A DNA stretch of 64,000 bases from Muricomes intestini (GTDB lineage Bacteria; Bacillota; Clostridia; Lachnospirales; Lachnospiraceae): the NCBI RefSeq assembly GCF_004346165.1, contig NZ_SLZZ01000001.1, forward strand, positions 1 through 64,000. The letters run 5' to 3'. A program made the translations under genes and the position numbers. Shown one piece after another: positions 1 through 64,000 of the stretch. The notes under the pieces are model-generated. The model saw nothing but the letters and a program-made list of their open reading frames with translations. It was not told the origin of the DNA and did not search any database. Each line of letters begins with the position of its first letter. The stretch's first letter is position 1.

Positions 1-602
1 CGGATTATTTTGGGCTGGATAAGGAAGAAAATCCGGCACTTGGATACAGAGCTATCCGCATCTGCCTGACAAGAACCAACATCTTTAAGACGCAGTTGCG
101 TGCCCTTTACCGTGCAGCGGTGTTTGGAAATATTTCCATTATGTTTCCCATGATTATCTCCATGAAGGAGATTGAAAAGATTAAAGAGATTATTGCCGAA
201 GTACAGGGGGAGCTGAAAGCGGAGGGAATTCCCTTCAGGGAAGATGTGGAGCTGGGTGTGATGATTGAGACACCGGCTTCTGTTATGATCAGCCGCGAGC
301 TGGCCCGCGAGGTGGATTTCTTCAGTGTGGGGACAAACGATCTGACACAGTATACACTTGCCATAGACCGGCAGAACTCCAAGCTTGATGCCTTCTATGA
401 CCCGCACCATCCGGCGATACTTGCCATGATCAAGATGGCTGCGGAAAATGCACACGCGGAAGGCAAGTGGATCGGGATTTGCGGTGAGCTGGGAGCGGAC
501 CTGGAGCTGACAGAGGAGTTTCTCAAAATGGGACTGGATGAACTCTCTGTATCTCCGGCTATGGTTCTGCCTTTGAGAAAGAAAATCAGAGAATTGAGCT
601 GA
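1..602 (+). CDS. ptsI: PTS enzyme I (PEP-protein phosphotransferase), C-terminal part
   Basis: This is the 3' end of a gene that begins before the window; the frame is open from base 3 to the TGA at 600-602. Enzyme I takes phosphate from PEP and passes it to HPr, the first step of the sugar phosphotransferase system, in the cytoplasm. About 200 residues are visible, covering the PEP-binding TIM barrel: the NPALGYRAIRI segment (phosphate/PEP-binding arginines), the GTNDLTQYTLAIDR segment, and the GICGELGAD segment with the conserved active-site cysteine, followed by a typical short C-terminus. PPDK and PEP synthase share the fold, but the spacing and the ending fit enzyme I best. The upstream partner (usually ptsH) is outside the window. 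Confidence 0.9.
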   Translation, partial: DYFGLDKEENPALGYRAIRICLTRTNIFKTQLRALYRAAVFGNISIMFPMIISMKEIEKIKEIIAEVQGELKAEGIPFREDVELGVMIETPASVMISRELAREVDFFSVGTNDLTQYTLAIDRQNSKLDAFYDPHHPAILAMIKMAAENAHAEGKWIGICGELGADLELTEEFLKMGLDELSVSPAMVLPLRKKIRELS

Positions 603-646
603 TGGCTGAACTGTTACAATGTGAATAGAAAACATAAAACAGGCTA

Positions 647-694
647 TTGAAAAAGCAGAACATATGTGCTATCATGAAAATAGAACATATGTTC
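647..694 (+). promoter_or_regulatory. SOS (LexA)-controlled promoter with two LexA boxes
   Basis: A promoter TTGAAA (647-652), 17-bp spacer, TATCAT (670-675) is overlapped by two LexA/DinR-type boxes. GAACATATGTGC (658-669) lies wholly inside the spacer and deviates by one base from the palindrome. GAACATATGTTC (683-694) is a perfect match to the Gram-positive GAAC-N4-GTTC consensus and lies around +1 to +12. The box centres are 25 bp apart. The arrangement predicts repression of the downstream radical SAM/DUF4130 pair until DNA damage. Confidence 0.85.
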
Positions 695-764
695 TGTTTT
701 GCTGCTTTAAGTGAATGAAAAGTTTCAAAAATGAAGTTTGATAAGTTTGAAGAGGCGTATTGGG

Positions 765-2096
765 ATGACTGAGATTATTCAAGAGCACATGTCAATATAT
801 GATAAACTGAATATACTAAGTGACGCTGCCAAGTATGATGTTGCCTGTACTTCGAGCGGTGTTGACCGGCAAAATGACGGAACCGGGATGGGAAACTGCC
901 AGAAAGCGGGAATATGCCACAGCTTTTCAGCCGATGGAAGGTGTATTTCTTTGCTGAAAATTTTGTTTACGAATGAGTGTATTTATGATTGCAAATACTG
1001 CATTAATAGATCTTCCAATGATGTGGTGCGGACTTCCTTTACTCCAGATGAGATATGTACGTTAACTATGGAATTTTACAGAAGGAATTATATAGAGGGG
1101 CTGTTTTTAAGTTCGGGAATTCTAAAAAGTCCAAACTATACGATGGAGCTGATTTATGCGGCTCTATATAAGCTGCGCCATGAATGTAACTTTCAGGGTT
1201 ACATCCATGTGAAGGCTATTCCCGGAGCCTCACAGGAGCTGGTTCAGAGAGTTGGTTTTCTGGCGGATAGAATGAGTGTGAATCTGGAACTTCCTACGGC
1301 GGAGGGGCTTAAGAAGCTGGCCCCCCACAAGAGCCGAAAGAATATTCTGACACCGATGAGACTGGTTCAGCAGAAGATGCAGGATAATAGACAGGAAATT
1401 GTTCTGTATAAGAATGCACCGCGGTTTGTTCCGGCAGGACAGAGTACCCAGATGATTATAGGCGCTACTCCGGAGACGGACTATCAGATTTTGAGTGTTG
1501 CGGAGTCACTGTATAAAAGATTTGAGCTGAAAAGAGTATTTTATTCGGCCTTCGTTGCGGTAAATAAGGATTCTGCTCTTCCCGCGAGAACTGATGAGGG
1601 GCCGCCCCTGCTGCGTGAACACAGGCTGTACCAGGCTGACTGGCTGCTGAGATATTACCGGTTTGAGGCTGATGAGCTTTTGAATGAAAAGAATCCTAAT
1701 TTTAATGTTTTTTTGGATCCAAAGTGTGACTGGGCACTGAAGCATCTGGAATATTTTCCGGTGGAGGTGAACCGGGCAGATTATAATACACTTCTCCGTG
1801 TTCCTGGAATAGGCTGTAAATCTGCAGCCCGGATTGTAAAAGCGAGAAGGATGGGAATCCTGCAGTTTGAAGATTTGAAAAGGATGGGAGTTGTACTAAA
1901 GAGAGCTCTCTATTTCCTGACATGCAGCGGCAGGATGATGTATCGGACAAAAATGGAGGAAGATTATATCATGAGAAATCTGCTGAACACGGGAGAAAAG
2001 CTTCCGGATTCGGTATCGGGAATGACGTTTCGGCAGTTATCACTGTTTGATGATATGAATTTCAGGGAAGCACAGGTCCCGGAGATTCTGGGATAA
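765..2096 (+). CDS. Putative DNA modification/repair radical SAM protein (TIGR03916-like)
   Basis: The protein has about 443 residues. It carries a radical SAM 4Fe-4S motif CIYDCKYC (CxxxCxxC) near residue 80, preceded by further cysteines (GICHSF, DGRCISLLKI). Near the C-terminus it has a helix-hairpin-helix with the signature LLRVPGIGCKSAARIVKARR, a DNA-binding element. This combination defines the family annotated as a putative DNA modification/repair radical SAM protein, for which no reaction is established. I chose ATG 765 over an in-frame TTG at 738 because AGAGG lies about 10 bases upstream and the family usually starts here. It is followed after 7 bases by its usual partner, a DUF4130 protein, and the promoter carries two LexA boxes, so a role in DNA damage response is well supported by context. 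Confidence 0.88.
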   Translation: MTEIIQEHMSIYDKLNILSDAAKYDVACTSSGVDRQNDGTGMGNCQKAGICHSFSADGRCISLLKILFTNECIYDCKYCINRSSNDVVRTSFTPDEICTLTMEFYRRNYIEGLFLSSGILKSPNYTMELIYAALYKLRHECNFQGYIHVKAIPGASQELVQRVGFLADRMSVNLELPTAEGLKKLAPHKSRKNILTPMRLVQQKMQDNRQEIVLYKNAPRFVPAGQSTQMIIGATPETDYQILSVAESLYKRFELKRVFYSAFVAVNKDSALPARTDEGPPLLREHRLYQADWLLRYYRFEADELLNEKNPNFNVFLDPKCDWALKHLEYFPVEVNRADYNTLLRVPGIGCKSAARIVKARRMGILQFEDLKRMGVVLKRALYFLTCSGRMMYRTKMEEDYIMRNLLNTGEKLPDSVSGMTFRQLSLFDDMNFREAQVPEILG

Positions 2097-2103
2097 AGGA
2101 AGG

Positions 2104-2871
2104 ATGAAGATGAAACAGGTCTATATATGTCAGGATACAATTATAGGGGTTTTTTCTGCTATACACGATGCATGGATGGAGAACAGGGACGATGATTCGG
2201 GTATTGCTCTGCGCGGCCAGATGATGCCCAAGATGTTCTGTGAATATACTGAAGTGGAAGAGAATGAACAGAAGTCCATTGCAGTGGAACGGTTGATAAA
2301 GAAGAATCTGGGGTATAATGCATATTGGGACATTTATCATGCGCTTTTGTCGGATGATTGTGAGAAGGCGGATGCAGTATATCATACGATGTTGGATGCA
2401 AGGCAGATAAAGGACAGCAAAAGGATTATGGAGCATTTGAGCAATCCACATGTGGCAAGGGTATTTGAGCTTAGCAGGAAGGTAGGAAATGAGGCTCATA
2501 TTTTTACAGAATTTATCAGGTTTAGGGAACTTGAGAACGGAGTACTCTTTTCTGAGATTGCACCAAAGAGTCAGGTGCTGACCTGTATTGCGGATCATTT
2601 CACGAATAGATTCCCTCTGGAAAACTGGATAGTCTATGATCAGACTCATGAAATATTTCTTGCACATCAGGCCAGGAGAAAATGGGTGCTGGTTCAGGGA
2701 GAGGCATTGAATACTGAAGCAGCCGGAAAGATTTCAGAAAAAGAAGGAAAATTTGAAAATCTCTGGAAAATGTTCTGCAGGTCAATTTCTATTGATGAGC
2801 GTGGAAACCCAAACCTGCAAAGGGGGCATCTTCCCATTTGTTACCGGAAAAATATGACGGAGTTTAATTAA
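2104..2871 (+). CDS. DUF4130 probable DNA metabolism protein (TIGR03915-like)
   Basis: The protein has about 255 residues and no signal peptide or membrane segment. The central part (VARVFELSRKVGNEAHIF, then FIRFRELENGVLFSEIAP) is the DUF4130 hallmark, and the C-terminal part is rich in aromatic residues (NWIVYDQTHEIF). Family members are found next to the TIGR03916 radical SAM protein and in some bacteria are fused to a uracil-DNA-glycosylase-like domain, which points to base repair; no enzymatic activity is established. It overlaps nothing and starts 7 bases after the radical SAM gene, so the two are translated from one SOS-induced message. Two ATGs (2104 and 2110) are possible starts; GGAAGG precedes the first closely. 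Confidence 0.82.
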   Translation: MKMKQVYICQDTIIGVFSAIHDAWMENRDDDSGIALRGQMMPKMFCEYTEVEENEQKSIAVERLIKKNLGYNAYWDIYHALLSDDCEKADAVYHTMLDARQIKDSKRIMEHLSNPHVARVFELSRKVGNEAHIFTEFIRFRELENGVLFSEIAPKSQVLTCIADHFTNRFPLENWIVYDQTHEIFLAHQARRKWVLVQGEALNTEAAGKISEKEGKFENLWKMFCRSISIDERGNPNLQRGHLPICYRKNMTEFN

Positions 2872-2994
2872 AACAGAAAATCACTGCATTCACGCAAAAA
2901 GTATTGTATAATAGGATAAACCAGATTAACATATACTTATCATCAGGAAGAGTAAAGAAGCCGGATGAAATGAATCTTGAAAGAAGGGAGTAGT

Positions 2995-3438
2995 ATGGAG
3001 AGAGAAGTTTTTATATGGCTCGGACTGCTTATTGTTTTTTTGGTTGTTGAGATTATTACCGTTGGGCTGACATCAATCTGGCTGGCAGGAGGATCTCTGG
3101 CAGCATTACTTTTCAATATTGCCGGTTTGAGTCTGGTATGGCAGGTGATTGCATTTTTTGTTGTCTCCTTTTTACTTTTGTTTTTTACCCGCCCTTTTGC
3201 GGTAAAATACATAAACAGTCATCACGAGAAAACCAATTATGAAGGAGTAATTGGCAAGATAGTGAGGGTCACTAAGACAGTAGACAATCTAGCCCAGACA
3301 GGAACCGCAGTTGTAGGCGGTGAGGAATGGACAGCAAGATCCGAGACGGATGGGGATGTACTGGAGCCGGGGACACTGGCAAAGGTGGTCAGAATATCCG
3401 GTGTGAAACTGATTTTAAAGAGATATGAGGAGGAATAA
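2995..3438 (+). CDS. NfeD-like membrane protein
   Basis: The protein has about 147 residues. The N-terminal 60 residues form two to three membrane segments (WLGLLIVFLVVEIITVGL, then a glycine/alanine-rich stretch and VIAFFVVSFLLLFF). The C-terminal 60 or so residues form a small soluble OB-fold domain (EGVIGKIVRVTKTVDNL to the end). This is the short NfeD type that partners SPFH/stomatin proteins in membrane microdomains, and the next gene, 2 bases downstream, is exactly such a protein. ATG 2995 is preferred over the upstream in-frame TTG because GAAGGGAG lies 5-10 bases before it. A likely -10 (TATAAT, 2907-2912) lies upstream without a clear -35. Confidence 0.85.
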   Translation: MEREVFIWLGLLIVFLVVEIITVGLTSIWLAGGSLAALLFNIAGLSLVWQVIAFFVVSFLLLFFTRPFAVKYINSHHEKTNYEGVIGKIVRVTKTVDNLAQTGTAVVGGEEWTARSETDGDVLEPGTLAKVVRISGVKLILKRYEEE

Positions 3439-3440
3439 GT

Positions 3441-4376
3441 ATGGGTGCTTTTATTTTAATAGTGATATTGGTTATTATACTGCTTGTCCTTATGACAAGC
3501 ATCAGAATTGTGCCTCAGGCACATGCTTATGTACTGGAGCGTCTGGGAGGTTACAGGGCTACATGGAGTGTCGGACTTCACTTTAAGGTGCCGATCATTG
3601 AAAAAGTGGCCAGAAAAGTTTCATTGAAAGAACAGGTGGTGGATTTTGAGCCACAGGCGGTTATTACAAAGGATAACGTAACCATGCAGATTGATACGAT
3701 TGTATTCTTTGAGATTACAGATCCAAAGCTGTATGCATACGGTGTGGAAAATCCAATTGCCGCCATTGAGAACTTGACAGCCACCACGCTGCGTAATATT
3801 ATCGGTGACCTGGAGCTGGATGAGACACTGACCTCGAGAGAAGCAATCAATTCTCAGATGCGTACATCTCTTGACATTGCCACTGATCCGTGGGGAATTA
3901 AGGTAAAACGTGTGGAGCTAAAGAATATCATGCCGCCCAAGGCTATCCAGGATGCGATGGAGAAGCAGATGAAGGCAGAGCGTGAGCGAAGAGAAGCGAT
4001 CCTGAGAGCAGAGGGCGAGAAGAAATCCACGATTCTTGTGGCAGAAGGTCAGAAGGAATCTGTCATTCTGGAAGCGGAGGCTGCAAAGCAGGCTGCTATT
4101 TTGAAGGCAGAAGCCGAGAAGCAAAAGAGAATCCGTGAAGCAGAAGGCCAGGCAGAGGCTATTCGAAGTGTACAGAAAGCAACTGCGGATGGTATTGAAT
4201 TTATTAAATCGGCGGGGGCTGACGATGCAGTGCTGACTCTCAAGAGCTTGGAGGCATTTGCCAAGGCTGCGGATGGCAAAGCAACGAAAATTATTATTCC
4301 GTCCGAACTGCAGGGAATCGCAGGTTTGACCAAAACGATTTCAGAGGTTGCACAGTATGAAAAGCCGGAGGCATAA
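3441..4376 (+). CDS. SPFH/Band 7 stomatin-like protein (QmcA/paraslipin type)
   Basis: The protein has 311 residues. It has an N-terminal membrane anchor (FILIVILVIILLVLM), then a Band 7 domain with the paraslipin segment (RIVPQAHAYVLERLGGY), and a long alanine/glutamate/lysine-rich coiled coil at roughly residues 175-240 (KQMKAERERREAI, followed by repeated EAEKQ units). The C-terminal segment (VLTLKSLEAFAKAADGKATKIIIP) is typical of this family. Such proteins oligomerise at the inner membrane and scaffold proteases and other membrane proteins; substrates here are unknown. It is cotranscribed with the NfeD gene just upstream, the standard pairing. Confidence 0.92.
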   Translation: MGAFILIVILVIILLVLMTSIRIVPQAHAYVLERLGGYRATWSVGLHFKVPIIEKVARKVSLKEQVVDFEPQAVITKDNVTMQIDTIVFFEITDPKLYAYGVENPIAAIENLTATTLRNIIGDLELDETLTSREAINSQMRTSLDIATDPWGIKVKRVELKNIMPPKAIQDAMEKQMKAERERREAILRAEGEKKSTILVAEGQKESVILEAEAAKQAAILKAEAEKQKRIREAEGQAEAIRSVQKATADGIEFIKSAGADDAVLTLKSLEAFAKAADGKATKIIIPSELQGIAGLTKTISEVAQYEKPEA

Positions 4377-4405
4377 GGCACGGGGCTTCTAATTAGGGGT
4401 TAAAC

Positions 4406-5125
4406 ATGGCAAGAATTTTTGTGCTTGAGGATGATAAAGCAAGCAAAGACGCTTTAAAAGAGATGCTATATAGTATATCGGCTGATATAACGGTGGATAC
4501 GGCAGGAAGCCTGGCAAAAGCCAGGCAGCTGCTGGATAGCACCGTTTCTTTTGATTTATTTTTATTGGATGTAAATCTGGACAAAGACAACGGTGATGAT
4601 TCAGGCGGAATTACATTTGCCAAAGAAGTGCGTAGTTTGACAAAGTATGAGTTTACGCCTATTGTTATGATTACATCCATTACCGGGCTGGAGATGGAGG
4701 CATATAGAAAAATATACTGCTATCAGTATATACTTAAGCCTTATAATGAGGCAGAGGTAGTTGAACTGGTGAGAAAAGTCCTGTCACATATTCCGAAAGT
4801 AGAAAAGCCGTTTATCATTGTAAAAAAGAATGGTGTTAATTACAAAATTTTCTGCAAGGAGATTGTTTTTTGCAAGGCGATTCCACGGGGGGTTTGTCTG
4901 TATCTTAAAGACGAGCAGATGGAAATTCCATATCTTTCTATTCGTCAGCTTCTGGATAAGCTGACGGGGCAGGGCTTTTTTCAGTGCCACAGAATGTTCG
5001 TTGTGAATATGGCATATGTGAGGTACTATGACCTGGTGAATCAGATGATTCAGCTGGAGGGTTATTCGGATTGTATCGATATCGGAGTAACATACAAGGC
5101 AGGGGTGAGGAGGATGTTTAAGTGA
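4406..5125 (+). CDS. LytTR-family response regulator (AgrA-like)
   Basis: The protein has 239 residues. The receiver domain spans about 1-125, with acidic residues E8-D10, the phosphoacceptor Asp55 in FLLDVN, the T/S position in MITSI, and Lys in ILKPYN. A LytTR DNA-binding domain follows from about 140 (IFCKEIVFCKAI, then FFQCHRMFVVNMAYV). LytTR regulators bind direct repeats and control surface, competence or peptide-signalling genes. The stop overlaps the start of the histidine kinase by 4 bases, so they form one translational unit. No AgrB/AgrD-like genes are adjacent, so the signal and targets are not visible from here. Confidence 0.9.
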   Translation: MARIFVLEDDKASKDALKEMLYSISADITVDTAGSLAKARQLLDSTVSFDLFLLDVNLDKDNGDDSGGITFAKEVRSLTKYEFTPIVMITSITGLEMEAYRKIYCYQYILKPYNEAEVVELVRKVLSHIPKVEKPFIIVKKNGVNYKIFCKEIVFCKAIPRGVCLYLKDEQMEIPYLSIRQLLDKLTGQGFFQCHRMFVVNMAYVRYYDLVNQMIQLEGYSDCIDIGVTYKAGVRRMFK

Positions 5126-5973
5126 GTAAATCGTGGCTAAGAATTCTTTACAGAGCATTTTGTTTTATTTCTCTTATTATTGCCGTGTATCTTGTGGTCG
5201 ATTTGAAAGTAAGTCATACTCTGGACCTGAAGATGATTGCCGTTTTCCTTTTACTTCTTAGTGTTATTCTCTGGGGAATCATAGAATGGAAACTGAATGA
5301 TGATATTATCAGAGAACAGGAAAAAGAGTTGAAGATGTATGAACTTTATATTCAGCCTATGGAAGAGCTGGTAAAGGAAATAAGATCCAGACAGCATGTG
5401 TTTGACAATCATCTTAATGCTATTGTGAATATGCATTTTACAGTTGGTACCTATGAGGAACTGGTAGAGCGTCAATCAGAGTATATTAAAGAAATCAGTG
5501 CGGAAGGGGGAAAACAATATCTCCCTCTTCTGCGTATCAGCGATAAGATTCTTGCAGGCTTTTTGTATAGTAAAATTGTAAGTTGGGGGGAAAGTGTTGA
5601 AACAGAGATAGAAGTATTGAGTAAGGAGATTATTTCTAGAGTATCGGAGCATAGTCTGATAGAGGTTGTGGGTGTGTTGGTTGACAATGCTTATGAGGCA
5701 TGTTCCGTGGAAGGAGGAAAAGTCCGGATGATTCTGGACTCCCGCCAGGATCGTTTGATTTTTCAGATACTGAATCAACATGACAAGGTTTCTCTGGAAG
5801 GAATCGGACATTTCTTCGAAAATGGATACTCTACCAAAAATGGAGAGAAGGGCAGCAGGGGGTTGGGCCTCTACCGCGCAAAGGCTATTGTACAGGAAGC
5901 AGGCGGGGAGATTACCGTTGAACAAAATGAGCTGGATGGGGGAAATTTTATTCAGTTTACTGTTGTCATTTAA
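5122..5973 (+). CDS. Sensor histidine kinase, GHKL type (AgrC-like, short)
   Basis: The protein has 283 residues starting at GTG 5122, which overlaps the end of the response regulator. Two N-terminal membrane helices (about residues 8-27 and 38-56) replace the six or seven found in true AgrC proteins. A coiled segment follows, with the phosphoacceptor motif SRQHVFDNHLNAI, then the ATPase domain with N box VVGVLVDNAYEAC and G box GSRGLGLYRAKAIV. It would phosphorylate Asp55 of the upstream regulator. The tiny sensor region with almost no extracytoplasmic loop suggests a membrane or intracellular cue rather than a bound extracellular peptide, but this is inference. Confidence 0.87.
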   Translation: MSKSWLRILYRAFCFISLIIAVYLVVDLKVSHTLDLKMIAVFLLLLSVILWGIIEWKLNDDIIREQEKELKMYELYIQPMEELVKEIRSRQHVFDNHLNAIVNMHFTVGTYEELVERQSEYIKEISAEGGKQYLPLLRISDKILAGFLYSKIVSWGESVETEIEVLSKEIISRVSEHSLIEVVGVLVDNAYEACSVEGGKVRMILDSRQDRLIFQILNQHDKVSLEGIGHFFENGYSTKNGEKGSRGLGLYRAKAIVQEAGGEITVEQNELDGGNFIQFTVVI

Positions 5974-6003
5974 CAAATGTACAAGAATAAATGAGTGGAA
6001 GAT

Positions 6004-8361
6004 ATGAGTGAAAGTGAAGTAATAAGAATATCTGTTCGTAATCTGGTAGAATTTATTCTGCGGGAGGGGGACATAGACAATAGAATACGTGGCAGCATGG
6101 ATAAGGACATTATGCAGCAGGGGAGCAGAATCCACCGCAAGATACAGCGGCAGATGGGCTCTAATTATCGTGCCGAGATCCCCCTGAAAATCCAGGTTCC
6201 CTGCGAGGGATTTCTACTTCAGGTAGAAGGCAGGGCAGATGGAATTATGGAAGAACAGGGCCGGATTATAATAGATGAGATTAAAGGGGTGCTGAGGGAA
6301 TTGACTCATATTGAAGAGCCCTTAAATGTGCACCTTGCGCAGGCGAAGTGCTATGCTTACATCTATGCCGGACAGGGGAATCTAAAAGAAATCGGAGTAC
6401 AGATGACATATTGTCATTTAGAGACAGAAGAAGTAAAGCGGTTTTCCTACGTTTACCCCTTTCCGGAACTGGAAGACTGGTTTATCAATCTGGTAAGGCA
6501 ATATGAAAAATGGGCCAGGTTTCAGACGGAATGGAGGGCAGTGCGGCAGGAGTCTATAAAACCTGTAGAATTTCCTTTTGACTACAGAGAAGGCCAGCAC
6601 GACATTGCGGCTTCCGTTTACAGGACAATACACAGAAAGAAAAAGTTGTTTATACAGGCCCCCACAGGAGTGGGAAAGACCATGGCGACTGTATTTCCTG
6701 CGGTGAAAGCGGTGGGTGAAGGCTTGGGCGAAAAGGTTTTTTATCTTACTGCGAAAACCATTACCAGAACGGTAGCGGAACAGGCATTTTCCACATTAAA
6801 AGAGCAGGGGTTAAAGTTTAAGGTCATTACCCTTACCGCAAAGGAAAAGATCTGCTTTTGTGAGGAGACGGTCTGCAATCCTGATCATTGTCCTTATGCA
6901 AAGGGGCATTATGACAGAGTAAATGATGCAGTATTCAATATGCTCACTCATTCCGATGATATGAGCAGGGAGTCTCTGGAAGCCCAGGCAAAGAAATATA
7001 ATGTCTGCCCTTTTGAGATGTCATTGGATGTATCAACCTGGGCAGATGCTGTTATTTGCGACTATAATTATGTATTTGATCCCAATGCGCATTTGAAACG
7101 CTTTTTTTCTGAAGGGAGCAAGGGAGAATACCTTTTTCTGATTGATGAGGCACACAATCTTGTAGAGCGGGGCCGTGAGATGTACAGTGCGGTTTTGTAT
7201 AAAGAAGATGTGCTCGAAATGAAGCGTTTGGTGAAACCGGATGCCCCCGGATTGGCAAAAAGACTGGATGAATGTAACAGGCAGCTTCTGGCTCTGAAAA
7301 GAGAATGTGAAAATTATCAGGTGTTGGACAACGTTTCCTATATTGCTGTGAAGCTGATGAATATCATGTCCGGAATAGAAGAGTACCTGGAAAAAGTTCA
7401 GGAAGAGGAAAAAAGGGAGCAGATATTAAATTTCTATTTTCAACTTCGAAATTTTTTGAGTATCCACGATATTTTGGACGAAAATTATGTGATATATACA
7501 GAATTCGAACGTGACGGGCGATTTAAATTAAAATTATTCTGCGTGAATCCGGCTGTCAACCTCAGAACTTACATGGACCAGGGGAACAGTACAGTATTTT
7601 TTTCAGCCACACTGCTTCCCATGCATTATTATAAACAACTTTTAAGTGAAGCAAAAGACTATGCTATTTATGCCCCCTCCTCTTTTCCAAGGGAAAATTG
7701 CCTGATTTTATTGGGAACAGACGTAAGCTCCAAATATACCATGCGAGGAGATACCATGTACCAAAAATTCTCTAGCTATATTTTGAACATGGTTGAAGCA
7801 AAGAGGGGAAATTATATGGTTTTCTTCCCTTCATATCAGTTCATGAAAGATGTCTATGAAGATTTTCAGAAAGAAATTGAGGCGAGGGAGGATATAGACT
7901 GCATTATTCAGTTTCAGTATATGGGAGAAGAGTCCCGGGAAATATTTCTGGAAAGTTTTGAGGAAGATAGAGGATGCAGCCTTGTGGGATTCTGTGTGAT
8001 GGGAGGCATTTTTTCAGAGGGGATAGATCTTACAAAAGACAGACTGATAGGGGCGGCCGTTGTAGGGACAGGTTTACCCCAGGTATGCAATGACAGAGAA
8101 ATACTAAAGCAGTATTTTGATAAAAGGGGCATGAGCGGATTTGATTATGCCTACCTGTATCCTGGAATGAATAAGGTGCTGCAGTCTGCGGGGAGAGTGA
8201 TACGCACAGAAGAGGATAAAGGAATCATAGCCTTGCTGGATGAACGCTTTATACAAAGAAAGTATAGGGAGATTTTTCCGAGAGAGTGGGAAAGATACCG
8301 GACATGCAGGCTGGAAAACTTTAGGGAAAATATAGAAAAATTTTGGGAGGAGAAAAAGTGA
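6004..8361 (+). CDS. XPD/DinG-type DNA helicase with N-terminal RecB-like nuclease domain
   Basis: The protein has about 785 residues. The first 170 or so contain a PD-(D/E)XK nuclease signature: GRADG followed by DEIKG. The helicase follows with Walker A APTGVGKT (219-226), the four-cysteine Fe-S region (C284, C286, C291, C296 and a later CPFE), DEAH box at about 381-384, motif III-like FFSATLLP, and motif VI QSAGRVIRTEED. This is the Rad3/XPD superfamily 2 helicase class with 5'-3' polarity in known members. An alternative start at GTG 5995 is possible; ATG 6004 has GGAAGAT upstream. The fused nuclease suggests a role in repair or flap processing. It lies just downstream of the kinase and may share its message. 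Confidence 0.9.
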   Translation: MSESEVIRISVRNLVEFILREGDIDNRIRGSMDKDIMQQGSRIHRKIQRQMGSNYRAEIPLKIQVPCEGFLLQVEGRADGIMEEQGRIIIDEIKGVLRELTHIEEPLNVHLAQAKCYAYIYAGQGNLKEIGVQMTYCHLETEEVKRFSYVYPFPELEDWFINLVRQYEKWARFQTEWRAVRQESIKPVEFPFDYREGQHDIAASVYRTIHRKKKLFIQAPTGVGKTMATVFPAVKAVGEGLGEKVFYLTAKTITRTVAEQAFSTLKEQGLKFKVITLTAKEKICFCEETVCNPDHCPYAKGHYDRVNDAVFNMLTHSDDMSRESLEAQAKKYNVCPFEMSLDVSTWADAVICDYNYVFDPNAHLKRFFSEGSKGEYLFLIDEAHNLVERGREMYSAVLYKEDVLEMKRLVKPDAPGLAKRLDECNRQLLALKRECENYQVLDNVSYIAVKLMNIMSGIEEYLEKVQEEEKREQILNFYFQLRNFLSIHDILDENYVIYTEFERDGRFKLKLFCVNPAVNLRTYMDQGNSTVFFSATLLPMHYYKQLLSEAKDYAIYAPSSFPRENCLILLGTDVSSKYTMRGDTMYQKFSSYILNMVEAKRGNYMVFFPSYQFMKDVYEDFQKEIEAREDIDCIIQFQYMGEESREIFLESFEEDRGCSLVGFCVMGGIFSEGIDLTKDRLIGAAVVGTGLPQVCNDREILKQYFDKRGMSGFDYAYLYPGMNKVLQSAGRVIRTEEDKGIIALLDERFIQRKYREIFPREWERYRTCRLENFRENIEKFWEEKK

Positions 8362-8375
8362 TTTGCCCCTCCCTT

Positions 8376-8416
8376 GATACCTAAAGATTGCTACGCACTT
8401 TGTGCTCTTTGCAATC
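8376..8416 (+). repeat. Small palindromic repeat (GATACC...GATTGC...GCAC/GTGC type)
   Basis: GATACCTAAAGATTGC is followed by a GCAC-TTT-GTGC hairpin and GCAATC, which can pair back to GATTGC. The same unit, in the other orientation, is embedded in both full-length MITE copies (49480-49519, 60229-60268) and is present in shortened form at 10182-10215. It lies between the convergent helicase and hsp20 genes and could serve as a bidirectional transcription end. Confidence 0.7.
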
Positions 8417-8422
8417 ATAGTA

Positions 8423-8842
8423 TTATTCGATGGTTATATATTTAGCCTGATCCTCTATTTCTTTAGGAGCATCCTTCGGAATAGACAAGTGCAAAACCCC
8501 GTCTTTGAAAGAAGCTTTGATGTCTTCTTGTGTCAGATGATCACCGATATAGAAGCTGCGGTGGCAGGAGCCTGTGTAGCGTTCTTTGCGGATGCAGTTG
8601 CCTTTTTTATCCTTTTCTTCCTGATTTTCTTCATGAGAAGCTGTGATGGTGAGATATCCATCTTTTAAATCTGCTTTGATATCTTCTTTATTATATCCCG
8701 GCAGTTCAACCTCTACAAGATAGTTGCTGTCATTCTCATGTACATCAGTTCTCATTACTTGTGTTGTAGAGTGATCAAAAGGACTTTCGAAAAACGGATC
8801 TTTAAAAAAATCATTGAAAAAATTTCTATTTGTTAATAACAT
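8423..8842 (-). CDS. Small heat shock protein Hsp20 (alpha-crystallin family)
   Basis: The protein has 139 residues. An N-terminal arm with aromatic residues (NFFNDFFKDPFFESPF) precedes the alpha-crystallin domain at about 30-128, with hallmark segments VEVELPGYNKEDIKADLKDG and FKDGVLHLSIPK; the C-terminal tail is short. These proteins are ATP-independent holdases that keep unfolding proteins soluble in the cytoplasm. The start is set by AGGAGG 8 bases upstream. A sigma-A promoter and a CIRCE operator (8904-8930) lie directly upstream, so HrcA repression and heat induction are predicted. It is monocistronic. Confidence 0.95.
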   Translation of the reverse strand: MLLTNRNFFNDFFKDPFFESPFDHSTTQVMRTDVHENDSNYLVEVELPGYNKEDIKADLKDGYLTITASHEENQEEKDKKGNCIRKERYTGSCHRSFYIGDHLTQEDIKASFKDGVLHLSIPKDAPKEIEDQAKYITIE

Positions 8843-8887
8843 AAACCATACCTCCTAAACTAAATTCTTTAACTTTGTTCTAAATGT

Positions 8888-8930
8888 AATATAGCACACA
8901 CTGTTAGCACTGTCAATAGGTGAGTGCTAA
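8888..8930 (-). promoter_or_regulatory. hsp20 promoter overlapped by a CIRCE (HrcA) operator
   Basis: On the minus strand, TTGACA (8916-8911), a 17-bp spacer and TATATT (8893-8888) form a strong promoter for hsp20. The dyad TTAGCACTG-N9-GAGTGCTAA (8904-8930) matches CIRCE (TTAGCACTC-N9-GAGTGCTAA) with one mismatch and covers the -35 box, the classic position for HrcA repression. Confidence 0.93.
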
Positions 8931-9038
8931 TGATGTGTGAAAAATGTGTGAAGCACTATAAAGATAGGCTCCACAATTATTGTCCCTCTATATCATATTA
9001 TTATTCTGAATAGTTACGATAATTTTAATAATGAATTT

Positions 9039-9238
9039 TCAAAATTTTTCCCGATATTCTTTGGGGGTACAGCCCAGGGATTCCCGGAATACCTTCCCAA
9101 AATAGCTGTTAGAACTGAATCCGCATTTCTCACCAATATCCATAATACTGTCATTTGTCTGGAGCAGCATTTTTGCTGCTGCACGTATTCTGTAATCATT
9201 TAGATAACTTACAGGTGCTATGCCTATACTATTTAGAA
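9039..9238 (-). pseudogene. Remnant of an AraC-family regulator (C-terminal HTH only)
   Basis: Translating the minus strand up to the TGA at 9039-9041 gives a typical AraC/XylS second helix-turn-helix: APVSYLNDYRIRAAAKMLL, then IMDIGEKCGFSSNSYFGKVF and SLGCTPKEYRE. Only about 65 residues remain. There is no start codon or N-terminal domain, and the upstream end runs into the 3' end of the LysR gene in another frame. It is therefore a decayed or truncated gene. It sits between hsp20 and the LysR gene, and the rest of this 200-base gap holds nothing else recognisable. Confidence 0.75.
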
Positions 9239-10105
9239 ATAATTCAAGAACTCCTGAGTTGCTCTGGATAGGGGGATTTGTTCGTTGTAAGCGATGACAA
9301 GTTCTCTCTCAGGCAGTTCTTCTTCTGTTTCTACAATGAACAAATTATTAAGGTTATCATTGATACAGTAGTCCGGGATAAATGCAATTCCCAGACCTAT
9401 ACGGGCCAAGTCCATCAAAAGATCATTGCTGGTCAGCTCTATTTCAGGAATGAGGTCCAGCTGGTGCTGCTGGAACAGCCGGTGGAGGAACTCGTTTGTC
9501 GTACTTTGCTTGTCCAGCATCAGGATAGGATACTGCGCAAGCTGTCCGTAGCTGAGTTTCTTATCTTTCAAATCGCTGAAGGACTGATTGGCTATGAAAA
9601 CATCCTGGAATGTCTTGATTTTCTTTATAGAAGAAACATTGCTCAGATAGCTGTTGGGATAGTTTACTACAATCAGGTCTACCTGCCCAAGTTCCAGAAG
9701 CTCCACGCATTTTATGGAGGTCTGGTTGATAACTTTTATATGTGCATTTGGGAATGCCTTATGAAACTTCTCAAGATAGGGAACCAGAAAGTAGCGGCAG
9801 ATAGTGTCACTGGCTCCAATGCGAATTTGCCCTCCTGTGGAAAGCGCATCCAAAAGCTGTGCTTCTCCCCGCTGTATCAGATGCATGGCCGGCTCAATAT
9901 GGCGCATCAGAATTTCCCCTTCGGGAGTCAGCTGAACTCGTTTTGTACTGCGGATAAACAGTGTCTGGTCAAGCTTATTTTCCAGAGTCTTTATGGATTG
10001 GCTTACTGCTGACTGGGAAATGAAAAGCTGTTTGGATGCCTCAGAAAAGCTTAAGGCAGCTGCCACATGATAAAATACTTTGTACAGTTCATAATTAATA
10101 TCCAC
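9233..10105 (-). CDS. LysR-family transcriptional regulator
   Basis: The protein has 290 residues. The N-terminal winged HTH (residues 1-60: YELYKVFYHVAAALSFSEAS, then LFISQSAVSQSIKTLE) is followed by a LysR substrate-binding domain (GGQIRIGASDTICRYFLVPY at about 90). The start ATG has AGGCCTCCTA-like purine-rich sequence upstream on its strand (AGGAGG at about 10114-10109). The effector and target are not evident. It diverges from a DUF1461 membrane gene across a 139-base gap holding one copy of the short palindromic repeat. The next gene downstream is a broken AraC regulator, so its immediate neighbourhood has decayed. Confidence 0.9.
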   Translation of the reverse strand: MDINYELYKVFYHVAAALSFSEASKQLFISQSAVSQSIKTLENKLDQTLFIRSTKRVQLTPEGEILMRHIEPAMHLIQRGEAQLLDALSTGGQIRIGASDTICRYFLVPYLEKFHKAFPNAHIKVINQTSIKCVELLELGQVDLIVVNYPNSYLSNVSSIKKIKTFQDVFIANQSFSDLKDKKLSYGQLAQYPILMLDKQSTTNEFLHRLFQQHQLDLIPEIELTSNDLLMDLARIGLGIAFIPDYCINDNLNNLFIVETEEELPERELVIAYNEQIPLSRATQEFLNYF

Positions 10106-10181
10106 TATTAGGCCTCCTAATAAATACTATCTGTATTATAAGATAGATTGAGATGAATTACAACCCCTATTATGATAAGAT

Positions 10182-10215
10182 GATAGCACGAAGTGCGGAG
10201 CAATCCGCAGGTATC
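10182..10215 (-). repeat. Partial copy of the GATACC/GATTGC palindromic repeat
   Basis: Read on the minus strand it starts GATACCTGCGGATTGC and continues into the GCAC-TTC-GTGC hairpin; the terminal GCAATC arm is missing. It lies 30 bases before the DUF1461 gene. Compare the copies at 8376-8416, 49480-49519 and 60229-60268. Confidence 0.65.
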
Positions 10216-10244
10216 ATGTGAAAAAACGGACAGGAGATATGAGG

Positions 10245-10943
10245 ATGAAAAAGGCAGGACACTGGATATTGGGAGTTATTTTATCGTTTGCTGTAATTGT
10301 GATTCTTTTGATTTCAAGCTTTGAAGCAGCAATGTATATAGATTTCAGCTTTTATGAAAAAGAATATAAAAAATATAATGTACTTCCTGAGCTGGATATG
10401 AAAATGGAAGATGTAATGTATGTTACCCATGAAATGATGGATTACCTGAGAGGGGACAGAAAGGATCTTGAGGTGATTACAACGGTTGAAGGAAGGAAGC
10501 AGGACTTTTTTAATGAGCAGGACAAGCTTCATATGAAAGATGTGCAGGGCCTGTTTATAGGAGGTCTCCATTTGAGATTAGGGGGTGTTGTTGTCTTGAT
10601 CTTTTGTCTGCTTCTTCTGATGTTCACCAGAGGGGACTGGAAATATATTATTCCCCGGGCATTCCAGATTACATTGGGTGTAACGGGGGCGGCTGTGGCA
10701 GTACTGGGATTTCTGCTTTCCAGAGATTTTACAGCGGCCTTTATAAGATTTCATGAGATTTTCTTTACAAATGACCTGTGGCTGTTCGATCCGGCCGAGG
10801 ACTATATGATTCGGATGCTGCCGGAAGGACTTTTTTCTGATTTTGCTGTGAGAATAGGTATTATACTTTCAGTTGGTTTGGTTATCCTGCTAATTTGCAG
10901 TATTATATGGAAAAGGAAGACAAGAATTAGAAGAACTAATTAA
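10245..10943 (+). CDS. DUF1461 (TIGR01906-type) integral membrane protein
   Basis: The protein has about 232 residues. An N-terminal signal-anchor helix (WILGVILSFAVIVILLI) is followed by an extracytoplasmic region with the family pattern (YEKEYKKYNV, then MEDVMYVTHEMMDYLRGDR). Three further membrane helices come next at roughly residues 115-135, 148-166 and 205-225. The family is widespread in Firmicutes and has no assigned function. ATG 10245 is chosen because AGGAG (10232-10236) lies 8 bases upstream; GTG 10218 would add a non-hydrophobic leader. No partner gene is evident, as purL follows after 100 bases with its own ribosome binding site. Confidence 0.8.
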   Translation: MKKAGHWILGVILSFAVIVILLISSFEAAMYIDFSFYEKEYKKYNVLPELDMKMEDVMYVTHEMMDYLRGDRKDLEVITTVEGRKQDFFNEQDKLHMKDVQGLFIGGLHLRLGGVVVLIFCLLLLMFTRGDWKYIIPRAFQITLGVTGAAVAVLGFLLSRDFTAAFIRFHEIFFTNDLWLFDPAEDYMIRMLPEGLFSDFAVRIGIILSVGLVILLICSIIWKRKTRIRRTN

Positions 10944-11042
10944 TTAGTTTAATATTATTAATTATTCTTATCAAGCGCGCCGTGGTAGAATAAATGCACA
11001 GGGTACTAAAGACAGCGAAAACGCAAAGGAGACTGTTGGTTT

Positions 11043-14000
11043 ATGAGTAGAGTAAGGCGCATATATGTAGAAAAAAGGGATGAATTTAATATTGCGGCAA
11101 AGGAATTAGGACATGAAATTAGGCACTATCTCGGAATAGAGACTGTGACTGGTATTCGTGTCCTTATTCGTTATGATGTGGAGAATGTTTCTGATGAGAC
11201 CTTTGAAAAGGCATGCAGGGGGGTCTTTGCAGAACCACCTGTCGATATGCTGTATCATGAACGTTTCCCTATGCAGGAAGGATGTCGTGTTTTTTCTGTG
11301 GAATATCTGCCCGGACAATTTGATCAGAGGGCAGATTCTGCAGAGCAGTGCATACAGCTTATCAGAGAAGAGGAAAGCCCTATGATCCGGAGCGCTGTAA
11401 CCTATGTCGTTGAGGGTAATGTGACAAAAAAGGAGCTGGAAGCAATAAAGAACCACTGTATTAATCCTGTGGATTCCAGGGGAGCCGGCCAAAAGAAACC
11501 AGAAACACTGGCGGTACCCTTTGAAGAACCGGAGGATGTCCGGATTCTTGAGGGATTTGGCCTTATGTCCCGGGATAAGCTGAAGGCTTTGTACGATTCC
11601 CTGGGCCTGGCTATGACTTTCAGGGATTTTCTGCATATACAGGCATATTTCAGGGATGAGGAAAAAAGAAACCCTACAATAACTGAAGTCCGGGTGCTGG
11701 ATACTTACTGGTCGGATCATTGCCGCCATACCACATTTTCTACGGAATTGAAAAATATTTCTTTTCATGAGGGTGACTATAAAGAGCCCATGGCTCAAAC
11801 TTACCGCCAGTATTTAAAGGATCACGGTGAGATGTTTGAGGGCAGGGAGGATAAATTTATTTGTTTGATGGATCTGGCATTGATGGCAATGCGGAAACTG
11901 AAGAAAGAGGGAAAACTGGCGGATCAGGAGGAATCTGATGAGATCAATGCATGCAGCATTGTAGTTCCCATAAAGGTGGATGGTGCAGAGGAAGAGTGGC
12001 TGATTAATTTTAAAAATGAGACTCACAACCATCCAACGGAAATTGAACCTTTTGGAGGTGCCGCCACTTGCCTTGGCGGCGCGATCCGGGATCCTCTTTC
12101 CGGACGTACATATGTGTATCAGGCTATGCGGGTCACCGGGGCAGCCGACCCAACGGTACCTGTACAGAATACACTGAAGGGAAAATTGCCTCAAAAGAAG
12201 TTGGTGCGCCTGGCAGCCCGCGGCTATAGTTCTTATGGGAATCAAATAGGTCTTGCCACCGGTGCTGTGCAGGAGATATATCATCCTGACTATGTGGCAA
12301 AACGCATGGAGATTGGTGCGGTGCTGGGGGCAGCACCGAAAAGAGCAGTGATCCGGGAAACTTCAGATCCCGGGGACAAAATTATTTTGCTGGGAGGACG
12401 TACCGGCCGGGACGGCTGCGGTGGGGCAACAGGCTCCTCAAAAGTTCATACAGAGGAATCCATTGCAGTCTGTGGTGCAGAAGTACAGAAAGGAAATCCG
12501 CCCACAGAACGTAAGCTTCAGCGTCTGTTTAGAAGGGAAGAAGTCAGCAGATTAATTAAGAAATGCAATGATTTTGGTGCAGGGGGCGTCTCTGTGGCCA
12601 TAGGTGAATTGGCAGATGGACTTTGCATAGATTTGGACAAGGTGCCAAAAAAATATGCCGGGCTTGACGGAACTGAAATTGCAATTTCCGAATCTCAGGA
12701 GAGAATGGCTGTTGTTGTAGCCCCCCGGGATGTGGCACAATTCCTGGATTTTGCAAAAGAAGAAAATCTGGAGGCTGTGGAGACTGCGGTGGTCACAGAG
12801 TCTCCAAGGCTGGTGATGATATGGAGGGGGAAAGAAATTGTGAATATCTCCCGTACATTTCTGGACACCAATGGGGCACACCAGGAGACGGACGTAGAGG
12901 TGGAAATACCGGATAGCAAGTCAAGCCTTTTTACAAAAGAAGAAATAGAAAATGTAAGACAAAAGTGGCTTAGTGTGCTGGGAGATTTGAATGTGTGCTC
13001 TCAGAAGGGGCTGACAGAAATGTTTGACAGCTCCATCGGGGCAGGCTCTGTACTCATGCCCTACGGAGGAAAATACCAGCTGACTAAAGCCCAGGCAATG
13101 GTGGCAAAGGTGCCTGTTTTAAAAGGGGAAACAGACAGTGTTTCCATAATGAGTTTTGGATTCGACCCTTATCTTTCCAGCTGGAGTCCATATCATGGGG
13201 CAATTTATGCCATCACAGAATCTGTGGCAAAGATTGTGGCGTCGGGGGGCGATTACAGGAAAATACATTTTACCTTTCAGGAGTATTTCCGCAGGATGAC
13301 AGCGGATCCGAAGAGATGGAGCCAGCCTTTTGCGGCACTGCTCGGAGCGTATGATGCTCAACTTGGATTCGGACTTGCCGCCATTGGAGGAAAGGACAGT
13401 ATGTCGGGGACATTTCAGGACAGGGATGTTCCGCCCACACTGGTTTCCTTTGCTGTTGCCATGGCAACCGACAAGAAAATCATAACTCCGGAATTAAAAA
13501 AAGCAGGAAATAAACTTATATGGATGAAAACCCAAAAAAATGAATATGATGTTCCTGTATATAGTCAACTGAAGGAGCAGTACGGTAGGTTTTCTGAAGA
13601 TATTCATAATGGCATGATTGTATCAGCCTATGCACTTGATAGGCACGGTGTCATTGCGGCTGTGAGCAAGATGGCATTTGGCAATGGCTTTGGCCTGAAA
13701 ATAGAGCATAGCATAGAGGCGGAAGAATTGTTTGCCCCGGCATTCGGAGACCTTGTGGCTGAAGTTCCGGCAGATAAAGTCGGCGAACTTGCAAGCACTT
13801 GTACTGTAATTGGTGAAGTAACAGCAGACGGGACCTTTCATTATGGAGACACGGCAATTGGCCTGGAGGAAGCGAAAGGGGCCTGGATGCATACACTGGA
13901 GAACATATTTGCCACGAAATCTCCGTCAGATAACAGTGAAGTAATAAAAGAAAAACTTTACCACACAGAGAACATACACATTTGCAGTCATCAGATAGGA

Positions 14001-14804
14001 CAGCCCTCCGTATTCATACCAGTATTTCCGGGAACAAACTGTGAATATGACAGCCAAAGGGCATTTGAGCGGGCAGGTGCTTTAGTGACAACAAAAGTAT
14101 TTAGAAATATGGATGCAGCGGATATCCGTGAATCTGTGGAAGCATTTGAACGTGAAATTTCAAAAGCTCAGATTATTATGTTTCCGGGAGGATTTAGTGC
14201 GGGAGATGAACCTGACGGCTCCGCAAAGTTCTTTGCAACGGCTTTTCAAAACGCAAAGATAAAGGAAGCGGTGGAAAAATTGATTCATGAACGCGACGGA
14301 CTTGTTTTGGGAATCTGCAATGGATTTCAGGCTCTCATTAAACTTGGGCTTGTTCCTTATGGCTTCATTGTGGAGCAGACAGAAGAATCTCCCACCCTGA
14401 CATACAATACGCTCGGACGGCATATTTCCAAAATGGTTTACACAAAAGTGATTTCAGACAAATCACCATGGCTTTGGGGAGCGGAGGTTGGAAAAGTGTA
14501 TACTAGCCCGGCATCCCACGGGGAAGGGCGGTTTGTCGCCAGCGAAAAGTGCATGGATAAGTTGTTTTCAAATGGCCAGGCAGCAACTCAATACTGTGAT
14601 ATAGACGGTGTTGTCAGCATGAATGAAGAATGGAACGTAAATGGTTCTTACCGGGCAATTGAAGGTATCACCAGTCCTGACGGACGTGTGCTGGGAAAGA
14701 TGGTCCATGCAGAGAGGCGGGGAAATGCAGTGGCAATCAACATCTATGGAGAACAGGATATGAAAATCTTTGAATCAGGAGTGAAATATTTTTCGGGAAG
14801 GTAA
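11043..14804 (+). CDS. purL: Phosphoribosylformylglycinamidine synthase (large, fused form)
   Basis: The protein has 1253 residues. It catalyses the ATP- and glutamine-dependent conversion of FGAR to FGAM, step four of de novo purine synthesis. The N-terminal PurS-like region is followed by two AIRS-type ATP domains (landmarks DTYWSDHCRHTTF, NHPTEIEPFGGAATCLGGAI, GIGGKDSMSG-like IGGKDSMSGTF). The C-terminal glutamine amidotransferase starts at about residue 1000, with nucleophile Cys1092 in LGICNGFQ. It is the one-polypeptide form found in many clostridia and proteobacteria, not the PurSQL type of Bacillus. AAAGGAGA lies upstream of the start. No purine riboswitch is visible in the 99-base leader, and no other pur gene is adjacent. 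Confidence 0.96.
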   Translation: MSRVRRIYVEKRDEFNIAAKELGHEIRHYLGIETVTGIRVLIRYDVENVSDETFEKACRGVFAEPPVDMLYHERFPMQEGCRVFSVEYLPGQFDQRADSAEQCIQLIREEESPMIRSAVTYVVEGNVTKKELEAIKNHCINPVDSRGAGQKKPETLAVPFEEPEDVRILEGFGLMSRDKLKALYDSLGLAMTFRDFLHIQAYFRDEEKRNPTITEVRVLDTYWSDHCRHTTFSTELKNISFHEGDYKEPMAQTYRQYLKDHGEMFEGREDKFICLMDLALMAMRKLKKEGKLADQEESDEINACSIVVPIKVDGAEEEWLINFKNETHNHPTEIEPFGGAATCLGGAIRDPLSGRTYVYQAMRVTGAADPTVPVQNTLKGKLPQKKLVRLAARGYSSYGNQIGLATGAVQEIYHPDYVAKRMEIGAVLGAAPKRAVIRETSDPGDKIILLGGRTGRDGCGGATGSSKVHTEESIAVCGAEVQKGNPPTERKLQRLFRREEVSRLIKKCNDFGAGGVSVAIGELADGLCIDLDKVPKKYAGLDGTEIAISESQERMAVVVAPRDVAQFLDFAKEENLEAVETAVVTESPRLVMIWRGKEIVNISRTFLDTNGAHQETDVEVEIPDSKSSLFTKEEIENVRQKWLSVLGDLNVCSQKGLTEMFDSSIGAGSVLMPYGGKYQLTKAQAMVAKVPVLKGETDSVSIMSFGFDPYLSSWSPYHGAIYAITESVAKIVASGGDYRKIHFTFQEYFRRMTADPKRWSQPFAALLGAYDAQLGFGLAAIGGKDSMSGTFQDRDVPPTLVSFAVAMATDKKIITPELKKAGNKLIWMKTQKNEYDVPVYSQLKEQYGRFSEDIHNGMIVSAYALDRHGVIAAVSKMAFGNGFGLKIEHSIEAEELFAPAFGDLVAEVPADKVGELASTCTVIGEVTADGTFHYGDTAIGLEEAKGAWMHTLENIFATKSPSDNSEVIKEKLYHTENIHICSHQIGQPSVFIPVFPGTNCEYDSQRAFERAGALVTTKVFRNMDAADIRESVEAFEREISKAQIIMFPGGFSAGDEPDGSAKFFATAFQNAKIKEAVEKLIHERDGLVLGICNGFQALIKLGLVPYGFIVEQTEESPTLTYNTLGRHISKMVYTKVISDKSPWLWGAEVGKVYTSPASHGEGRFVASEKCMDKLFSNGQAATQYCDIDGVVSMNEEWNVNGSYRAIEGITSPDGRVLGKMVHAERRGNAVAINIYGEQDMKIFESGVKYFSGR

Positions 14805-14838
14805 GACAAAAAAGAGAATAAAATTTGCATTAAAAATC

Positions 14839-14867
14839 TTGAATTTTGCCGGAACTATTGATATAAT
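14839..14867 (+). promoter_or_regulatory. Promoter of the oligopeptide ABC / fucosidase operon
   Basis: TTGAAT (14839-14844), a 17-bp spacer and TATAAT (14862-14867) lie about 75 bases before the substrate-binding protein gene. I see no obvious operator palindrome or cre-like box next to it. Confidence 0.65.
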
Positions 14868-14945
14868 GAGACGAAGTAATAAAAAACTGTATCAAACACG
14901 AAGAAACAAGAAATTATTTCAGAGTTCTATGGGAGGAGAAAGATT

Positions 14946-16613
14946 ATGAAGAATTACAAGAGTATTATTGCAGTTCTGCTTGCTGGTACGATGTTATTTT
15001 CCTTGGCCGGATGTTCTGGCGGCAAGAAAGACAAAGATTCGTCTTCCAAAGGTAATCAGAAGACAGAGGAAACTGGCAAAGTAGACAAGGACGGATACAT
15101 ATTGAAAGGCACTGATACGGAATCCAAATCCGAGGATAATGACCTGGTAATCGCAATTGAAGGAAGCGTAAGTTCCATGGACCCGGCAAACATTCCGGAT
15201 ACCAATGCAATTTCTGCAACACGAGGTGTCTATGAGAACCTAGTTCAGTTTAATGAGAAAAATGAACTTGTCGGCCAGCTGGCAAAGGACTGGGAGATTT
15301 CTGATGATTCCCTCACTTACACATTCCATTTGAACGAAGGAATTAAATTCCATGACGGAACAGATTTCAATGCTGCAGCTGTAAAAGCAAATTACGACAG
15401 AGTTGTAAATAAGGATAATAATTTACGGCAGAGAAGAACCTTTATCGTTACAAATGACGATGGCTCAGAGGAGCCCCGTGTGGCAAGTGTTGAAACACCG
15501 GATGACTACACAGTTGTCTTCAAGCTGACAAAAGCATGGTCCCCATTTATCAATCGTTTGTCACAGTTTTGTATCATCAGCCCAAAAGCTCTTGAGGAGT
15601 ACGGCAATGATATTATGAATCATCCCGTCGGCACAGGCCCTTATACTTTTGTAGAGTGGGAAGAGGGAGATCATACAACAATGAAGAAAAACGATGACTA
15701 TTGGGGTGAGAAGCCGGAAGTAGACACCGTTACAATTAAAGAAGTTCCTGAAGCCGGAACACGTACTGCAATGCTCCAGACAGGGGAGGCTGACTTTGTG
15801 TATCCTATGCCTGTAGATCAGATTGAGGCAGTGCAGGATACAAAGAATCTGAATGTATTGGCTGCTGACTCTAACATTATGAGATATGTTACCTTGAACA
15901 TGAACCTTCCTGAACTGAAAGATGAGAAAGTACGCCAGGCTATGAACTATGCAATCGATAAGAATGCGTATGTTCAGCTTATGTATTCCGGTTACGGAAA
16001 GCCCGCCACTTCAGTGGTACCGCAGATTATCACCGGTTATGAAGAACAGCCGGCATATGATTTTGATCTGGATAAGGCAAAAGACCTGTTGAAAGAAGCC
16101 GGATATGAGGATGGATTTAAGCTGACACTTTGGGGGGACAACAGCACACAGGAAATCAAAGGTATGACTTTTGTCAAACAGCAGCTTGAGCAGATTGGCA
16201 TTGAAGTGGATGTAGAGCCTATGGAGCCGGCAACAATCAGTGACAAAATTTATGTAGACGCAGATGAAGCCGAGGTAAATATGTGGTATGTAAACTGGTC
16301 GGCATCTGATTTCACAATGGATGGTTCACTGCGCTCACTGCTCTATAGCAGCATGTGCCCGCCGGTAAGTGCAAATACGGCATATTACAGTGATAAAGAT
16401 TTTGACAAAGATCTGGATGATGGACTTACCAATGCAGATTCGGATGCACAGGCAAAGGTATATGCAGATGCACAGAAACGTGCATGGGAGGCATGCCCAT
16501 GGCTGTTCCTTGGCAATGACCGGGTGATTTATTCAGAGAAGACATACCTGTCAGGCGTTTATGTGTCTCCGGACGGAGCATTTAATTATGCCCACGCATC
16601 CCTGGCACAATAG
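14946..16613 (+). CDS. ABC transporter substrate-binding lipoprotein, family 5 (oligopeptide/dipeptide type)
   Basis: The protein has 555 residues. The signal peptide ends in the lipobox LAGC with the lipidated Cys23, followed by a flexible serine/lysine/glutamate-rich linker. The SBP_bac_5 fold follows (LAKDWEISDDSLTYTFHLNE, then IKFHDGTDFNAAAVKANYDR). It captures an oligopeptide-like ligand outside the membrane and delivers it to the permeases encoded downstream. Family 5 also binds nickel, heme, glutathione and some glycosides, so the ligand cannot be read from sequence; the fucosidase and peptidase further along suggest a peptide or glycopeptide. It is separated from the permease genes by a stable hairpin, a usual device for making more binding protein than channel. 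Confidence 0.93.
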   Translation: MKNYKSIIAVLLAGTMLFSLAGCSGGKKDKDSSSKGNQKTEETGKVDKDGYILKGTDTESKSEDNDLVIAIEGSVSSMDPANIPDTNAISATRGVYENLVQFNEKNELVGQLAKDWEISDDSLTYTFHLNEGIKFHDGTDFNAAAVKANYDRVVNKDNNLRQRRTFIVTNDDGSEEPRVASVETPDDYTVVFKLTKAWSPFINRLSQFCIISPKALEEYGNDIMNHPVGTGPYTFVEWEEGDHTTMKKNDDYWGEKPEVDTVTIKEVPEAGTRTAMLQTGEADFVYPMPVDQIEAVQDTKNLNVLAADSNIMRYVTLNMNLPELKDEKVRQAMNYAIDKNAYVQLMYSGYGKPATSVVPQIITGYEEQPAYDFDLDKAKDLLKEAGYEDGFKLTLWGDNSTQEIKGMTFVKQQLEQIGIEVDVEPMEPATISDKIYVDADEAEVNMWYVNWSASDFTMDGSLRSLLYSSMCPPVSANTAYYSDKDFDKDLDDGLTNADSDAQAKVYADAQKRAWEACPWLFLGNDRVIYSEKTYLSGVYVSPDGAFNYAHASLAQ

Positions 16614-16655
16614 TCGGATATAGGATCTAAACAGGTATAGAACTTAGACGGATAT

Positions 16656-16688
16656 AGAACTGCCATTTTCTGTAATGGCAGTTCTTTT
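16656..16688 (+). terminator. Intercistronic hairpin behind the binding-protein gene
   Basis: AGAACTGCCATT (16656-16667) pairs perfectly with AATGGCAGTTCT (16674-16685) around a 6-base loop and is followed by only four T residues. It probably acts as a leaky terminator or as an mRNA-stabilising 3' end that raises the level of the binding protein over the permeases. Confidence 0.7.
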
Positions 16689-16707
16689 AGAATAGGAGGA
16701 AAGCTGA

Positions 16708-17628
16708 ATGGGGCGTTATGCATTAAAAAGGATTGTAAGCGCAATTCCACTTCTTATTGTTATTTCATTTTTGATTTTTATGTTCATACATCTTATCCCG
16801 GGTGACCCGGCGAGGCTGATTGCAGGGAAGGATGCCACGAAAGCAGATGTAGAACTTGTAAGAGAACAGCTGGGGCTAAACGAGCCACTGCCTATACAGT
16901 ACGGAAAATACATGAAAGGTCTTGTCACAGGAGATTTGGGATATTCGATTAAAAACGGAAAAACTGTGGTTGAGGCGATTGCGCCCCGGTTTAAACCGAC
17001 GATTATGCTGACCATTTCATCTATGATCTGGGCAACGATTATCGGAGTGTCACTGGGAATTATTTCCGCGGTTATGAAAGGCAAAGCCGTTGATTACATC
17101 GCGATGCTGATTGCTATATCCGGAATTTCTCTTCCGGGCTTCTGGCTGGGGCTGGAACTGATCCAGATATTTTCTGTAGGGCTTGGATGGCTTCCGACAG
17201 GAGGACTTGAGAGCTGGCAGGCATATGTCCTTCCTTCCCTGACTATGGGATCCGGGATTATGGCTATACTGGCAAGGTTTACCCGCTCTTCCATGCTAGA
17301 ATCTATGCGCGAGGATTATGTGCGTACAGCCCGTGCAAAAGGGCTCTCGGAGCTTCCGGTTGTGATGCGGCATGCATTCAAGAATTCTCTGATTGAGATT
17401 GTTACGGTAGGCGGGCTGCAGATTGGAGGGCTCCTTTCCGGCTCAGTAATGGTTGAGACGGTATTTTCCATTCCAGGTCTGGGGCGTCTTCTTGTAGATT
17501 CTATTAAGTTCAGGGATTATAAAGTCGTTCAGGCATTACTTTTGTTTTTTGCACTGGAGTATATCGTAATTAATCTGATTGTCGATTTGCTGTATGGTGT
17601 AATTAATCCCAAAGTCCGCTACAATTAG
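16708..17628 (+). CDS. ABC transporter permease, DppB/OppB type
   Basis: The protein has 306 residues and six predicted membrane helices, with the first at residues 10-28 followed by the family motif IPGDPARLIAGKDA. The EAA loop near residue 210 (YVRTARAKGLSELPVVMRHA) contacts the ATPases. It forms one half of the channel for the ligand carried by the lipoprotein upstream. AGGAGG lies before the ATG. The stop precedes the second permease by 11 bases, so the two are translated together. Confidence 0.94.
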   Translation: MGRYALKRIVSAIPLLIVISFLIFMFIHLIPGDPARLIAGKDATKADVELVREQLGLNEPLPIQYGKYMKGLVTGDLGYSIKNGKTVVEAIAPRFKPTIMLTISSMIWATIIGVSLGIISAVMKGKAVDYIAMLIAISGISLPGFWLGLELIQIFSVGLGWLPTGGLESWQAYVLPSLTMGSGIMAILARFTRSSMLESMREDYVRTARAKGLSELPVVMRHAFKNSLIEIVTVGGLQIGGLLSGSVMVETVFSIPGLGRLLVDSIKFRDYKVVQALLLFFALEYIVINLIVDLLYGVINPKVRYN

Positions 17629-17639
17629 GAGGAATGGTT

Positions 17640-18542
17640 ATGGCAGAAATGAAATCAACAGTTAACATACAGAACTTTGAGAATGTGGAAGCTCTTCCAA
17701 AACCGAAGAGCAAAGTGAAGGAGTTTGTAAAGAAATTCACAAAACGAAAGACTGCAGTCATTTCCTTTATTTTTATCGTGCTTCTTCTTCTGGCAGCAAT
17801 TTTGGGACCTTATATTGCACCTTATGATGCCAGTCAGGCAGACTATTCTAATCTTTTGCAGGGGCCCAGCGCAGCACACATATGGGGAACGGACGAATTT
17901 GGAAGAGATGTTTTCAGCCGTCTGCTTGCCGGCACAAGGCTGTCTCTTGCCTCGGCACTTTCAGCAACGATTGTGGGAACCGCTCTAGGGATTCTTTTTG
18001 GCTTGATTGCCGGATTTTACGGCGGATGGATTGATTCGCTGATTATGAGATGCTGCGATATCCTTTTTTCATTTCCAGACATTTTGCTGGCGATTGCCAT
18101 TGTGGCAATTCTGGGACCCGGCATGATCAATGTAATTATAGCGGTTGCAGTTTTTACAGTTCCTTCTTTTGCACGTATTATGCGAAGCGCAACGATTTCG
18201 GTAAAGGAATCTCTCTATGTAGAAGTTGCCAGATCTATCGGGTGCAAGAACTGGAGAATTCTGTGGGTACATATATTTCCCGGAACAATCCAGTCTATGA
18301 TTGTGAACTTTACCATGCGGGTAGGTACGGCGATTCTTGCGGCTTCATCTCTTAGCTTTCTTGGATTTGGGGCAAATGTAACAGAGCCGGACTGGGGTGC
18401 TATGCTTTCACAGGGAAGAAATTACCTGAATACGGCTCCTCATATTGTACTATTCCCCGGTATTCTGATTTTCTTAACTGTTCTGGCATTTAATCTGCTG
18501 GGCGACGGACTTCGGGATACGCTGGATCCCAAAATGAGTTAG
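17640..18542 (+). CDS. ABC transporter permease, DppC/OppC type
   Basis: The protein has 300 residues. A cytoplasmic N-terminal tail precedes six membrane helices. The OppC-type N-terminal domain shows the HIWGTDEFGRDVFSRLLAGT motif near residue 80, and the EAA loop reads YVEVARSIGCKNWRILWVHI. It pairs with the DppB-type subunit. I chose ATG 17640 because AGGAGG (17627-17632) is 7 bases upstream; ATG 17634 is too close. It is followed after 11 bases by the first ATPase gene. Confidence 0.93.
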   Translation: MAEMKSTVNIQNFENVEALPKPKSKVKEFVKKFTKRKTAVISFIFIVLLLLAAILGPYIAPYDASQADYSNLLQGPSAAHIWGTDEFGRDVFSRLLAGTRLSLASALSATIVGTALGILFGLIAGFYGGWIDSLIMRCCDILFSFPDILLAIAIVAILGPGMINVIIAVAVFTVPSFARIMRSATISVKESLYVEVARSIGCKNWRILWVHIFPGTIQSMIVNFTMRVGTAILAASSLSFLGFGANVTEPDWGAMLSQGRNYLNTAPHIVLFPGILIFLTVLAFNLLGDGLRDTLDPKMS

Positions 18543-18553
18543 GAGGAAACGAT

Positions 18554-19555
18554 ATGGCAGAAAAATTATTAGATGTAAAAAATCTCCGAACGGAGTTTAA
18601 ACGTGATAAAAGTTGGGTCACTGCTGTCAATGATGTTTCTTTCCACATCAACAAGGGAGAAATATTGGGACTGGTCGGCGAATCAGGATGTGGAAAGTCT
18701 GTGACTTCTCTGTCTGTGATGCGCCTTCTTCCGATAGGAACCAGCAGGGTTTCCGAAGGAGAAGTCTTTTTTAACGGGGAAGACATTCTGAAGGTGGACA
18801 AAAAGAAAATGAGAAAAATCAGAGGGCACAAGATTTCTATGATTTTTCAGGAGCCTATGAGTTCCCTGAATCCCTGTATGCGTATTTCAAAGCAGATTAC
18901 AGAAGCAATATTGCTGCACAATGACCTTTCAAAAGACGAGGCCTACAAACGTGCTTTTAACGTGCTGAAATCCGTTGGTATTCCAGATCCGGACATGACA
19001 TTGAACAGTTATCCTCATCAGCTCTCGGGCGGTATGTGCCAGCGTGTTATGATTGCAATGGCAATGTCCTGCGAGCCGGACCTTCTCATTGCAGATGAGC
19101 CTACAACAGCATTGGATGTAACCATTCAGGCACAGATTCTTGCCCTGATGGAAAAGATTAAAGAAGAGCGCAATACAGGAATTCTACTGATCACCCATGA
19201 TCTTGGTGTGGTTGCAGAGATGTGTAGCAGAGTCATTGTCATGTATGCGGGCCGTATTGTGGAGGAGGCGCCTGTGAGGGAATTGTTTGAAGCCCCCATG
19301 CACCCCTATACGCAGGGTCTGATCGAGTCTGTGCCCAAACTGGGGAGTGATATGACATCCCTGCCTTCCATTCCGGGGAGCGTTCCGGATCTTTCCGTTA
19401 TGCCCAAAGGCTGTAAGTTTGCACCGAGGTGTAAGTATGCCATGGATATCTGCAGAGAGAAAGAGCCGGAGCTTGTTGCCGTTCCGGGGCAGGAGCACCG
19501 CTGCAGCAGATGCGTTTTGCACAAGCTTGAGGAGAAGGAGGTATCGAAATTATGA
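18554..19555 (+). CDS. ABC transporter ATPase, DppD/OppD type
   Basis: The protein has 333 residues. Walker A is GESGCGKS, the Q-loop is [12 protein letters not shown], the signature is [14 protein letters not shown] and Walker B is [12 protein letters not shown]. The C-terminal oligopeptide-transporter extension carries cysteines ([15 protein letters not shown]) that in this family bind an Fe-S cluster or metal. It powers import together with the DppF-type ATPase, whose start codon overlaps its stop by 4 bases. Confidence 0.95.
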
Positions 19556-20541
19556 GTACACCAATTGTTTCTGTAAAGAATGTAACAAAAACCTTCGACG
19601 CAGGGAAAGGCATGTTTGCGAAGAAGACAAAGGTACATGCAGTAAATGATATTTCCTTTAATATTATGCCGGGGGAGACGTTTTCACTGGTAGGCGAATC
19701 AGGTTGTGGAAAATCGACAACAGGCAGGCTAATTGACCATCTCCTCATCCCGGATACAGGAGAAATCTGGTTTGACGGAAAGAAAATATCTAAGTTAAGT
19801 CAAAATGAAATGCGTCCGCTCCGCTCGGATGTGCAGATGATTTTTCAGGACCCCTATGGATCTCTGAACCCGAGAATTAAGGTGCAGGATTTGATTGGGG
19901 AACCGTTATTAATCCATACAAATCTCTCAGCAGGAGAAAGACTAAAAAAAGTATATGAATTATTGGAGGTTGTGGGATTAAGTGCTGCTCACGGTGAACG
20001 ATACCCTCATGAATTTTCAGGAGGACAGAGACAGAGAATCGGAATCGCAAGGGCTCTTACCGTACATCCGAAGCTGATTATTGCAGATGAGCCGGTCTCA
20101 GCCCTGGATGTATCTATTCAGGCGCAGGTCTTAAATCTGCTTCAGCAGCTTCAGAAAGATTTTAACCTTACCTATCTGTTTATCTCTCATGATTTGAGTG
20201 TGGTGGAAATGATTTCAGACAAGATTGCGGTTATGTATCTGGGTACCATTGTTGAGACAGCTCCAAAGAAGGATCTGTATGCACATCCAATGCATCCTTA
20301 TACACGTTCCCTTCTTTCAGCAGTTCCGATTCCGGATCCGGCAAAGAAGAAGGAGAGGACTCTGCTAAAGGGAGATCTGCCCAGTACCACGAATCTTCCG
20401 GCCGGCTGCCTGTTCCACACAAGATGTCCGTACTGCCAGGAAAAATGTATCAAAGAGAGACCCGAAACGCAAGAGATTGGAGAGGGACATTTTGTAAAAT
20501 GTCATTATCCAATATGCAATGAGGAGGGTAAAAATGTATAA
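19552..20541 (+). CDS. ABC transporter ATPase, DppF/OppF type
   Basis: The protein has 329 residues. Walker A is GESGCGKST, the signature is FSGGQRQRIGIARAL and Walker B is LIIADEPVSALD, with the family C-terminal extension and its cysteine cluster (GCLFHTRCPYCQEKC). It is the second ATPase of the importer. Its last codons overlap the start of the fucosidase gene by 8 bases, so transport and fucose removal are translationally coupled. This is the main reason to link them functionally. Confidence 0.95.
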   Translation: MSTPIVSVKNVTKTFDAGKGMFAKKTKVHAVNDISFNIMPGETFSLVGESGCGKSTTGRLIDHLLIPDTGEIWFDGKKISKLSQNEMRPLRSDVQMIFQDPYGSLNPRIKVQDLIGEPLLIHTNLSAGERLKKVYELLEVVGLSAAHGERYPHEFSGGQRQRIGIARALTVHPKLIIADEPVSALDVSIQAQVLNLLQQLQKDFNLTYLFISHDLSVVEMISDKIAVMYLGTIVETAPKKDLYAHPMHPYTRSLLSAVPIPDPAKKKERTLLKGDLPSTTNLPAGCLFHTRCPYCQEKCIKERPETQEIGEGHFVKCHYPICNEEGKNV

Positions 20542-21838
20542 ATTTGACAGAGGTAACTATGAAAAAAGGATGGAGTGGTATACAAACGCCCGTTTCGGGA
20601 TGTTTATCCACTGGGGACTTTACGCGATCCCAGCCAGAGGAGAATGGGTGCGCAGTACGGAAGAAATCCCGAAAGAAGACTATATGCAGTATTTTGAGGA
20701 ATTTGATCCTGCGGATTACAATCCTTCGGCATGGGCAAAAGCGGCAAAGGAAGCCGGCATGCAGTACGTGGTACTGACTGCAAAGCATCATGACGGTTTC
20801 TGCCTGTTTAACAGCCAGTATACAGATTTTAAATCCACCAACACCAGGTGCGGACGAGATTTTGTGGCAGAATTTATCGAGGCGGTAAGAGCAGAGGGAT
20901 TGAAGGTCGGCCTATACTTCACTCTCCTGGACTGGTATCACCCAGACTATCCGCATTACGGGGATAAGATTCACCCAATGCGGAATAATCCGGAATATGG
21001 AAATGAAAACCGTAACTTTGACAACTATCTTACTTATATGCACAATCAAGTTCGGGAAATATGCACCAATTATGGGAAGCTTGATCTTTTGTGGTTTGAC
21101 TTTTCCTATGATGATATGAGAGGGGAAACATGGCGTGCCACAGAATTGATGGATATGGTGCGCACGCTGCAGCCGGACGTTGTGATTGACAACCGCCTGG
21201 AGGTCAGCGGGGAGGGTTATGGCTCACTTGCCACCGGAAATCCTACACCGTACCATGGGGACTTTGTAAGCCCGGAGCAGATGATTCCGCCAGATGGTAT
21301 TTGTGATGTGAATGGCAATGACCTGATATGGGAAGCCTGTGTGACTATGAACAACAATTGGGGGTACCATGCCACAGATCATTTCTTTAAACCGGCGGGC
21401 ATGCTGATCAAGAAGCTGGTGGAATGTGTTTCCAAAGGTGGAAATATGCTTTTGAATGTGGGGCCGGATGCCAGAGGTAATATTCCGGATGAATCCATGA
21501 ACATTCTGCGGGTAATCGGAGAGTGGATGAAAAAGAATAGAGAAAGTATCTATGGCTGCGGGAAGGCAGGCATAGAAAAACCGGACTATGGACGAATTAC
21601 AAGAAACGGGAAAAAGCTTTATTTTCATTTATTTGAGAATACCATCGGCCCTGTTCCTCTCACTGGAATAAAGAAAGAAGAGGTTAAAAAGATACGATAT
21701 TTGGGATCGAAAGCGGAAATTCCTATCTCCACAAGTTGGGTACACAGCGATTATCCCGACATTGTATTTGCCGACTTAGGGCCTGACCCGATACTTCCGG
21801 ATGAAATAGACACTGTTCTGGAAGTTACATTAAAATAA
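20534..21838 (+). CDS. GH29 alpha-L-fucosidase, cytoplasmic
   Basis: The protein has about 434 residues. It releases terminal alpha-L-fucose from glycans. The GH29 catalytic barrel shows RFGMFIHWGLYAIPARGEW near the N-terminus, LTAKHHDGFCLFNSQYTDF and LLWFDFSYDD, where Asp189 is the expected nucleophile. There is no signal peptide or sorting signal, so its substrate must be imported, presumably by the ABC transporter whose last gene it overlaps. ATG 20534 is chosen over 20519 because GAGGAGGG lies just before it. The linkage (alpha1,2/3/4/6) cannot be told from sequence alone. Known alpha1,6-acting GH29 enzymes of lactobacilli are likewise intracellular, which fits the glycopeptide idea. Confidence 0.93.
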   Translation: MYKFDRGNYEKRMEWYTNARFGMFIHWGLYAIPARGEWVRSTEEIPKEDYMQYFEEFDPADYNPSAWAKAAKEAGMQYVVLTAKHHDGFCLFNSQYTDFKSTNTRCGRDFVAEFIEAVRAEGLKVGLYFTLLDWYHPDYPHYGDKIHPMRNNPEYGNENRNFDNYLTYMHNQVREICTNYGKLDLLWFDFSYDDMRGETWRATELMDMVRTLQPDVVIDNRLEVSGEGYGSLATGNPTPYHGDFVSPEQMIPPDGICDVNGNDLIWEACVTMNNNWGYHATDHFFKPAGMLIKKLVECVSKGGNMLLNVGPDARGNIPDESMNILRVIGEWMKKNRESIYGCGKAGIEKPDYGRITRNGKKLYFHLFENTIGPVPLTGIKKEEVKKIRYLGSKAEIPISTSWVHSDYPDIVFADLGPDPILPDEIDTVLEVTLK

Positions 21839-21855
21839 TCGGAGGATTTTTAATT

Positions 21856-22617
21856 GTGTTTACTGAAGAAAGACAGGAACGGATACTAAAGCTCCTTCGG
21901 GAGCAGGGAAAAGTATATGTGAAAGAGCTGAGCAAAGCATTTCAGGTGACAGAAGACTGTATCAGAAAGGACCTCAAGACTCTTGAAAACGGCGGACATC
22001 TCAAGAGAACCTACGGTGGGGCAATCCTTTCTCAGGAATACCCACTGGAGAGGGATGTGATAGACCGAAGAAATTACCACCTGGATAAGAAAAAGGTGAT
22101 TGCAAAAAAAGCAGTCGGCCTGATTCATAGCAATGAGACGATTTTTTTGGATATTTCTACAACAAATATTCAGCTGGCCAAGCTGCTGGCCCAGTCAAAA
22201 ATGAAGATTTTTGTTGTCACGAATATGATAGACATTCTGCAGATACTGGCTAAGAACCCCTTGATTACAGCAATCGGGACAGGCGGAATGATGTATCAGA
22301 CTGTTAATGGATTTATGGGGGCGACTGCCATTGAAGCCATCAGGCAGTATAGCTTTGAACGTGCTTTTATCGGAAGCTGTGGGATAGATATGACAGATCT
22401 TTCGGTGACAACATTGGGGCCCGAGGATGGGCTGACCAAAAAGGCGGCCATTGAAAATAGCCGCCACAGCTATGTCATGATGGAAAGAGAAAAGTTCTAT
22501 TTTAATGAATCTTATAAATTTACACATCTTGATGATGTACATGGGATTATCACAGACGAAAATCCGGATTCCACAATTATCAAGACACTAGAAAGCGCAG
22601 GGGTACATTTGTATTAA
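21856..22617 (+). CDS. DeoR-family transcriptional regulator
   Basis: The protein has 253 residues starting at GTG, with GGAGGA upstream. The N-terminal DeoR HTH (ERQERILKLLREQGKVYVKE, then VTEDCIRKDLKTLENGGHLK) is followed by the sugar-phosphate-sensing domain with its phosphate-binding pattern (DISTTNIQLAKLL, TNMIDILQIL). DeoR proteins usually repress catabolic operons and respond to a phosphorylated sugar. Lying within the fucosidase operon, it may respond to a fucose- or GlcNAc-derived phosphate. No fuc genes (isomerase, kinase, aldolase) are in the window, so the inducer is a guess. Confidence 0.92.
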   Translation: MFTEERQERILKLLREQGKVYVKELSKAFQVTEDCIRKDLKTLENGGHLKRTYGGAILSQEYPLERDVIDRRNYHLDKKKVIAKKAVGLIHSNETIFLDISTTNIQLAKLLAQSKMKIFVVTNMIDILQILAKNPLITAIGTGGMMYQTVNGFMGATAIEAIRQYSFERAFIGSCGIDMTDLSVTTLGPEDGLTKKAAIENSRHSYVMMEREKFYFNESYKFTHLDDVHGIITDENPDSTIIKTLESAGVHLY

Positions 22618-22640
22618 AATGTATGCCGGGAGGACAGACG

Positions 22641-23396
22641 ATGGAAAAATTTATATTAGAAGCCTGTGTGGACTCTGTGGAGTCCGCCATTGCGGCGGCA
22701 AAGGGAGGTGCCGACCGGCTCGAATTGTGCCAAAATCTGCTGATTGGTGGGACAACGCCGGTACCTTGGCTTTTTCAGGAAATCAGACGGTATACAAACA
22801 TTAGAATCCATGTACTTATAAGGCCGAGATTTGGTGATTTTTGTTATACCGATTATGAGTTTGATCTAATCTGTGATGCTGTGCAGGCCTTCCATGAATT
22901 GGGGGCAGAAGGAATTGTCATCGGAATCCTGAAACCGGACGGAACCCTGGATATGGAAAGAATGAAAATCCTCATGGAGAAAAAAGGTGATATGTCAGTC
23001 ACTTTGCACAGAGCGTTTGATGTATGTGCCGATCCCTTTGCGGCCATGGAGCAGGCCATCGATCTTGGAATCGATACAATCCTCACATCAGGGCAGGAAG
23101 ATACTTGCATTTTGGGGAAGGATCTGATCAAAAAACTTGTAAAGAAAAGTGCAGGGAGAATTTCCATTCAGGCCGGCAGTAGTGTGGACGCCGGTGTGAT
23201 CCACGATATGTATGAATATACAGGCGCTGCCGCTTATCATATGTCGGGTAAAATCGTATTGAACAGTCTTATGAAACATCGAAATAAAAATCTGAATATG
23301 GGCGGACCGGGCATCGATGAATATGAAATCTGGCGCACGGATGAAAATAAAATTAAAGAAGCCAGACGGGTCCTGGATAAACTGCAGCAGAGGTGA
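22641..23396 (+). CDS. cutC: CutC family TIM-barrel protein
   Basis: The protein has about 251 residues. The family signature is clear: LEACVDSVESAIAAAKGGAD near the N-terminus, then RLELCQNLLIGGTTP, HVLIRPRFGDFCYTDYE and LHRAFDVC. CutC was first tied to copper homeostasis in E. coli, but that role is disputed and no reaction is established. Its place between a fucosidase regulator and two peptide/glycan-type hydrolases, with the same strand and tight spacing, argues for a catabolic function here. ATG 22641 has GGGAGGA 6 bases upstream. The stop is 5 bases before the next start. Confidence 0.9.
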   Translation: MEKFILEACVDSVESAIAAAKGGADRLELCQNLLIGGTTPVPWLFQEIRRYTNIRIHVLIRPRFGDFCYTDYEFDLICDAVQAFHELGAEGIVIGILKPDGTLDMERMKILMEKKGDMSVTLHRAFDVCADPFAAMEQAIDLGIDTILTSGQEDTCILGKDLIKKLVKKSAGRISIQAGSSVDAGVIHDMYEYTGAAAYHMSGKIVLNSLMKHRNKNLNMGGPGIDEYEIWRTDENKIKEARRVLDKLQQR

Positions 23397-23401
23397 TTAA
23401 T

Positions 23402-25894
23402 ATGTTTCTAGAAAAAAACCAAGGGAGAATAGAAAGAGAATATCATGTCAGACAGATGGAACTGCCTGTGGTATTTGCGGAAATAGATGAAAAATTGACA
23501 GGTTGCTGTCAGGAGGTGGCTCTTGCCCTACAGTATTTATATACGTATTCAACCTATAGTGATGTGGGAAATTATCCTTTTGAGTATTTTCTTGACTTTG
23601 CAGAACATGGAGTGAAGCTTTGGAAGGAGTCTGAAGAAGTACAAAAGCTTCCGGAAGAAATATTTCTAAATTATGTGCTTTGCCATAGGGTAAATGAAGA
23701 AGAGATTTTGCCCTGCCGGAGCCTGTTTTACAATCAGTTAAAAAACAGAGTACAGGGAATGACTACAAAGGAGCGTATGCTGGAGGTTAACTACTGGTGC
23801 GCTGAGAAAGCAACCTATCAGAGTACCGATAGCAGAACCTTGTCTGCACTGGCAGTGTATAAAAGAGGAACCGGCAGATGTGGGGAAGAGTCCACCTTTA
23901 TGGTGAATGCCCTTAGAAGTGTGGGAATTCCTGCGAGACAGGTTTATGCACCCTGCTGGTCCCACTGTGATGATAATCATGCCTGGGTGGAAATGTGGTG
24001 TGATGGAATTTGGTACTTTACAGGTGCCTGTGAGCCCCAGCCTATTTTGAACAGAGGCTGGTTCACCAATGCATCTTCAAGGGCTATGCTGGTACATTCC
24101 CGCCGGTTTGACTCCGGGGTGGAAAAGGCCTCTGCCGGCCGTGTTATCGGGAAAGCGGGAATAGCTGTGATGTTCAATGAATTGGACCGCTATGCAGTGG
24201 TGAAAAAGATCACAGTTCGTATAACAGATGAGACGGGCGGCCCTGTTTCTGGTGCACGGGTTTCCTTTGAGGTGCTTAACTATGCACAATTTCTCCCTAT
24301 TGCCCGGACTGTCACAGATGAAGCAGGGCAGACCTATTTGTTTACGGGAGCTGGCAGTTTACACATACATGCGGAGATAAAAAAGCAGGTACAACTGTGT
24401 GGAGATGCGTTCATTGATACCGGCAGGGAGGCGATTTGTACTATTACGCTGACGAAAAAAATTCCTGAGGAAGAGTGGCTGGCTTATGATATGATTGCTC
24501 CCCATGACATGCCTGTACATACAGATGCCCCTACAAAGGAGCAGATTCTGTCAGGCGATGTACGGCTTAAAGCAGCAGCTAAGATAAGAGCGTCACATAT
24601 CCCCGCCTTTACGAATCCGGACAGAGAAGCCTTTTTAGCCGGGGATATGAAGTCGGGAGAGAATAGAGACCTGCGGCAGGCACTGCTTGATGTTTTGACA
24701 ATAAAAGACCAGACAGACTGCAGGCGTGAAGTTCTGGAAGAACATCTGCATTATGCTCTTCCCTACAGAGAGCAATGGCCTCATGATATCTTTGTAAATT
24801 ATGTCTTGAATCCGAGAGTGGAAGATGAGATACTCTTTACTTACCGTAAGAAGATTAATCTGATGTTTCATGAGGAAGAAAAGAGAAAGTTTCAGGAAAC
24901 CCCTTCCGTCATATGGGACTGGATTACTCTAAATATCCGTTCCTGCCCGGAAAAAGAGCATGACAGCCTTATCACCCTTCCTGGAGCAGCCCTGAAGCTT
25001 CATGCGGCAAGCTTGCGCTCTCAAAAGGTACTTTTTGTAGCCATTGCAAGGACGCTCGGAATTCCGGCAAGACTGCATCCTGTCAGCGGAACTATGGAAT
25101 ATATACTGGAAAGCGTATTTGTTCCTGTTTTGCCGGAGGAGGCACCAGATTGCCGTCTGATTCTTAAGGGAGAGTCAGACGAAGCCTGGACTTACTTTCA
25201 AGATTGGAGCATGGCCCGTTTTGCGGGAGGTAAATATACCTCTTTAAAGCTTAGGGATGCCGTTTGGGCGGATGGAGAACTGCAGCTGCAGCTAAAGCCC
25301 GGTATATATAGACTTCTGACGGCTAACCGGCTTCCGAATGGCTCTGTACTGACAAATCGTTATGAGTTCCGGTTGGAGAGGGGAGAAGAAAAGGAGATTG
25401 AGCTGATAAAGAGAGAGGCAGACTTAAGTGACATGCTGTTAAATATCGATATGCCGGATTTTTATGTCCGGGATCTTGACGGAAGAGAGGTCAGCGGAAG
25501 TGAGCTGAGCAATAATGGATTCCATGTTTTCTTTTGGCTGGAGGGAAGCAGAGAGCCTACAATTCATATTTTAAATGAATTGCTGGGACAAGAGACAGAT
25601 TATGCCAGGTATCAGGATAAGATGATTTTTATTGTCCGGTCAGAGGCGATACTTACAGACAAAAATATTGCCCAGGTTTTGCAGATATTTCCCGGGATAC
25701 GGGTCTTCTACGATGATTTTGAGAAAAATATAGAGCTGTTGGGCAGACGTGTGTATGTGGACCATGAGAAACTTCCATTAATCATAGTTACATCCAGAAA
25801 ACTAACCGCGGTCTATGCGGAAAGCGGATATAATGTAGGAACCGGGAATATGATGTTCAGGATTCTGGAAGAAATCGGAAACGCTTGCAAATAA
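23402..25894 (+). CDS. Cytoplasmic transglutaminase-fold protein with PNGase-like signature and internal duplication
   Basis: The protein has about 830 residues and no signal peptide or membrane segment. The transglutaminase core is at roughly 125-225: Cys160 in GTGRCGEESTF, His193 in DDNHAWVEMW, then WYFTGACEPQPILNRGWF. That last segment resembles the region of peptide:N-glycanases where W-x-V-D-x-CE precedes a proline and an aromatic-x-x-x-W, but the usual catalytic Asp position is occupied by Gly/Ala. A second degenerate copy lies at about 460-580: IFVNYVLNPRVEDEIL matches IFLNYVLCHRVNEEEIL of the first, and the Cys is lost. The C-terminal 150 residues begin like a peroxiredoxin/thioredoxin fold (MPDFYVRDLDGREVSG) without a CxxC. 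A Carboxypeptidase-regulatory/Ig-like domain (RITDETGGPVSGARVSFEV) lies between. Peptide or glycopeptide amidase is my best guess; no activity is proven. Confidence 0.75.
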   Translation: MFLEKNQGRIEREYHVRQMELPVVFAEIDEKLTGCCQEVALALQYLYTYSTYSDVGNYPFEYFLDFAEHGVKLWKESEEVQKLPEEIFLNYVLCHRVNEEEILPCRSLFYNQLKNRVQGMTTKERMLEVNYWCAEKATYQSTDSRTLSALAVYKRGTGRCGEESTFMVNALRSVGIPARQVYAPCWSHCDDNHAWVEMWCDGIWYFTGACEPQPILNRGWFTNASSRAMLVHSRRFDSGVEKASAGRVIGKAGIAVMFNELDRYAVVKKITVRITDETGGPVSGARVSFEVLNYAQFLPIARTVTDEAGQTYLFTGAGSLHIHAEIKKQVQLCGDAFIDTGREAICTITLTKKIPEEEWLAYDMIAPHDMPVHTDAPTKEQILSGDVRLKAAAKIRASHIPAFTNPDREAFLAGDMKSGENRDLRQALLDVLTIKDQTDCRREVLEEHLHYALPYREQWPHDIFVNYVLNPRVEDEILFTYRKKINLMFHEEEKRKFQETPSVIWDWITLNIRSCPEKEHDSLITLPGAALKLHAASLRSQKVLFVAIARTLGIPARLHPVSGTMEYILESVFVPVLPEEAPDCRLILKGESDEAWTYFQDWSMARFAGGKYTSLKLRDAVWADGELQLQLKPGIYRLLTANRLPNGSVLTNRYEFRLERGEEKEIELIKREADLSDMLLNIDMPDFYVRDLDGREVSGSELSNNGFHVFFWLEGSREPTIHILNELLGQETDYARYQDKMIFIVRSEAILTDKNIAQVLQIFPGIRVFYDDFEKNIELLGRRVYVDHEKLPLIIVTSRKLTAVYAESGYNVGTGNMMFRILEEIGNACK

Positions 25895-25911
25895 TGTGGA
25901 GGAAGAGAACA

Positions 25912-27156
25912 TTGAGAATGGGCCTAGGTAAAATCAGTGGGAAAAGACAATATCAGTTTGTAGAAAAATTTAACTATATACGGGAGGCTGGTACAGAAGG
26001 TGAAAAAAGGGCGTCGGATGAAATCTTAAAATATCTTCGGGAAATAGGTCTTATAGCTGTCACAGAAGAATTTGAGTTTTCTGCATATGAGATTACAGAG
26101 GCGAGACTTAAGGTTACACAGCCATATGAAAAAGAGTATCGGGTAACAGGGTACAAAAGATGTGGAAATACACCGGAAAATGGTATAGAGGCACCATTTC
26201 TTTATATTGAAAATGGGGATGAAATCAGCCTTTCTTATGCAAAAGGAAAGATTGTCATGGTGAACGGATTGGTAAAGAAAGAAATATACCAAAAATTAGT
26301 TTCCCATGGGGCCGTTGGTTTTATCACTATGTCGGGAACTCCAATCGATGAAGGCGAAGATCTGGAGCCTGCAGACCCCAGCCTGCGGGGTGTGAAAGAG
26401 TCTCCTGTACAGGGAGTGAATCTGCATTATAAGGATGCGGTGGAACTAGTAGAGAGAGGGGCTTCCCGTGTAAGCTTAAAGCTGCAGCAAAAACAAGTGA
26501 CACGCTCATCCAGGAACATCATTGCCAGAATAAAAGGACTTGATAAAGAGGAGGAAATACTGACCTTAAGTGCGCATTATGATTCTGTCCCTCAGGGTCC
26601 GGGTGCCTATGACAATATGTCCGGTGCCGCGATTATCATGGAACTTGCCAGATATTTTGCTGAGAATCCCTCCAGGCGTACTCTTGAATTTATTTGGTTC
26701 GGAGCCGAAGAAGCGGGACTTTGCGGGAGTCAGGCTTATGTGAAGGCTCATGAATCGGAACTTCCAAGGCATAGGTTTAATATGAATGTGGATCTGGCAG
26801 GGCAGCTTATCGGCGGAACAGTGATTGGTGTCACGGCAGAGGCCCCAGTATGTCAGATGCTTGCTTATATGATGCATGAAGCTGGTATGGGTGTCTCATT
26901 TAAGAATGATGTCTGGGGAAGCGATTCCAACACATTTGCCTGGAGGGGAATCCCGGCTATGACGCTCAACCGGGACGGATTTGGTATGCATACACGCTAT
27001 GATACGATTGAACTGATTTCTCCATGTTCGTTAAAGCGCAGTGCAGATATCCTTCTGTATATTGCCGAAAGTTTGGCTGAGGCGAAGGTGTTTCCATTTA
27101 GACGAGAAGTGCCGGAGGATATGAAAAACAGGCTGGAGATATATTTTGAGGAATAG
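25912..27156 (+). CDS. M28-family zinc aminopeptidase
   Basis: The protein has about 414 residues. The M28 metal-binding set is complete: LSAHYDSVPQGPGAYDNMSG (His and bridging Asp), WFGAEEAGLCGSQAY (catalytic Glu pair), NVDLAG (Asp) and a late HTRYDT (His). A PA-like domain insert is present at about residues 90-190 (KGKIVMVNGLVKK). No signal peptide is seen, so it acts in the cytoplasm and would cleave imported peptides from the N-terminus. I favour TTG 25912 with GGAGGA 8 bases upstream; ATG 25918 is the alternative, and in-frame codons reaching into the previous gene are less likely. It is the last gene of the operon that starts with the binding protein. Confidence 0.88.
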   Translation: MRMGLGKISGKRQYQFVEKFNYIREAGTEGEKRASDEILKYLREIGLIAVTEEFEFSAYEITEARLKVTQPYEKEYRVTGYKRCGNTPENGIEAPFLYIENGDEISLSYAKGKIVMVNGLVKKEIYQKLVSHGAVGFITMSGTPIDEGEDLEPADPSLRGVKESPVQGVNLHYKDAVELVERGASRVSLKLQQKQVTRSSRNIIARIKGLDKEEEILTLSAHYDSVPQGPGAYDNMSGAAIIMELARYFAENPSRRTLEFIWFGAEEAGLCGSQAYVKAHESELPRHRFNMNVDLAGQLIGGTVIGVTAEAPVCQMLAYMMHEAGMGVSFKNDVWGSDSNTFAWRGIPAMTLNRDGFGMHTRYDTIELISPCSLKRSADILLYIAESLAEAKVFPFRREVPEDMKNRLEIYFEE

Positions 27157-27168
27157 TAGGGGATTCAC

Positions 27169-28902
27169 CTATGTAAAAGATGAGTATTCTCTTTGTTTGT
27201 CTCGTTTGATTTTTGCAATCAGTTCTTCTAATATATCTGCCTGGCTCGAGAGTTCTTGACTGGCAGCAGCATTTTCCTCAGACGTGGCGGCATTTGCCTG
27301 GATAACCGATGAAATCTGCTCAATGCCTTGATTTATCTGGGTTATAGCAACAGACTGCATCTGCGAGGCATCTGCAATCTTGTTAATCAGAGCGACAGAT
27401 TCATTTGTAGTGTCTTCACTTTTTTGCAGCAATTCGGCGGTGGCGGCTGCAATTAAGGCTGCCTTGTCAATTGCTTCAGTGGCAGCGTCAATTAGAGAGG
27501 CGGTATCCTTTGCTGCTTTCGCCGACTTGCCGGCGAGATTACGTACCTCATCTGCCACAACGGAAAAGCCTTTTCCGGCTTCTCCTGCGCGGGCAGCTTC
27601 AATAGCTGCGTTCAATGCCAGAATATTGGTCTGAAAGGCGATATCATCGATCATTTTAATGATACTTGAAATTTGATTCGATTGCTGCGCTATCTGTTCC
27701 ATGGCGATAACCATATTCTGCATCTCATCATTACCTGTGTGCATCTCTGTACCAGCGAGGGTGGCTTTCTTATATGCGGACTTTGAGTTTTCTGCATTTT
27801 GGGTGATTTGTTCTGTAATCTGTTCGATAGAAGCGGATAATTGTTCAACAGAACTTGCCTGCTCTGTTGCGCCCTGGGACAGTGATTGTGAAGTATTTGC
27901 TATTTGTGCGGAACCGCTGTTTACCTGTTCTGCTGAGTTATGGATCTGGGCTAACATGGCATTCAGGTTCATGAGCATTGTCTGCATGTGGATTTTTAAT
28001 TTTTGAAATTGTCCTTCATATTCCTTGTGCAGTTCAACAGTAAAATCCCCTCCAGAAATCAGTTCCAACGCATGGGAAATTTCATCAATATAAGACTGAT
28101 AATTGTTAAGCTGTCCTATGGTAAGCTGGAAGGATTTAGCGAGTTGTCCGATCTCGTCCTTTGAAGAGACTGCGAGCTCTACATCGAAGTCACCCTCGGC
28201 AATGCGGGTAGCGGCAGCTGTAATTTGGCGGATAGGTTTTACAATGTTACTGCTTACAATATTGGTGACTACGAGAATCGCAATCAAAACAAAGACCATA
28301 AGTATGGACACAATGGTAATCACAGACCGAAGCCCATTGTTATGAATGTTATTTACTGTATCCATAGGTATTCCCACAAAATATATGCCTATGATTTGCC
28401 GGCCGCTGTCATATAAAGGCGTGTATTGAGTCATGTACTGAGAACCAAGGATAGCAGCTTCACCGAAATATGTATCTCCACTCAACACTTTTTTGTATGC
28501 ATCTTCGGCAGTATCCAGTTTGGTTCCTACAACCCGTTCCCCATTTTCATCCTTGATAGTGGTCAGCACCCTTTTAAAATCACTGCCATCTTTAGCAAAG
28601 ACAGTTGCGACGACGTTCATTTTTTTAGAAATCAGGTCGATGGCTTCATAGTTTCCTTCGATTTTGTGGTTATTTTCATCAATGAGCACACCATCACTAT
28701 CCAGCGATAAAGCTCCGAACTGTTCAGCAAGCTGAACAGAAAGCATGTTATCTGCTGCAGCCAGTTGGTCTTCAACCTGTTTTTGAATAATCTTATCTGT
28801 GGTTTTGAAGCTCTCATAAATGCCAATTATTGCAGTGGAAAGTGATGTTATAATGACCAGAGTAAGGATATTTAAGGTCAGTTTTCTTTTTAAACTTTGC
28901 AA
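27169..28902 (-). CDS. Methyl-accepting chemotaxis protein with extracytoplasmic Cache domain
   Basis: The protein has about 577 residues. The first membrane helix is at residues 8-27 ([18 protein letters not shown]), followed by a periplasmic-type sensor of the sCache_3/2 kind ([20 protein letters not shown], then [12 protein letters not shown]). The second helix lies at about 200-225, then HAMP, then a long coiled-coil signalling domain with the conserved hairpin tip [20 protein letters not shown] and [13 protein letters not shown]. It reports small-molecule levels to CheA/CheW. The start is best placed at TTG 28902 (GAGGTG upstream) because residues further upstream are not hydrophobic or conserved. 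It converges on the M28 gene with 12 bases between. A chemoreceptor implies a motile or at least chemosensory organism. Confidence 0.93.
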
Positions 28903-28942
28903 ATTATGCACCTCTTTTCTATGATTTAAAATCCTTATATGA

Positions 28943-28950
28943 TTATCGGC
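28943..28950 (-). promoter_or_regulatory. Possible sigma-D (flagellar/chemotaxis) -10 element
   Basis: The minus strand reads GCCGATAA, matching 7 of 8 bases of the sigma-D/sigma-28 -10 consensus GCCGATAT, about 40 bases before the chemoreceptor start. The -35 (TAAA) is not well matched at the expected distance, so the call rests on the -10 and on the gene type. Confidence 0.5.
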
Positions 28951-29046
28951 CAATAGCTAGTAATAATAACTAATATCATAAAAATTATCTGCTTTACTTT
29001 TCTTTAAATCAAAGTAAATGTTCAGGATATACTTTATGAAGCGTTT

Positions 29047-29586
29047 TTAAGAAAGTAAATTGATTAGCACATCAGCGATATGATCCGGCGGGATATAGGG
29101 AAACTCCAGCAGCCATCTTTTTATTACGGAGATTGAACCTTGTGCAAAATAAGTAAAAAAGAGCTCCCTTTCTTCGGAAGAAGAATGGGGATACTTTTTT
29201 ATGAAACTTGTTATTGTTTTGTTTTTTACAGTGTTTAATACTGAATCCAGAAGCATTCCCTCTGTGCTGTCTGCCAGCACAACGATTGTCATATCCTGAT
29301 TATCTTTTAGCAGATGCAAAAGCGTACCGAGCCAACTGCTAATGTCTTCTTCATCTGTTTTTATATAATTCATAATCTGACTGATAAATTCATTTTCTAT
29401 TTCGGAGTAAAGTTGAAATGGATCTGCATAATAATAGTAAAATGTTCCCCGGTTAATTCCTGCAGCCGCAGATATTTCTTTTACAGTTATTTTTGATAGC
29501 TTCTTCTCTTTTAAGATTTTTAAAAATTCTTCTTGAATGACTCTTTTAGTAAACATGCGTCTTCTGTTATCAATTGTATCACTCAT
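29047..29586 (-). CDS. TetR-family repressor
   Basis: The protein has about 179 residues. The N-terminal TetR HTH is clear (KKLSKITVKEISAAAGINRG, then TFYYYYADPFQLYSEIE); the C-terminal ligand domain is divergent, as usual, and resembles the TetR_C_7/DUF type (SIVIKRWLLEFPY-like ending). ATG 29586 is preferred because GAAGGG lies about 9 bases upstream; ATG 29595 abuts it. It diverges from an MMPL exporter operon, and the 180-base gap holds inverted repeats overlapping the exporter promoter. It therefore probably represses that operon and itself until an inducing compound, likely an exported toxicant, binds. Confidence 0.9.
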   Translation of the reverse strand: MSDTIDNRRRMFTKRVIQEEFLKILKEKKLSKITVKEISAAAGINRGTFYYYYADPFQLYSEIENEFISQIMNYIKTDEEDISSWLGTLLHLLKDNQDMTIVVLADSTEGMLLDSVLNTVKNKTITSFIKKYPHSSSEERELFFTYFAQGSISVIKRWLLEFPYIPPDHIADVLINLLS

Positions 29587-29639
29587 AAAAATCATCCCTT
29601 CTTTGTAAAAAAGTACATTTCCAACAGTCGAAAGAGAGT

Positions 29640-29735
29640 GTGTTGGAGTTTTAACACTAATTGAAAAAAGTGCTTATTGTTATGCTCTTTCAATCTGATT
29701 ATACTAACATTGTGTCAATAGTTCAACACTGTGTT
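29640..29735 (+). promoter_or_regulatory. MMPL operon promoter with candidate TetR operators
   Basis: The promoter TTGTTA (29677-29682), 17-bp spacer, TATACT (29700-29705) drives the exporter genes. Directly after the -10 lie AACATTGTGT (29706-29715) and the palindrome AACACTGTGTT (29725-29735). A further dyad GTGTT...AACAC occurs at 29640-29657, on the tetR side. The shared AACA(C/T)TGTGT core is the likely TetR operator. Confidence 0.6.
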
Positions 29736-29770
29736 AAAAGATAAAAATATAAACAGCGAAAGGATTAATT

Positions 29771-31729
29771 ATGAATTGGTACACAAATTTCGTTATTAAA
29801 CATCGGAAGTCTGTAGTAATAGTTTTTGCGCTTTTAACAATTGCCAGCATACTTCTCCTGATGAGAGTAAATGTCAACTACAAAATGGCAGATTATTTGC
29901 CGCCAAGTGCACAGTCGACCAAGGCTGTCAAGATTATGGAAAAGGAGTTCACCCAGGCGGTACCAAACAGCAGTGTAATGGTCTCGGATGTATCAGTTGC
30001 AAAAGCTCTGGAATACAAAGAGAAGCTGCTTAAAATAAACGGGATTACCGAGGTGCTGTGGTTGGATGATATGGTAGATGTTGCAAAACCTCTGGAAATG
30101 TATGATCAAGATACTGTAGAAGGCTTTTATAAAAACGGGAAGGCCTTGTACTCGGTAACGATTAAAGAAGGGATGGAACCGGAGACAATCAAGGCAATCC
30201 GGAAACTGACAGGAAAAGATGGCGCCGTTTCCGGAGAGGCAGCGGATACCAACGCCATGCGCAGCGCCGCCGGCGGGGAGGTCAAAATGGCTGTGCTCAT
30301 CATCGTCCCCACCATTCTGCTGATTTTGATTTTGTCTACAACTTCCTGGCTGGAACCTTTTTTATTTGTTGCTGCCATTGGAACCTCCATTGTCATAAAC
30401 ATGGGAACGAATATTTTCCTGGGGCGGATTTCCTTTATTACCAATTCTGTAAGCCCTATTTTACAATTGGCGGTATCTCTTGATTATGCGATATTCCTGC
30501 TGCATAGCTATGGGGATTATAAAAGGCAATATGACACCCCGGAGAATGCCATGAGAGCAGCAATGAAAAAGTCGGTTAAAACTGTTGCCGCCAGTGCCCT
30601 TACAACTTTGTTTGGATTTATAGCTCTGGCATTTATGGATTTTCGCATCGGCGCAGATTTAGGCCTCAATCTGGCAAAGGGTATTGCCCTGAGCTTTATT
30701 AGCTGTATGGTCTTTCTGCCCTGTCTGACCTTAATGTGTAACAAGCTGATCCAGAAGTCCCAGCACCGCGAATTTATGCCGAGCTTTAAAAATGTAAACT
30801 GCTTTTTTTCAAAAGTTGCAATACCTGTGATGGTGATTGTAGTTGTTTTAACGATTCCGGCCTTTTTGGGGCAAAGAAAAGTTGATTTTCTTTATGGAAA
30901 TGGAGAGGGGAAATTACAGCATATAACAGGAATAATGTCTTTTGCGTCTCAGGTGGGGACAGGAATCCCTAAAGACTTTCTGGCACCGGAGATTATTGAT
31001 CAATTTTATTCCAAAAACTATGCCAGAATTATTATCTACACCGATACAAAGCAGGAGGGTGAGGCTGCTTTTAAGACTGTTGAGGAAATAAAAGCTACGG
31101 TAAACAAATATTACAAAGAGTTTTATTTTGCGGGGCAGAGTGCCAATCTATATGATATGAAAAGTGTGGTGGCGATAGACAACAACAGAGTGAATCTTAT
31201 AGCAATTGCAGCAATATTCCTGGTGTTACTTTTTTCTCTCCAATCGGTTTCCCTGCCTTTTATACTGATTTTCACTATAGAAATTGGTATCTGGATTAAT
31301 CTCTCCATCCCTTATTTTGCGGGGTCGGCGCTAAATTTCCTGGGATATCTGGTTATCAGTACAGTTCAATTGGGGGCGACAGTCGATTATGCGATTTTGT
31401 TTACCACGCATTATCTGGATTTGCGCAAAGAAACATCTTCCAAAAAGGCAATCCATACGGCGATGGGTGAAACCTTCAAATCCATACTGGTATCGGGAAG
31501 CGTTTTAGCGATAGCCGGTCTGGCACTTAATATATCCTCCTCGAATCCGATTGTGGGGGAATTAGGTATGCTGCTGGCAAGAGGGACCCTTCTTTCTATG
31601 TTTATGGTGTTCTGCCTGCTGCCCGCACTGCTCCGAATATTTGATGGGGTAATTAGAAGGACTACTTGTAAAGCCGGTTTTTTTAAGGCTAAAGAAATTA
31701 ATTTTAACGGAAAGGAAACTAAACAATGA
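29771..31729 (+). CDS. MMPL/RND-superfamily membrane transporter
   Basis: The protein has 652 residues and about 12 membrane helices in two repeats. Each repeat starts with one helix and an extracytoplasmic loop, then a sterol-sensing-like block of five helices (first block from AVLIIVPTILLILILSTTSW, second from LIAIAAIFLVLLFSLQSV). The loops are short compared with Gram-negative RND pumps, as in actinobacterial and firmicute MMPL proteins. It probably exports a lipid or hydrophobic drug using the proton gradient. The stop overlaps the start of the next gene by 4 bases, and the divergent TetR gene indicates inducible expression. Confidence 0.9.
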   Translation: MNWYTNFVIKHRKSVVIVFALLTIASILLLMRVNVNYKMADYLPPSAQSTKAVKIMEKEFTQAVPNSSVMVSDVSVAKALEYKEKLLKINGITEVLWLDDMVDVAKPLEMYDQDTVEGFYKNGKALYSVTIKEGMEPETIKAIRKLTGKDGAVSGEAADTNAMRSAAGGEVKMAVLIIVPTILLILILSTTSWLEPFLFVAAIGTSIVINMGTNIFLGRISFITNSVSPILQLAVSLDYAIFLLHSYGDYKRQYDTPENAMRAAMKKSVKTVAASALTTLFGFIALAFMDFRIGADLGLNLAKGIALSFISCMVFLPCLTLMCNKLIQKSQHREFMPSFKNVNCFFSKVAIPVMVIVVVLTIPAFLGQRKVDFLYGNGEGKLQHITGIMSFASQVGTGIPKDFLAPEIIDQFYSKNYARIIIYTDTKQEGEAAFKTVEEIKATVNKYYKEFYFAGQSANLYDMKSVVAIDNNRVNLIAIAAIFLVLLFSLQSVSLPFILIFTIEIGIWINLSIPYFAGSALNFLGYLVISTVQLGATVDYAILFTTHYLDLRKETSSKKAIHTAMGETFKSILVSGSVLAIAGLALNISSSNPIVGELGMLLARGTLLSMFMVFCLLPALLRIFDGVIRRTTCKAGFFKAKEINFNGKETKQ

Positions 31730-33582
31730 AAACAAAGAAGATAGGATTATTTGCCGGTTTACTGACAGGAGCACTGGTATTTGGATGCTTAGATGCTGTA
31801 CCGGCAATGGCCAAAGAGAAGAATGAGGCTGTGTTGTCTGAGGGTAAAGATGAGATTGTCTATGCCAAATTATCTGAAGCCGGAACGGTGCATGATATTT
31901 ATGTAGTAAATCAGTTCGATGTGACCTCAAAGGGAGAAATTACAGATTATGGGGACTACTGTAAAGTGGAAAACCTTTCAGGTACCGAAACAATAGAACA
32001 GGCGCAAGATGAGATTAAAATGACAGCAAAGCCGGAAGTCTTCCGGTATCAGGGAACGCTTTCAAAAAAGGCTTTGCCCTGGCAGTTCGGGATAAAGTAC
32101 TTACTTGATGGAGAGCCTGTACAGGAGGAAAGACTTGCCGGTGCTGACGGCCTACTTAATATACGTATAAAAAGTAAACAAAATCAGGAAATTAGCAAGA
32201 CATTTTATGATAATTATATGCTGCAGATTACCTTAACCATGGACGGCGATAAGTGTAGTGATATTAAGGCAGAAGATGCCGCGGTTGCAAATGCCGGGTC
32301 AGATAAAACGGTCGTTTACACAGTAATGCCCGGTAAGGATGCCGACTATGTTTTAGAGGCAAATGTAAAAGATTTTTCTATGGCCGGTATCCAGATTGCT
32401 GCAATGCCTTTTTCTATGGCGATAGAATTGCCGGACACGAGTGACATGACGGACGGACTTAGCACATTGACAGAGGCAATCAATGGTATTGATTACGGTA
32501 TTGGGTCTTTAAGTCAGGGAATTTCAGGGTTAAACGGAGGTATATCAAAACTGGCGGACGGAGCCAAGACATATGGTTCTGGAATAGCAGCGCTGAGTAA
32601 AAACTCCAATCAGATTATAGACAGCTCTGAGCTGATAAAAAATGCTCTTACACAGATGTCAAAGCGGTTGAATTCCAGTCTGGAAAGCAATTCGGGTGAA
32701 GGCATGGGTGAACTTGCGCAGCTGCCCCGGGGACTGGCAGGGATGGCCCAGGGACTGAATGCTCTTGCTGATGGTCTTGATGGAGTTAAAGCAGGGTACG
32801 GAGATTTTTTTTCTGGCATGGATGGACTCATCTCGGCACTTCCTGACGGGGCGGCAATATCAGAGAGTGATATTGGGGAGCTGCAGGCGGCTCTTGCATC
32901 AGATCCCGTAAATCAGGACAGAGTGAAGGTACTGGCCCGCGGGTACATGGCAGCAACGCAGATTAAGGCATCCTACCGGGGAGTTCGGGCACAGGCAGAC
33001 CAGTTAAGTGCAGGCCTTGACACAATGATTCAGGGTGACGGAAGTGAAACTAATCCAGGCTTAAGAGGAATCAGTGTGCAGCTTAATAACATTGCCGGCG
33101 GGGTGGAAGGTGCTGTCGAAAATAATGACCTGTTGGCGCAGGTTCAGGAACTTAGCAATGGCCTTGGAAAAATTTCTGAAGAATATAAAGCATTTCATGA
33201 GGGTCTGGCCTCCTATACTGAGGGTGTGAACCAGCTAAGCTCCAATTATGGACAGCTGGAGGGAGGCGTAAAGGAGCTTAGAGAAGGTTCTGACATCATG
33301 GCCCAAGGAAGTAAGGAACTGCATAAAGGAAGCACCCAGCTTGCGGGAGAAACTTCAAAGCTGCCGGATAAAGTACAGGAAGAAATCCGCAAGTTGACAG
33401 ATGAGTATAACTTTGACGATTTCCAGATGGTTTCCTTTGTCTCTCCGAACAATAAAGATGTAAAAAGTGTTCAGTTTGTTATGACTACGGATTCGGTCAA
33501 AGAAGCAGAAAAAGTAAAAGAAGAACCGAAGAAGAAAGAGAAAAGTACATTGATAGATAAATTCACTGAGCTCTTTAAATAG
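31726..33582 (+). CDS. Exported heptad-repeat protein (YhgE/Pip-associated type), exporter partner
   Basis: The protein has 618 residues with an N-terminal signal peptide (LFAGLLTGALVFGCLDAVPAMA) and no internal multi-helix membrane domain. The middle and C-terminal parts are rich in the X-X-X-Leu-X-X-Gly heptads seen in YhgE/Pip-type proteins (SLSQGISGLNGGISKLADGA; LAGMAQGLNALADGLDGV), predicted to form long coiled coils outside the membrane. A lysine/glutamate-rich tail ends it. It overlaps the MMPL gene and is probably an extracytoplasmic adaptor that extends the exporter through the thick wall. This is inference from arrangement; biochemical data for the family are sparse. Confidence 0.8.
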   Translation: MKTKKIGLFAGLLTGALVFGCLDAVPAMAKEKNEAVLSEGKDEIVYAKLSEAGTVHDIYVVNQFDVTSKGEITDYGDYCKVENLSGTETIEQAQDEIKMTAKPEVFRYQGTLSKKALPWQFGIKYLLDGEPVQEERLAGADGLLNIRIKSKQNQEISKTFYDNYMLQITLTMDGDKCSDIKAEDAAVANAGSDKTVVYTVMPGKDADYVLEANVKDFSMAGIQIAAMPFSMAIELPDTSDMTDGLSTLTEAINGIDYGIGSLSQGISGLNGGISKLADGAKTYGSGIAALSKNSNQIIDSSELIKNALTQMSKRLNSSLESNSGEGMGELAQLPRGLAGMAQGLNALADGLDGVKAGYGDFFSGMDGLISALPDGAAISESDIGELQAALASDPVNQDRVKVLARGYMAATQIKASYRGVRAQADQLSAGLDTMIQGDGSETNPGLRGISVQLNNIAGGVEGAVENNDLLAQVQELSNGLGKISEEYKAFHEGLASYTEGVNQLSSNYGQLEGGVKELREGSDIMAQGSKELHKGSTQLAGETSKLPDKVQEEIRKLTDEYNFDDFQMVSFVSPNNKDVKSVQFVMTTDSVKEAEKVKEEPKKKEKSTLIDKFTELFK

Positions 33583-33652
33583 AATAAAAATGTCTGAAAA
33601 TTCAATAGAATTATCATAAAACTACAACATTTAAAAAAGAAGAAGAAAGGTG

Positions 33653-33682
33653 TTGACATCTGATGAAATTTAATAGTATAAT
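33653..33682 (+). promoter_or_regulatory. tRNA operon promoter
   Basis: TTGACA (33653-33658), an 18-bp spacer and TATAAT (33677-33682), both perfect hexamers, lie 46 bases before tRNA-Val. Confidence 0.85.
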
Positions 33683-33728
33683 AGCAAAGCGGGTTGCGGG
33701 TGAAACAATCGCAAACCGGTGAAGTTAT

Positions 33729-33801
33729 GGGGTCTTAGCTCAGCTGGGAGAGCATCTGCCTTACAAGCAGAGGGTCATAGGTTCGAGCCCTATAGGCCCC
33801 A
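33729..33801 (+). tRNA. tRNA-Val (anticodon TAC)
   Basis: A 73-base cloverleaf: acceptor GGGGTCT pairs with AGGCCCC, the D arm is GCTC...GAGC, the anticodon loop is CTTACAA giving TAC, the T loop is GTTCGAG, and the discriminator is A. CCA is not encoded. Confidence 0.96.
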
Positions 33802-33824
33802 TAATATTTTTAAATATTGCATAT

Positions 33825-33898
33825 GGCGGAATAGCTCAGTTGGCTAGAGCACACGGTTCATACCCGTGGTGTCGCTGGTTCAAATCCAGTTTCCGCTA
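33825..33898 (+). tRNA. tRNA-Met (anticodon CAT)
   Basis: A 74-base cloverleaf: acceptor GGCGGAA pairs with TTCCGCT (one G-U at the end), D arm GCTC...GAGC, anticodon loop TTCATAC giving CAT, T loop GTTCAAAT, discriminator A. The first acceptor pair is closed, so it looks like an elongator rather than an initiator. A lysidine-modified tRNA-Ile(CAT) is possible but less likely by overall sequence. Confidence 0.9.
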
Positions 33899-33907
33899 CT
33901 ATTGGAG

Positions 33908-33931
33908 AGCCCGATTTTATGGGCTTTTTTT
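33908..33931 (+). terminator. Rho-independent terminator of the tRNA operon
   Basis: AGCCC (33908-33912) pairs with GGGCT (33921-33925) and is followed by seven T residues. Confidence 0.85.
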
Positions 33932-33936
33932 GAAGC

Positions 33937-33974
33937 AAAAACGGCAGGAAGCCTTTAAGGTTTTCTGCCGTTTT
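33937..33974. terminator. Bidirectional terminator before allH
   Basis: AAAACGGCAG (33937-33947 region) pairs with CTGCCGTTTT (33965-33974); the A tract and T tract make it functional from both sides. It closes the leftward allH transcript and backs up the tRNA terminator. Confidence 0.8.
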
Positions 33975-33992
33975 GTCTATATCAATATGCTA

Positions 33993-34844
33993 TTAAGATA
34001 ATGATAGTTGAATAGCATAAAGAATTCCACAAAGTGTATCTGAACCTGAAGAATGACCAATCTTACTAAAGTTATCAAATATTGAATGTTTGTCTGGCTT
34101 CAAAAGAGATACAACAGGAAGACTAAATTGATTCTCCAGTGCACAAGATAAAAAGGCTCCGCTAATATCATTCGTATTTTTTAAATGACTTTGTATCTCC
34201 TGGTGTAAAAAAGTTATAAAAGGAGAATCGGATTGGCCCGATAGAAGAAAACCAGCAAGTGTTCCGCACAAGAAGTCATCGCCACTTGGTGTTAATCCGA
34301 TTCCAAGACCGATTAGAAGTGATAATTTTTCAGCGGCTTTTTTATAATCTTTGTTTTGAAATAACATAGTACAATCTGCAAGATACTTCTCAGCAATGTC
34401 TAAAACAATAGAATCCGGCATGGAATCAGAGTTATTAAAAAGTGGTTGGAATCCAATTGGAGGAAAATCTAACAATGCTTGTTTTAAGGCTTCATTAAGA
34501 AAATTAATAGAAAAATTTGGGGGGATATTGTTTAATTTTAAATTATATCTGAAAACATTGGAGTATGAAAAAATAACATCGGCAGGGATCCCGATTTGTA
34601 TTTGACAATCAGCAATACGCACGGGCATACCTGGTTTTAAATTTAAGCACTCCATATCGGATGCGGATAGGTTAGTGATTAAACTAATTGCTGATATAGG
34701 AGAATCAGCTGTTTGCAGCGCAAGAAGGAAATTCCCTAATGTAATATTGACTGTTTTTCGGTATACAGAATGAATAGTACCGGTTTTGCTATCTGAAAGA
34801 ATTTGCCGTGCATAAGTAGATGTGTATGTAATGTTGTGCAACAT
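33993..34844 (-). CDS. allH: DUF2877 protein, AllH-like subunit of oxamate carbamoyltransferase
   Basis: The protein has 283 residues, no signal peptide. The DUF2877 signature LGIGLTPSGDDFLCGTLAGF is near residue 190; the rest is divergent, as is normal. In E. coli the homologue YlbF (AllH) has been reported to form oxamic transcarbamylase with FdrA (AllF) and YlbE (AllG), which splits oxalurate with phosphate into oxamate and carbamoyl phosphate. Here the AllF and AllG parts are fused in one gene 9 kb away, while allH is alone and divergent from the first hydantoinase-family gene. Control from the shared 266-base intergenic region would coordinate the two. The stop lies 18 bases from a bidirectional terminator. 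Confidence 0.82.
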   Translation of the reverse strand: MLHNITYTSTYARQILSDSKTGTIHSVYRKTVNITLGNFLLALQTADSPISAISLITNLSASDMECLNLKPGMPVRIADCQIQIGIPADVIFSYSNVFRYNLKLNNIPPNFSINFLNEALKQALLDFPPIGFQPLFNNSDSMPDSIVLDIAEKYLADCTMLFQNKDYKKAAEKLSLLIGLGIGLTPSGDDFLCGTLAGFLLSGQSDSPFITFLHQEIQSHLKNTNDISGAFLSCALENQFSLPVVSLLKPDKHSIFDNFSKIGHSSGSDTLCGILYAIQLSLS

Positions 34845-35110
34845 TTATGATAAGCCCTCCAAAAAAATGATATGATTTTATGACAATCACAAATTAATTT
34901 TAATATGAAGGGATAAAAAATACAATTATAATACAAAAAAATAAAAAAATTATACATATCAGACAAAAAAGAAATATATTTTCTCTGGTTCACGTAATTG
35001 TAATGTTGTAAAATCCTATTTAAAATATATTATATCAATTCGCTTTGGCCGACCGAATTACAACAACACTTTCTGGCAACATTGGAAAGGGAGCTATAGG
35101 AGGGAAATAT
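34845..35110. promoter_or_regulatory. Divergent control region of the ureide island
   Basis: This 266-base, very AT-rich gap separates allH (left) from the first allantoinase-like gene (right). A rightward promoter TTGTAA (34998-35003), 17-bp spacer, TAAAAT (35021-35026) is plausible. Its spacer contains GTTGTAA (35005-35011) and the leader contains AATTACAAC (around 35056-35064). The same TTACAAC core forms part of a perfect dyad upstream of the second operon (52800-52821). These may be binding sites for PucR or a related regulator. Confidence 0.45.
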
Positions 35111-36514
35111 ATGTATGATTTATTGGTAAAGAACGGAAAAATTGTAACGCCTGACTGTATTTATGAAGCAGACATTGCAGTGGATGATGGTGTATTTGCA
35201 GCATTTTTGGCAAAAGGTACTGATGTGGAAGCGAACGAGGTGATTGATGCGAAAGGAAACTATGTATTTCCAGGCATTATTGATTGTCATGCACATTTGA
35301 ATGAACCTGGATTTGAATATCGTGAAGATTTTGAGACTGGTTCAAGGGCTGCTGTTTCTGCCGGATGTACATGTCTGATCGATATGCCACTGAACAATGA
35401 TCCTTCATTGATGAACAAAGAGGTCTTTGACCTTAAAATGGGAAAAATCAGTAAACACTCAGCTGTTGATTTTGCACTTTGGGGAGGAATTGTAGGAGAC
35501 TATGATGATAAACCAGATTCAGTAAAAAACAATATGAATGATTTGATTGATCTACATAACTGTGGCGTTGCTGCATTCAAAGGCTTTACATGTCCAAATG
35601 GAAATCTTTTTCCAACAGTAAGTATGGGAAACGTTAGAAAAGCACTCGAGATACTGAAACCATATAATGCACTTTGTGGATTCCACTGTGAAGAATATGG
35701 TCAAGTTCTGGAAAGGGAAAAAGAAGCAAAAGCGAAAGAAGGAAGAACAAATCAGGAGAAAATTAGAGATTTTTTGGACTCTCATGATGTTTGGACAGAA
35801 TATGTTGCTACAAAAAATGTCATTGATATGGCAAGAGCGACGGGCGGACGTGTTCACATTTGCCATGTCAGCCATCCAATGGTTGCCCAAGTTGTAAAGG
35901 ATGCTATTTATGAAGGTCTTCCGATTACAGCGGAGACATGTCCACATTACCTTGGATTTACAGAAGATTTTGTATTTGAAAAGGGGGCTCCTGCAAAATG
36001 TACTCCTCCGATGCGCAAAAAAGAAGATATGGATAAACTTTGGGATTATGTATTAGACGGAACATTGTCCTGTATTGGAAGTGATCATTCGCCGGCAGCA
36101 GATGAAGAAAAAGATAATGCGACAAAAGATATCTGGCACGCATGGGGCGGACTTAACTCTATCCAATTCTTTCTTCCAATGATGTTTGATATGGTTGTTC
36201 ATCAAAGAAAATTAAGCCCAAGCTTGATAGCAAAGGTTATGGACTACAATCCTGCTAAGGTATTTGGCCTATATGGACGTAAAGGTGCATTTGAGATTGG
36301 ATTTGATGGGGACATTGTAATTGTTGATCCTGAAAAGGCATGGAAATGCAAACAAGAAGAACTTCTGACAAAAGGGCATGTCTCTTGTTTTGATGGCATG
36401 GAAGGTAAAGGAGCTCCTGTTTGTACAATTATTCGCGGCAAAGTTGTTGCTGAGGATGGGCTGTATAAGGATGAAGCCATTGGATATGGTGAATTTATTA
36501 CACCGGTAAAATAA
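35111..36514 (+). CDS. allB: Allantoinase/dihydropyrimidinase-family hydrolase, copy 1
   Basis: The protein has about 467 residues in the cyclic amidohydrolase superfamily. Metal ligands are visible: His60 and His62 in DCHAHLNEPG, the carboxylated lysine in AAFKGFTCP, His in VHICHVSHP, His in AETCPHYLGF and Asp in GSDHSPA. The AWGG-x-N/S segment before the C-terminus resembles E. coli AllB (allantoin to allantoate). It acts in the cytoplasm. ATG 35111 follows TAGGAGGGAAATAT. It is the first of two tandem copies, each followed by an NCS1 permease, so one copy may use allantoin and the other a related hydantoin; which is which cannot be told by eye. Confidence 0.85.
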   Translation: MYDLLVKNGKIVTPDCIYEADIAVDDGVFAAFLAKGTDVEANEVIDAKGNYVFPGIIDCHAHLNEPGFEYREDFETGSRAAVSAGCTCLIDMPLNNDPSLMNKEVFDLKMGKISKHSAVDFALWGGIVGDYDDKPDSVKNNMNDLIDLHNCGVAAFKGFTCPNGNLFPTVSMGNVRKALEILKPYNALCGFHCEEYGQVLEREKEAKAKEGRTNQEKIRDFLDSHDVWTEYVATKNVIDMARATGGRVHICHVSHPMVAQVVKDAIYEGLPITAETCPHYLGFTEDFVFEKGAPAKCTPPMRKKEDMDKLWDYVLDGTLSCIGSDHSPAADEEKDNATKDIWHAWGGLNSIQFFLPMMFDMVVHQRKLSPSLIAKVMDYNPAKVFGLYGRKGAFEIGFDGDIVIVDPEKAWKCKQEELLTKGHVSCFDGMEGKGAPVCTIIRGKVVAEDGLYKDEAIGYGEFITPVK

Positions 36515-36537
36515 ATAGATAATAGGAGAAAGAGATT

Positions 36538-37902
36538 ATGGGTGACGTTAACAACGAAGCAAAAGAAAACACTAGTACATTAGCGCCGATTCCCGAAAAG
36601 GATCGTATTATGAGTTGGGGCTCCAACACAATGTTATGGCTCGGAGGATGTATTTCCATTGGAACGCTCGCAATGGGCTCTTCTCAATTGGAAGCCGGAC
36701 TAAACTTATTACAGTTATTTCTGGCGGTAACAATAGGTTCCATGATTCTGGTTGTAGGTATTTCTATGAATGACCAGTTTAGTTATGGAACTGGAGCACC
36801 ATATGCTGTACAACTTAGAAGTGCGTTTGGTACAAAAGGTAATATAGTGCCAAGCATGATCCGAGGAATTCCTGCAATTGTGTGGTATGGTTTTCAGACA
36901 TGGCTTGGGGGAGCTGCTATCAACAATATTTCCAAAGCTCTGTTTGGATATGATAACATCTGGGTATTTTTCATTCTTTTCCAGATTATTCAGATTTTAT
37001 TATCAATTAAGGGATTCCAAGGAGCTAAATGGGTTGGAAACATTGGGGGAGTAGTCATTTCTCTTGCTATGATTTATCTTCTGTTTTTATGCATTACTCA
37101 GTATGGTGATGTAATAAGAGCTAATTTGATGCACAAAAAAGGAACATGGGGAATGCCATTTGTTGCTGCTATCATTGCTTTCTTTGGAAATAGTACTACA
37201 GTTATGCTCAATGCCGGTGACTATTCTCGTGAGATGAAGGGCGGATATTCTACTATGAAACGTGGAGTTTCTTATTTCCTATCAATGGTTCCTGCAACAG
37301 TACTTCTTGGTATTATTGGTGCAATGGCATCTACGGTTACAGGAAACGCAAATCCAATCAATGCTTTTGCAGAAATGGTAGACAATAAGGTTGTTATGGT
37401 TGTTACATTACTTTTTATTATCTTTGCACAGCTTACAACAAATCTTGCAAGTAATGTAATTCCCCCTGCATATGCATTTATGGATGCATTTAAGATGAAA
37501 CACAGAACGGCAGTTATCCTTATTGGTATTTTAGCAGTATGTACATGCCCCTGGATTTTGACAAATGACAGTTCAGCAGCAGGACTTGCATTGTTTAGTA
37601 AAACATATACTGCATTCTTTGGACCAATCTTCGCAGTATTAATTACAGATTATTTTATTCTTCATAAGAGAAAGTATTCAGAAGCAGCATTGGCAGATTT
37701 GTATGATCCAAATGGAAATCATGCAGGTATTAATTGGGCAGCAATTATTGCAATTGCTGTAGGGGCGGTAATCGGATTGCTTAACGTAGATGTTTCTTTC
37801 TTTACAGCAACAATTCCTACTGGATTCGTTTTCTACTTCTGCATGAAAAAAATGCCATCCTGTGAAAGATTCCGTAAAGGAACCATTTTGGAAAATAAAT
37901 AG
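36538..37902 (+). CDS. NCS1-family nucleobase/ureide:cation symporter, copy 1
   Basis: The protein has 454 residues with about 12 membrane helices. It shows NCS1 features: the first-helix region MSWGSNTMLWLGGCISIGTL, AQLTTNLASNVIPPAYAFMD in helix 8, and a central WYGFQTWLGGAAINNI segment. NCS1 members carry allantoin (PucI/YbbW), uracil, cytosine or hydantoins with a cation. The position directly after an allantoinase-like gene favours allantoin or a related ureide. It is 35 percent-class similar by eye to the second copy downstream (shared GLRSSFGT-like, GTWGMPF and PPAY segments), consistent with a module duplication. Confidence 0.88.
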   Translation: MGDVNNEAKENTSTLAPIPEKDRIMSWGSNTMLWLGGCISIGTLAMGSSQLEAGLNLLQLFLAVTIGSMILVVGISMNDQFSYGTGAPYAVQLRSAFGTKGNIVPSMIRGIPAIVWYGFQTWLGGAAINNISKALFGYDNIWVFFILFQIIQILLSIKGFQGAKWVGNIGGVVISLAMIYLLFLCITQYGDVIRANLMHKKGTWGMPFVAAIIAFFGNSTTVMLNAGDYSREMKGGYSTMKRGVSYFLSMVPATVLLGIIGAMASTVTGNANPINAFAEMVDNKVVMVVTLLFIIFAQLTTNLASNVIPPAYAFMDAFKMKHRTAVILIGILAVCTCPWILTNDSSAAGLALFSKTYTAFFGPIFAVLITDYFILHKRKYSEAALADLYDPNGNHAGINWAAIIAIAVGAVIGLLNVDVSFFTATIPTGFVFYFCMKKMPSCERFRKGTILENK

Positions 37903-37922
37903 TGGCTATAGGAGGGAAATAA

Positions 37923-39296
37923 ATGTATGACTTATTGGTAAAAAACGGAAAACTTGTGACGCCAGATTGTATTTATGAAACTGATATTGCTATTAAAGAG
38001 GGTAAAATTGCAGCAGTTTTAGAGCCTGGAATTGAGCTTGAAGCAATGAAGGTAATTGACGCCCAGGGAAAATATGTTTTTCCTGGGGCAATCGATACAC
38101 ATGCACATTTAAATGATCCCGGTTATGAGTGGAGGGAAGATTATGAGCATGGGACTGCGGCAGCAGCAGTCGGTGGTTACACGACGGTTATTGATATGCC
38201 TCTTCAGAACGAACCGGCAATGACAAATGCAGGTATAATGGATAAAAAACTTGCAAAGGTTGGCACAAATGCATATACGGACTACTGTTTCTGGGGCGGA
38301 CTAATTCCAGATAATTTCGATGACTTGAAAGAATTGGATAAGAAGGGATGCGTATCCTTCAAATCCTTTATTGGCCCGGTGTCTCCGGACTATAGCTCCC
38401 TAAACTATGGGCAGGCATACGAAGCAATGCAGATTATAAAGGAATTTGATGGACGTGTAGGATTTCACTGTGAGGACTATTCTATAATCAAGTGGCAGGA
38501 ACAGAGGATGAAAAAAGAAGGAAGAATGAATTGGAGAGGTTTCCTTGATTCCAGACCTGTTATCGCCGAGATGGTAGCGACAGTAGATATGATTGAAATC
38601 GCTAAAGCAACTGAATGTAAGATACATATTTGTCATGTGAGCAGCCCTGATGTGGCACAGAAAATTAAAGAGGCACAGGAAGAAGGTTATGATATAACTG
38701 CTGAGACGTGTGCCCATTATCTAAGCCTTACAGAAGACGACGTTATAGCAAAGGGCCCGCTGTTCAAATGTGCACCGCCTCTTCGGACACCGGAAGAGGT
38801 TGACAGATTGTGGAAATATGTAGAAGAGGGGGTATTCAGCGGTATTGCAAGTGATCATTCTCCTTGTTCATATGACGAAAAATACAATGAAATCCTTGGA
38901 AACAAGATTGGCAATGTATTTGATGTATGGGGTGGAATCAGTGGAATCCAGAGTTGCTTCCAGGTTGCATTTGATGAGGGCTGCGTAAAACGTAACATAA
39001 GCCCGACTGTACTTGCAAAATCTATGGCATACTTGCCTGCAAAAGCATTTGGAATCTATGGTAAGAAGGGTGATATTAAACCTGGGTTTGATGCGGATCT
39101 TGTTATTCTTGATCCCCAAAAGGAATGGGAAATCACCAATGATTCACTGTACTATGTAAACAAAATTTCAGCCTTCACAGGAAAGAAGGGAAAAGGACTT
39201 CCGGTTTTGACAATGATCCGTGGAACTGTTGTCGCAGAAGAGGGCAAAATTGTGGCTGAGAAAGGCTATGGGCGTTTCGTTAAAAAAAACAAATAA
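37923..39296 (+). CDS. Allantoinase/dihydropyrimidinase-family hydrolase, copy 2
   Basis: The protein has 457 residues and starts with the same MYDLLVKNGK as copy 1, even at the same residue numbers for His60/His62 (DTHAHLNDPG). The other ligands are present: lysine in CVSFKSFIGP, His in IHICHVSSP and in AETCAHYLSL, Asp in ASDHSPCSY. The segment DVWGGISGIQSC is closer to E. coli AllB (AWGGIAGLQSC) than the matching segment of copy 1, so this copy is the better candidate for the true allantoinase. The leader GGCTATAGGAGGGAAATA before its start is nearly identical to that of copy 1, evidence of tandem duplication. Confidence 0.87.
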   Translation: MYDLLVKNGKLVTPDCIYETDIAIKEGKIAAVLEPGIELEAMKVIDAQGKYVFPGAIDTHAHLNDPGYEWREDYEHGTAAAAVGGYTTVIDMPLQNEPAMTNAGIMDKKLAKVGTNAYTDYCFWGGLIPDNFDDLKELDKKGCVSFKSFIGPVSPDYSSLNYGQAYEAMQIIKEFDGRVGFHCEDYSIIKWQEQRMKKEGRMNWRGFLDSRPVIAEMVATVDMIEIAKATECKIHICHVSSPDVAQKIKEAQEEGYDITAETCAHYLSLTEDDVIAKGPLFKCAPPLRTPEEVDRLWKYVEEGVFSGIASDHSPCSYDEKYNEILGNKIGNVFDVWGGISGIQSCFQVAFDEGCVKRNISPTVLAKSMAYLPAKAFGIYGKKGDIKPGFDADLVILDPQKEWEITNDSLYYVNKISAFTGKKGKGLPVLTMIRGTVVAEEGKIVAEKGYGRFVKKNK

Positions 39297-39330
39297 CCTG
39301 AAAATATTCGTGGTGGAAGGAGATATATAA

Positions 39331-40731
39331 GTGGATAATATTGTTGAAAATCAAGTGTTAAATCCTGAATTAATAAAAAATGTAGATAAAGATCTACAAC
39401 CCACACAGAAGCGTATTATGACTCCGCTATCTTATGCAGCAAGCTTTATGGGTGGATGTGTATCTATAGGGACGTTCTCTATGGGAGCTGGTCTGATTGG
39501 CGCCCTAACAGTTCCACAGGCTATCTTAGCCATGATCATAGGTTGTGCTGTCATCGCAGTTGCCCTGGTTGTTATCGGCAACTGCGGACACAAATATGGT
39601 ATTCCGTACACAATACAGCTTCGAAGCAGCTTTGGTACGACTGGTTTAAAAGTACCTGGATTGTTGAGAGGTGTGCCGGCTGTCATCTGGTTCGGTTTTC
39701 AGAGTTGGGTTGGTGCCGGTGCAATTAACAATTGTTTAAAAATTTTATTTGGGTTTGATAACCTTCCGATAGTGTATGCACTATTTACTCTTCTCCAAGT
39801 GGCGTTGGCAATCAAGGGCTTTGAGGGGATTAAATGGCTTGAAAATATTTCCAGCATTTTTATCATTGTTATTTTGATTTACATGTTATACGTTGTTAAA
39901 ACCCGGTTTGGAACAGAAATCGGTGAAACGTTTTCTGATATTAAAGGCACATGGGGTATGCCCTTCTGGGCAGCAACGACCTCTTTCCTGGGGATATATT
40001 CTACAATGATTATCAATGCGTCTGACTATACAAGAAACTTAAAAGAAAATGTAGGGCCCAAATTCACAGGAACGCTTTATACAGTTGCAATTTTGCCAGT
40101 TACTTTATTCATGGGATTGATTGGCTTATTGGTTACAGCTGCAACAGGAAATAGTGATCCGGTTGTTGTATTCTCAACAACAATGGGAAGCAAATTCTTA
40201 ACCATCCTGACACTTCTCTTCATTGCATTTGCCCAGGTAACAACGAATGTATTAAACAATATCGTTCCGCCTGCTTATGTATTAATGGAATCATTTCATA
40301 TGAAATGGACACATGCAACTATTTTGGTGGGGATTTTGTCTGCATGCTGTATGCCCTGGAAATTAGTAACAGCTAATTCTGCAAAAGGATTAAGTTTGTT
40401 TACCCAAGTTTATTCTGCATTTTTAGGCCCCATTTTCGCTGTTATGGCAATTGATTATTACATCCTTCGCAAGAAAAAGCTGGATATCAATCGCATGTAT
40501 GATAAAGAAGGCCCTTATAAAGGAGTTAACTGGGCGGCTATTATTGCAATCTTAGCTGGCTCCCTCTGTTCACTGGTAGTTGTAGAGCTGTCTTGGTATA
40601 TAAGTCTGATACCGACAGGACTACTATATTACTTCCTCATGAAAAAGCTTCCAGCTTCTAGAAATTTTCGCGTTGGAACAATTTTTGAAGAGGAACAAAC
40701 TGAAGAGAAGGTGGAGACTGCTCTACTCTAA
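39331..40731 (+). CDS. NCS1-family nucleobase/ureide:cation symporter, copy 2
   Basis: The protein has 466 residues starting at GTG 39331 (GGAAGGAG upstream), with about 12 membrane helices. Landmarks are YAASFMGGCVSIGTFSMGAG, GFQSWVGAGAINNCL and AQVTTNVLNNIVPPAYVLME, which align with copy 1. It presumably imports the substrate of the second amidohydrolase. The stop is only 6 bases from the convergent alpha/beta hydrolase gene, and no terminator is visible between them, so transcripts may overlap there. Confidence 0.88.
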   Translation: MDNIVENQVLNPELIKNVDKDLQPTQKRIMTPLSYAASFMGGCVSIGTFSMGAGLIGALTVPQAILAMIIGCAVIAVALVVIGNCGHKYGIPYTIQLRSSFGTTGLKVPGLLRGVPAVIWFGFQSWVGAGAINNCLKILFGFDNLPIVYALFTLLQVALAIKGFEGIKWLENISSIFIIVILIYMLYVVKTRFGTEIGETFSDIKGTWGMPFWAATTSFLGIYSTMIINASDYTRNLKENVGPKFTGTLYTVAILPVTLFMGLIGLLVTAATGNSDPVVVFSTTMGSKFLTILTLLFIAFAQVTTNVLNNIVPPAYVLMESFHMKWTHATILVGILSACCMPWKLVTANSAKGLSLFTQVYSAFLGPIFAVMAIDYYILRKKKLDINRMYDKEGPYKGVNWAAIIAILAGSLCSLVVVELSWYISLIPTGLLYYFLMKKLPASRNFRVGTIFEEEQTEEKVETALL

Positions 40732-40737
40732 GATTTG

Positions 40738-41595
40738 TTAAGTATCTTGCAGCCTGTTGTTTAAAAATTGGATGGTAGAATTTAAAAGTTGAGTGACTGA
40801 AAAGGGGCTGTCGGTCCGGTCGAAATCATGCCCTGTGGATGCAGAGATGTAGCGCTTCGTATTATATTTGCTGCAGAGGTTTAAAAATTCATCATATGGC
40901 ACATCGGGATCGTTGATGCTGTGAGCACAAAATAATGGGCAGGGAAAGGTATCTACACAGCGCAAAGAATAGTTCATGAGGAACTGACTGTTCCGTCCTC
41001 TGTAAAAGAAAGACGTCCAGGTACCTTTTTGTCTGGCATATACATAGGCACTGTAGTGCGTGTCCATAGGGCCAAAGCTATGGGTTTCCAGAGGCAGAGA
41101 TTCTAAAAAGGATTTAGGAACAGCCGGCATCCGAAGATAAAAAGGACTCGGGCATTCAAACCAATTATCGCAAAGAAAGCCATATCCGTAATAAGAAATT
41201 ATTCCCCAAGGGTTTTTGGAAAAAGTTCCTTTGGCTGCAGAAAGCAGACAGAGGTATGCACCTGCAGATCTTCCCCAGAGAAAATAAGGAAGATTTGCAG
41301 GAACACCAGGAATTATCTGATTTAAGTATGCCTCTATGGATTTACACACATCCTCCAGAATCTGATCGATTTGGGCAGCTGGAGCAAGGGGGTAATCAAA
41401 AGAGATAATTGCATATCCAGCTTGCGTAAACAGACCCCTGTGAAGCTCTGGCAGATCTTCACGATTGCCATACAGAAGTCCTCCCCCATGAAAATACAAG
41501 ACACAAGCTCTGAGCTTAACCTCGAAATCGGTGTAAATAGTAGCTGACTTTAGAAAGGGCTTATCCTGAAGTTTGATATTCTTTGTCTGTAACAT
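40738..41595 (-). CDS. Alpha/beta hydrolase (esterase/acyl-hydrolase, fold-3 like)
   Basis: The protein has about 285 residues. The oxyanion motif HGGG (YFHGGGLLYG), the nucleophile elbow GRSAG with the catalytic serine, a late Asp (NDPDVPYDEF) and the His in STGHDFDRT make the usual triad. No signal peptide is seen. It is read leftward within an otherwise rightward island, divergent from allE. No step of the known allantoin pathway needs it; it might hydrolyse a carbamoyl or acyl compound related to the second branch, or be a passenger. ATG 41595 is chosen because AAGGAGGATTCTT lies just upstream on its strand. Confidence 0.8.
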   Translation of the reverse strand: MLQTKNIKLQDKPFLKSATIYTDFEVKLRACVLYFHGGGLLYGNREDLPELHRGLFTQAGYAIISFDYPLAPAAQIDQILEDVCKSIEAYLNQIIPGVPANLPYFLWGRSAGAYLCLLSAAKGTFSKNPWGIISYYGYGFLCDNWFECPSPFYLRMPAVPKSFLESLPLETHSFGPMDTHYSAYVYARQKGTWTSFFYRGRNSQFLMNYSLRCVDTFPCPLFCAHSINDPDVPYDEFLNLCSKYNTKRYISASTGHDFDRTDSPFSVTQLLNSTIQFLNNRLQDT

Positions 41596-41742
41596 AAGAA
41601 TCCTCCTTATTTGATATAATTTGAATGGATACAAATTAGATAAAAAATCCTATTTGCATAAAAAGTCTGAATTAATAGAAAAATCATAAAAAACTCCCAT
41701 ATATAAAGCATATTATAGCACAAACAAGAAAAATAATAAAAT

Positions 41743-41836
41743 GTTAATTTATTAACAAAGAGGATAAAATGGATAAAAAAATAGAATGACTTTGTCTAAA
41801 GTAAGGATTGAAAAAAAAGTTATGAATGGGCATAAT
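41743..41836 (+). promoter_or_regulatory. Promoter region of the allE-allD-allFG operon
   Basis: TTGAAA (41808-41813), a 17-bp spacer and CATAAT (41831-41836) lie about 50 bases before allE. Upstream are a perfect palindrome GTTAATTTATTAAC (41743-41756) and ACTTTGTCTAAAGT (around 41789-41802), possible operators. The rest of the 293-base gap is AT-rich without further recognisable features. Confidence 0.5.
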
Positions 41837-41888
41837 GATACTATAAAAACTAATTAATATAATCATATAAAAAAAGGAGATATGAAAA

Positions 41889-42677
41889 ATGAGTTATTTA
41901 AATAATCAGGTAGGTTATCGAGAGGATCTTTTAGAAACCCGTACAGTAGTAAAAAAAGGAAATTATGTAATTCTTGAGCCAGATGGACTGGTAAAAAATA
42001 TTGTTCCTGGTTACTCAAACTGTGACGTAACAATTCTTGGGTCACCATCTATGGGAGCGTCATTTGCGGATTATCTCATTACAGTACATGAGGGAGGAAA
42101 AAATACAGGAATAGGAGGAGAAGGAATTGAATCTTTCTTGTATATAATTTCCGGTGAAGTATCTGTGAAGAATGATGACAAAGAAGCTGACCTTACAGCA
42201 GGCGGATACATTTTCTCACCGGCAGGAAACAATATCACATTTGAAAGCAAGGGAACAGAGGATGCCAAATTGTATGTTTACAGACGCAGATATGAAGCTT
42301 TGGAAGGATATAATGCTTATACGGTTGTTAACAATGTAAACAACATGGAATGGATGGAATATGAAGGAATGGCAAACTGCCACAGTAAAGATCTTCTTCC
42401 CTCAGCAAAGGATCTTGGATTTGATATGAACATGCATATTTTGAAGTTCAAACTCGGGGCTTCTCATGGATATATTGAAACTCATATTCAAGAGCATGGT
42501 ATGTACTTCCTTTCTGGAAAAGGCATATATCGTGTAGATGATGAATGGATTCCTGTAAAAGCAGGTGATTATATGTTTCTTGATGCTTATTGTCCGCAGG
42601 CTTGCTATGCAGTAGGACGTGAGGAAGATTTCGTTTATATTTACTCAAAAGATTGTAACAGAGATGTTGCTTTATAA
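41889..42677 (+). CDS. allE: (S)-ureidoglycine aminohydrolase
   Basis: The protein has 262 residues with a bicupin architecture: one cupin at about 60-115 (SGEVSVKNDDKEADLTAGGY) and a second at about 185-250 (THIQEHGMYFLSGKGIYRVD, KAGDYMFLDAYCPQACYAVG). It converts ureidoglycine, the product of allantoate amidohydrolase, into (S)-ureidoglycolate and ammonia with Mn2+ in the second cupin (H, E, H and Q ligands visible). The length matches E. coli YlbA/AllE (261). It starts the operon allE-allD-allFG-carbamate kinase, with AAAGGAGATATG upstream. Confidence 0.94.
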   Translation: MSYLNNQVGYREDLLETRTVVKKGNYVILEPDGLVKNIVPGYSNCDVTILGSPSMGASFADYLITVHEGGKNTGIGGEGIESFLYIISGEVSVKNDDKEADLTAGGYIFSPAGNNITFESKGTEDAKLYVYRRRYEALEGYNAYTVVNNVNNMEWMEYEGMANCHSKDLLPSAKDLGFDMNMHILKFKLGASHGYIETHIQEHGMYFLSGKGIYRVDDEWIPVKAGDYMFLDAYCPQACYAVGREEDFVYIYSKDCNRDVAL

Positions 42678-42702
42678 TTCATTATAAGGACGGTATGGAG
42701 TA

Positions 42703-43755
42703 ATGAGACTTTCTCGGGAAGAGCTAAAAAGCTTAATGAAAAATAAATTAATTGCAGCAGGCCTAAAGGAAGAACATGCTGAGACAACGGCCGAAATTCT
42801 TACATGGGCCCATGAGAGAGGATATGCATCCCATGGAGCTGTCCGTGTAGAGTATTATGCAGAAAGAATTTCTAAAGGTGGCATCACAACAGAACCAAAC
42901 TTTACATGGAAAGAGACTGGGCCCTGCAGTGGAATCTTTGACGGAGACAATGGGGTTGGCTATGTAGTAGCAGAAGAAGGAATGAAAAAAGGAATTGAAA
43001 TGGCTAGAAAAAATGGGATAGCTGTCGTAGGCATGGCAAATATGTCACACAGTGGTTCTATTGGATATTATTCAGAGCTGGCTGCAAAGGAAGATCTTCT
43101 TGCAGTCACATTCTGCCAGTCAGATCCGATGGCAGTACCTTATGGCGGAACAGAGCCATATTATGGTACAAACCCAATTTCGTTTGCAGCTCCTACAGCA
43201 GATGACAGAACGGTCGTGTTTGATATGGCAACAACTGTTCAGGCCTGGGGGAAGATTCTTGACAAACGTTCACAAGGGGTATCTATTCCGGATACATGGG
43301 CTGTAGATGAAAAAGGAATGCCTGTGACAGATCCGTATTTGGTAAATGCATTAGTCCCGATTGCAGGTGCAAAGGGATACGGACTTATGATGATGGTTGA
43401 TATTTTCGCAGGCGTACTTCTTGGAGTACCGTTTGGAAAGCATGTAAGTTCTATGTATCATGACCTTTCTAAGGGAAGAGAATTAGGACAGATGCATATT
43501 GTAATAGATCCTGCAAGATTTATCGGTACAGAAGAATTCAAAAAGAGGATGTCAATGGTGCTTGATGAACTTGGAGAAATGCCTGCAGCAAAAGGATATG
43601 GAAAAGTATATTATCCTGGAGAACGTGCAATTATGAGAAGAGATAAAGCTTATGCAGAGGGCGGAATTGAAGTGGTTGATGAATTGGTAGATTATCTGAA
43701 GAGTGATGCAATTCACTTCAACCGCTATGATCATAAAAACAGATTCGCGGACTAA
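42703..43755 (+). CDS. allD: Ureidoglycolate dehydrogenase
   Basis: The protein has 350 residues, matching E. coli AllD (349). It belongs to the Ldh2/malate-lactate type-2 dehydrogenase family: NAD-binding pattern and motifs HERGYASHGAVRVEYYAERI, NMSHSGSIGYYSELAAK (catalytic His) and PYGGTEPYYGTNPISFAAP are present. It oxidises (S)-ureidoglycolate to oxalurate with NAD+, supplying NADH and the substrate for the next enzyme. In other contexts the family uses malate or lactate; the operon settles the call. The stop is 19 bases before the fused AllFG gene. Confidence 0.94.
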   Translation: MRLSREELKSLMKNKLIAAGLKEEHAETTAEILTWAHERGYASHGAVRVEYYAERISKGGITTEPNFTWKETGPCSGIFDGDNGVGYVVAEEGMKKGIEMARKNGIAVVGMANMSHSGSIGYYSELAAKEDLLAVTFCQSDPMAVPYGGTEPYYGTNPISFAAPTADDRTVVFDMATTVQAWGKILDKRSQGVSIPDTWAVDEKGMPVTDPYLVNALVPIAGAKGYGLMMMVDIFAGVLLGVPFGKHVSSMYHDLSKGRELGQMHIVIDPARFIGTEEFKKRMSMVLDELGEMPAAKGYGKVYYPGERAIMRRDKAYAEGGIEVVDELVDYLKSDAIHFNRYDHKNRFAD

Positions 43756-43774
43756 GGGAAAAGGAAGAAAACAG

Positions 43775-46700
43775 ATGTTAAAAACAGTTGTAAAAAAAGG
43801 AAGCTATCACGATTCCGTTGTTCTTATGCTTTTAACAAATAAGATTTCAACGATTAAAGGTGTTAAGAAAGTATCTATTATGATGGCAACACCGGCCAAT
43901 AAAGATATTTACAGACAGAGCGGACTTTCAACAGAGGCGCTTGAAGAAGCATCTGCCAATGATCTTGTTATTGTTGCTGATGTGGAGGAGGATAGTCTTC
44001 TTGATACAATCGAAGCAGAGATGGAAGACTTCTTTAAGAAACAATCCACAGTAAATGCAAAGAATAAAGGAACTGAAAGTGTAAAATCTTGGGGTAAAGC
44101 ACTGGCAAAACAGCCGGATGCTAATCTTGCAGTTATTTCTATTCCAGGTGAATATGCGGCTTTTGAGGCAGAGCGTGCACTGGATGAAGGCATGAATGTA
44201 TTCCTGTATAGTGATAACGTAACAATTGAAGATGAAAAAGCGTTAAAAGAAAAAGCGCATGCAAAGGGACTGGCAGTTATGGGACCTGATTGTGGTACAG
44301 GAATTATTCAGGGAGTACCTATTGCATTTACGAATAACGTGTCAAAAGGTTCTATAGGAATTATTGGCGCTTCAGGAACAGGTATCCAGGAACTTACGAC
44401 AATTATTGACAGACTTGGTGAAGGGGTTACGAATGCAATCGGAATTGGCGGACGTGACCTCAATGCTGCAGTTGGCGGTATCACGATGGCGGACATGATT
44501 GATGCTATGGAAGATGATGATACAGTAAAGGTTTTAATTATTGTTTCTAAACCACCGGCAAAAGAGGTAAGAGATAACATTTCCGATAGACTGAGCAACT
44601 TCAGTAAACCAGTTGTTACGCTGTTTGTGGGAGAAAAACCAGAATATCATGAGGAAAACTTCTACCACGCATATACATTAGATGAAGCTGCACGTCTTGC
44701 CGTTAGTCTTGTAAGAGGGACCAAAGCTCCAGAAGCAAGTGCCGATGCAGACGAATCAGAGTTTTTCAAAGCAGAAGAAAATAAGACAATTAAAGCATAC
44801 TATTCAGGTGGAACACTCGCAAATGAAGCAGCGATGCTCATCAAAGATGCAATGGATGTAAAAGTACCACCAGAGGATATTGAAGGATATATGCTTCAGT
44901 TAGAGGGCAATATTGTAGTTGACCTTGGTGATGATGCATATACAAAAGGAAAACCACATCCGATGATTGATCCGGCAAAGCGAATTGAGTGCATGGAAAA
45001 TGCAATCGATGATGAGTCAACGGGTGTGATTCTTCTTGATATTATGCTGGGATATGGATCACATGAAGACATGGCAGGAGCACTTCTTCCATCTATTATC
45101 CGTCTCCGTGACAAAGCAAAAAAAACAGGAAGAAGAGTATTCTTCATTGCAACTGTTTGCGGAACAAGGAAAGACTATCAGGGATATGATGAAGCTGTTA
45201 AAAAGCTGAAAGATGCAGGCGTTATTGTATGTGAAAATAATAAACTTGCATGCCGTACAGCAATTCGTGCAATTGGAAGAGATTTCAAAGAACCAGTGAA
45301 AGAAATCCGTGCAAAAAAAGTTGTAGAGGTAGAAAAACATACACCTTCTGAGAAACTTCGCCATCTTCTTTCAGACAAACCACATATTATTAACGTTGGG
45401 CTTAAGAGCTTTGCCGAAGTTGCAGAAAAGTTCGAATGTGAAGTGGTTCAGTATGACTGGATGCCGCCAGCAGGTGGAGACGTTGAGCTGATTAAGACTC
45501 TTAATTTCCTGAGGCATTATGAAGAAATTGATGAGGCCAATCAGAGTGTTATTGCGAAAGTGGTGGCAAGTCAGCCGGTATTGAAAGATAATGTCCGTGC
45601 AAAAGAAGTGATTCCAGAACTGAATAAAGGAAAAGTAATTCTTCATGCCGGTCCACCGGTTGCATATGAGAACATGCCAGATCCAATGCAGGGCTCTTGT
45701 GTAGGGGCTGCACTATTCGAAGAATGGGCAGACGATGAAGCTGATGCCAGAAAGCTTTTAGAAAGTGGAGAAGTGAAATTTATTCCTTGTCATCATGTAA
45801 ACGCAGTTGGACCAATGGGGGGGATCACATCCCCTAATATGGCTGTATTCGTTGTCGAAAATGAAACAGATGGAAATCATGCATACTGTACAATGAATGA
45901 AGGTATTGGTAAAGTACTTCGTTTCGGGGCATATTCAGAAGAAGTTGTAGAGAGACTTCGCTGGATGAGGGATGTACTTGGTCCAACACTTGGAAAAGTA
46001 CTTCGTACAATGGAAAACGGTCTTGCAATCAATCCATTAATTGCAAAAGCAGTTGCTATGGGAGATGAGTTCCATCAGAGAAATATAGCTGCTTCTCTTG
46101 CATTCTTAAAAGAAGTGGCACCATACATTACAGCATTTGATATGAATGAAAAAGATCGTTACGATGTCATTAAATTTCTTGCAGATACAGATCAGTTCTT
46201 TCTTAACATTATGATGGCGACAGGTAAAGCTGTTATGGACGGAGCTCGCATGATCCAGGCGGGCACCATTGTTACGGCAATGTGCAGAAATGGTTACGAA
46301 TTTGGCATACGTATTGCAGGTATGGGGGATGAATGGTTTACGGGCCCGGTAAATACTCCTCAAGGTCTGTACTTTACGGGATATGATGGAGAAGATGCCT
46401 GCCCGGATATGGGCGACAGTGCGATTACAGAGACATTTGGTGTTGGAGGAATGGCAATGATTGCAGCTCCTGCAGTAACAAGATTCATTGGTGCAGGCGG
46501 ATATAAAGATGCACTTTGTACAAGTAATAAGATGACTGAAATCTGTATTAGCAGAAACCCAAATTTCACAGTCCCGACATGGGATTTCCAGGGAATATGC
46601 CTTGGAATCGATGCAAGATTGGTTGTTGAAAAAGGTATTACACCAGTTATCAATACAGGTATTGCTCATAAGACTGCGGGATATGGTCAAATTGGAGCAG

Positions 46701-46777
46701 GTACTGTACATCCGCCAATTGAATGCTTCCAAAAAGCAATTGCGGCATATGCGAAAAAACTTGGTTTCGAAGGCTGA
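43775..46777 (+). CDS. allF-allG: Fused AllF-AllG (FdrA + YlbE/DUF1116) oxamate carbamoyltransferase subunit
   Basis: The protein has 1000 residues. Residues 1 to about 510 form an FdrA module related to succinyl-CoA synthetase alpha/beta: nucleotide/CoA-binding segment GIIGASGTGIQELTTIID, IGGRDLNAAVGGITMADMI and VFFIATVCGTRKDYQGYDEA. From about 525 to the end is a YlbE/DUF1116 module (PHIINVGLKSFAEVAEKFEC, GPMGGITSPNMAVFVVEN, GAGTVHPPIECFQKAI). E. coli has these as separate fdrA (about 555) and ylbE (about 420) genes, reported with ylbF as oxamic transcarbamylase: oxalurate plus phosphate gives oxamate plus carbamoyl phosphate. ATG 43775 follows AAAAGGAAG; an in-frame upstream ATG inside allD is unlikely. 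There is no stop or frameshift at the junction, so this is a true fusion. Confidence 0.88.
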   Translation: MLKTVVKKGSYHDSVVLMLLTNKISTIKGVKKVSIMMATPANKDIYRQSGLSTEALEEASANDLVIVADVEEDSLLDTIEAEMEDFFKKQSTVNAKNKGTESVKSWGKALAKQPDANLAVISIPGEYAAFEAERALDEGMNVFLYSDNVTIEDEKALKEKAHAKGLAVMGPDCGTGIIQGVPIAFTNNVSKGSIGIIGASGTGIQELTTIIDRLGEGVTNAIGIGGRDLNAAVGGITMADMIDAMEDDDTVKVLIIVSKPPAKEVRDNISDRLSNFSKPVVTLFVGEKPEYHEENFYHAYTLDEAARLAVSLVRGTKAPEASADADESEFFKAEENKTIKAYYSGGTLANEAAMLIKDAMDVKVPPEDIEGYMLQLEGNIVVDLGDDAYTKGKPHPMIDPAKRIECMENAIDDESTGVILLDIMLGYGSHEDMAGALLPSIIRLRDKAKKTGRRVFFIATVCGTRKDYQGYDEAVKKLKDAGVIVCENNKLACRTAIRAIGRDFKEPVKEIRAKKVVEVEKHTPSEKLRHLLSDKPHIINVGLKSFAEVAEKFECEVVQYDWMPPAGGDVELIKTLNFLRHYEEIDEANQSVIAKVVASQPVLKDNVRAKEVIPELNKGKVILHAGPPVAYENMPDPMQGSCVGAALFEEWADDEADARKLLESGEVKFIPCHHVNAVGPMGGITSPNMAVFVVENETDGNHAYCTMNEGIGKVLRFGAYSEEVVERLRWMRDVLGPTLGKVLRTMENGLAINPLIAKAVAMGDEFHQRNIAASLAFLKEVAPYITAFDMNEKDRYDVIKFLADTDQFFLNIMMATGKAVMDGARMIQAGTIVTAMCRNGYEFGIRIAGMGDEWFTGPVNTPQGLYFTGYDGEDACPDMGDSAITETFGVGGMAMIAAPAVTRFIGAGGYKDALCTSNKMTEICISRNPNFTVPTWDFQGICLGIDARLVVEKGITPVINTGIAHKTAGYGQIGAGTVHPPIECFQKAIAAYAKKLGFEG

Positions 46778-46793
46778 TATTGGGGGAATTAAT

Positions 46794-47729
46794 ATGGATA
46801 ACAACACAGTTGTGATTGCACTTGGGGGAAATGCGCTTGGGAAGAATGGTGCAGAACAGAAAGAGGCTGTTGCTAAGACTGCGAAAGTAATTGTGGATCT
46901 GGCAGAAGAAGGGTTGAATCTGGTAATCACACATGGAAATGGCCCGCAGGTTGGGATGATCCAAAATGCTATGGATAATCTCGCAATGATCCAGTCGGAA
47001 TATGGACAGACTGCACTTCCCGCGAGTGTTGCCATGAGCCAGGGCTATATTGGCATTGATCTTCAAAATGCAATCAAATATGAATTATATAGTAGAAATA
47101 TAGATAAAAAGGTATCTACAATCCTGTCACAGGTAGAGGTAGATAAAGAAGACGAAGCCTTTTTAAATCCCACAAAACCAATCGGAAGATTTCTAACAAG
47201 AGAAGAAGCAGAAAAAAAAGAAGCAGATGGCATTAAATGTATGGAAGATGCAGGAAGAGGCTACAGAATTGTAGTCGCTTCCCCAATGCCAAAGAAAATC
47301 CGTGAACTTCAGACGATTAAAACTCTGTTAGAAGCAGGTCATATTGTAATCACATGTGGAGGCGGTGGAATTCCGGTAATCGATGACTATGGAAAACTTT
47401 CAGGTGTCAGTGCGGTGATTGATAAGGATAATGCCAGCAGTCTCTTAGCAAAAGAGTTGAACGCAGACTTATTAATTATTCTGACGGCAGTCGAAAAGGC
47501 GGCAATTAATTTTGGAAAAGAAAATCAAGAATGGCTTAGTGATTTGACGGTAGAGCAGGCAGAAGAGTATATTAAACAGGGACAGTTTGCAAAAGGCTCT
47601 ATGCTGCCCAAAATTGAAGCTGCAATCCGTTTTGCTGAATCTGGAGAGGGACGCCGGACTCTGATTACACAACTTGAAAAAGCCGCAGCAGGAATTGCCG
47701 GTGAGACAGGGACAGTGATATATAAGTAA
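46794..47729 (+). CDS. arcC: Carbamate kinase (catabolic)
   Basis: The protein has 311 residues: amino-acid-kinase fold with VVIALGGNALG at the N-terminus, HGNGPQVGMIQNAM, CGGGGIPVIDDYG and DKDNASSLLAKELNADLLII. It converts carbamoyl phosphate and ADP to ATP, CO2 and ammonia, so it collects the energy of oxalurate cleavage as one ATP per allantoin. In E. coli the equivalent is YbcF (AllK), next to the same genes. ATG 46794 follows GGGGGAATT. It lies 16 bases after the fused AllFG gene. Confidence 0.95.
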   Translation: MDNNTVVIALGGNALGKNGAEQKEAVAKTAKVIVDLAEEGLNLVITHGNGPQVGMIQNAMDNLAMIQSEYGQTALPASVAMSQGYIGIDLQNAIKYELYSRNIDKKVSTILSQVEVDKEDEAFLNPTKPIGRFLTREEAEKKEADGIKCMEDAGRGYRIVVASPMPKKIRELQTIKTLLEAGHIVITCGGGGIPVIDDYGKLSGVSAVIDKDNASSLLAKELNADLLIILTAVEKAAINFGKENQEWLSDLTVEQAEEYIKQGQFAKGSMLPKIEAAIRFAESGEGRRTLITQLEKAAAGIAGETGTVIYK

Positions 47730-47744
47730 TTTAGGAGATGGATA

Positions 47745-49355
47745 ATGAACGTACCAACAAATTTGTTTATGTGGATTATGGCTTTTTTGCCAATCGCAGC
47801 ATTATTAATCTTGATGATTAAGTTTCAGTGGGGCGGGACAAAGGCTGCTCCTGTTGGGCTGATTATCACAGCGATTACAGGATTTGCATTTTATAAAGCA
47901 GATATGAAATTAATTGCTTCAGAAAGTGCAAAAGGAATATGGAGTGCACTGCCTATATTGTTGATTGTTTGGAGCGCAATTCTTTTATATCAGGTAGCTG
48001 ATCAGGCAAAAGCATTTCTTGTTATTCGTAATGGAATGAAAAAATTACTGCCAAACGAGCTTCTGGTGGTATTGGCCCTTGGATGGATTCTAGAAAGTTT
48101 CCTTCAGGGAATTACAGGCTTTGGAGTTCCTGTTGCTGTGGGGGCACCTCTTCTTATCGGTATTGGCGTAAATCCACTTTACGCTGTTATTATTCCACTT
48201 TTAGGGCAGGCATGGGGCAATACTTTTGGAACTCTAGGTGCAGCTTGGGATTCCCTGGTGGTTGCTACAAAGATCACTGAAGGTTCTGCAGAGTATTTTA
48301 AAACAGCTTTGTGGAGTGCACTTTTTATTTGGATTTTTGATTTAATCACAGGACTTGTAATATGCTGGTTTTATGGAAAAGGAAAAGCCATTAAAAAAGG
48401 GCTTTTGGCAGTGGTTATCTTGTCTGTCATTCAAGGAGGAGGAGAACTCCTACTTACACAAATAAATACAACAATTTCGTGTTTTATACCTGCTTGCATA
48501 TCTTTGGTTGTATTGTTCTTACTAGGACGTATGAAAATGTACAAAGATGAGTGGAGAATTGAAGACAGCCCGATTATGGACAGAACAAAAGAGACAGAAG
48601 AAAAGGATGAAGCACCTGCAAATATGACATTAATTCAGGCTTTTATTCCTTATATTCTTTTAACTGTAGTTACAATTGTTGTTCTGATGATAGGGCCTGT
48701 GAATAGAGTCCTTGGCCAATTTTCCATTTCGTTTGCATTTTCGGAGACTAAGACAGGTTATGGTTTTATAAATGAAGCAGTTGAGCATTTTTCACCGCTG
48801 GCACCATTTACACATGCGAGCATGTTCTTATTCATCTCTGCAATCGCAGGACTTATATATTTTAAGAAAAACGGGTGGATCAAAAAAGGTGGAGCGAAGG
48901 CTGCATTTTTAAAATCAGCGGTCATGACAATGCCATCAGGTATCGCTGTTATTAGTTTGGTTATTATGTCAAAAATTATGGGCGGAACCGGTCAGACAAT
49001 GGTTCTTGCAGATGGAATTGCAAATATACTTGGTAAAGTATATATAATTTTGGCGCCGGTAGTCGGAATGATTGGATCATTCATGACAGGAAGTAATATG
49101 ACTTCCAATATCTTATTTGGGGATTTCCAGGTTACGACAGCGAAATTCCTTGGTGTAAACCAGTCTGCAATTTTAGGAGCACAGACAACCGGCGGGGCAA
49201 TCGGAAGTGCGATTAGTCCGGGAAAGATTATTCTTGGAACAACAACAGCCGAAATTCTCGGAAGTGAAGGTCAAGTATTAAAGAAAATTATACCGATCAC
49301 AACAGCTGCAGCATTGGTCATAGGTGCGATCTTGTTTGTCTGTATTGTGATTTAA
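47745..49355 (+). CDS. L-lactate permease (LctP)-family transporter
   Basis: The protein has 536 residues and about 13-14 membrane helices. Family motifs are LESFLQGITGFGVPVAVGAP, GQAWGNTFGTLGAAWDSLV and FMTGSNMTSNILFGDFQ. LctP proteins carry lactate or glycolate with protons. In this operon the likely 2-oxo/hydroxy-acid-like compound is oxamate, the lactate-analogue end product; glyoxylate or glycolate are alternatives. It starts 15 bases after the carbamate kinase stop. The transport direction and substrate are inferred from context only. Confidence 0.88.
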   Translation: MNVPTNLFMWIMAFLPIAALLILMIKFQWGGTKAAPVGLIITAITGFAFYKADMKLIASESAKGIWSALPILLIVWSAILLYQVADQAKAFLVIRNGMKKLLPNELLVVLALGWILESFLQGITGFGVPVAVGAPLLIGIGVNPLYAVIIPLLGQAWGNTFGTLGAAWDSLVVATKITEGSAEYFKTALWSALFIWIFDLITGLVICWFYGKGKAIKKGLLAVVILSVIQGGGELLLTQINTTISCFIPACISLVVLFLLGRMKMYKDEWRIEDSPIMDRTKETEEKDEAPANMTLIQAFIPYILLTVVTIVVLMIGPVNRVLGQFSISFAFSETKTGYGFINEAVEHFSPLAPFTHASMFLFISAIAGLIYFKKNGWIKKGGAKAAFLKSAVMTMPSGIAVISLVIMSKIMGGTGQTMVLADGIANILGKVYIILAPVVGMIGSFMTGSNMTSNILFGDFQVTTAKFLGVNQSAILGAQTTGGAIGSAISPGKIILGTTTAEILGSEGQVLKKIIPITTAAALVIGAILFVCIVI

Positions 49356-49367
49356 AAGTATATGAAT

Positions 49368-49551
49368 GATACCAGGGTCAAAAGGTCATGCGTTTCATGC
49401 CTGAATGAAAAAGCATGACCTTGGAACCCATAAAACATGAGAAAGTAGCCCGAATAGGGCGGATTTCGAATGTTTTTAGGATTGCGGGAGCACAAAGTGC
49501 GGAGCAATCCGTAGGTATCAGGGGGGAAAAATACCTTTTGACCCCTACATC
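49368..49551 (+). mobile_element. MITE, full-length copy A (184 bp)
   Basis: Terminal inverted repeats are GATACCAGGGTCAAAAGGT on the left and the complement of GATGTAGGGGTCAAAAGGT on the right: 12 identical inner bases and three outer ones, with four mismatches between. It is flanked by an 8-bp direct repeat ATATGAAT (49360-49367 and 49552-49559), a target-site duplication. The left part holds a long palindrome centred on TTTCATGC...GCATGAAA, and the right part holds the GATTGC/GCAC palindromic unit (49480-49519). It carries no gene. It lies between the LctP-type gene and allC. Confidence 0.88.
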
Positions 49552-49608
49552 ATATGAATATATAGAACAAAACCACTTCTTGAAAGGTAAGAAGAGAAAG
49601 GGATACAT

Positions 49609-50850
49609 ATGGGAATTGAAGAAATTACAGGGAGAATTGCCAGAGACCTTGAACATCTGAAACAGTATACTGCAACACCAGGAAACGGATGTACAAGATT
49701 ACCATTTACAAAAGAGGCCAGAGAGGCTGTAAATTATTTGAAAGAACTTATGACGGAAGCAGGACTTGAGGTGTCAGAAGACGCGGCGGGAAATGTAATT
49801 GGTGTGTTAAAAGGAGAAGATTCTGAAGCACCAAGTGTTTTGATGGGTTCTCATTATGATTCTGTGGTAAATGGGGGAGATTACGACGGAATTGGTGGAG
49901 TTATTTGTGCAATTGAGGTTGCAAGACAATTAAAAGATGCAGGGCTTGTTCCTAAGAGGAATTTTGTTGTAGTTGGCTTCTGCGATGAAGAAGGTATGCG
50001 TTTTTGTACCGGATATTTTGGCTCAGGAGCAATGCTTGGAAACCGTGATGTTGCTTATACTAAGAGGTTTGCAGATACTTCTGGGATTACGGTGTATGAC
50101 GCGATGAAAGAATATGGGCTTGATCCGGAAAAAATAAAAGATGCAGCCTGGAAAGAAGGCAGTATCGGGCATTTCTTAGAGGTACATATTGAACAGGGGC
50201 CTGTACTTGATGCAGAAGGTTTTGACCTCGGGCTTGTAGATTGTATCGTAGGCATTCAGAGATACATGGTAACAGTTCATGGAAGGGCGGACCACGCAGG
50301 AACAACACCAATGGATATGAGAATGGATGCTGTAGATGCAGCTGCAAAGGTAATTTCCAAAATTGGTGATTGGGCCAGGGAAAAAGCGGATGGCTCGGTT
50401 GCTACTGTAGGTTATATTAATACTGTGCCTGGCGGCATGAACATTGTTGCAGAAGAGGTTCAGTTTACAGTTGATATTCGTTCAAGAAATAATGATAATA
50501 TCAATGATATTGCAAATCGTATCAGATGTGCATTGGAAAGGGAAGTTAAGATGTATGGCGGAAGCTTTGAGATGGATAATAAGCTTACAATTACACCTGT
50601 GCAATTATCAGAAGAAATGCTTGATATCATGGAAGAAGAATGTAAAGTAAGAGGATATACATATAAACGGCTTCCAAGTGGAGCAGGCCATGATGCACTT
50701 GAAATCGGCCAGGTCATCCCGACGGTTATGTTATTTGTACCAAGCTTGGAAGGCAGAAGTCATTGTCCGGTAGAATTTACAAAATATAGTGAATTTGCAA
50801 AAGCGGCAGTAGTTATGGAAAAACTTACAAAAGATCTGTTGATGAGATAG
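49609..50850 (+). CDS. allC: Allantoate amidohydrolase (M20 family)
   Basis: The protein has 413 residues. M20/hydantoinase-carbamoylase features: metal ligands in MGSHYDSVVNGGDYDGIGGV (His, bridging Asp), FCDEEGMRF (Glu pair) and LEVHIEQGPVLD (His), with a late SLEGRSHCPVEFT (His). It splits allantoate into ureidoglycine, CO2 and ammonia, feeding AllE. Size and order fit E. coli AllC (411). A ureidoglycolase or N-carbamoyl-amino-acid hydrolase role is possible, and a second M20 gene lies at 52933. A full MITE copy lies between it and the preceding transporter gene, so it may be transcribed separately. Confidence 0.87.
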   Translation: MGIEEITGRIARDLEHLKQYTATPGNGCTRLPFTKEAREAVNYLKELMTEAGLEVSEDAAGNVIGVLKGEDSEAPSVLMGSHYDSVVNGGDYDGIGGVICAIEVARQLKDAGLVPKRNFVVVGFCDEEGMRFCTGYFGSGAMLGNRDVAYTKRFADTSGITVYDAMKEYGLDPEKIKDAAWKEGSIGHFLEVHIEQGPVLDAEGFDLGLVDCIVGIQRYMVTVHGRADHAGTTPMDMRMDAVDAAAKVISKIGDWAREKADGSVATVGYINTVPGGMNIVAEEVQFTVDIRSRNNDNINDIANRIRCALEREVKMYGGSFEMDNKLTITPVQLSEEMLDIMEEECKVRGYTYKRLPSGAGHDALEIGQVIPTVMLFVPSLEGRSHCPVEFTKYSEFAKAAVVMEKLTKDLLMR

Positions 50851-50929
50851 TAGACAAAAAGAGTTCCTTGAGGTATAGGTATTCCAGAAAACATACTTGA
50901 GTTGGCAAACGCTAATTTCCCGTTTTTGA

Positions 50930-50958
50930 TTGAAGAATTATGTAATCTTTAGTATAAT
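50930..50958 (+). promoter_or_regulatory. pucR promoter
   Basis: TTGAAG (50930-50935), a 17-bp spacer and TATAAT (50953-50958). The -10 box forms part of the target-site duplication of the short MITE that follows, so the transcript would start inside the element. Confidence 0.65.
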
Positions 50959-50960
50959 AT

Positions 50961-51029
50961 GATGTAGGGGCCCCAAGGTCATGCTTTTTCATGCAGGCAT
51001 GAAACGCATGACCTTTTGACCCTGGTATC
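50961..51029 (-). mobile_element. MITE, internally deleted copy B (69 bp), inverted
   Basis: Starts GATGTAGGGG and ends CCCTGGTATC, the complement of the left end of copies A and C. Only the first palindrome remains; about 115 bp are missing between short GACCC-like repeats. It is flanked by a 7-bp direct repeat ATAATAT (50954-50960 and 51030-51036). The remaining sequence folds into a long hairpin (AAGGTCATGC...GCATGACCTT) just upstream of the pucR start. Confidence 0.85.
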
Positions 51030-51069
51030 ATAATATAGACAAAATTTGTGTTTTGTGGAAGGATTAAGT

Positions 51070-52740
51070 ATGGGAATCAGTGTAAAGTACCTTCTTCAGG
51101 TAAAAGAGCTAGAGGGTGTAAGCGTTCTATCAGAAAATGAAGGATTAGACAATGAAATCAAGGGAGTTACTATTATAGAGGCCCCGGATATTGTAAAGTT
51201 TATTAATGGTGGAGAAGTACTGCTTACTGGACTTTATGCATTTAAAGATTGCAGCATTGCAGCATTTTTAGAATATTTGAATGAGCTGGCAGGAAAAGAG
51301 GTTAGTGCAATTGCTCTAAAAAGGGGAAGAAATGTAGACAATGCGGATCTTAAAATAAAAGTATTGATGGAATTCTCAGCTGAACATAAAATACCGATAT
51401 TAGATGTCCCATTTGACATATCTTTTCGGAATATTATGAGTCTTATCATGGAGCATTTGTTCAATGAAGAAGTAACACGGCTTAAGTATTTTAAGACAAC
51501 TCATGATAACTTTGAGGCACTTGTACTTCAGGCCGATTCTTTCGATGGAGCGATAAAGAAAATCATAGATGTTCTTTCAAAATCTATCGATAACCCGGTA
51601 GCTGTGTTTGACCGTCATACGGCATGTGTTGCTGCAAGTGATGATGCAGAAAAAGAATTTGAAATTCAAAATAATGCGCGGAATTTTGAGCCGGAGATAT
51701 TTTCCAACTACAAATATCGGAGACAAAAAGGAAAATACGTACAGTATTTGATTAAGGTTAAATTAAATTTTGAGGAAAAGTTACACCTTGTAATAACTGA
51801 GAAAAATCAAGAATTTAATGTTATGGATTGCATCGCAACGGAAAGTGCGATTAATGCACTTCAACTTGAGTTTGCAAAACAATATGCAGTGCTGGAATTA
51901 GAAAAGAAGTTTCAGAACGATATTATGCATAATTTGTTAAATGGAAAAATTCACTCTGTGGAAGAATTAAGGAAGAATACGAGTTTATTGGGTGTTTCTT
52001 TCAACGGACATTTTCGCGTGATCGTGTTTGGCCTGGAAGATTCACGAAAAAATAGCATTGATTTACAGGAACAGGTGAAAGGCACGAATATTCTTGCAGA
52101 TGCAATTGTTAATTCGCTGAAGAACGTAAGAGTTCATAATGAAATTGATAGGATTGTTGTGATTCAGGAAGTGAGAGAAGAACAAACCCAAGAAGAATAC
52201 CGCATAGAAATACGCCGTGCTGTTGTGGAAATTCAGTCTTATATAGCAAAAAGAAAAAGGAACTTGAAAGCAAAGGCCGGTGTAGGAAAAGTTGTAGAAG
52301 GAATTATAAATCTGCCGGAGAGCTTTAAAGAAGCAAATGAAGCATCTAAGTTTATAGACATTGCCGGAGATATATCTGAAGACGGAGATTCTTGTGTTAT
52401 ACTCTTTTCCGATCTTGGAATCTTTAAATTATTAGCCCAGCTGAATGAGCAGGAACAACTTTTGGAATATATTCCGGAAGGGCTTAAGAAGTTGTTAGAT
52501 TATAAGAGACCACAAAGGGATGACTTATTGATAACTTTAAAGACATATCTCGACCGAAATTTGAATCTTTCAAAGACAGCACGAGATTTGTATGTACATT
52601 ACAAAACAGCATCTTATCGTATAGAAAAAATCATTAAAATTACGGGAATTGACTTTGATAATGCGAATGAAGTTTTAGCATTCCGTATTGGATTAGTTGT
52701 CTATAAAATGATAGAAAAGCATAATAAGGATTACATATAA
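51070..52740 (+). CDS. pucR: PucR-family transcriptional regulator
   Basis: The protein has about 556 residues. The N-terminal PucR/purine-catabolism domain covers about 5-125 (VSVLSENEGLDNEIKGVTII, then GGEVLLTGLYAFKDCSIAAF), with a middle GGDEF-like/CdaR domain and a C-terminal PucR-type HTH (NLNLSKTARDLYVHYKTASY, RIEKIIKITG). PucR activates ureide catabolism genes in Bacillus in response to allantoin-type compounds. Here it is the only regulator in the island and is the best candidate to control it. ATG 51070 follows GGAAGGATTAAGT. A strong terminator ends the gene. Confidence 0.92.
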   Translation: MGISVKYLLQVKELEGVSVLSENEGLDNEIKGVTIIEAPDIVKFINGGEVLLTGLYAFKDCSIAAFLEYLNELAGKEVSAIALKRGRNVDNADLKIKVLMEFSAEHKIPILDVPFDISFRNIMSLIMEHLFNEEVTRLKYFKTTHDNFEALVLQADSFDGAIKKIIDVLSKSIDNPVAVFDRHTACVAASDDAEKEFEIQNNARNFEPEIFSNYKYRRQKGKYVQYLIKVKLNFEEKLHLVITEKNQEFNVMDCIATESAINALQLEFAKQYAVLELEKKFQNDIMHNLLNGKIHSVEELRKNTSLLGVSFNGHFRVIVFGLEDSRKNSIDLQEQVKGTNILADAIVNSLKNVRVHNEIDRIVVIQEVREEQTQEEYRIEIRRAVVEIQSYIAKRKRNLKAKAGVGKVVEGIINLPESFKEANEASKFIDIAGDISEDGDSCVILFSDLGIFKLLAQLNEQEQLLEYIPEGLKKLLDYKRPQRDDLLITLKTYLDRNLNLSKTARDLYVHYKTASYRIEKIIKITGIDFDNANEVLAFRIGLVVYKMIEKHNKDYI

Positions 52741-52753
52741 AAATATTGTAACT

Positions 52754-52797
52754 GAAAGATAGTTTATCTACACTAGATAAACTATCTTTCTTTTTTT
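52754..52797 (+). terminator. Rho-independent terminator after pucR
   Basis: GAAAGATAGTTTATCTA (52754-52770) pairs perfectly with TAGATAAACTATCTTTC (52774-52790) across a CAC loop, followed by seven T residues. Confidence 0.95.
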
Positions 52798-52799
52798 AT

Positions 52800-52840
52800 C
52801 AAATTACAACGATGTAATTTGTTAAAAAATTATCTATAAT
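52800..52840 (+). promoter_or_regulatory. Perfect dyad and -10 box before the second catabolic operon
   Basis: CAAATTAC (52800-52807), a 6-base spacer and GTAATTTG (52814-52821) form a perfect inverted repeat that overlaps the place of the -35 for a TATAAT at 52835-52840. No good -35 hexamer is present, which suggests an activator-dependent promoter. The half-site resembles the AATTACAAC elements before the first hydrolase gene. Confidence 0.55.
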
Positions 52841-52932
52841 AAAAGTATAAAATAGATAAAGTCAATAAATAAATAAAATCCATAAATAAATGGATGTCAT
52901 ATTGGAGAAATGCTAAAAGAATGGAGGCAGTT

Positions 52933-54174
52933 ATGAGAATTAATTTAGAAAGGGTTCTCTCACGCTTGGAAGAGCTATATCAGTGTGGCTTGCTCGAAGA
53001 TGGAAATCACACGCGAATGGCTTTTTCACCAGAAGATTTAAAAGGCAGGGAAGTATTCCAAAATTATTTTCGCAAGTTAGGCTTAGACCCCAGGATTGAT
53101 GAAGCTGGTAATAATATTGTGCGATTAGAAGGAAGAAATCCAGACCTTCCGGTGATTATGACGGGTTCTCATCTTGATACTGTTCCCGATGGGGGAAGGT
53201 ATGATGGTGCTCTTGGCTGTATCGGCGGCCTGGAGGTTTGTGAAACTTTGGTGGAAAATCATTATCAGTTAAATCACCCATTAGAAGTGATTGTTTTTAC
53301 GGATGAAGAAGGATTTCGATTCGGCAATGGACTTCTTGGAAGTAGCGCAATAGCAGGCGGAAAACTTGGCATATCAGAAAATGACACAGATCTTTATGGA
53401 GAAAAGCGCAGCGAGGTAATGAAGAAATGTGGTATTTCTGTAATGGATGCATATAAAGCTAAGAGAGACAAAGATTCTGTTCACTGTTTTATGGAATTAC
53501 ATATTGAACAGGGTGCTTCTTTATATAGGAATCAAACATCGATTGGAATTGTATCTTCAATTGCAGGTGTGCTCCGCTATGAAGTAACAATAGAAGGAGA
53601 GGCGAATCATGCTGGAAGTACGGTTATGGATGAAAGAAAAGATGCACTTGCAGCAGCAGCCAAATTTATTGCAAAGTTACCAAATATCATTAAATCTTGT
53701 GGAAATCATTACACGGTTGGCACTGTAGGAACAATTAAGGTAACTCCAAATTCTGTAAATGTAGTGCCAGGAAGTTGTACTTTCCAATTAGAAGTGCGTG
53801 ATCAGGATGAAAAAGTCATTAAGAATATTTGCAATCAAGCGAAAGAACATATAGAACAAATCTGCCGCGAGATGGGAGAGACTTGTACATTTACAAAGAT
53901 TTCTTATCATGAACCCGCACCAATGGCTGGTTGGGTAAAAGATGCAATTGAATGTGCTGTGAGAAAATTAGGCATTCAATATGAAATCGTACCAAGTGGT
54001 GCTTTTCATGATTCACTAATTATGACGGCAGCTTTTCCAACAGGCATGATTTTTGTGCCAAGTGTAGATGGAATTAGCCATTCAAGATATGAAAAGACAC
54101 TGGACAAAGATATTGAACAAGGATGCAATGCATTACTTCAAACAATTCTTGAAGTAGATGATGTAGCAGAATAA
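52933..54174 (+). CDS. M20-family amidohydrolase, N-carbamoyl-amino-acid hydrolase type (second copy)
   Basis: The protein has about 413 residues. Metal ligands are present: MTGSHLDTVPDGGRYDGALG, FTDEEGFRFG and MELHIEQGASLYRN, with a late SVDGISHSRYE. It resembles allantoate amidohydrolase and L-carbamoylase but differs clearly from the AllC at 49609, so a different N-carbamoyl substrate is likely. It heads an operon with a FAD oxidoreductase and EtfBA. I chose ATG 52933 because GGAGG lies 5 bases upstream; ATGs at 52894 and 52921 are in frame but poorly supported. Confidence 0.82.
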   Translation: MRINLERVLSRLEELYQCGLLEDGNHTRMAFSPEDLKGREVFQNYFRKLGLDPRIDEAGNNIVRLEGRNPDLPVIMTGSHLDTVPDGGRYDGALGCIGGLEVCETLVENHYQLNHPLEVIVFTDEEGFRFGNGLLGSSAIAGGKLGISENDTDLYGEKRSEVMKKCGISVMDAYKAKRDKDSVHCFMELHIEQGASLYRNQTSIGIVSSIAGVLRYEVTIEGEANHAGSTVMDERKDALAAAAKFIAKLPNIIKSCGNHYTVGTVGTIKVTPNSVNVVPGSCTFQLEVRDQDEKVIKNICNQAKEHIEQICREMGETCTFTKISYHEPAPMAGWVKDAIECAVRKLGIQYEIVPSGAFHDSLIMTAAFPTGMIFVPSVDGISHSRYEKTLDKDIEQGCNALLQTILEVDDVAE

Positions 54175-54200
54175 ACCCTAAAAAGTAAAGGAGGAAAGAA

Positions 54201-55361
54201 ATGGGAAAAAAGAGAATTGGAATTATTGGCGGTGGAATTTCAGGAACATGTCTTGGTTATCACTTAAGCCTCTATGATAATGCAGAGGTTGTTGTGTTTG
54301 AGAAAGACACTATTGGAGGTGCTTCCACAGCAAAGTCAGCAGGAACAGTATGTCTGTTTGATGACTCTCTAAAAAACAGATATTGGGACGTAAGATTATA
54401 CGGTTTCGAATCTTATCTGAAAATGGAAGCAGAAGAAAAAGGTTCTGCGGGATTTGACAAGACAGGTACTCTTGTTGTCGCAACGGATAAAAAAGTAGAG
54501 GCTACAATTAAGACTGGAATTGCCCTTGCAAAAGCCGCCGGATATTCGGGAGAGTATATTACAGATAAAGGCAGAATCAAAGAGATTCTTCCGGATATTG
54601 CTACAGATAATATCCTTGGAGCTGGATATACTCAGGAAGACGGATATTTTGATGGAACAATGATTTCTAATACTTATGCTAAGAAAATGCAGAAAAATGG
54701 AGGGGCCATTAAGACAGGTGTTAAAGTTACAGATGTAAAAGTTGTAGATAACAAAGCTACAGGACTTACAACAAGTGAAGGCGAAGATTATGAGTTTGAT
54801 GTAATTGTAGACTGTACAGGTCCATGGAGCAAATTCACAGGAGAAATGGTTGGGATGGATATTCCAATCTGGCATACAAAAGCAGAAGCATTCTTCTTAT
54901 GCCCTCCAGGAAAGAAACTTGATTATACATTCCCAGTGCTTAAGTATCCTGCATTCTATGGATTAAGAGCTGGAGATAATATTTTTATTTGCAAGTCTCA
55001 TTTGTCAATGGATTTGAATAATCCTATGCATGCAGGACAGTGGGATCCTGATAAACTTCCTGCAACAGGTGGGACAGATGATTACTTCATCGATTTCCTG
55101 CTTGATCAGTTGGAAATGAGAGTACCGGGAATTGTTGACAGTGGTCTTGTTTCTTCGTGGCTGTCTTATCGTGCAGAGCCAAAAGATTTCCTTCCAATTT
55201 TAGGAAAAACACCAGTAGAGGGATATATGCTTGCTACAGGATACGGCGGAAATGGAGTAATCGAAGCGCCGGCAGCCAGCAGAGATCTTGCAAAATTAAT
55301 TATGCGTGATGAGATGACACCACTTCTTGAAGACTGGGAATTCAACCGGTTATTAAAATAA
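54201..55361 (+). CDS. FAD-dependent oxidoreductase, DAO/DadA family
   Basis: The protein has 386 residues. The N-terminal FAD-binding motif IGIIGGGISGTCLGYHL (GxGxxG) and the C-terminal AO/DAO motif with GYMLATGYGGNGVIEAPA are clear; there is no membrane segment. The family includes D-amino acid dehydrogenase, sarcosine and dimethylglycine dehydrogenases and glycine oxidase. Since EtfB and EtfA genes follow directly, it probably passes electrons to ETF rather than to oxygen or a quinone. The substrate is likely the amine freed by the preceding amidohydrolase (glycine, sarcosine or another small amino acid); this is inference. AAAGGAGG precedes the start. Confidence 0.85.
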   Translation: MGKKRIGIIGGGISGTCLGYHLSLYDNAEVVVFEKDTIGGASTAKSAGTVCLFDDSLKNRYWDVRLYGFESYLKMEAEEKGSAGFDKTGTLVVATDKKVEATIKTGIALAKAAGYSGEYITDKGRIKEILPDIATDNILGAGYTQEDGYFDGTMISNTYAKKMQKNGGAIKTGVKVTDVKVVDNKATGLTTSEGEDYEFDVIVDCTGPWSKFTGEMVGMDIPIWHTKAEAFFLCPPGKKLDYTFPVLKYPAFYGLRAGDNIFICKSHLSMDLNNPMHAGQWDPDKLPATGGTDDYFIDFLLDQLEMRVPGIVDSGLVSSWLSYRAEPKDFLPILGKTPVEGYMLATGYGGNGVIEAPAASRDLAKLIMRDEMTPLLEDWEFNRLLK

Positions 55362-55393
55362 TCAACAGTAAAAAGGAAGAACGGAGTGTGAGT

Positions 55394-56188
55394 ATGAACA
55401 TAGCAGTACTGATGAAACAGGTTCCGGTTTCGAATGATGTATCGGTTGATCCAGAAACACATGCATTGATTCGTTCAAGCTCTGAAGGAATGATTAACCC
55501 TGCAGATTTAAATGCCATTGAAGCTGCACTTCAGTTAAAAGAGCAGACAGACGGCAAGGCAGTAGTATTTACCATGGGGCCGCAAGGTACACAGAAAGCG
55601 CTAATTGAAGCTATGGGTATTGGCTGTGATGAGAGTGTTCTCATTACAGACCGATGCTTTGCAGGTGGAGACACAATCGCAACAGCAAAGGTACTGGCAA
55701 GAGGTATCAAAAAGTATGGAGAGTTTGATCTTATTTTAAGCGGAGCATTGTCGGCAGATGGAGCAACCGGACAGGTAGGTGCAATGGTAGCAGAATATAT
55801 GGATGCACCATATGTCGGGGAGATTCAGGGGATTAAGTATGATGAAACAGACGCAGAACATGTAGTTGCAATTAAGAAATACCAAGATCAGGAATATCAT
55901 ATAAAAACAGAATTAACGGCAGTTATGAGCGTGTGCTTTGGATCAAATGAGCCAAGATTTGCAACTTTAAGAAGTATGAGAAAAGCAAAAACAAAACCCC
56001 TTCATGTTTATACGAATGAAGAACTTCAGATGGCAGCAGAAGATATTGGGCTTAGCGGTTCCCCGACAATTGTTACGGATTCATTTGAGCCGGAGAATGA
56101 AAGAAGAGCTGAGATGTTCACAGGGACACCTCAGGAAATGGCTGCGAAACTAAAGGAATTAATCGACAATGAGAAAGGAAAAGAATAG
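55394..56188 (+). CDS. etfB: Electron transfer flavoprotein, beta subunit
   Basis: The protein has about 264 residues. The EtfB fold starts MNIAVLMKQVPVSNDVSVDP, with EGMINPADLNAIEAALQLKE and SADGATGQVGAMVAEYMDAP as family landmarks (AMP/flavin-binding region). It forms a heterodimer with EtfA. ATG 55394 has GGAG 7 bases upstream. It immediately precedes etfA, so the pair is coupled. Whether it can bifurcate electrons (a second FAD in place of AMP) is unknown; a structural comparison would be needed. Confidence 0.95.
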   Translation: MNIAVLMKQVPVSNDVSVDPETHALIRSSSEGMINPADLNAIEAALQLKEQTDGKAVVFTMGPQGTQKALIEAMGIGCDESVLITDRCFAGGDTIATAKVLARGIKKYGEFDLILSGALSADGATGQVGAMVAEYMDAPYVGEIQGIKYDETDAEHVVAIKKYQDQEYHIKTELTAVMSVCFGSNEPRFATLRSMRKAKTKPLHVYTNEELQMAAEDIGLSGSPTIVTDSFEPENERRAEMFTGTPQEMAAKLKELIDNEKGKE

Positions 56189-57166
56189 ATGGCGAATGGA
56201 ATTTGCATATTTGCAGAATATTATAATGGTAAAATAGAGCCTGTTACAGCAGAGCTGATTACTGCAGCACATTTCATTAAAGAAACGACAGGCGAAAAAA
56301 TTCAACTGATTGTCGTAGCCAAAGATTGTGACCAGCTTGTAAAACAGCTTGAGCCGGCAGGAGCAGATGAGGTTTATGCTGTTGAAACAAAAAGAGATTG
56401 TATATTTCAGGATGATGCGCTTAGCAGTGTAATTACAGATATGATTCGAAAGATTGAGCCCTCAAGTGTGCTTATACCGGCTACACCAATGGGAAGATCT
56501 ATCTTTTCACGTGTAGCATCGAAATTAGGATGTGGATTAACTGCTGACTGTACAGAGGTATTGACGGCAAAGAGAGAAGATGGTACTTTTTATATAAAAC
56601 AGAACAAACCATCTTTTGGAGAAAATGTATTTGTTACGATTGAAACAAAACCAGGCATTTACCCACAGATGATGACGATAAGGCAAGGCGTATATACAGC
56701 TTATGAGGGAGAAACAGATGCAGTGAAAGTAACATATTTAGAAAATATTGAAATCCCTGCATCAAAATTAGAGGTAGTAGAAGTTGTTCCTGCAAGGAAT
56801 GACACAAACAGCATTCTTGCATCTGAGACAGTTGTAGTAGGAGGCCGTGGAGCAGAAGAGGAAGAGGATTTCGCATTATTGAAAGCATTTGCAGAAAAAT
56901 TAGATGCAGCAATTGGAGGAACTAGACCACTGGCAGATAGTGGTAAGATCCCATTCCAAAATCAGATTGGGCAGACAGGATTTACAATTCGTCCAAGAAT
57001 TTGCATTTCAATAGGCGTATCTGGAGCAATTCAGCACACAGAAGGAATTAAAGATACGAAATTGTTTGTTGCGATAAATACAGATGAAAATGCTGCGATT
57101 TTCAATGTTGCGGACTATGGAATTGTAGGAGATATGAAAGAGTTATTAGAAGCATATCTTAGTTAG
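56189..57166 (+). CDS. etfA: Electron transfer flavoprotein, alpha subunit
   Basis: The protein has 325 residues. The C-terminal FAD domain shows IGGTRPLADSGKIPFQNQIG, then QTGFTIRPRICISIGVSGAI and NTDENAAIFNVADYGIVGD, the family hallmark for flavin binding. No extra N-terminal ferredoxin domain is present. It starts directly after the EtfB stop. The partner dehydrogenase is most likely the DadA-like protein upstream. Electrons could go to Bcd-type acyl-CoA reductases or another acceptor elsewhere in the genome. Confidence 0.95.
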   Translation: MANGICIFAEYYNGKIEPVTAELITAAHFIKETTGEKIQLIVVAKDCDQLVKQLEPAGADEVYAVETKRDCIFQDDALSSVITDMIRKIEPSSVLIPATPMGRSIFSRVASKLGCGLTADCTEVLTAKREDGTFYIKQNKPSFGENVFVTIETKPGIYPQMMTIRQGVYTAYEGETDAVKVTYLENIEIPASKLEVVEVVPARNDTNSILASETVVVGGRGAEEEEDFALLKAFAEKLDAAIGGTRPLADSGKIPFQNQIGQTGFTIRPRICISIGVSGAIQHTEGIKDTKLFVAINTDENAAIFNVADYGIVGDMKELLEAYLS

Positions 57167-57245
57167 AAGATTTGTCAGGATGTTGCACTGGCGGAGTACA
57201 GGTGCTAAAAGGAGAAAATTTTAATAGAAAGCGCACTTTTAAGCT

Positions 57246-57271
57246 AGCCACCGACTAGGCCGGTGGCTTTA
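57246..57271 (+). terminator. Hairpin after etfA
   Basis: AGCCACCG (57246-57253) pairs with CGGTGGCT (57261-57268) and is followed by TTTAA. It is a moderate terminator for the etf operon. Confidence 0.6.
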
Positions 57272-57295
57272 ACTCATATTATAGTTATCTTTGTA

Positions 57296-57637
57296 TTATG
57301 CATCCCTTTCAGCTAATGCTCTTATTGCATGATATCCTTCCCAAGTAGCATTTAATATTTTTCTGGGGACGGCAGCGTCTCCAACTGTAACAATATCTTT
57401 TACTTTATCTTTTAATTTTTCTTCCAGGCCATTATTTGCTTTAAAACCTATAGCAAGTACGACAGTATCACAGTCTACAGAGCTTTGCTGTCCATTTGAT
57501 TCAATTAATATCTTACCATCTTCTACACCTGAAAGCTCAGTGCCAGTCAATATAGTGATTCCGCTTTCGCCAATCATCTTGTCCAGCATCATTGAATCTA
57601 TTGGAAACAATGGCTCGGATAATATCTTGTCTAACAA
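57296..57637 (-). pseudogene. C-terminal remnant of an NADH:flavin oxidoreductase (FadH/BaiCD-like)
   Basis: About 113 residues survive, with an FAD/NAD-domain ending: IGESGITILTGTELSGVEDG, then DTVVLAIGFKANN and DIVTVGDAAVPRKILNATWE. That matches the last part of old-yellow-enzyme/2,4-dienoyl-CoA reductase fusion proteins of about 640 residues, so more than 500 N-terminal residues are missing. Homology stops near 57640. It marks a rearranged edge of the ureide island. Confidence 0.75.
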
Positions 57638-57657
57638 GAGTATGCTTCTTTTATATA

Positions 57658-57870
57658 CTGGATAAGCTTTCTATAGAAAGAATACTTGATAAAAGAGAAA
57701 ATTATTTAAAAACGGAAAGAGACTTTTATAATGGGTATTCCACCGAGCTTGAGGGCGGCAAGTACCTTCCCAAATCTACTGATTTCAGAGAAGTGGAAAA
57801 GGAAAAATTAGAACTGGAATTTAAAATGATATGTGATCTGAGGGTAAAATATTGTAGTTCACGCGAATAA
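57658..57870 (+). pseudogene. Unassigned coding remnant
   Basis: An open stretch of about 70 codons ends at TAA 57870 (KRENYLKTERDFYNGYSTEL and KLELEFKMICDLRVKYCS are typical of its charged helical make-up). It has no convincing start or ribosome binding site, and its upstream part runs into the flavin oxidoreductase remnant on the other strand. I do not recognise it. It could be the 3' end of a lost gene. Confidence 0.25.
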
Positions 57871-57961
57871 CATGCTTTCAATCTTTTCTTCCTTTTCTAG
57901 TGGTAATACTTCTCTGATTATGATAAAATCAGGAAATGAGAAACAAATGGAGGAAAAAGTG

Positions 57962-58300
57962 ATGAACGAAAAATCCAGAATTGTGCTGAGACTTGTGGCA
58001 GGTTTGTATCTTGTGTATACGGGAATTAAATTGATCCAGGGACTTATGGCGGACAAACCTGCAAATATGGTCATTATGTCTATAATAGCTGTAGTTTTTA
58101 TCATTGTTGGCGCTGTATTTGCCATATTTTCTATCAAAGATATGAGGGGACTTAAGGGTATAGAAGCATCCGGCGAACAAAGTGATGAGGAAGAGATTCA
58201 GGAATCAGAAGAGCCGGAGGACGGCCTGGAAATTGCTGAAGATGACAATAATGAAACTGATGAAGAAAGAAGCACAGAAACAACAGATGAGGACAAGTGA
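57962..58300 (+). CDS. Small two-helix membrane protein with acidic tail
   Basis: The protein has about 112 residues. Two membrane helices (about 8-27, VLRLVAGLYLVYTGIKLI, and 38-58, VIMSIIAVVFIIVGAVFAIF) are followed by an Asp/Glu-rich cytoplasmic tail of about 50 residues. No family function is known to me. ATG 57962 follows GGAGGAAAAAGTG; the in-frame ATG at 57872 would add a long non-conserved leader. It lies 39 bases before ispF on the same strand and could share its message. Confidence 0.7.
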   Translation: MNEKSRIVLRLVAGLYLVYTGIKLIQGLMADKPANMVIMSIIAVVFIIVGAVFAIFSIKDMRGLKGIEASGEQSDEEEIQESEEPEDGLEIAEDDNNETDEERSTETTDEDK

Positions 58301-58339
58301 CAGAGTGAATTTTATGACAGATATAAGGAGTAATGAAGA

Positions 58340-58885
58340 ATGCGTGTAGGAATAGGTTATGATGTCCATAAACTGACCGATGGAAGAAAGCTGATAATCG
58401 GAGGGGTGGATATACCTTATGAAAAAGGGCTTTTGGGACACTCAGATGCGGATGTACTGGTTCATGCGGTTATAGATGCTTTGTTGGGAGCAGCAGCTCT
58501 CGGCGATATCGGAAAGCATTTTCCAGATACAGACCCGCAGTATAAGGGGGTATCGAGCATCGAGCTGCTAAAGCATGTAGCAGAGCTCATTGATGGAGAA
58601 GGATATATTGTAGAAAATATTGATGCTACAATAATTGCACAGGAGCCTAAGATGCTGCCCCATATTGACCACATGAGGAGCAACGTGGCAAAGGCTCTCG
58701 GCCTTCTTGATGATCAAGTTAACATTAAAGCGACAACTGAAGAGGGGCTGGGATTTACCGGAAGCAGAGAAGGAATTTCCTCACAGGCAATCTGTGCATT
58801 GGAGAAGATAACGAATTTCAGCAGCTATGATGTCACCCAGCCTCTGGCCGGATGTGCGGGATGCCAGGGCTGCCAGAGACAGTAG
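58340..58885 (+). CDS. ispF: 2-C-methyl-D-erythritol 2,4-cyclodiphosphate synthase
   Basis: The protein has 181 residues. It makes the cyclic diphosphate in the MEP isoprenoid pathway. Zinc ligands Asp8, His10 (GYDVHKL) and His42 (VLVHAV) are in place, with the [11 protein letters not shown] loop and [13 protein letters not shown] near the end. Typical IspF has about 157-160 residues; this one has a C-terminal extension of about 20 ending [11 protein letters not shown], with three cysteines in CxxCxxC spacing. The extension might bind metal or an Fe-S cluster or be an accessory peptide. AAGGAGTAATGA precedes the start. Confidence 0.95.
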
Positions 58886-58902
58886 AGGAAAGGAAATAAA
58901 AG

Positions 58903-60039
58903 ATGCAGCTTCGAAAACTTGACGGCAGTGAACACAGCCTGACAAGAGAATTATGGGAGAAAGTATTTAAAGAGGACAGCAAAGAATTTCTGGACTACTA
59001 TTATTTTATAAAGGTCAGGGACAATCAGATTTATGTGATAGAGGAGGATGGGGAGATCCGCTCCATGCTCCAGTTAAATCCCTATACTCTCCAGGTGGAT
59101 AAGAAGCAGTTCTCATGTAATTATATCATTGCTGTCGCCACGGAGGAAGGTTATCGGAAGCGCGGATATATGGGCGAATTGCTAAGAAAATCTATGAGAG
59201 ATATGTATGGACGAAAAGAACCGTTTACATTTTTGATGCCTGCGGCAGAAGCTATCTATACGCCCTATGATTTCCGCTTTATTTATAAACAGAATCAGAC
59301 AGAAATGTATGGTAAAGAGGGAAACATGGAAGTGGATTTAAGGGATGCGGGAATCGGAGATGCCTCTGATATGGCAGAATTTTTCAGAGAATATTTTGCA
59401 CCCTTATACCAGGTTTATGCCGTCCGGGATGAAAAGTATTACCAGACTATGGTATTTGAGCAGATGAGTGAGAACGGCGGAGTAAAGCTGATGAAGCAGG
59501 CTGGACATATTGTCGGAATGTTTGCCTACGCCAGGGAGGATAATCTTTACATCAGAGAGCCTTTATATCTTAAGCAATATGAGAAGGACTTCCAGAAGGC
59601 TGTTTATAGACTGCGGGACAAAGCCGAGGCACCGGCGAAGGTATATGCCGGGAATGAAGGTGCAGAAACAAAAAAAGTCCCCACAATTATGGTGAGGATA
59701 CTGCACCTGCAGACATTTCTGGAATCCCTGTGTGTAAAAGAAGGAGAAAGATTGAATTGCTCCTTTGCAGTACTAGATCCAATCTTAACAGCAAATAGCC
59801 GGGTGTGGAAACTGCAGAGTGTAGAAAACAGCATCGGAGCCGATAGATTGATACAGGTACAGGAGACAGAAGATTCGGAGGGCGTGCTGACAATCAGTGC
59901 ACTGACAAGTCTTCTATTTGGTTATAAGACGCTGGAAGAAGTAAGCCAGGAGGAAGATGTGGTAATTTCTGAAAAATTGGCGGGCGAACTACAGAAAATT
60001 CAGCCATTGAATCAAACATACTTAAATGAAGTAGTCTGA
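58903..60039 (+). CDS. GNAT-family N-acetyltransferase, Eis-like
   Basis: The protein has 378 residues. The N-terminal GNAT domain has the acetyl-CoA loop pattern VATEEGYRKRGYMGELLRKSM near residue 80; a second GNAT-like region and a C-terminal SCP2-like part follow (LNCSFAVLDPILTANSRVWK), as in Eis enzymes. Eis proteins acetylate multiple amines on aminoglycosides or proteins. The substrate here is unknown. The gene starts 17 bases after ispF and ends before a hairpin terminator at 60060. Confidence 0.85.
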   Translation: MQLRKLDGSEHSLTRELWEKVFKEDSKEFLDYYYFIKVRDNQIYVIEEDGEIRSMLQLNPYTLQVDKKQFSCNYIIAVATEEGYRKRGYMGELLRKSMRDMYGRKEPFTFLMPAAEAIYTPYDFRFIYKQNQTEMYGKEGNMEVDLRDAGIGDASDMAEFFREYFAPLYQVYAVRDEKYYQTMVFEQMSENGGVKLMKQAGHIVGMFAYAREDNLYIREPLYLKQYEKDFQKAVYRLRDKAEAPAKVYAGNEGAETKKVPTIMVRILHLQTFLESLCVKEGERLNCSFAVLDPILTANSRVWKLQSVENSIGADRLIQVQETEDSEGVLTISALTSLLFGYKTLEEVSQEEDVVISEKLAGELQKIQPLNQTYLNEVV

Positions 60040-60059
60040 ATATTCTGAAAATGGAGCGC

Positions 60060-60079
60060 AAAAGGGACAGTCCCCTTTT
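60060..60079 (+). terminator. Hairpin after the GNAT gene
   Basis: AAAAGGGAC pairs with GTCCCCTTTT across a very short loop. The T tract is weak, so termination may be partial. Confidence 0.5.
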
Positions 60080-60083
60080 CAGG

Positions 60084-60112
60084 TTGACAAATTTGATAAG
60101 TTTGCATAATAT
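60084..60112 (+). promoter_or_regulatory. Promoter of the cysE-cysS transcript
   Basis: TTGACA (60084-60089), a 17-bp spacer and TAATAT (60107-60112). The MITE copy C begins five bases after the -10, so the transcript runs through the whole element before the T-box. A second promoter closer to the T-box is possible but I see none that is as good. Confidence 0.6.
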
Positions 60113-60116
60113 ATAT

Positions 60117-60299
60117 GATACCAGGGTCAAAAGGTCATGCGTTTCATGCTTGCATGAAAAAGCATGACTTTGGGACCCGCAAAACATGAGAAAGTAGCCC
60201 GAGTAGGGCGGATTTCGAATGTTTTTAGGATTGCGGGAGCACAAAGTGCGGAGCAATCCGTAGGTATCGGGGGGCAAAATACCTTTTGACCCCTACATC
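60117..60299 (+). mobile_element. MITE, full-length copy C (183 bp)
   Basis: Nearly identical to copy A (49368-49551), with the same GATACC and CTACATC ends, first palindrome and embedded palindromic unit (60229-60268). It is flanked by ATATATAT (60109-60116) and ATATGTAT (60300-60307), a target duplication with one mismatch. It lies between the cysE-cysS promoter and the T-box. Confidence 0.88.
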
Positions 60300-60303
60300 A
60301 TAT

Positions 60304-60571
60304 GTATTTATATAGATAGAGTTTCAAAGGCGATGAACGGAAAGAGTAGCCGATTCTGAACTTTCAGAGAGAAACCGCCACCGGCTGAAAGTGGTTTCAA
60401 GGGAGGAGTTTGTGAAGTGCGTCCGGGAGCTGACTCTGCAAAAGTGACAGGCACAAGTAGCAGAGTACGGGGAGCATACGTTACATGTGATAAGTGAAAG
60501 AAGAAATTCTTTTAGTAGAGTGGAACCGCGGATTTGACTTCGTCTCTTATAGGAGACGGGGTCTTTTTCTT
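60304..60571 (+). promoter_or_regulatory. T-box leader, probably cysteine-specific
   Basis: The conserved T-box AGAGTGGAACCGCGG (60517-60531) lies just before a terminator: GACTTCGTCTC (60536-60546) pairs with GAGACGGGGTC (60553-60563), followed by a T tract. Upstream is a Stem I with hairpin GAAACC...GGTTTC (60371-60399) and a likely specifier TGC (Cys) at 60418-60420. Uncharged tRNA-Cys would stabilise the antiterminator and allow transcription of cysE and cysS. The full Stem I fold should be confirmed with a covariance model. Confidence 0.88.
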
Positions 60572-60598
60572 TCACAGGAAGGGATGGTAGAAAGTTTT

Positions 60599-61309
60599 AT
60601 GGGAATAATATCTTATATTAAAAATGAAATTCAGGTAATCAGGGAACGCGATCCTGCAATAAAATCGAATATGGAGGTCTTGCTTTACCCGAGTTTTAAA
60701 GTTATACTTAATTATAGAGTGGCTCATAAGCTATATCTCAAGCAGCATTATTTTCTGGCCCGTTGGATCTCACAGAGGGCCACAAGGAAGACCGGGATTG
60801 AGATACATCCCGGTGCGGCAATCGGAAAGGGATTGTTTATTGATCACGGAAGCGGCGTTATTATCGGGGAAACAACTATCATAGGGGACAATGTGACCCT
60901 TTACCAGGGTGTTACTCTGGGGGGTACAGGAAAGGAACAGGGAAAGAGACACCCTACGTTGGAGGACAATGTAATGGTCAGCGCAGGAGCAAAGATTATC
61001 GGGTCTTTTACGATTGGTGAAAATTCAAAAATCGGGGCAGGGTCTGTTGTATTGGAAGAAGTTCCGCCTAACTGTACAGTTGTCGGTGTTCCCGGACGTG
61101 TGGTCCGTATGGGCAATAAGAAAGTACCTAGGACAGATATGGATCAGATTCATCTGCCGGATCCGGTTTTGGGCGACATCAGAGAGCTTCAGGCATCATG
61201 TGCCCGGCTCAATGGTCAGATTGAAGACATGGAAAAGCAAATGAAACATCTATTGGACATGAACCGCGGACAGAGAGGGAAGTCCGAAAAGATAAAGCAG
61301 GAAGAATAA
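60599..61309 (+). CDS. cysE: Serine O-acetyltransferase
   Basis: The protein has about 236 residues. It acetylates serine with acetyl-CoA, committing it to cysteine synthesis. An N-terminal helical part ([20 protein letters not shown]) precedes a left-handed beta-helix of hexapeptide repeats ([20 protein letters not shown] with the catalytic-type His; [20 protein letters not shown]). The tail has a coiled segment and a lysine-rich end. I start at ATG 60599, where family similarity begins; ATG 60584 is in frame but only four bases from AGGA. A GTG at 60494 lies inside the T-box and is not credible. It is followed by cysS after 26 bases. Confidence 0.92.
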
Positions 61310-61335
61310 TAAAAAATGGCAAGAGGAGAAGAAAC

Positions 61336-62742
61336 ATGAAATTATATAATACACTGTCAAAAAGAAAAGAAGAATTTGTTCCTCTGGAACAGGGAAAAGT
61401 AAAAATGTACGTCTGCGGACCTACTGTTTACAATTATATCCATATTGGAAACGCAAGACCCATGATCGTATTTGATACGGTGAGAAGATACTTTGAGTAC
61501 AAAGGGTATGAGGTCAACTATGTGTCTAACTTTACGGATGTGGATGACAAGATTATTAAGAAGGCAATTGAGGAGGGAGTGACGACGTCAGAAGTTTCTC
61601 AGCGCTATATTGCAGAGTGCAAAAAGGATATGAAGGCTATGAATGTGAAGCCGGCTACAAAGGCACCTCTTGCGACAGAAGAAATCTGCGGCATGGTAAA
61701 CATGATTCAAACCTTGATAGATAAAGGATATGCCTATGAGAAAAATGGAACCGTCTACTACCGTACAAGAAAGTTTAAAGATTATGGAAAGTTGTCTCAT
61801 AAAAACCTGGATGACCTGCAGTCAGGAGGCCGTTCACTTTTAGTATCCGGGCAGGAGCAAAAAGAAGATTCTCTCGATTTCGTATTGTGGAAACCGAAAA
61901 AAGAGGGAGAGCCGGCATGGGAATCCCCCTGGAGTGAGGGGCGCCCCGGATGGCATATAGAATGTTCTGAAATGTCAAAAAAGTATCTGGGAGAGCAGAT
62001 TGATATTCATGCAGGAGGCGAGGATCTGGTATTTCCTCATCATGAAAATGAAATTGCCCAGAGTGAGTCCGCAAATGGTAAGGAATTTGCAAAATACTGG
62101 ATGCATAATGCATTTCTCAATATTGACAACAGGAAGATGTCAAAATCTCTTGGAAATTTTTTCACAGTTAGGGAGATCAGTGAGAAATATGATCTGCAGA
62201 TTCTGCGTTTTTTCATGCTCAGTGCCCACTATCGAAGCCCGTTGAATTTCAGCACAGAATTGATGGATGCAGCCAGGACGGGATTGGAGAGAATTATAAC
62301 CGCTGCGGAGAATCTGAAGTTCCTGAAGGGTACTGCGAAAGCACAGGATATGACAGACGCAGAAAGAGAAGCCTTTGGAAAGACCCAGGAGTATGTGGCT
62401 GGATTTGAAAAAGCGATGGATGATGATTTCAATACGGCAGACGCAATCTCTTCCATCTTTGAATTGGTGAAATACATCAATACTACGGCAGGGGGGGAGA
62501 GCTCCGCAGAGTATCTGCAAAGCCTTCTGGATTTATTGGTGAAGCTGACTGATGTTCTTGGAATCATTGTGGATAAAAACGAGGAAATTCTGGCGGAGGA
62601 TATTGAAGCTCTTATTGAACAGCGTCAGGCTGCCAGAAAGAATAAAAATTTTGCAAGAGCTGACGAAATCAGAGATGAACTTCTGGAAAAGGGTATTATA
62701 CTGGAAGATACCCGAGAAGGAGTAAAATGGAAAAAGGCGTAG
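61336..62742 (+). CDS. cysS: Cysteinyl-tRNA synthetase
   Basis: The protein has 468 residues. It charges tRNA-Cys. The Rossmann core has HIGN (HIGH-type) near residue 36, preceded by zinc ligand Cys in [10 protein letters not shown]; further zinc ligands are in WHIECSEM and [13 protein letters not shown] appears in [11 protein letters not shown]. The C-terminal anticodon-binding part is complete ([20 protein letters not shown]). The T-box upstream makes it respond to tRNA-Cys charging. The last 16 bases overlap mrnC. Confidence 0.97.
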
Positions 62743-63167
62743 AGTTTGAGTTTCATGATTATATAAAAGAGGTATTGGATCTTCAAGAGGTGGATATTGC
62801 AAGTTATTCACCTCTTGTTCTGGCATATATTGGTGATTGCATTTATGATTTGGTTATTAAGACTATGGTTATCAGCGGTGGAAATAAACCGGTACATAAT
62901 CTGCATGAGGAGACAAGCAGGTTTGTACAGGCATCTGCCCAGTCACTGATGATGCGGGCAATGCAGGACCAATTGACAGAAGAAGAACATGTGATTTACA
63001 GAAGGGGAAGAAACGCAAAATCTGTTTCTCCTGCCAGGAACCAGTCCATCACAGATTACAGAAGAGCCACAGGGTTTGAGGCACTTTTGGGATATCTGTA
63101 CCTGAAAAAAGACTATAAAAGACTTATTGATTTAGTAAAAATCGGTTTGGACAGTCTGGAGGAATAA
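62727..63167 (+). CDS. mrnC: Mini-ribonuclease III
   Basis: The protein has 146 residues. A single RNase III catalytic domain without dsRNA-binding domain matures 23S rRNA in Firmicutes. Landmarks are [20 protein letters not shown] (catalytic Asp), the [16 protein letters not shown] segment and [16 protein letters not shown]. It overlaps cysS and is followed by rlmB one base after its stop, the standard order in clostridia. Confidence 0.95.
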
Positions 63168-63168
63168 T

Positions 63169-63939
63169 ATGAAGGAAAAAGAAAAAAAGGAAATGGAAAA
63201 TGAGAGCAATACATTAATAATTGAGGGCAGGAATGCAGTTTTAGAAGCTTTCCGTTCAGGTAGAACAATTGATAAACTTTTTGTTCTGGACGGTTGCCAG
63301 GATGGCCCTGTCCGGACGATTGTAAGAGAAGCAAAAAAGCAGGATACGATTTTAAACTTTGTAGGAAAAGAGAGACTCTCACAGCTTTCCGGGACCGGAA
63401 AGCATCAGGGGGTTATTGCGTGTGCGGCTGCTTACGGTTATTCGGACATAGAAGACATGTTTTGTCTGGCAGAAGAGAGAGGGGAACCACCTTTTTTAAT
63501 CTTGCTTGATAATATTGAGGATCCTCATAATCTGGGGGCAATAATACGTACTGCCAATCTAGCGGGAGCACACGGTGTCATTATACCCAAACGAAGGGCG
63601 GTGGGCCTTACTTCCACAGTTGTGAAAACCTCGGCCGGAGCTCTGAATTATACCCCGGTTGCAAAAGTGACAAATATAGCTAAGACAATAGAGGAACTTA
63701 AAGAAAGAGGACTTTGGTTTGTCTGCGCAGATATGGGTGGGGAAACAATGTACAGTTTAAATCTCACAGGCCCCATTGGCATGGTTATAGGGAATGAAGG
63801 AGAAGGAGTAGGGCGGCTGGTAAAAGAAAAGTGTGATTTTGTTGCAGGTATCCCCATGAAAGGAGAAATAGACTCCCTGAATGCGTCTGTTGCGGCCGGA
63901 GTTCTTGCATATGAAATTGTCCGTCAGAGAATGAAATAA
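63169..63939 (+). CDS. rlmB: 23S rRNA (guanosine-2'-O-)-methyltransferase RlmB
   Basis: The protein has 256 residues. A TrmH/SpoU family enzyme that methylates G2251 in the peptidyl-transferase loop. The N-terminal substrate-binding domain (IIEGRNAVLEAFRSGRTIDK) is followed by a knotted SAM-binding domain (LLDNIEDPHNLGAIIRTANL, GMVIGNEGEGVGRLVKEKCD, IPMKGEIDSLNASVAAGVLA). The start ATG 63169 is followed by a lysine/glutamate-rich leader; an ATG at 63193 is an alternative. It is the fourth gene of the cysE operon. Confidence 0.94.
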   Translation: MKEKEKKEMENESNTLIIEGRNAVLEAFRSGRTIDKLFVLDGCQDGPVRTIVREAKKQDTILNFVGKERLSQLSGTGKHQGVIACAAAYGYSDIEDMFCLAEERGEPPFLILLDNIEDPHNLGAIIRTANLAGAHGVIIPKRRAVGLTSTVVKTSAGALNYTPVAKVTNIAKTIEELKERGLWFVCADMGGETMYSLNLTGPIGMVIGNEGEGVGRLVKEKCDFVAGIPMKGEIDSLNASVAAGVLAYEIVRQRMK

Positions 63940-63986
63940 AACACGGGAAATAGAACGGGTGGTTGGAATGAGAAGGGGATGGGCTG

Positions 63987-64000
63987 ATGAATAAATATGA
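63987..64000 (+). CDS. Start of the next gene (partial, unidentified)
   Basis: ATG 63987 begins MNKY and runs off the window; an upstream GGGAATAGAACGGG-like purine tract is only a weak ribosome binding site. In related genomes a sigma factor or YacP-type gene follows rlmB, but too little is visible to identify it. Confidence 0.35.

Follow-up and report, generated by a model that had tools for sequence, protein, structure and literature searches.

A single-chain AllF-AllG protein with an intervening small module in the allantoin-catabolic cluster of Muricomes intestini

Oxamic transcarbamylase takes part in breaking down a purine waste product. Measurements of its activity date from the 1960s, names for its genes came only in 2024, and, according to the accessible part of PMC11326118, the subunit composition is not yet settled. 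That same part reports the purification of Escherichia coli AllFGH and its assay as oxamic transcarbamylase, in agreement with the role that the original prediction had given to AllF, AllG, and AllH. E. coli K-12 also carries a second, paralogous AllH/AllF/AllG set, YahE-YahF-YahG (yahEFG). To our knowledge, this set has no assigned substrate. In openly accessible literature, including the accessible parts of PMC3364942, PMC8550087, PMC12507026, and PMC12625717, we found no description of an AllF-AllG fusion or of the small module described below; in the accessible part of PMC11326118, the word “fused” is absent, and the one instance of “fusion” concerns a lacZ reporter.

In the window (the whole stretch of M. 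intestini DNA that was analysed, 64,000 nucleotides), the counterparts of AllF and AllG are encoded as one chain. The open reading frame runs uninterrupted from 43775 to 46774 on the plus strand, with its stop at 46775-46777, and encodes 1000 residues counted from an ATG that lies 19 bases past the allD stop and is preceded by a purine-rich stretch. An alternative upstream GTG start would give 1024 residues, and no ribosome site is visible before it. The single 1000-residue frame of the original prediction was thus recovered at exactly its coordinates, while the division into an FdrA part (residues 1-510) and a YlbE part (525-1000) had to be redrawn: the AllF core ends at about residue 510, a third module occupies about 525-580, and AllG spans about 581-1000 (Table 1). 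We refer to the third module as the link. AllF was recognized by NCBIfam NF004760 (690.7 bits, cut-off 433) and AllG by PF06545 (321.2 bits, cut-off 27). Pfam returned three matches, CoA_binding (191-283), Ligase_CoA (342-497), and AllG (667-882), and the alignment to the NCBIfam FdrA model spans residues 1-579.

Table 1. Modules of the fused protein and neighbouring features in the window
Feature	Coordinates	Strand	Evidence or remark
AllF (FdrA) core, residues 1-510	43775..45304	+	Succinyl-CoA-synthetase-alpha-like domains plus Ligase_CoA domain
Middle module (“link”, name coined here), residues ~525-580	45347..45514	+	Free-standing gene elsewhere
AllG (YlbE/DUF1116) core, residues 581-1000	45515..46774	+	Pfam; sequence and structure comparison
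AllH (DUF2877) homologue, 283 aa, third named oxamic transcarbamylase subunit	33993..34844	-	Pfam PF11392
Carbamate kinase (AllK role), 312 aa	46791..47729	+	Pfam, NCBIfam
Ureidoglycolate dehydrogenase AllD (makes oxalurate)	42703..43755	+	Above TIGR03175 cut-off
(S)-Ureidoglycine aminohydrolase AllE	41889..42677	+	Above TIGR03214 cut-off
Allantoate amidohydrolase-type protein (AllC role)	49609..50850	+	Above NF006771 cut-off, below TIGR03176 (AllC) cut-off
Amidohydrolase, probable allantoinase (AllB role)	35045..36514	+	Pfam family only; role suggested by the cluster
Second amidohydrolase, AllB-like	37923..39296	+	Pfam family only; putative role
PucR-family regulator	51046..52740	+	Pfam

A frame of this kind could in principle be an assembly or sequencing artefact that lost a stop codon. 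This is conceivable because 7 of 39 split pairs with the link on AllF have their AllF and AllG frames parted, in frame, by a single stop, and one base would fuse them. However, frames of like length occur in 13 of the 17 family-sample genomes with AllG, as well as in 33 named loci among the best 80 from 520 relatives. Moreover, the junction has four in-frame start codons (between 45461 and 45600), and by eye a clear ribosome site precedes none of them, so separate synthesis of AllG is unlikely. Given fusions of 999-1037 residues in 34 other loci (33 from the best 80 of 520 relatives, plus L070 from Enterococcus faecalis), a frameshift or assembly error is implausible. We therefore rejected an artefactual origin, to which we assign almost no probability.

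Consistent with this, the database search for further FdrA-DUF1116 fusions that had been proposed alongside the original prediction returned the same fusion of about 1000 residues many times. In the family sample, AllG was present in 17 of 299 genomes, 13 of which had an open frame of at least 1000 residues around it; a fourteenth (G215) has a fused frame cut by a contig end. The order sample held AllG in 19 of 392 genomes, with frames of at least 1000 residues in 7, and the phylum sample in 60 of 398, with such frames in 2; the three samples overlap. Among the best 80 of 520 relatives (one contig scan), the 33 loci with full-length fusions of 999-1037 residues carried titles that refer to Lachnospiraceae, Dorea, Drancourtella, Anaerostipes, Lacrimispora, Hungatella, Clostridium, Lacticigenium, Enterococcus, Tetragenococcus, Halolactibacillus, Amphibacillus, Falseniella, Fundicoccus, Hutsoniella, Allofustis, Saccharibacillus, Enorma, a Coriobacteriia MAG, Chloroflexi MAGs, and Propionivibrio dicarboxylicus, among others. 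The fusion is widespread and expected rather than rare, and it is already present in sequence records. In E. faecalis IDRL-9065, for example, it is WP_002355249.1 (1003 aa, L070), labelled acyl-CoA synthetase FdrA, which has the same AllF-link-AllG order and is 56.5% identical to the window's protein. It differs in that the DUF2877 (AllH) gene directly follows the fusion, with arcC and allD nearby, and in falling in the second fusion cluster of the tree described below. Enterococcus gilvus CR1 carries a split AllF/AllG pair among allC, allE, allD, DUF2877, and arcC. We also note that one Proteus mirabilis record (L072, NZ_OL790812.1), listed as a plasmid, is 4.09 Mb long and is more likely a chromosome.

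The fusion sits within an allantoin-catabolic cluster, and its own flanks hold candidates for each step from allantoin as well as two NCS1-type permeases. The adjacent carbamate kinase scored above the NF009007 cut-off and just under that of TIGR00746 (354.4 vs. 358.25). The AllH homologue of the original prediction was confirmed at its position on the minus strand (83.8 bits against PF11392, cut-off 25), and across the whole genome AllG and AllH each gave one match. This AllH is divergent, sharing 17-43% identity with 42 others, and lies 9 kb from the fusion on the opposite strand. It is likewise upstream and on the opposite strand in the related loci L081, L084, L085, and L087, and it directly follows AllG in many other loci. 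Its structure model is confident (mean pLDDT 95.6). A structural search of the PDB gave no match at E ≤ 0.001 (best Z 3.5), which speaks for neither a new nor a known fold, and a sequence search of the PDB gave no match at E ≤ 1. The ATCase/OTCase Pfam domains of classical transcarbamylases are absent from both the fusion and AllH.

Two further arrangements were seen. In L125 (11267-13099) and L144 (11250-13058), AllH and carbamate kinase lie in one open frame (611 and 603 residues between stops), possibly a second fusion in the pathway or a frameshift artefact. In the window itself, positions 52894-57166 encode a second M20 hydrolase and, after it, a DAO-type FAD oxidoreductase and the two subunits of an electron-transfer flavoprotein, which perhaps form a separate catabolic unit.

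With AllF, AllG, and AllH all recognized by their family models and AllD and carbamate kinase linked to them, an oxamic transcarbamylase appears plausible here, as had been proposed. The locus resembles that of E. coli AllFGH in its three common protein families, in having carbamate kinase and AllD nearby, and in joining the link to AllF. By contrast, E. coli makes AllF and AllG as two chains and has AllH after AllG, whereas here AllH lies at a distance of 9 kb on the opposite strand. The fusion had also been expected to impose a 1:1 stoichiometry; this holds for AllF and AllG within the fused chain, but AllH remains a separate protein. As independent support for the joint action of AllF and AllG, the fusion is sound evidence, but it adds little beyond the purified E. 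coli AllFGH (accessible part of PMC11326118).

To follow the link beyond the window, we built a profile from fusion residues 523-582, iterated to 52 positions, which recognized the link in 142 frames; among 19,155 shuffled frames, the top score was 8.2 bits. Of the 148 rows of our AllG tree, 51 carry the link within a fusion, 39 at the C-terminus of AllF, 29 at the N-terminus of AllG, and 17 in a small frame of its own, while 12 showed none. For two of these 12 (L063 and L064), the frame before AllG carries it, and with L122 and L086 cut by contig ends, 16 free copies remain. In E. coli K-12, it occupies residues 508-554 of AllF (62.2 bits) and residues 4-51 of YahG (57.5 bits) rather than any part of YahF; the two paralogous sets thus place the link on opposite partners. 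In Bradyrhizobium acaciae, two different AllF/AllG sets adjoin each other (L149, 9658-12744 and 13837-16982), one with a free link and the other with the link on AllG.

For the module, Pfam gave no family at E ≤ 1 with the three copies searched, PHROGs gave none for the window's copy, and among NCBIfam models only the tail of the FdrA model (positions 500-555) exceeded chance level. The sole strong match in a PDB profile search was 3dmy, E. coli FdrA (E 1.2e-19; next 0.0076). The AllG-type structure 3clq, from E. faecalis V583, is numbered 58-474. E. faecalis DNA within an unverified phage record encodes a 474-residue AllG that begins with the link, and the sequence after the link agrees with 3clq in the parts compared by eye. 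The 3clq crystal therefore appears to be without the link module. The record in question, named Enterococcus phage Efs 1-1-1 (OR846613.1, L157:6526-7962), carries AllF and AllG genes and looks like host DNA.

One could regard the link as a mere C-terminal tail of AllF, with its free and AllG-borne copies left by incidental gene fission and having no function of their own. In favour of this view, E. coli AllF and all 39 rows with an AllF-borne link have it as their final 50-60 residues, and the NCBIfam FdrA model includes it. However, the free copies look like genes. They encode 56-73 residues from plausible starts, mostly behind a purine-rich stretch suited to a ribosome site, while AllG keeps its own start. 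Over 52 codons, pN was below pS in all six comparable pairs of the nine tried (0.049-0.282 vs. 0.573-0.952), with synonymous sites near saturation in several pairs. Free copies also occur in more than one gene order, AllF-link-AllG in 14 of 16 and link-AllG-AllF in 2 (L149 and L151), and in the divergent paralogues of G139, G253, G409, and G215, the link lies in a frame of 65-149 residues that, from its coordinates, seems to be beyond AllF.

Co-occurrence points the same way. In the phylum sample, 57 of the 60 AllG genomes had a link match (E ≤ 4.5e-5), the exceptions being G655, G835 (where the AllG frame contains a TGA), and G955; in 19 of the 57, the link lay in a frame of 56-83 residues (that of G794 near a contig end). 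Among the 338 genomes of this sample that lack AllG, no match reached 1e-4, and three were weak (0.002-0.009; G760, G822, and G975). When 11 whole genomes were searched, six gave matches (G139, G409, G496, G215, G253, and G211). These included three in which the short loci had shown none (G139, G409, and G496), two that carry another copy in addition to the fused one (G215 and G253), and one with a link known beforehand (G211); no match was found in G468 (75% complete), G340 (broken AllG frame), G655, G835, or G955. We thus consider an AllF tail an unlikely account of the link. A fourth, unnamed part of about 55 residues in AllFGH-type enzymes, which would dock AllF to AllG and perhaps complete the active site, seems to us slightly favoured, and if it exists, three-gene reconstitutions would be inactive in species with a free link.

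To determine how often the fused state arose, we used a tree of AllG cores with 148 rows, 51 fused and 97 split. It omits the window's own copy (L001), the fragments L023, L024, L038, and L039, a split pair with a short AllG frame (L104), and the second piece of L143. Here the fused state needs five changes, four of them forced by starred branches. A restricted tree of 86 rows (49 fused) keeps only fusions and rows with an AllF-borne link, and leaves out L069, L086, L122, L078, L081, and L143 on account of contig ends, near-identity, outlying position, or a broken frame; on it, the fused state needs four changes, three of them forced. A single clade of all fusions was rejected on the restricted AllG tree (p-AU 0.007; a quick tree with long branches), so fusion or fission appears to have occurred more than once. 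In the 148-row tree, the first fusion group holds the window and Lachnospiraceae rows. The second is mixed, with Bacilli, Chloroflexi, Propionivibrio, Enorma, and two rows of the window's own family (L014 and L019), and a lone Coriobacteriia row (L118) makes a third placement. The Faecalicatena contorta row (L089), a neighbour of the first group, is a genuine split, with one in-frame stop followed by AGGAGG and ATG.

The single-chain AlphaFold model of the fusion (mean pLDDT 84.7, pTM 0.76) was built from 28 aligned fusions. In it, the link forms a strand (537-542), a helix (544-552), a second strand (556-560), and two helices (565-568 and 570-580), and it runs almost directly into the AllG helix 584-598. 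The modelled AllG superposes on 3clq (Z 54.0, 413 aligned, rmsd 1.8). The modelled AllF matches 3dmy (Z 38.3, 423 aligned) with an rmsd of 19.4, indicating that the domains are arranged differently.

AllF residues 12-313 share the fold of SucD, the succinyl-CoA synthetase alpha subunit (Z about 18-19; 1jkj_A, Z 18.6, 215 aligned, rmsd 2.7), and of ADP-forming acyl-CoA synthetases. The SGT and GPNC motifs bind phosphate in SucD. The Ser of SGT and the Cys of GPDC, the AllF form of GPNC, were the same in 30 of 30 AllF rows, and the S, G, T, and later E of SGTxxxE did not vary among the 28 fusions compared and also occur in E. coli AllF and YahF. In the MAFFT alignment, which is gappy at this point, 29 rows have Tyr and 1 row has Phe opposite the SucD phosphohistidine. 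Between E. coli AllF, E. coli YahF, and the window's protein, only the last has a His within 34 residues from the KP motif; H292, in the loop after the motif, is nearly invariant among fusions. Across AllF and YahF, the phosphohistidine thus seems to have no conserved counterpart, although H292 leaves some room for one in the fusion group. The ATP-grasp (beta) family is absent from the fusion, its only Pfam matches being the three given above, and the accessible part of PMC8550087 reports that no succinyl-CoA synthetase activity was detected for FdrA (data not shown there).

Taken together, we consider it probable that the single-chain AllF-link-AllG protein is part of an oxamic transcarbamylase that cleaves oxalurate with AllH, the link holding the AllF-AllG interface. 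By analogy with E. coli, the fusion and AllH would convert oxalurate and phosphate to oxamate and carbamoyl phosphate, from which the neighbouring carbamate kinase would make ATP. AllF would act as a succinyl-CoA synthetase minus its ATP-grasp half, performing the transfer-to-phosphate half of the reaction on the carbamoyl group. Without a conserved phosphohistidine counterpart, the acyl-phosphate-like product would be released rather than used to phosphorylate a nucleotide. An earlier paper stated that the reaction resembles that of a CoA ligase “in no way” (accessible part of PMC3364942), and our interpretation departs from it in suggesting that the AllF reaction may be akin to half of that of succinyl-CoA synthetase. 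We further infer that the link sits at the AllF-AllG interface and keeps both together, which would explain why it can be free, on AllF, on AllG, or inside the fusion. Counting against this reading are the three of 60 AllG genomes without a link match, the divergent and distant AllH, the near-invariance of H292, the gaps in the alignment around the phosphohistidine, and the departure of the modelled domain arrangement from 3dmy.

The fusion could also work alike on an N-carbamoyl compound other than oxalurate, as AllFG paralogues such as YahFG presumably do. The second set in E. coli K-12 would be compatible with this, as would the AllF/AllG pairs that many genomes carry in other clades and with other gene orders. 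However, in the tree the fusions form one clade together with pairs from Citrobacter, Proteus, and Gilliamella in which AllF bears the link, as in E. coli AllF (the tree has no row for E. coli AllG itself). The window's copy, moreover, has allD on one side and carbamate kinase on the other. A different substrate therefore seems quite improbable to us, and oxalurate remains the substrate that we infer.

Natural single-chain AllF-AllG forms offer a simpler object for structure work, and the mobile module of about 55 residues points to a piece that may join the subunits. It also warns that “three genes” are not a complete part list in many bacteria. The link is likely an uncounted component of the “three-gene” oxamic transcarbamylase class, and as such a more valuable find than the fusion itself. 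Finally, the likeness to half of succinyl-CoA synthetase suggests a testable mechanism for an enzyme that has been described as unlike known transcarbamylases.
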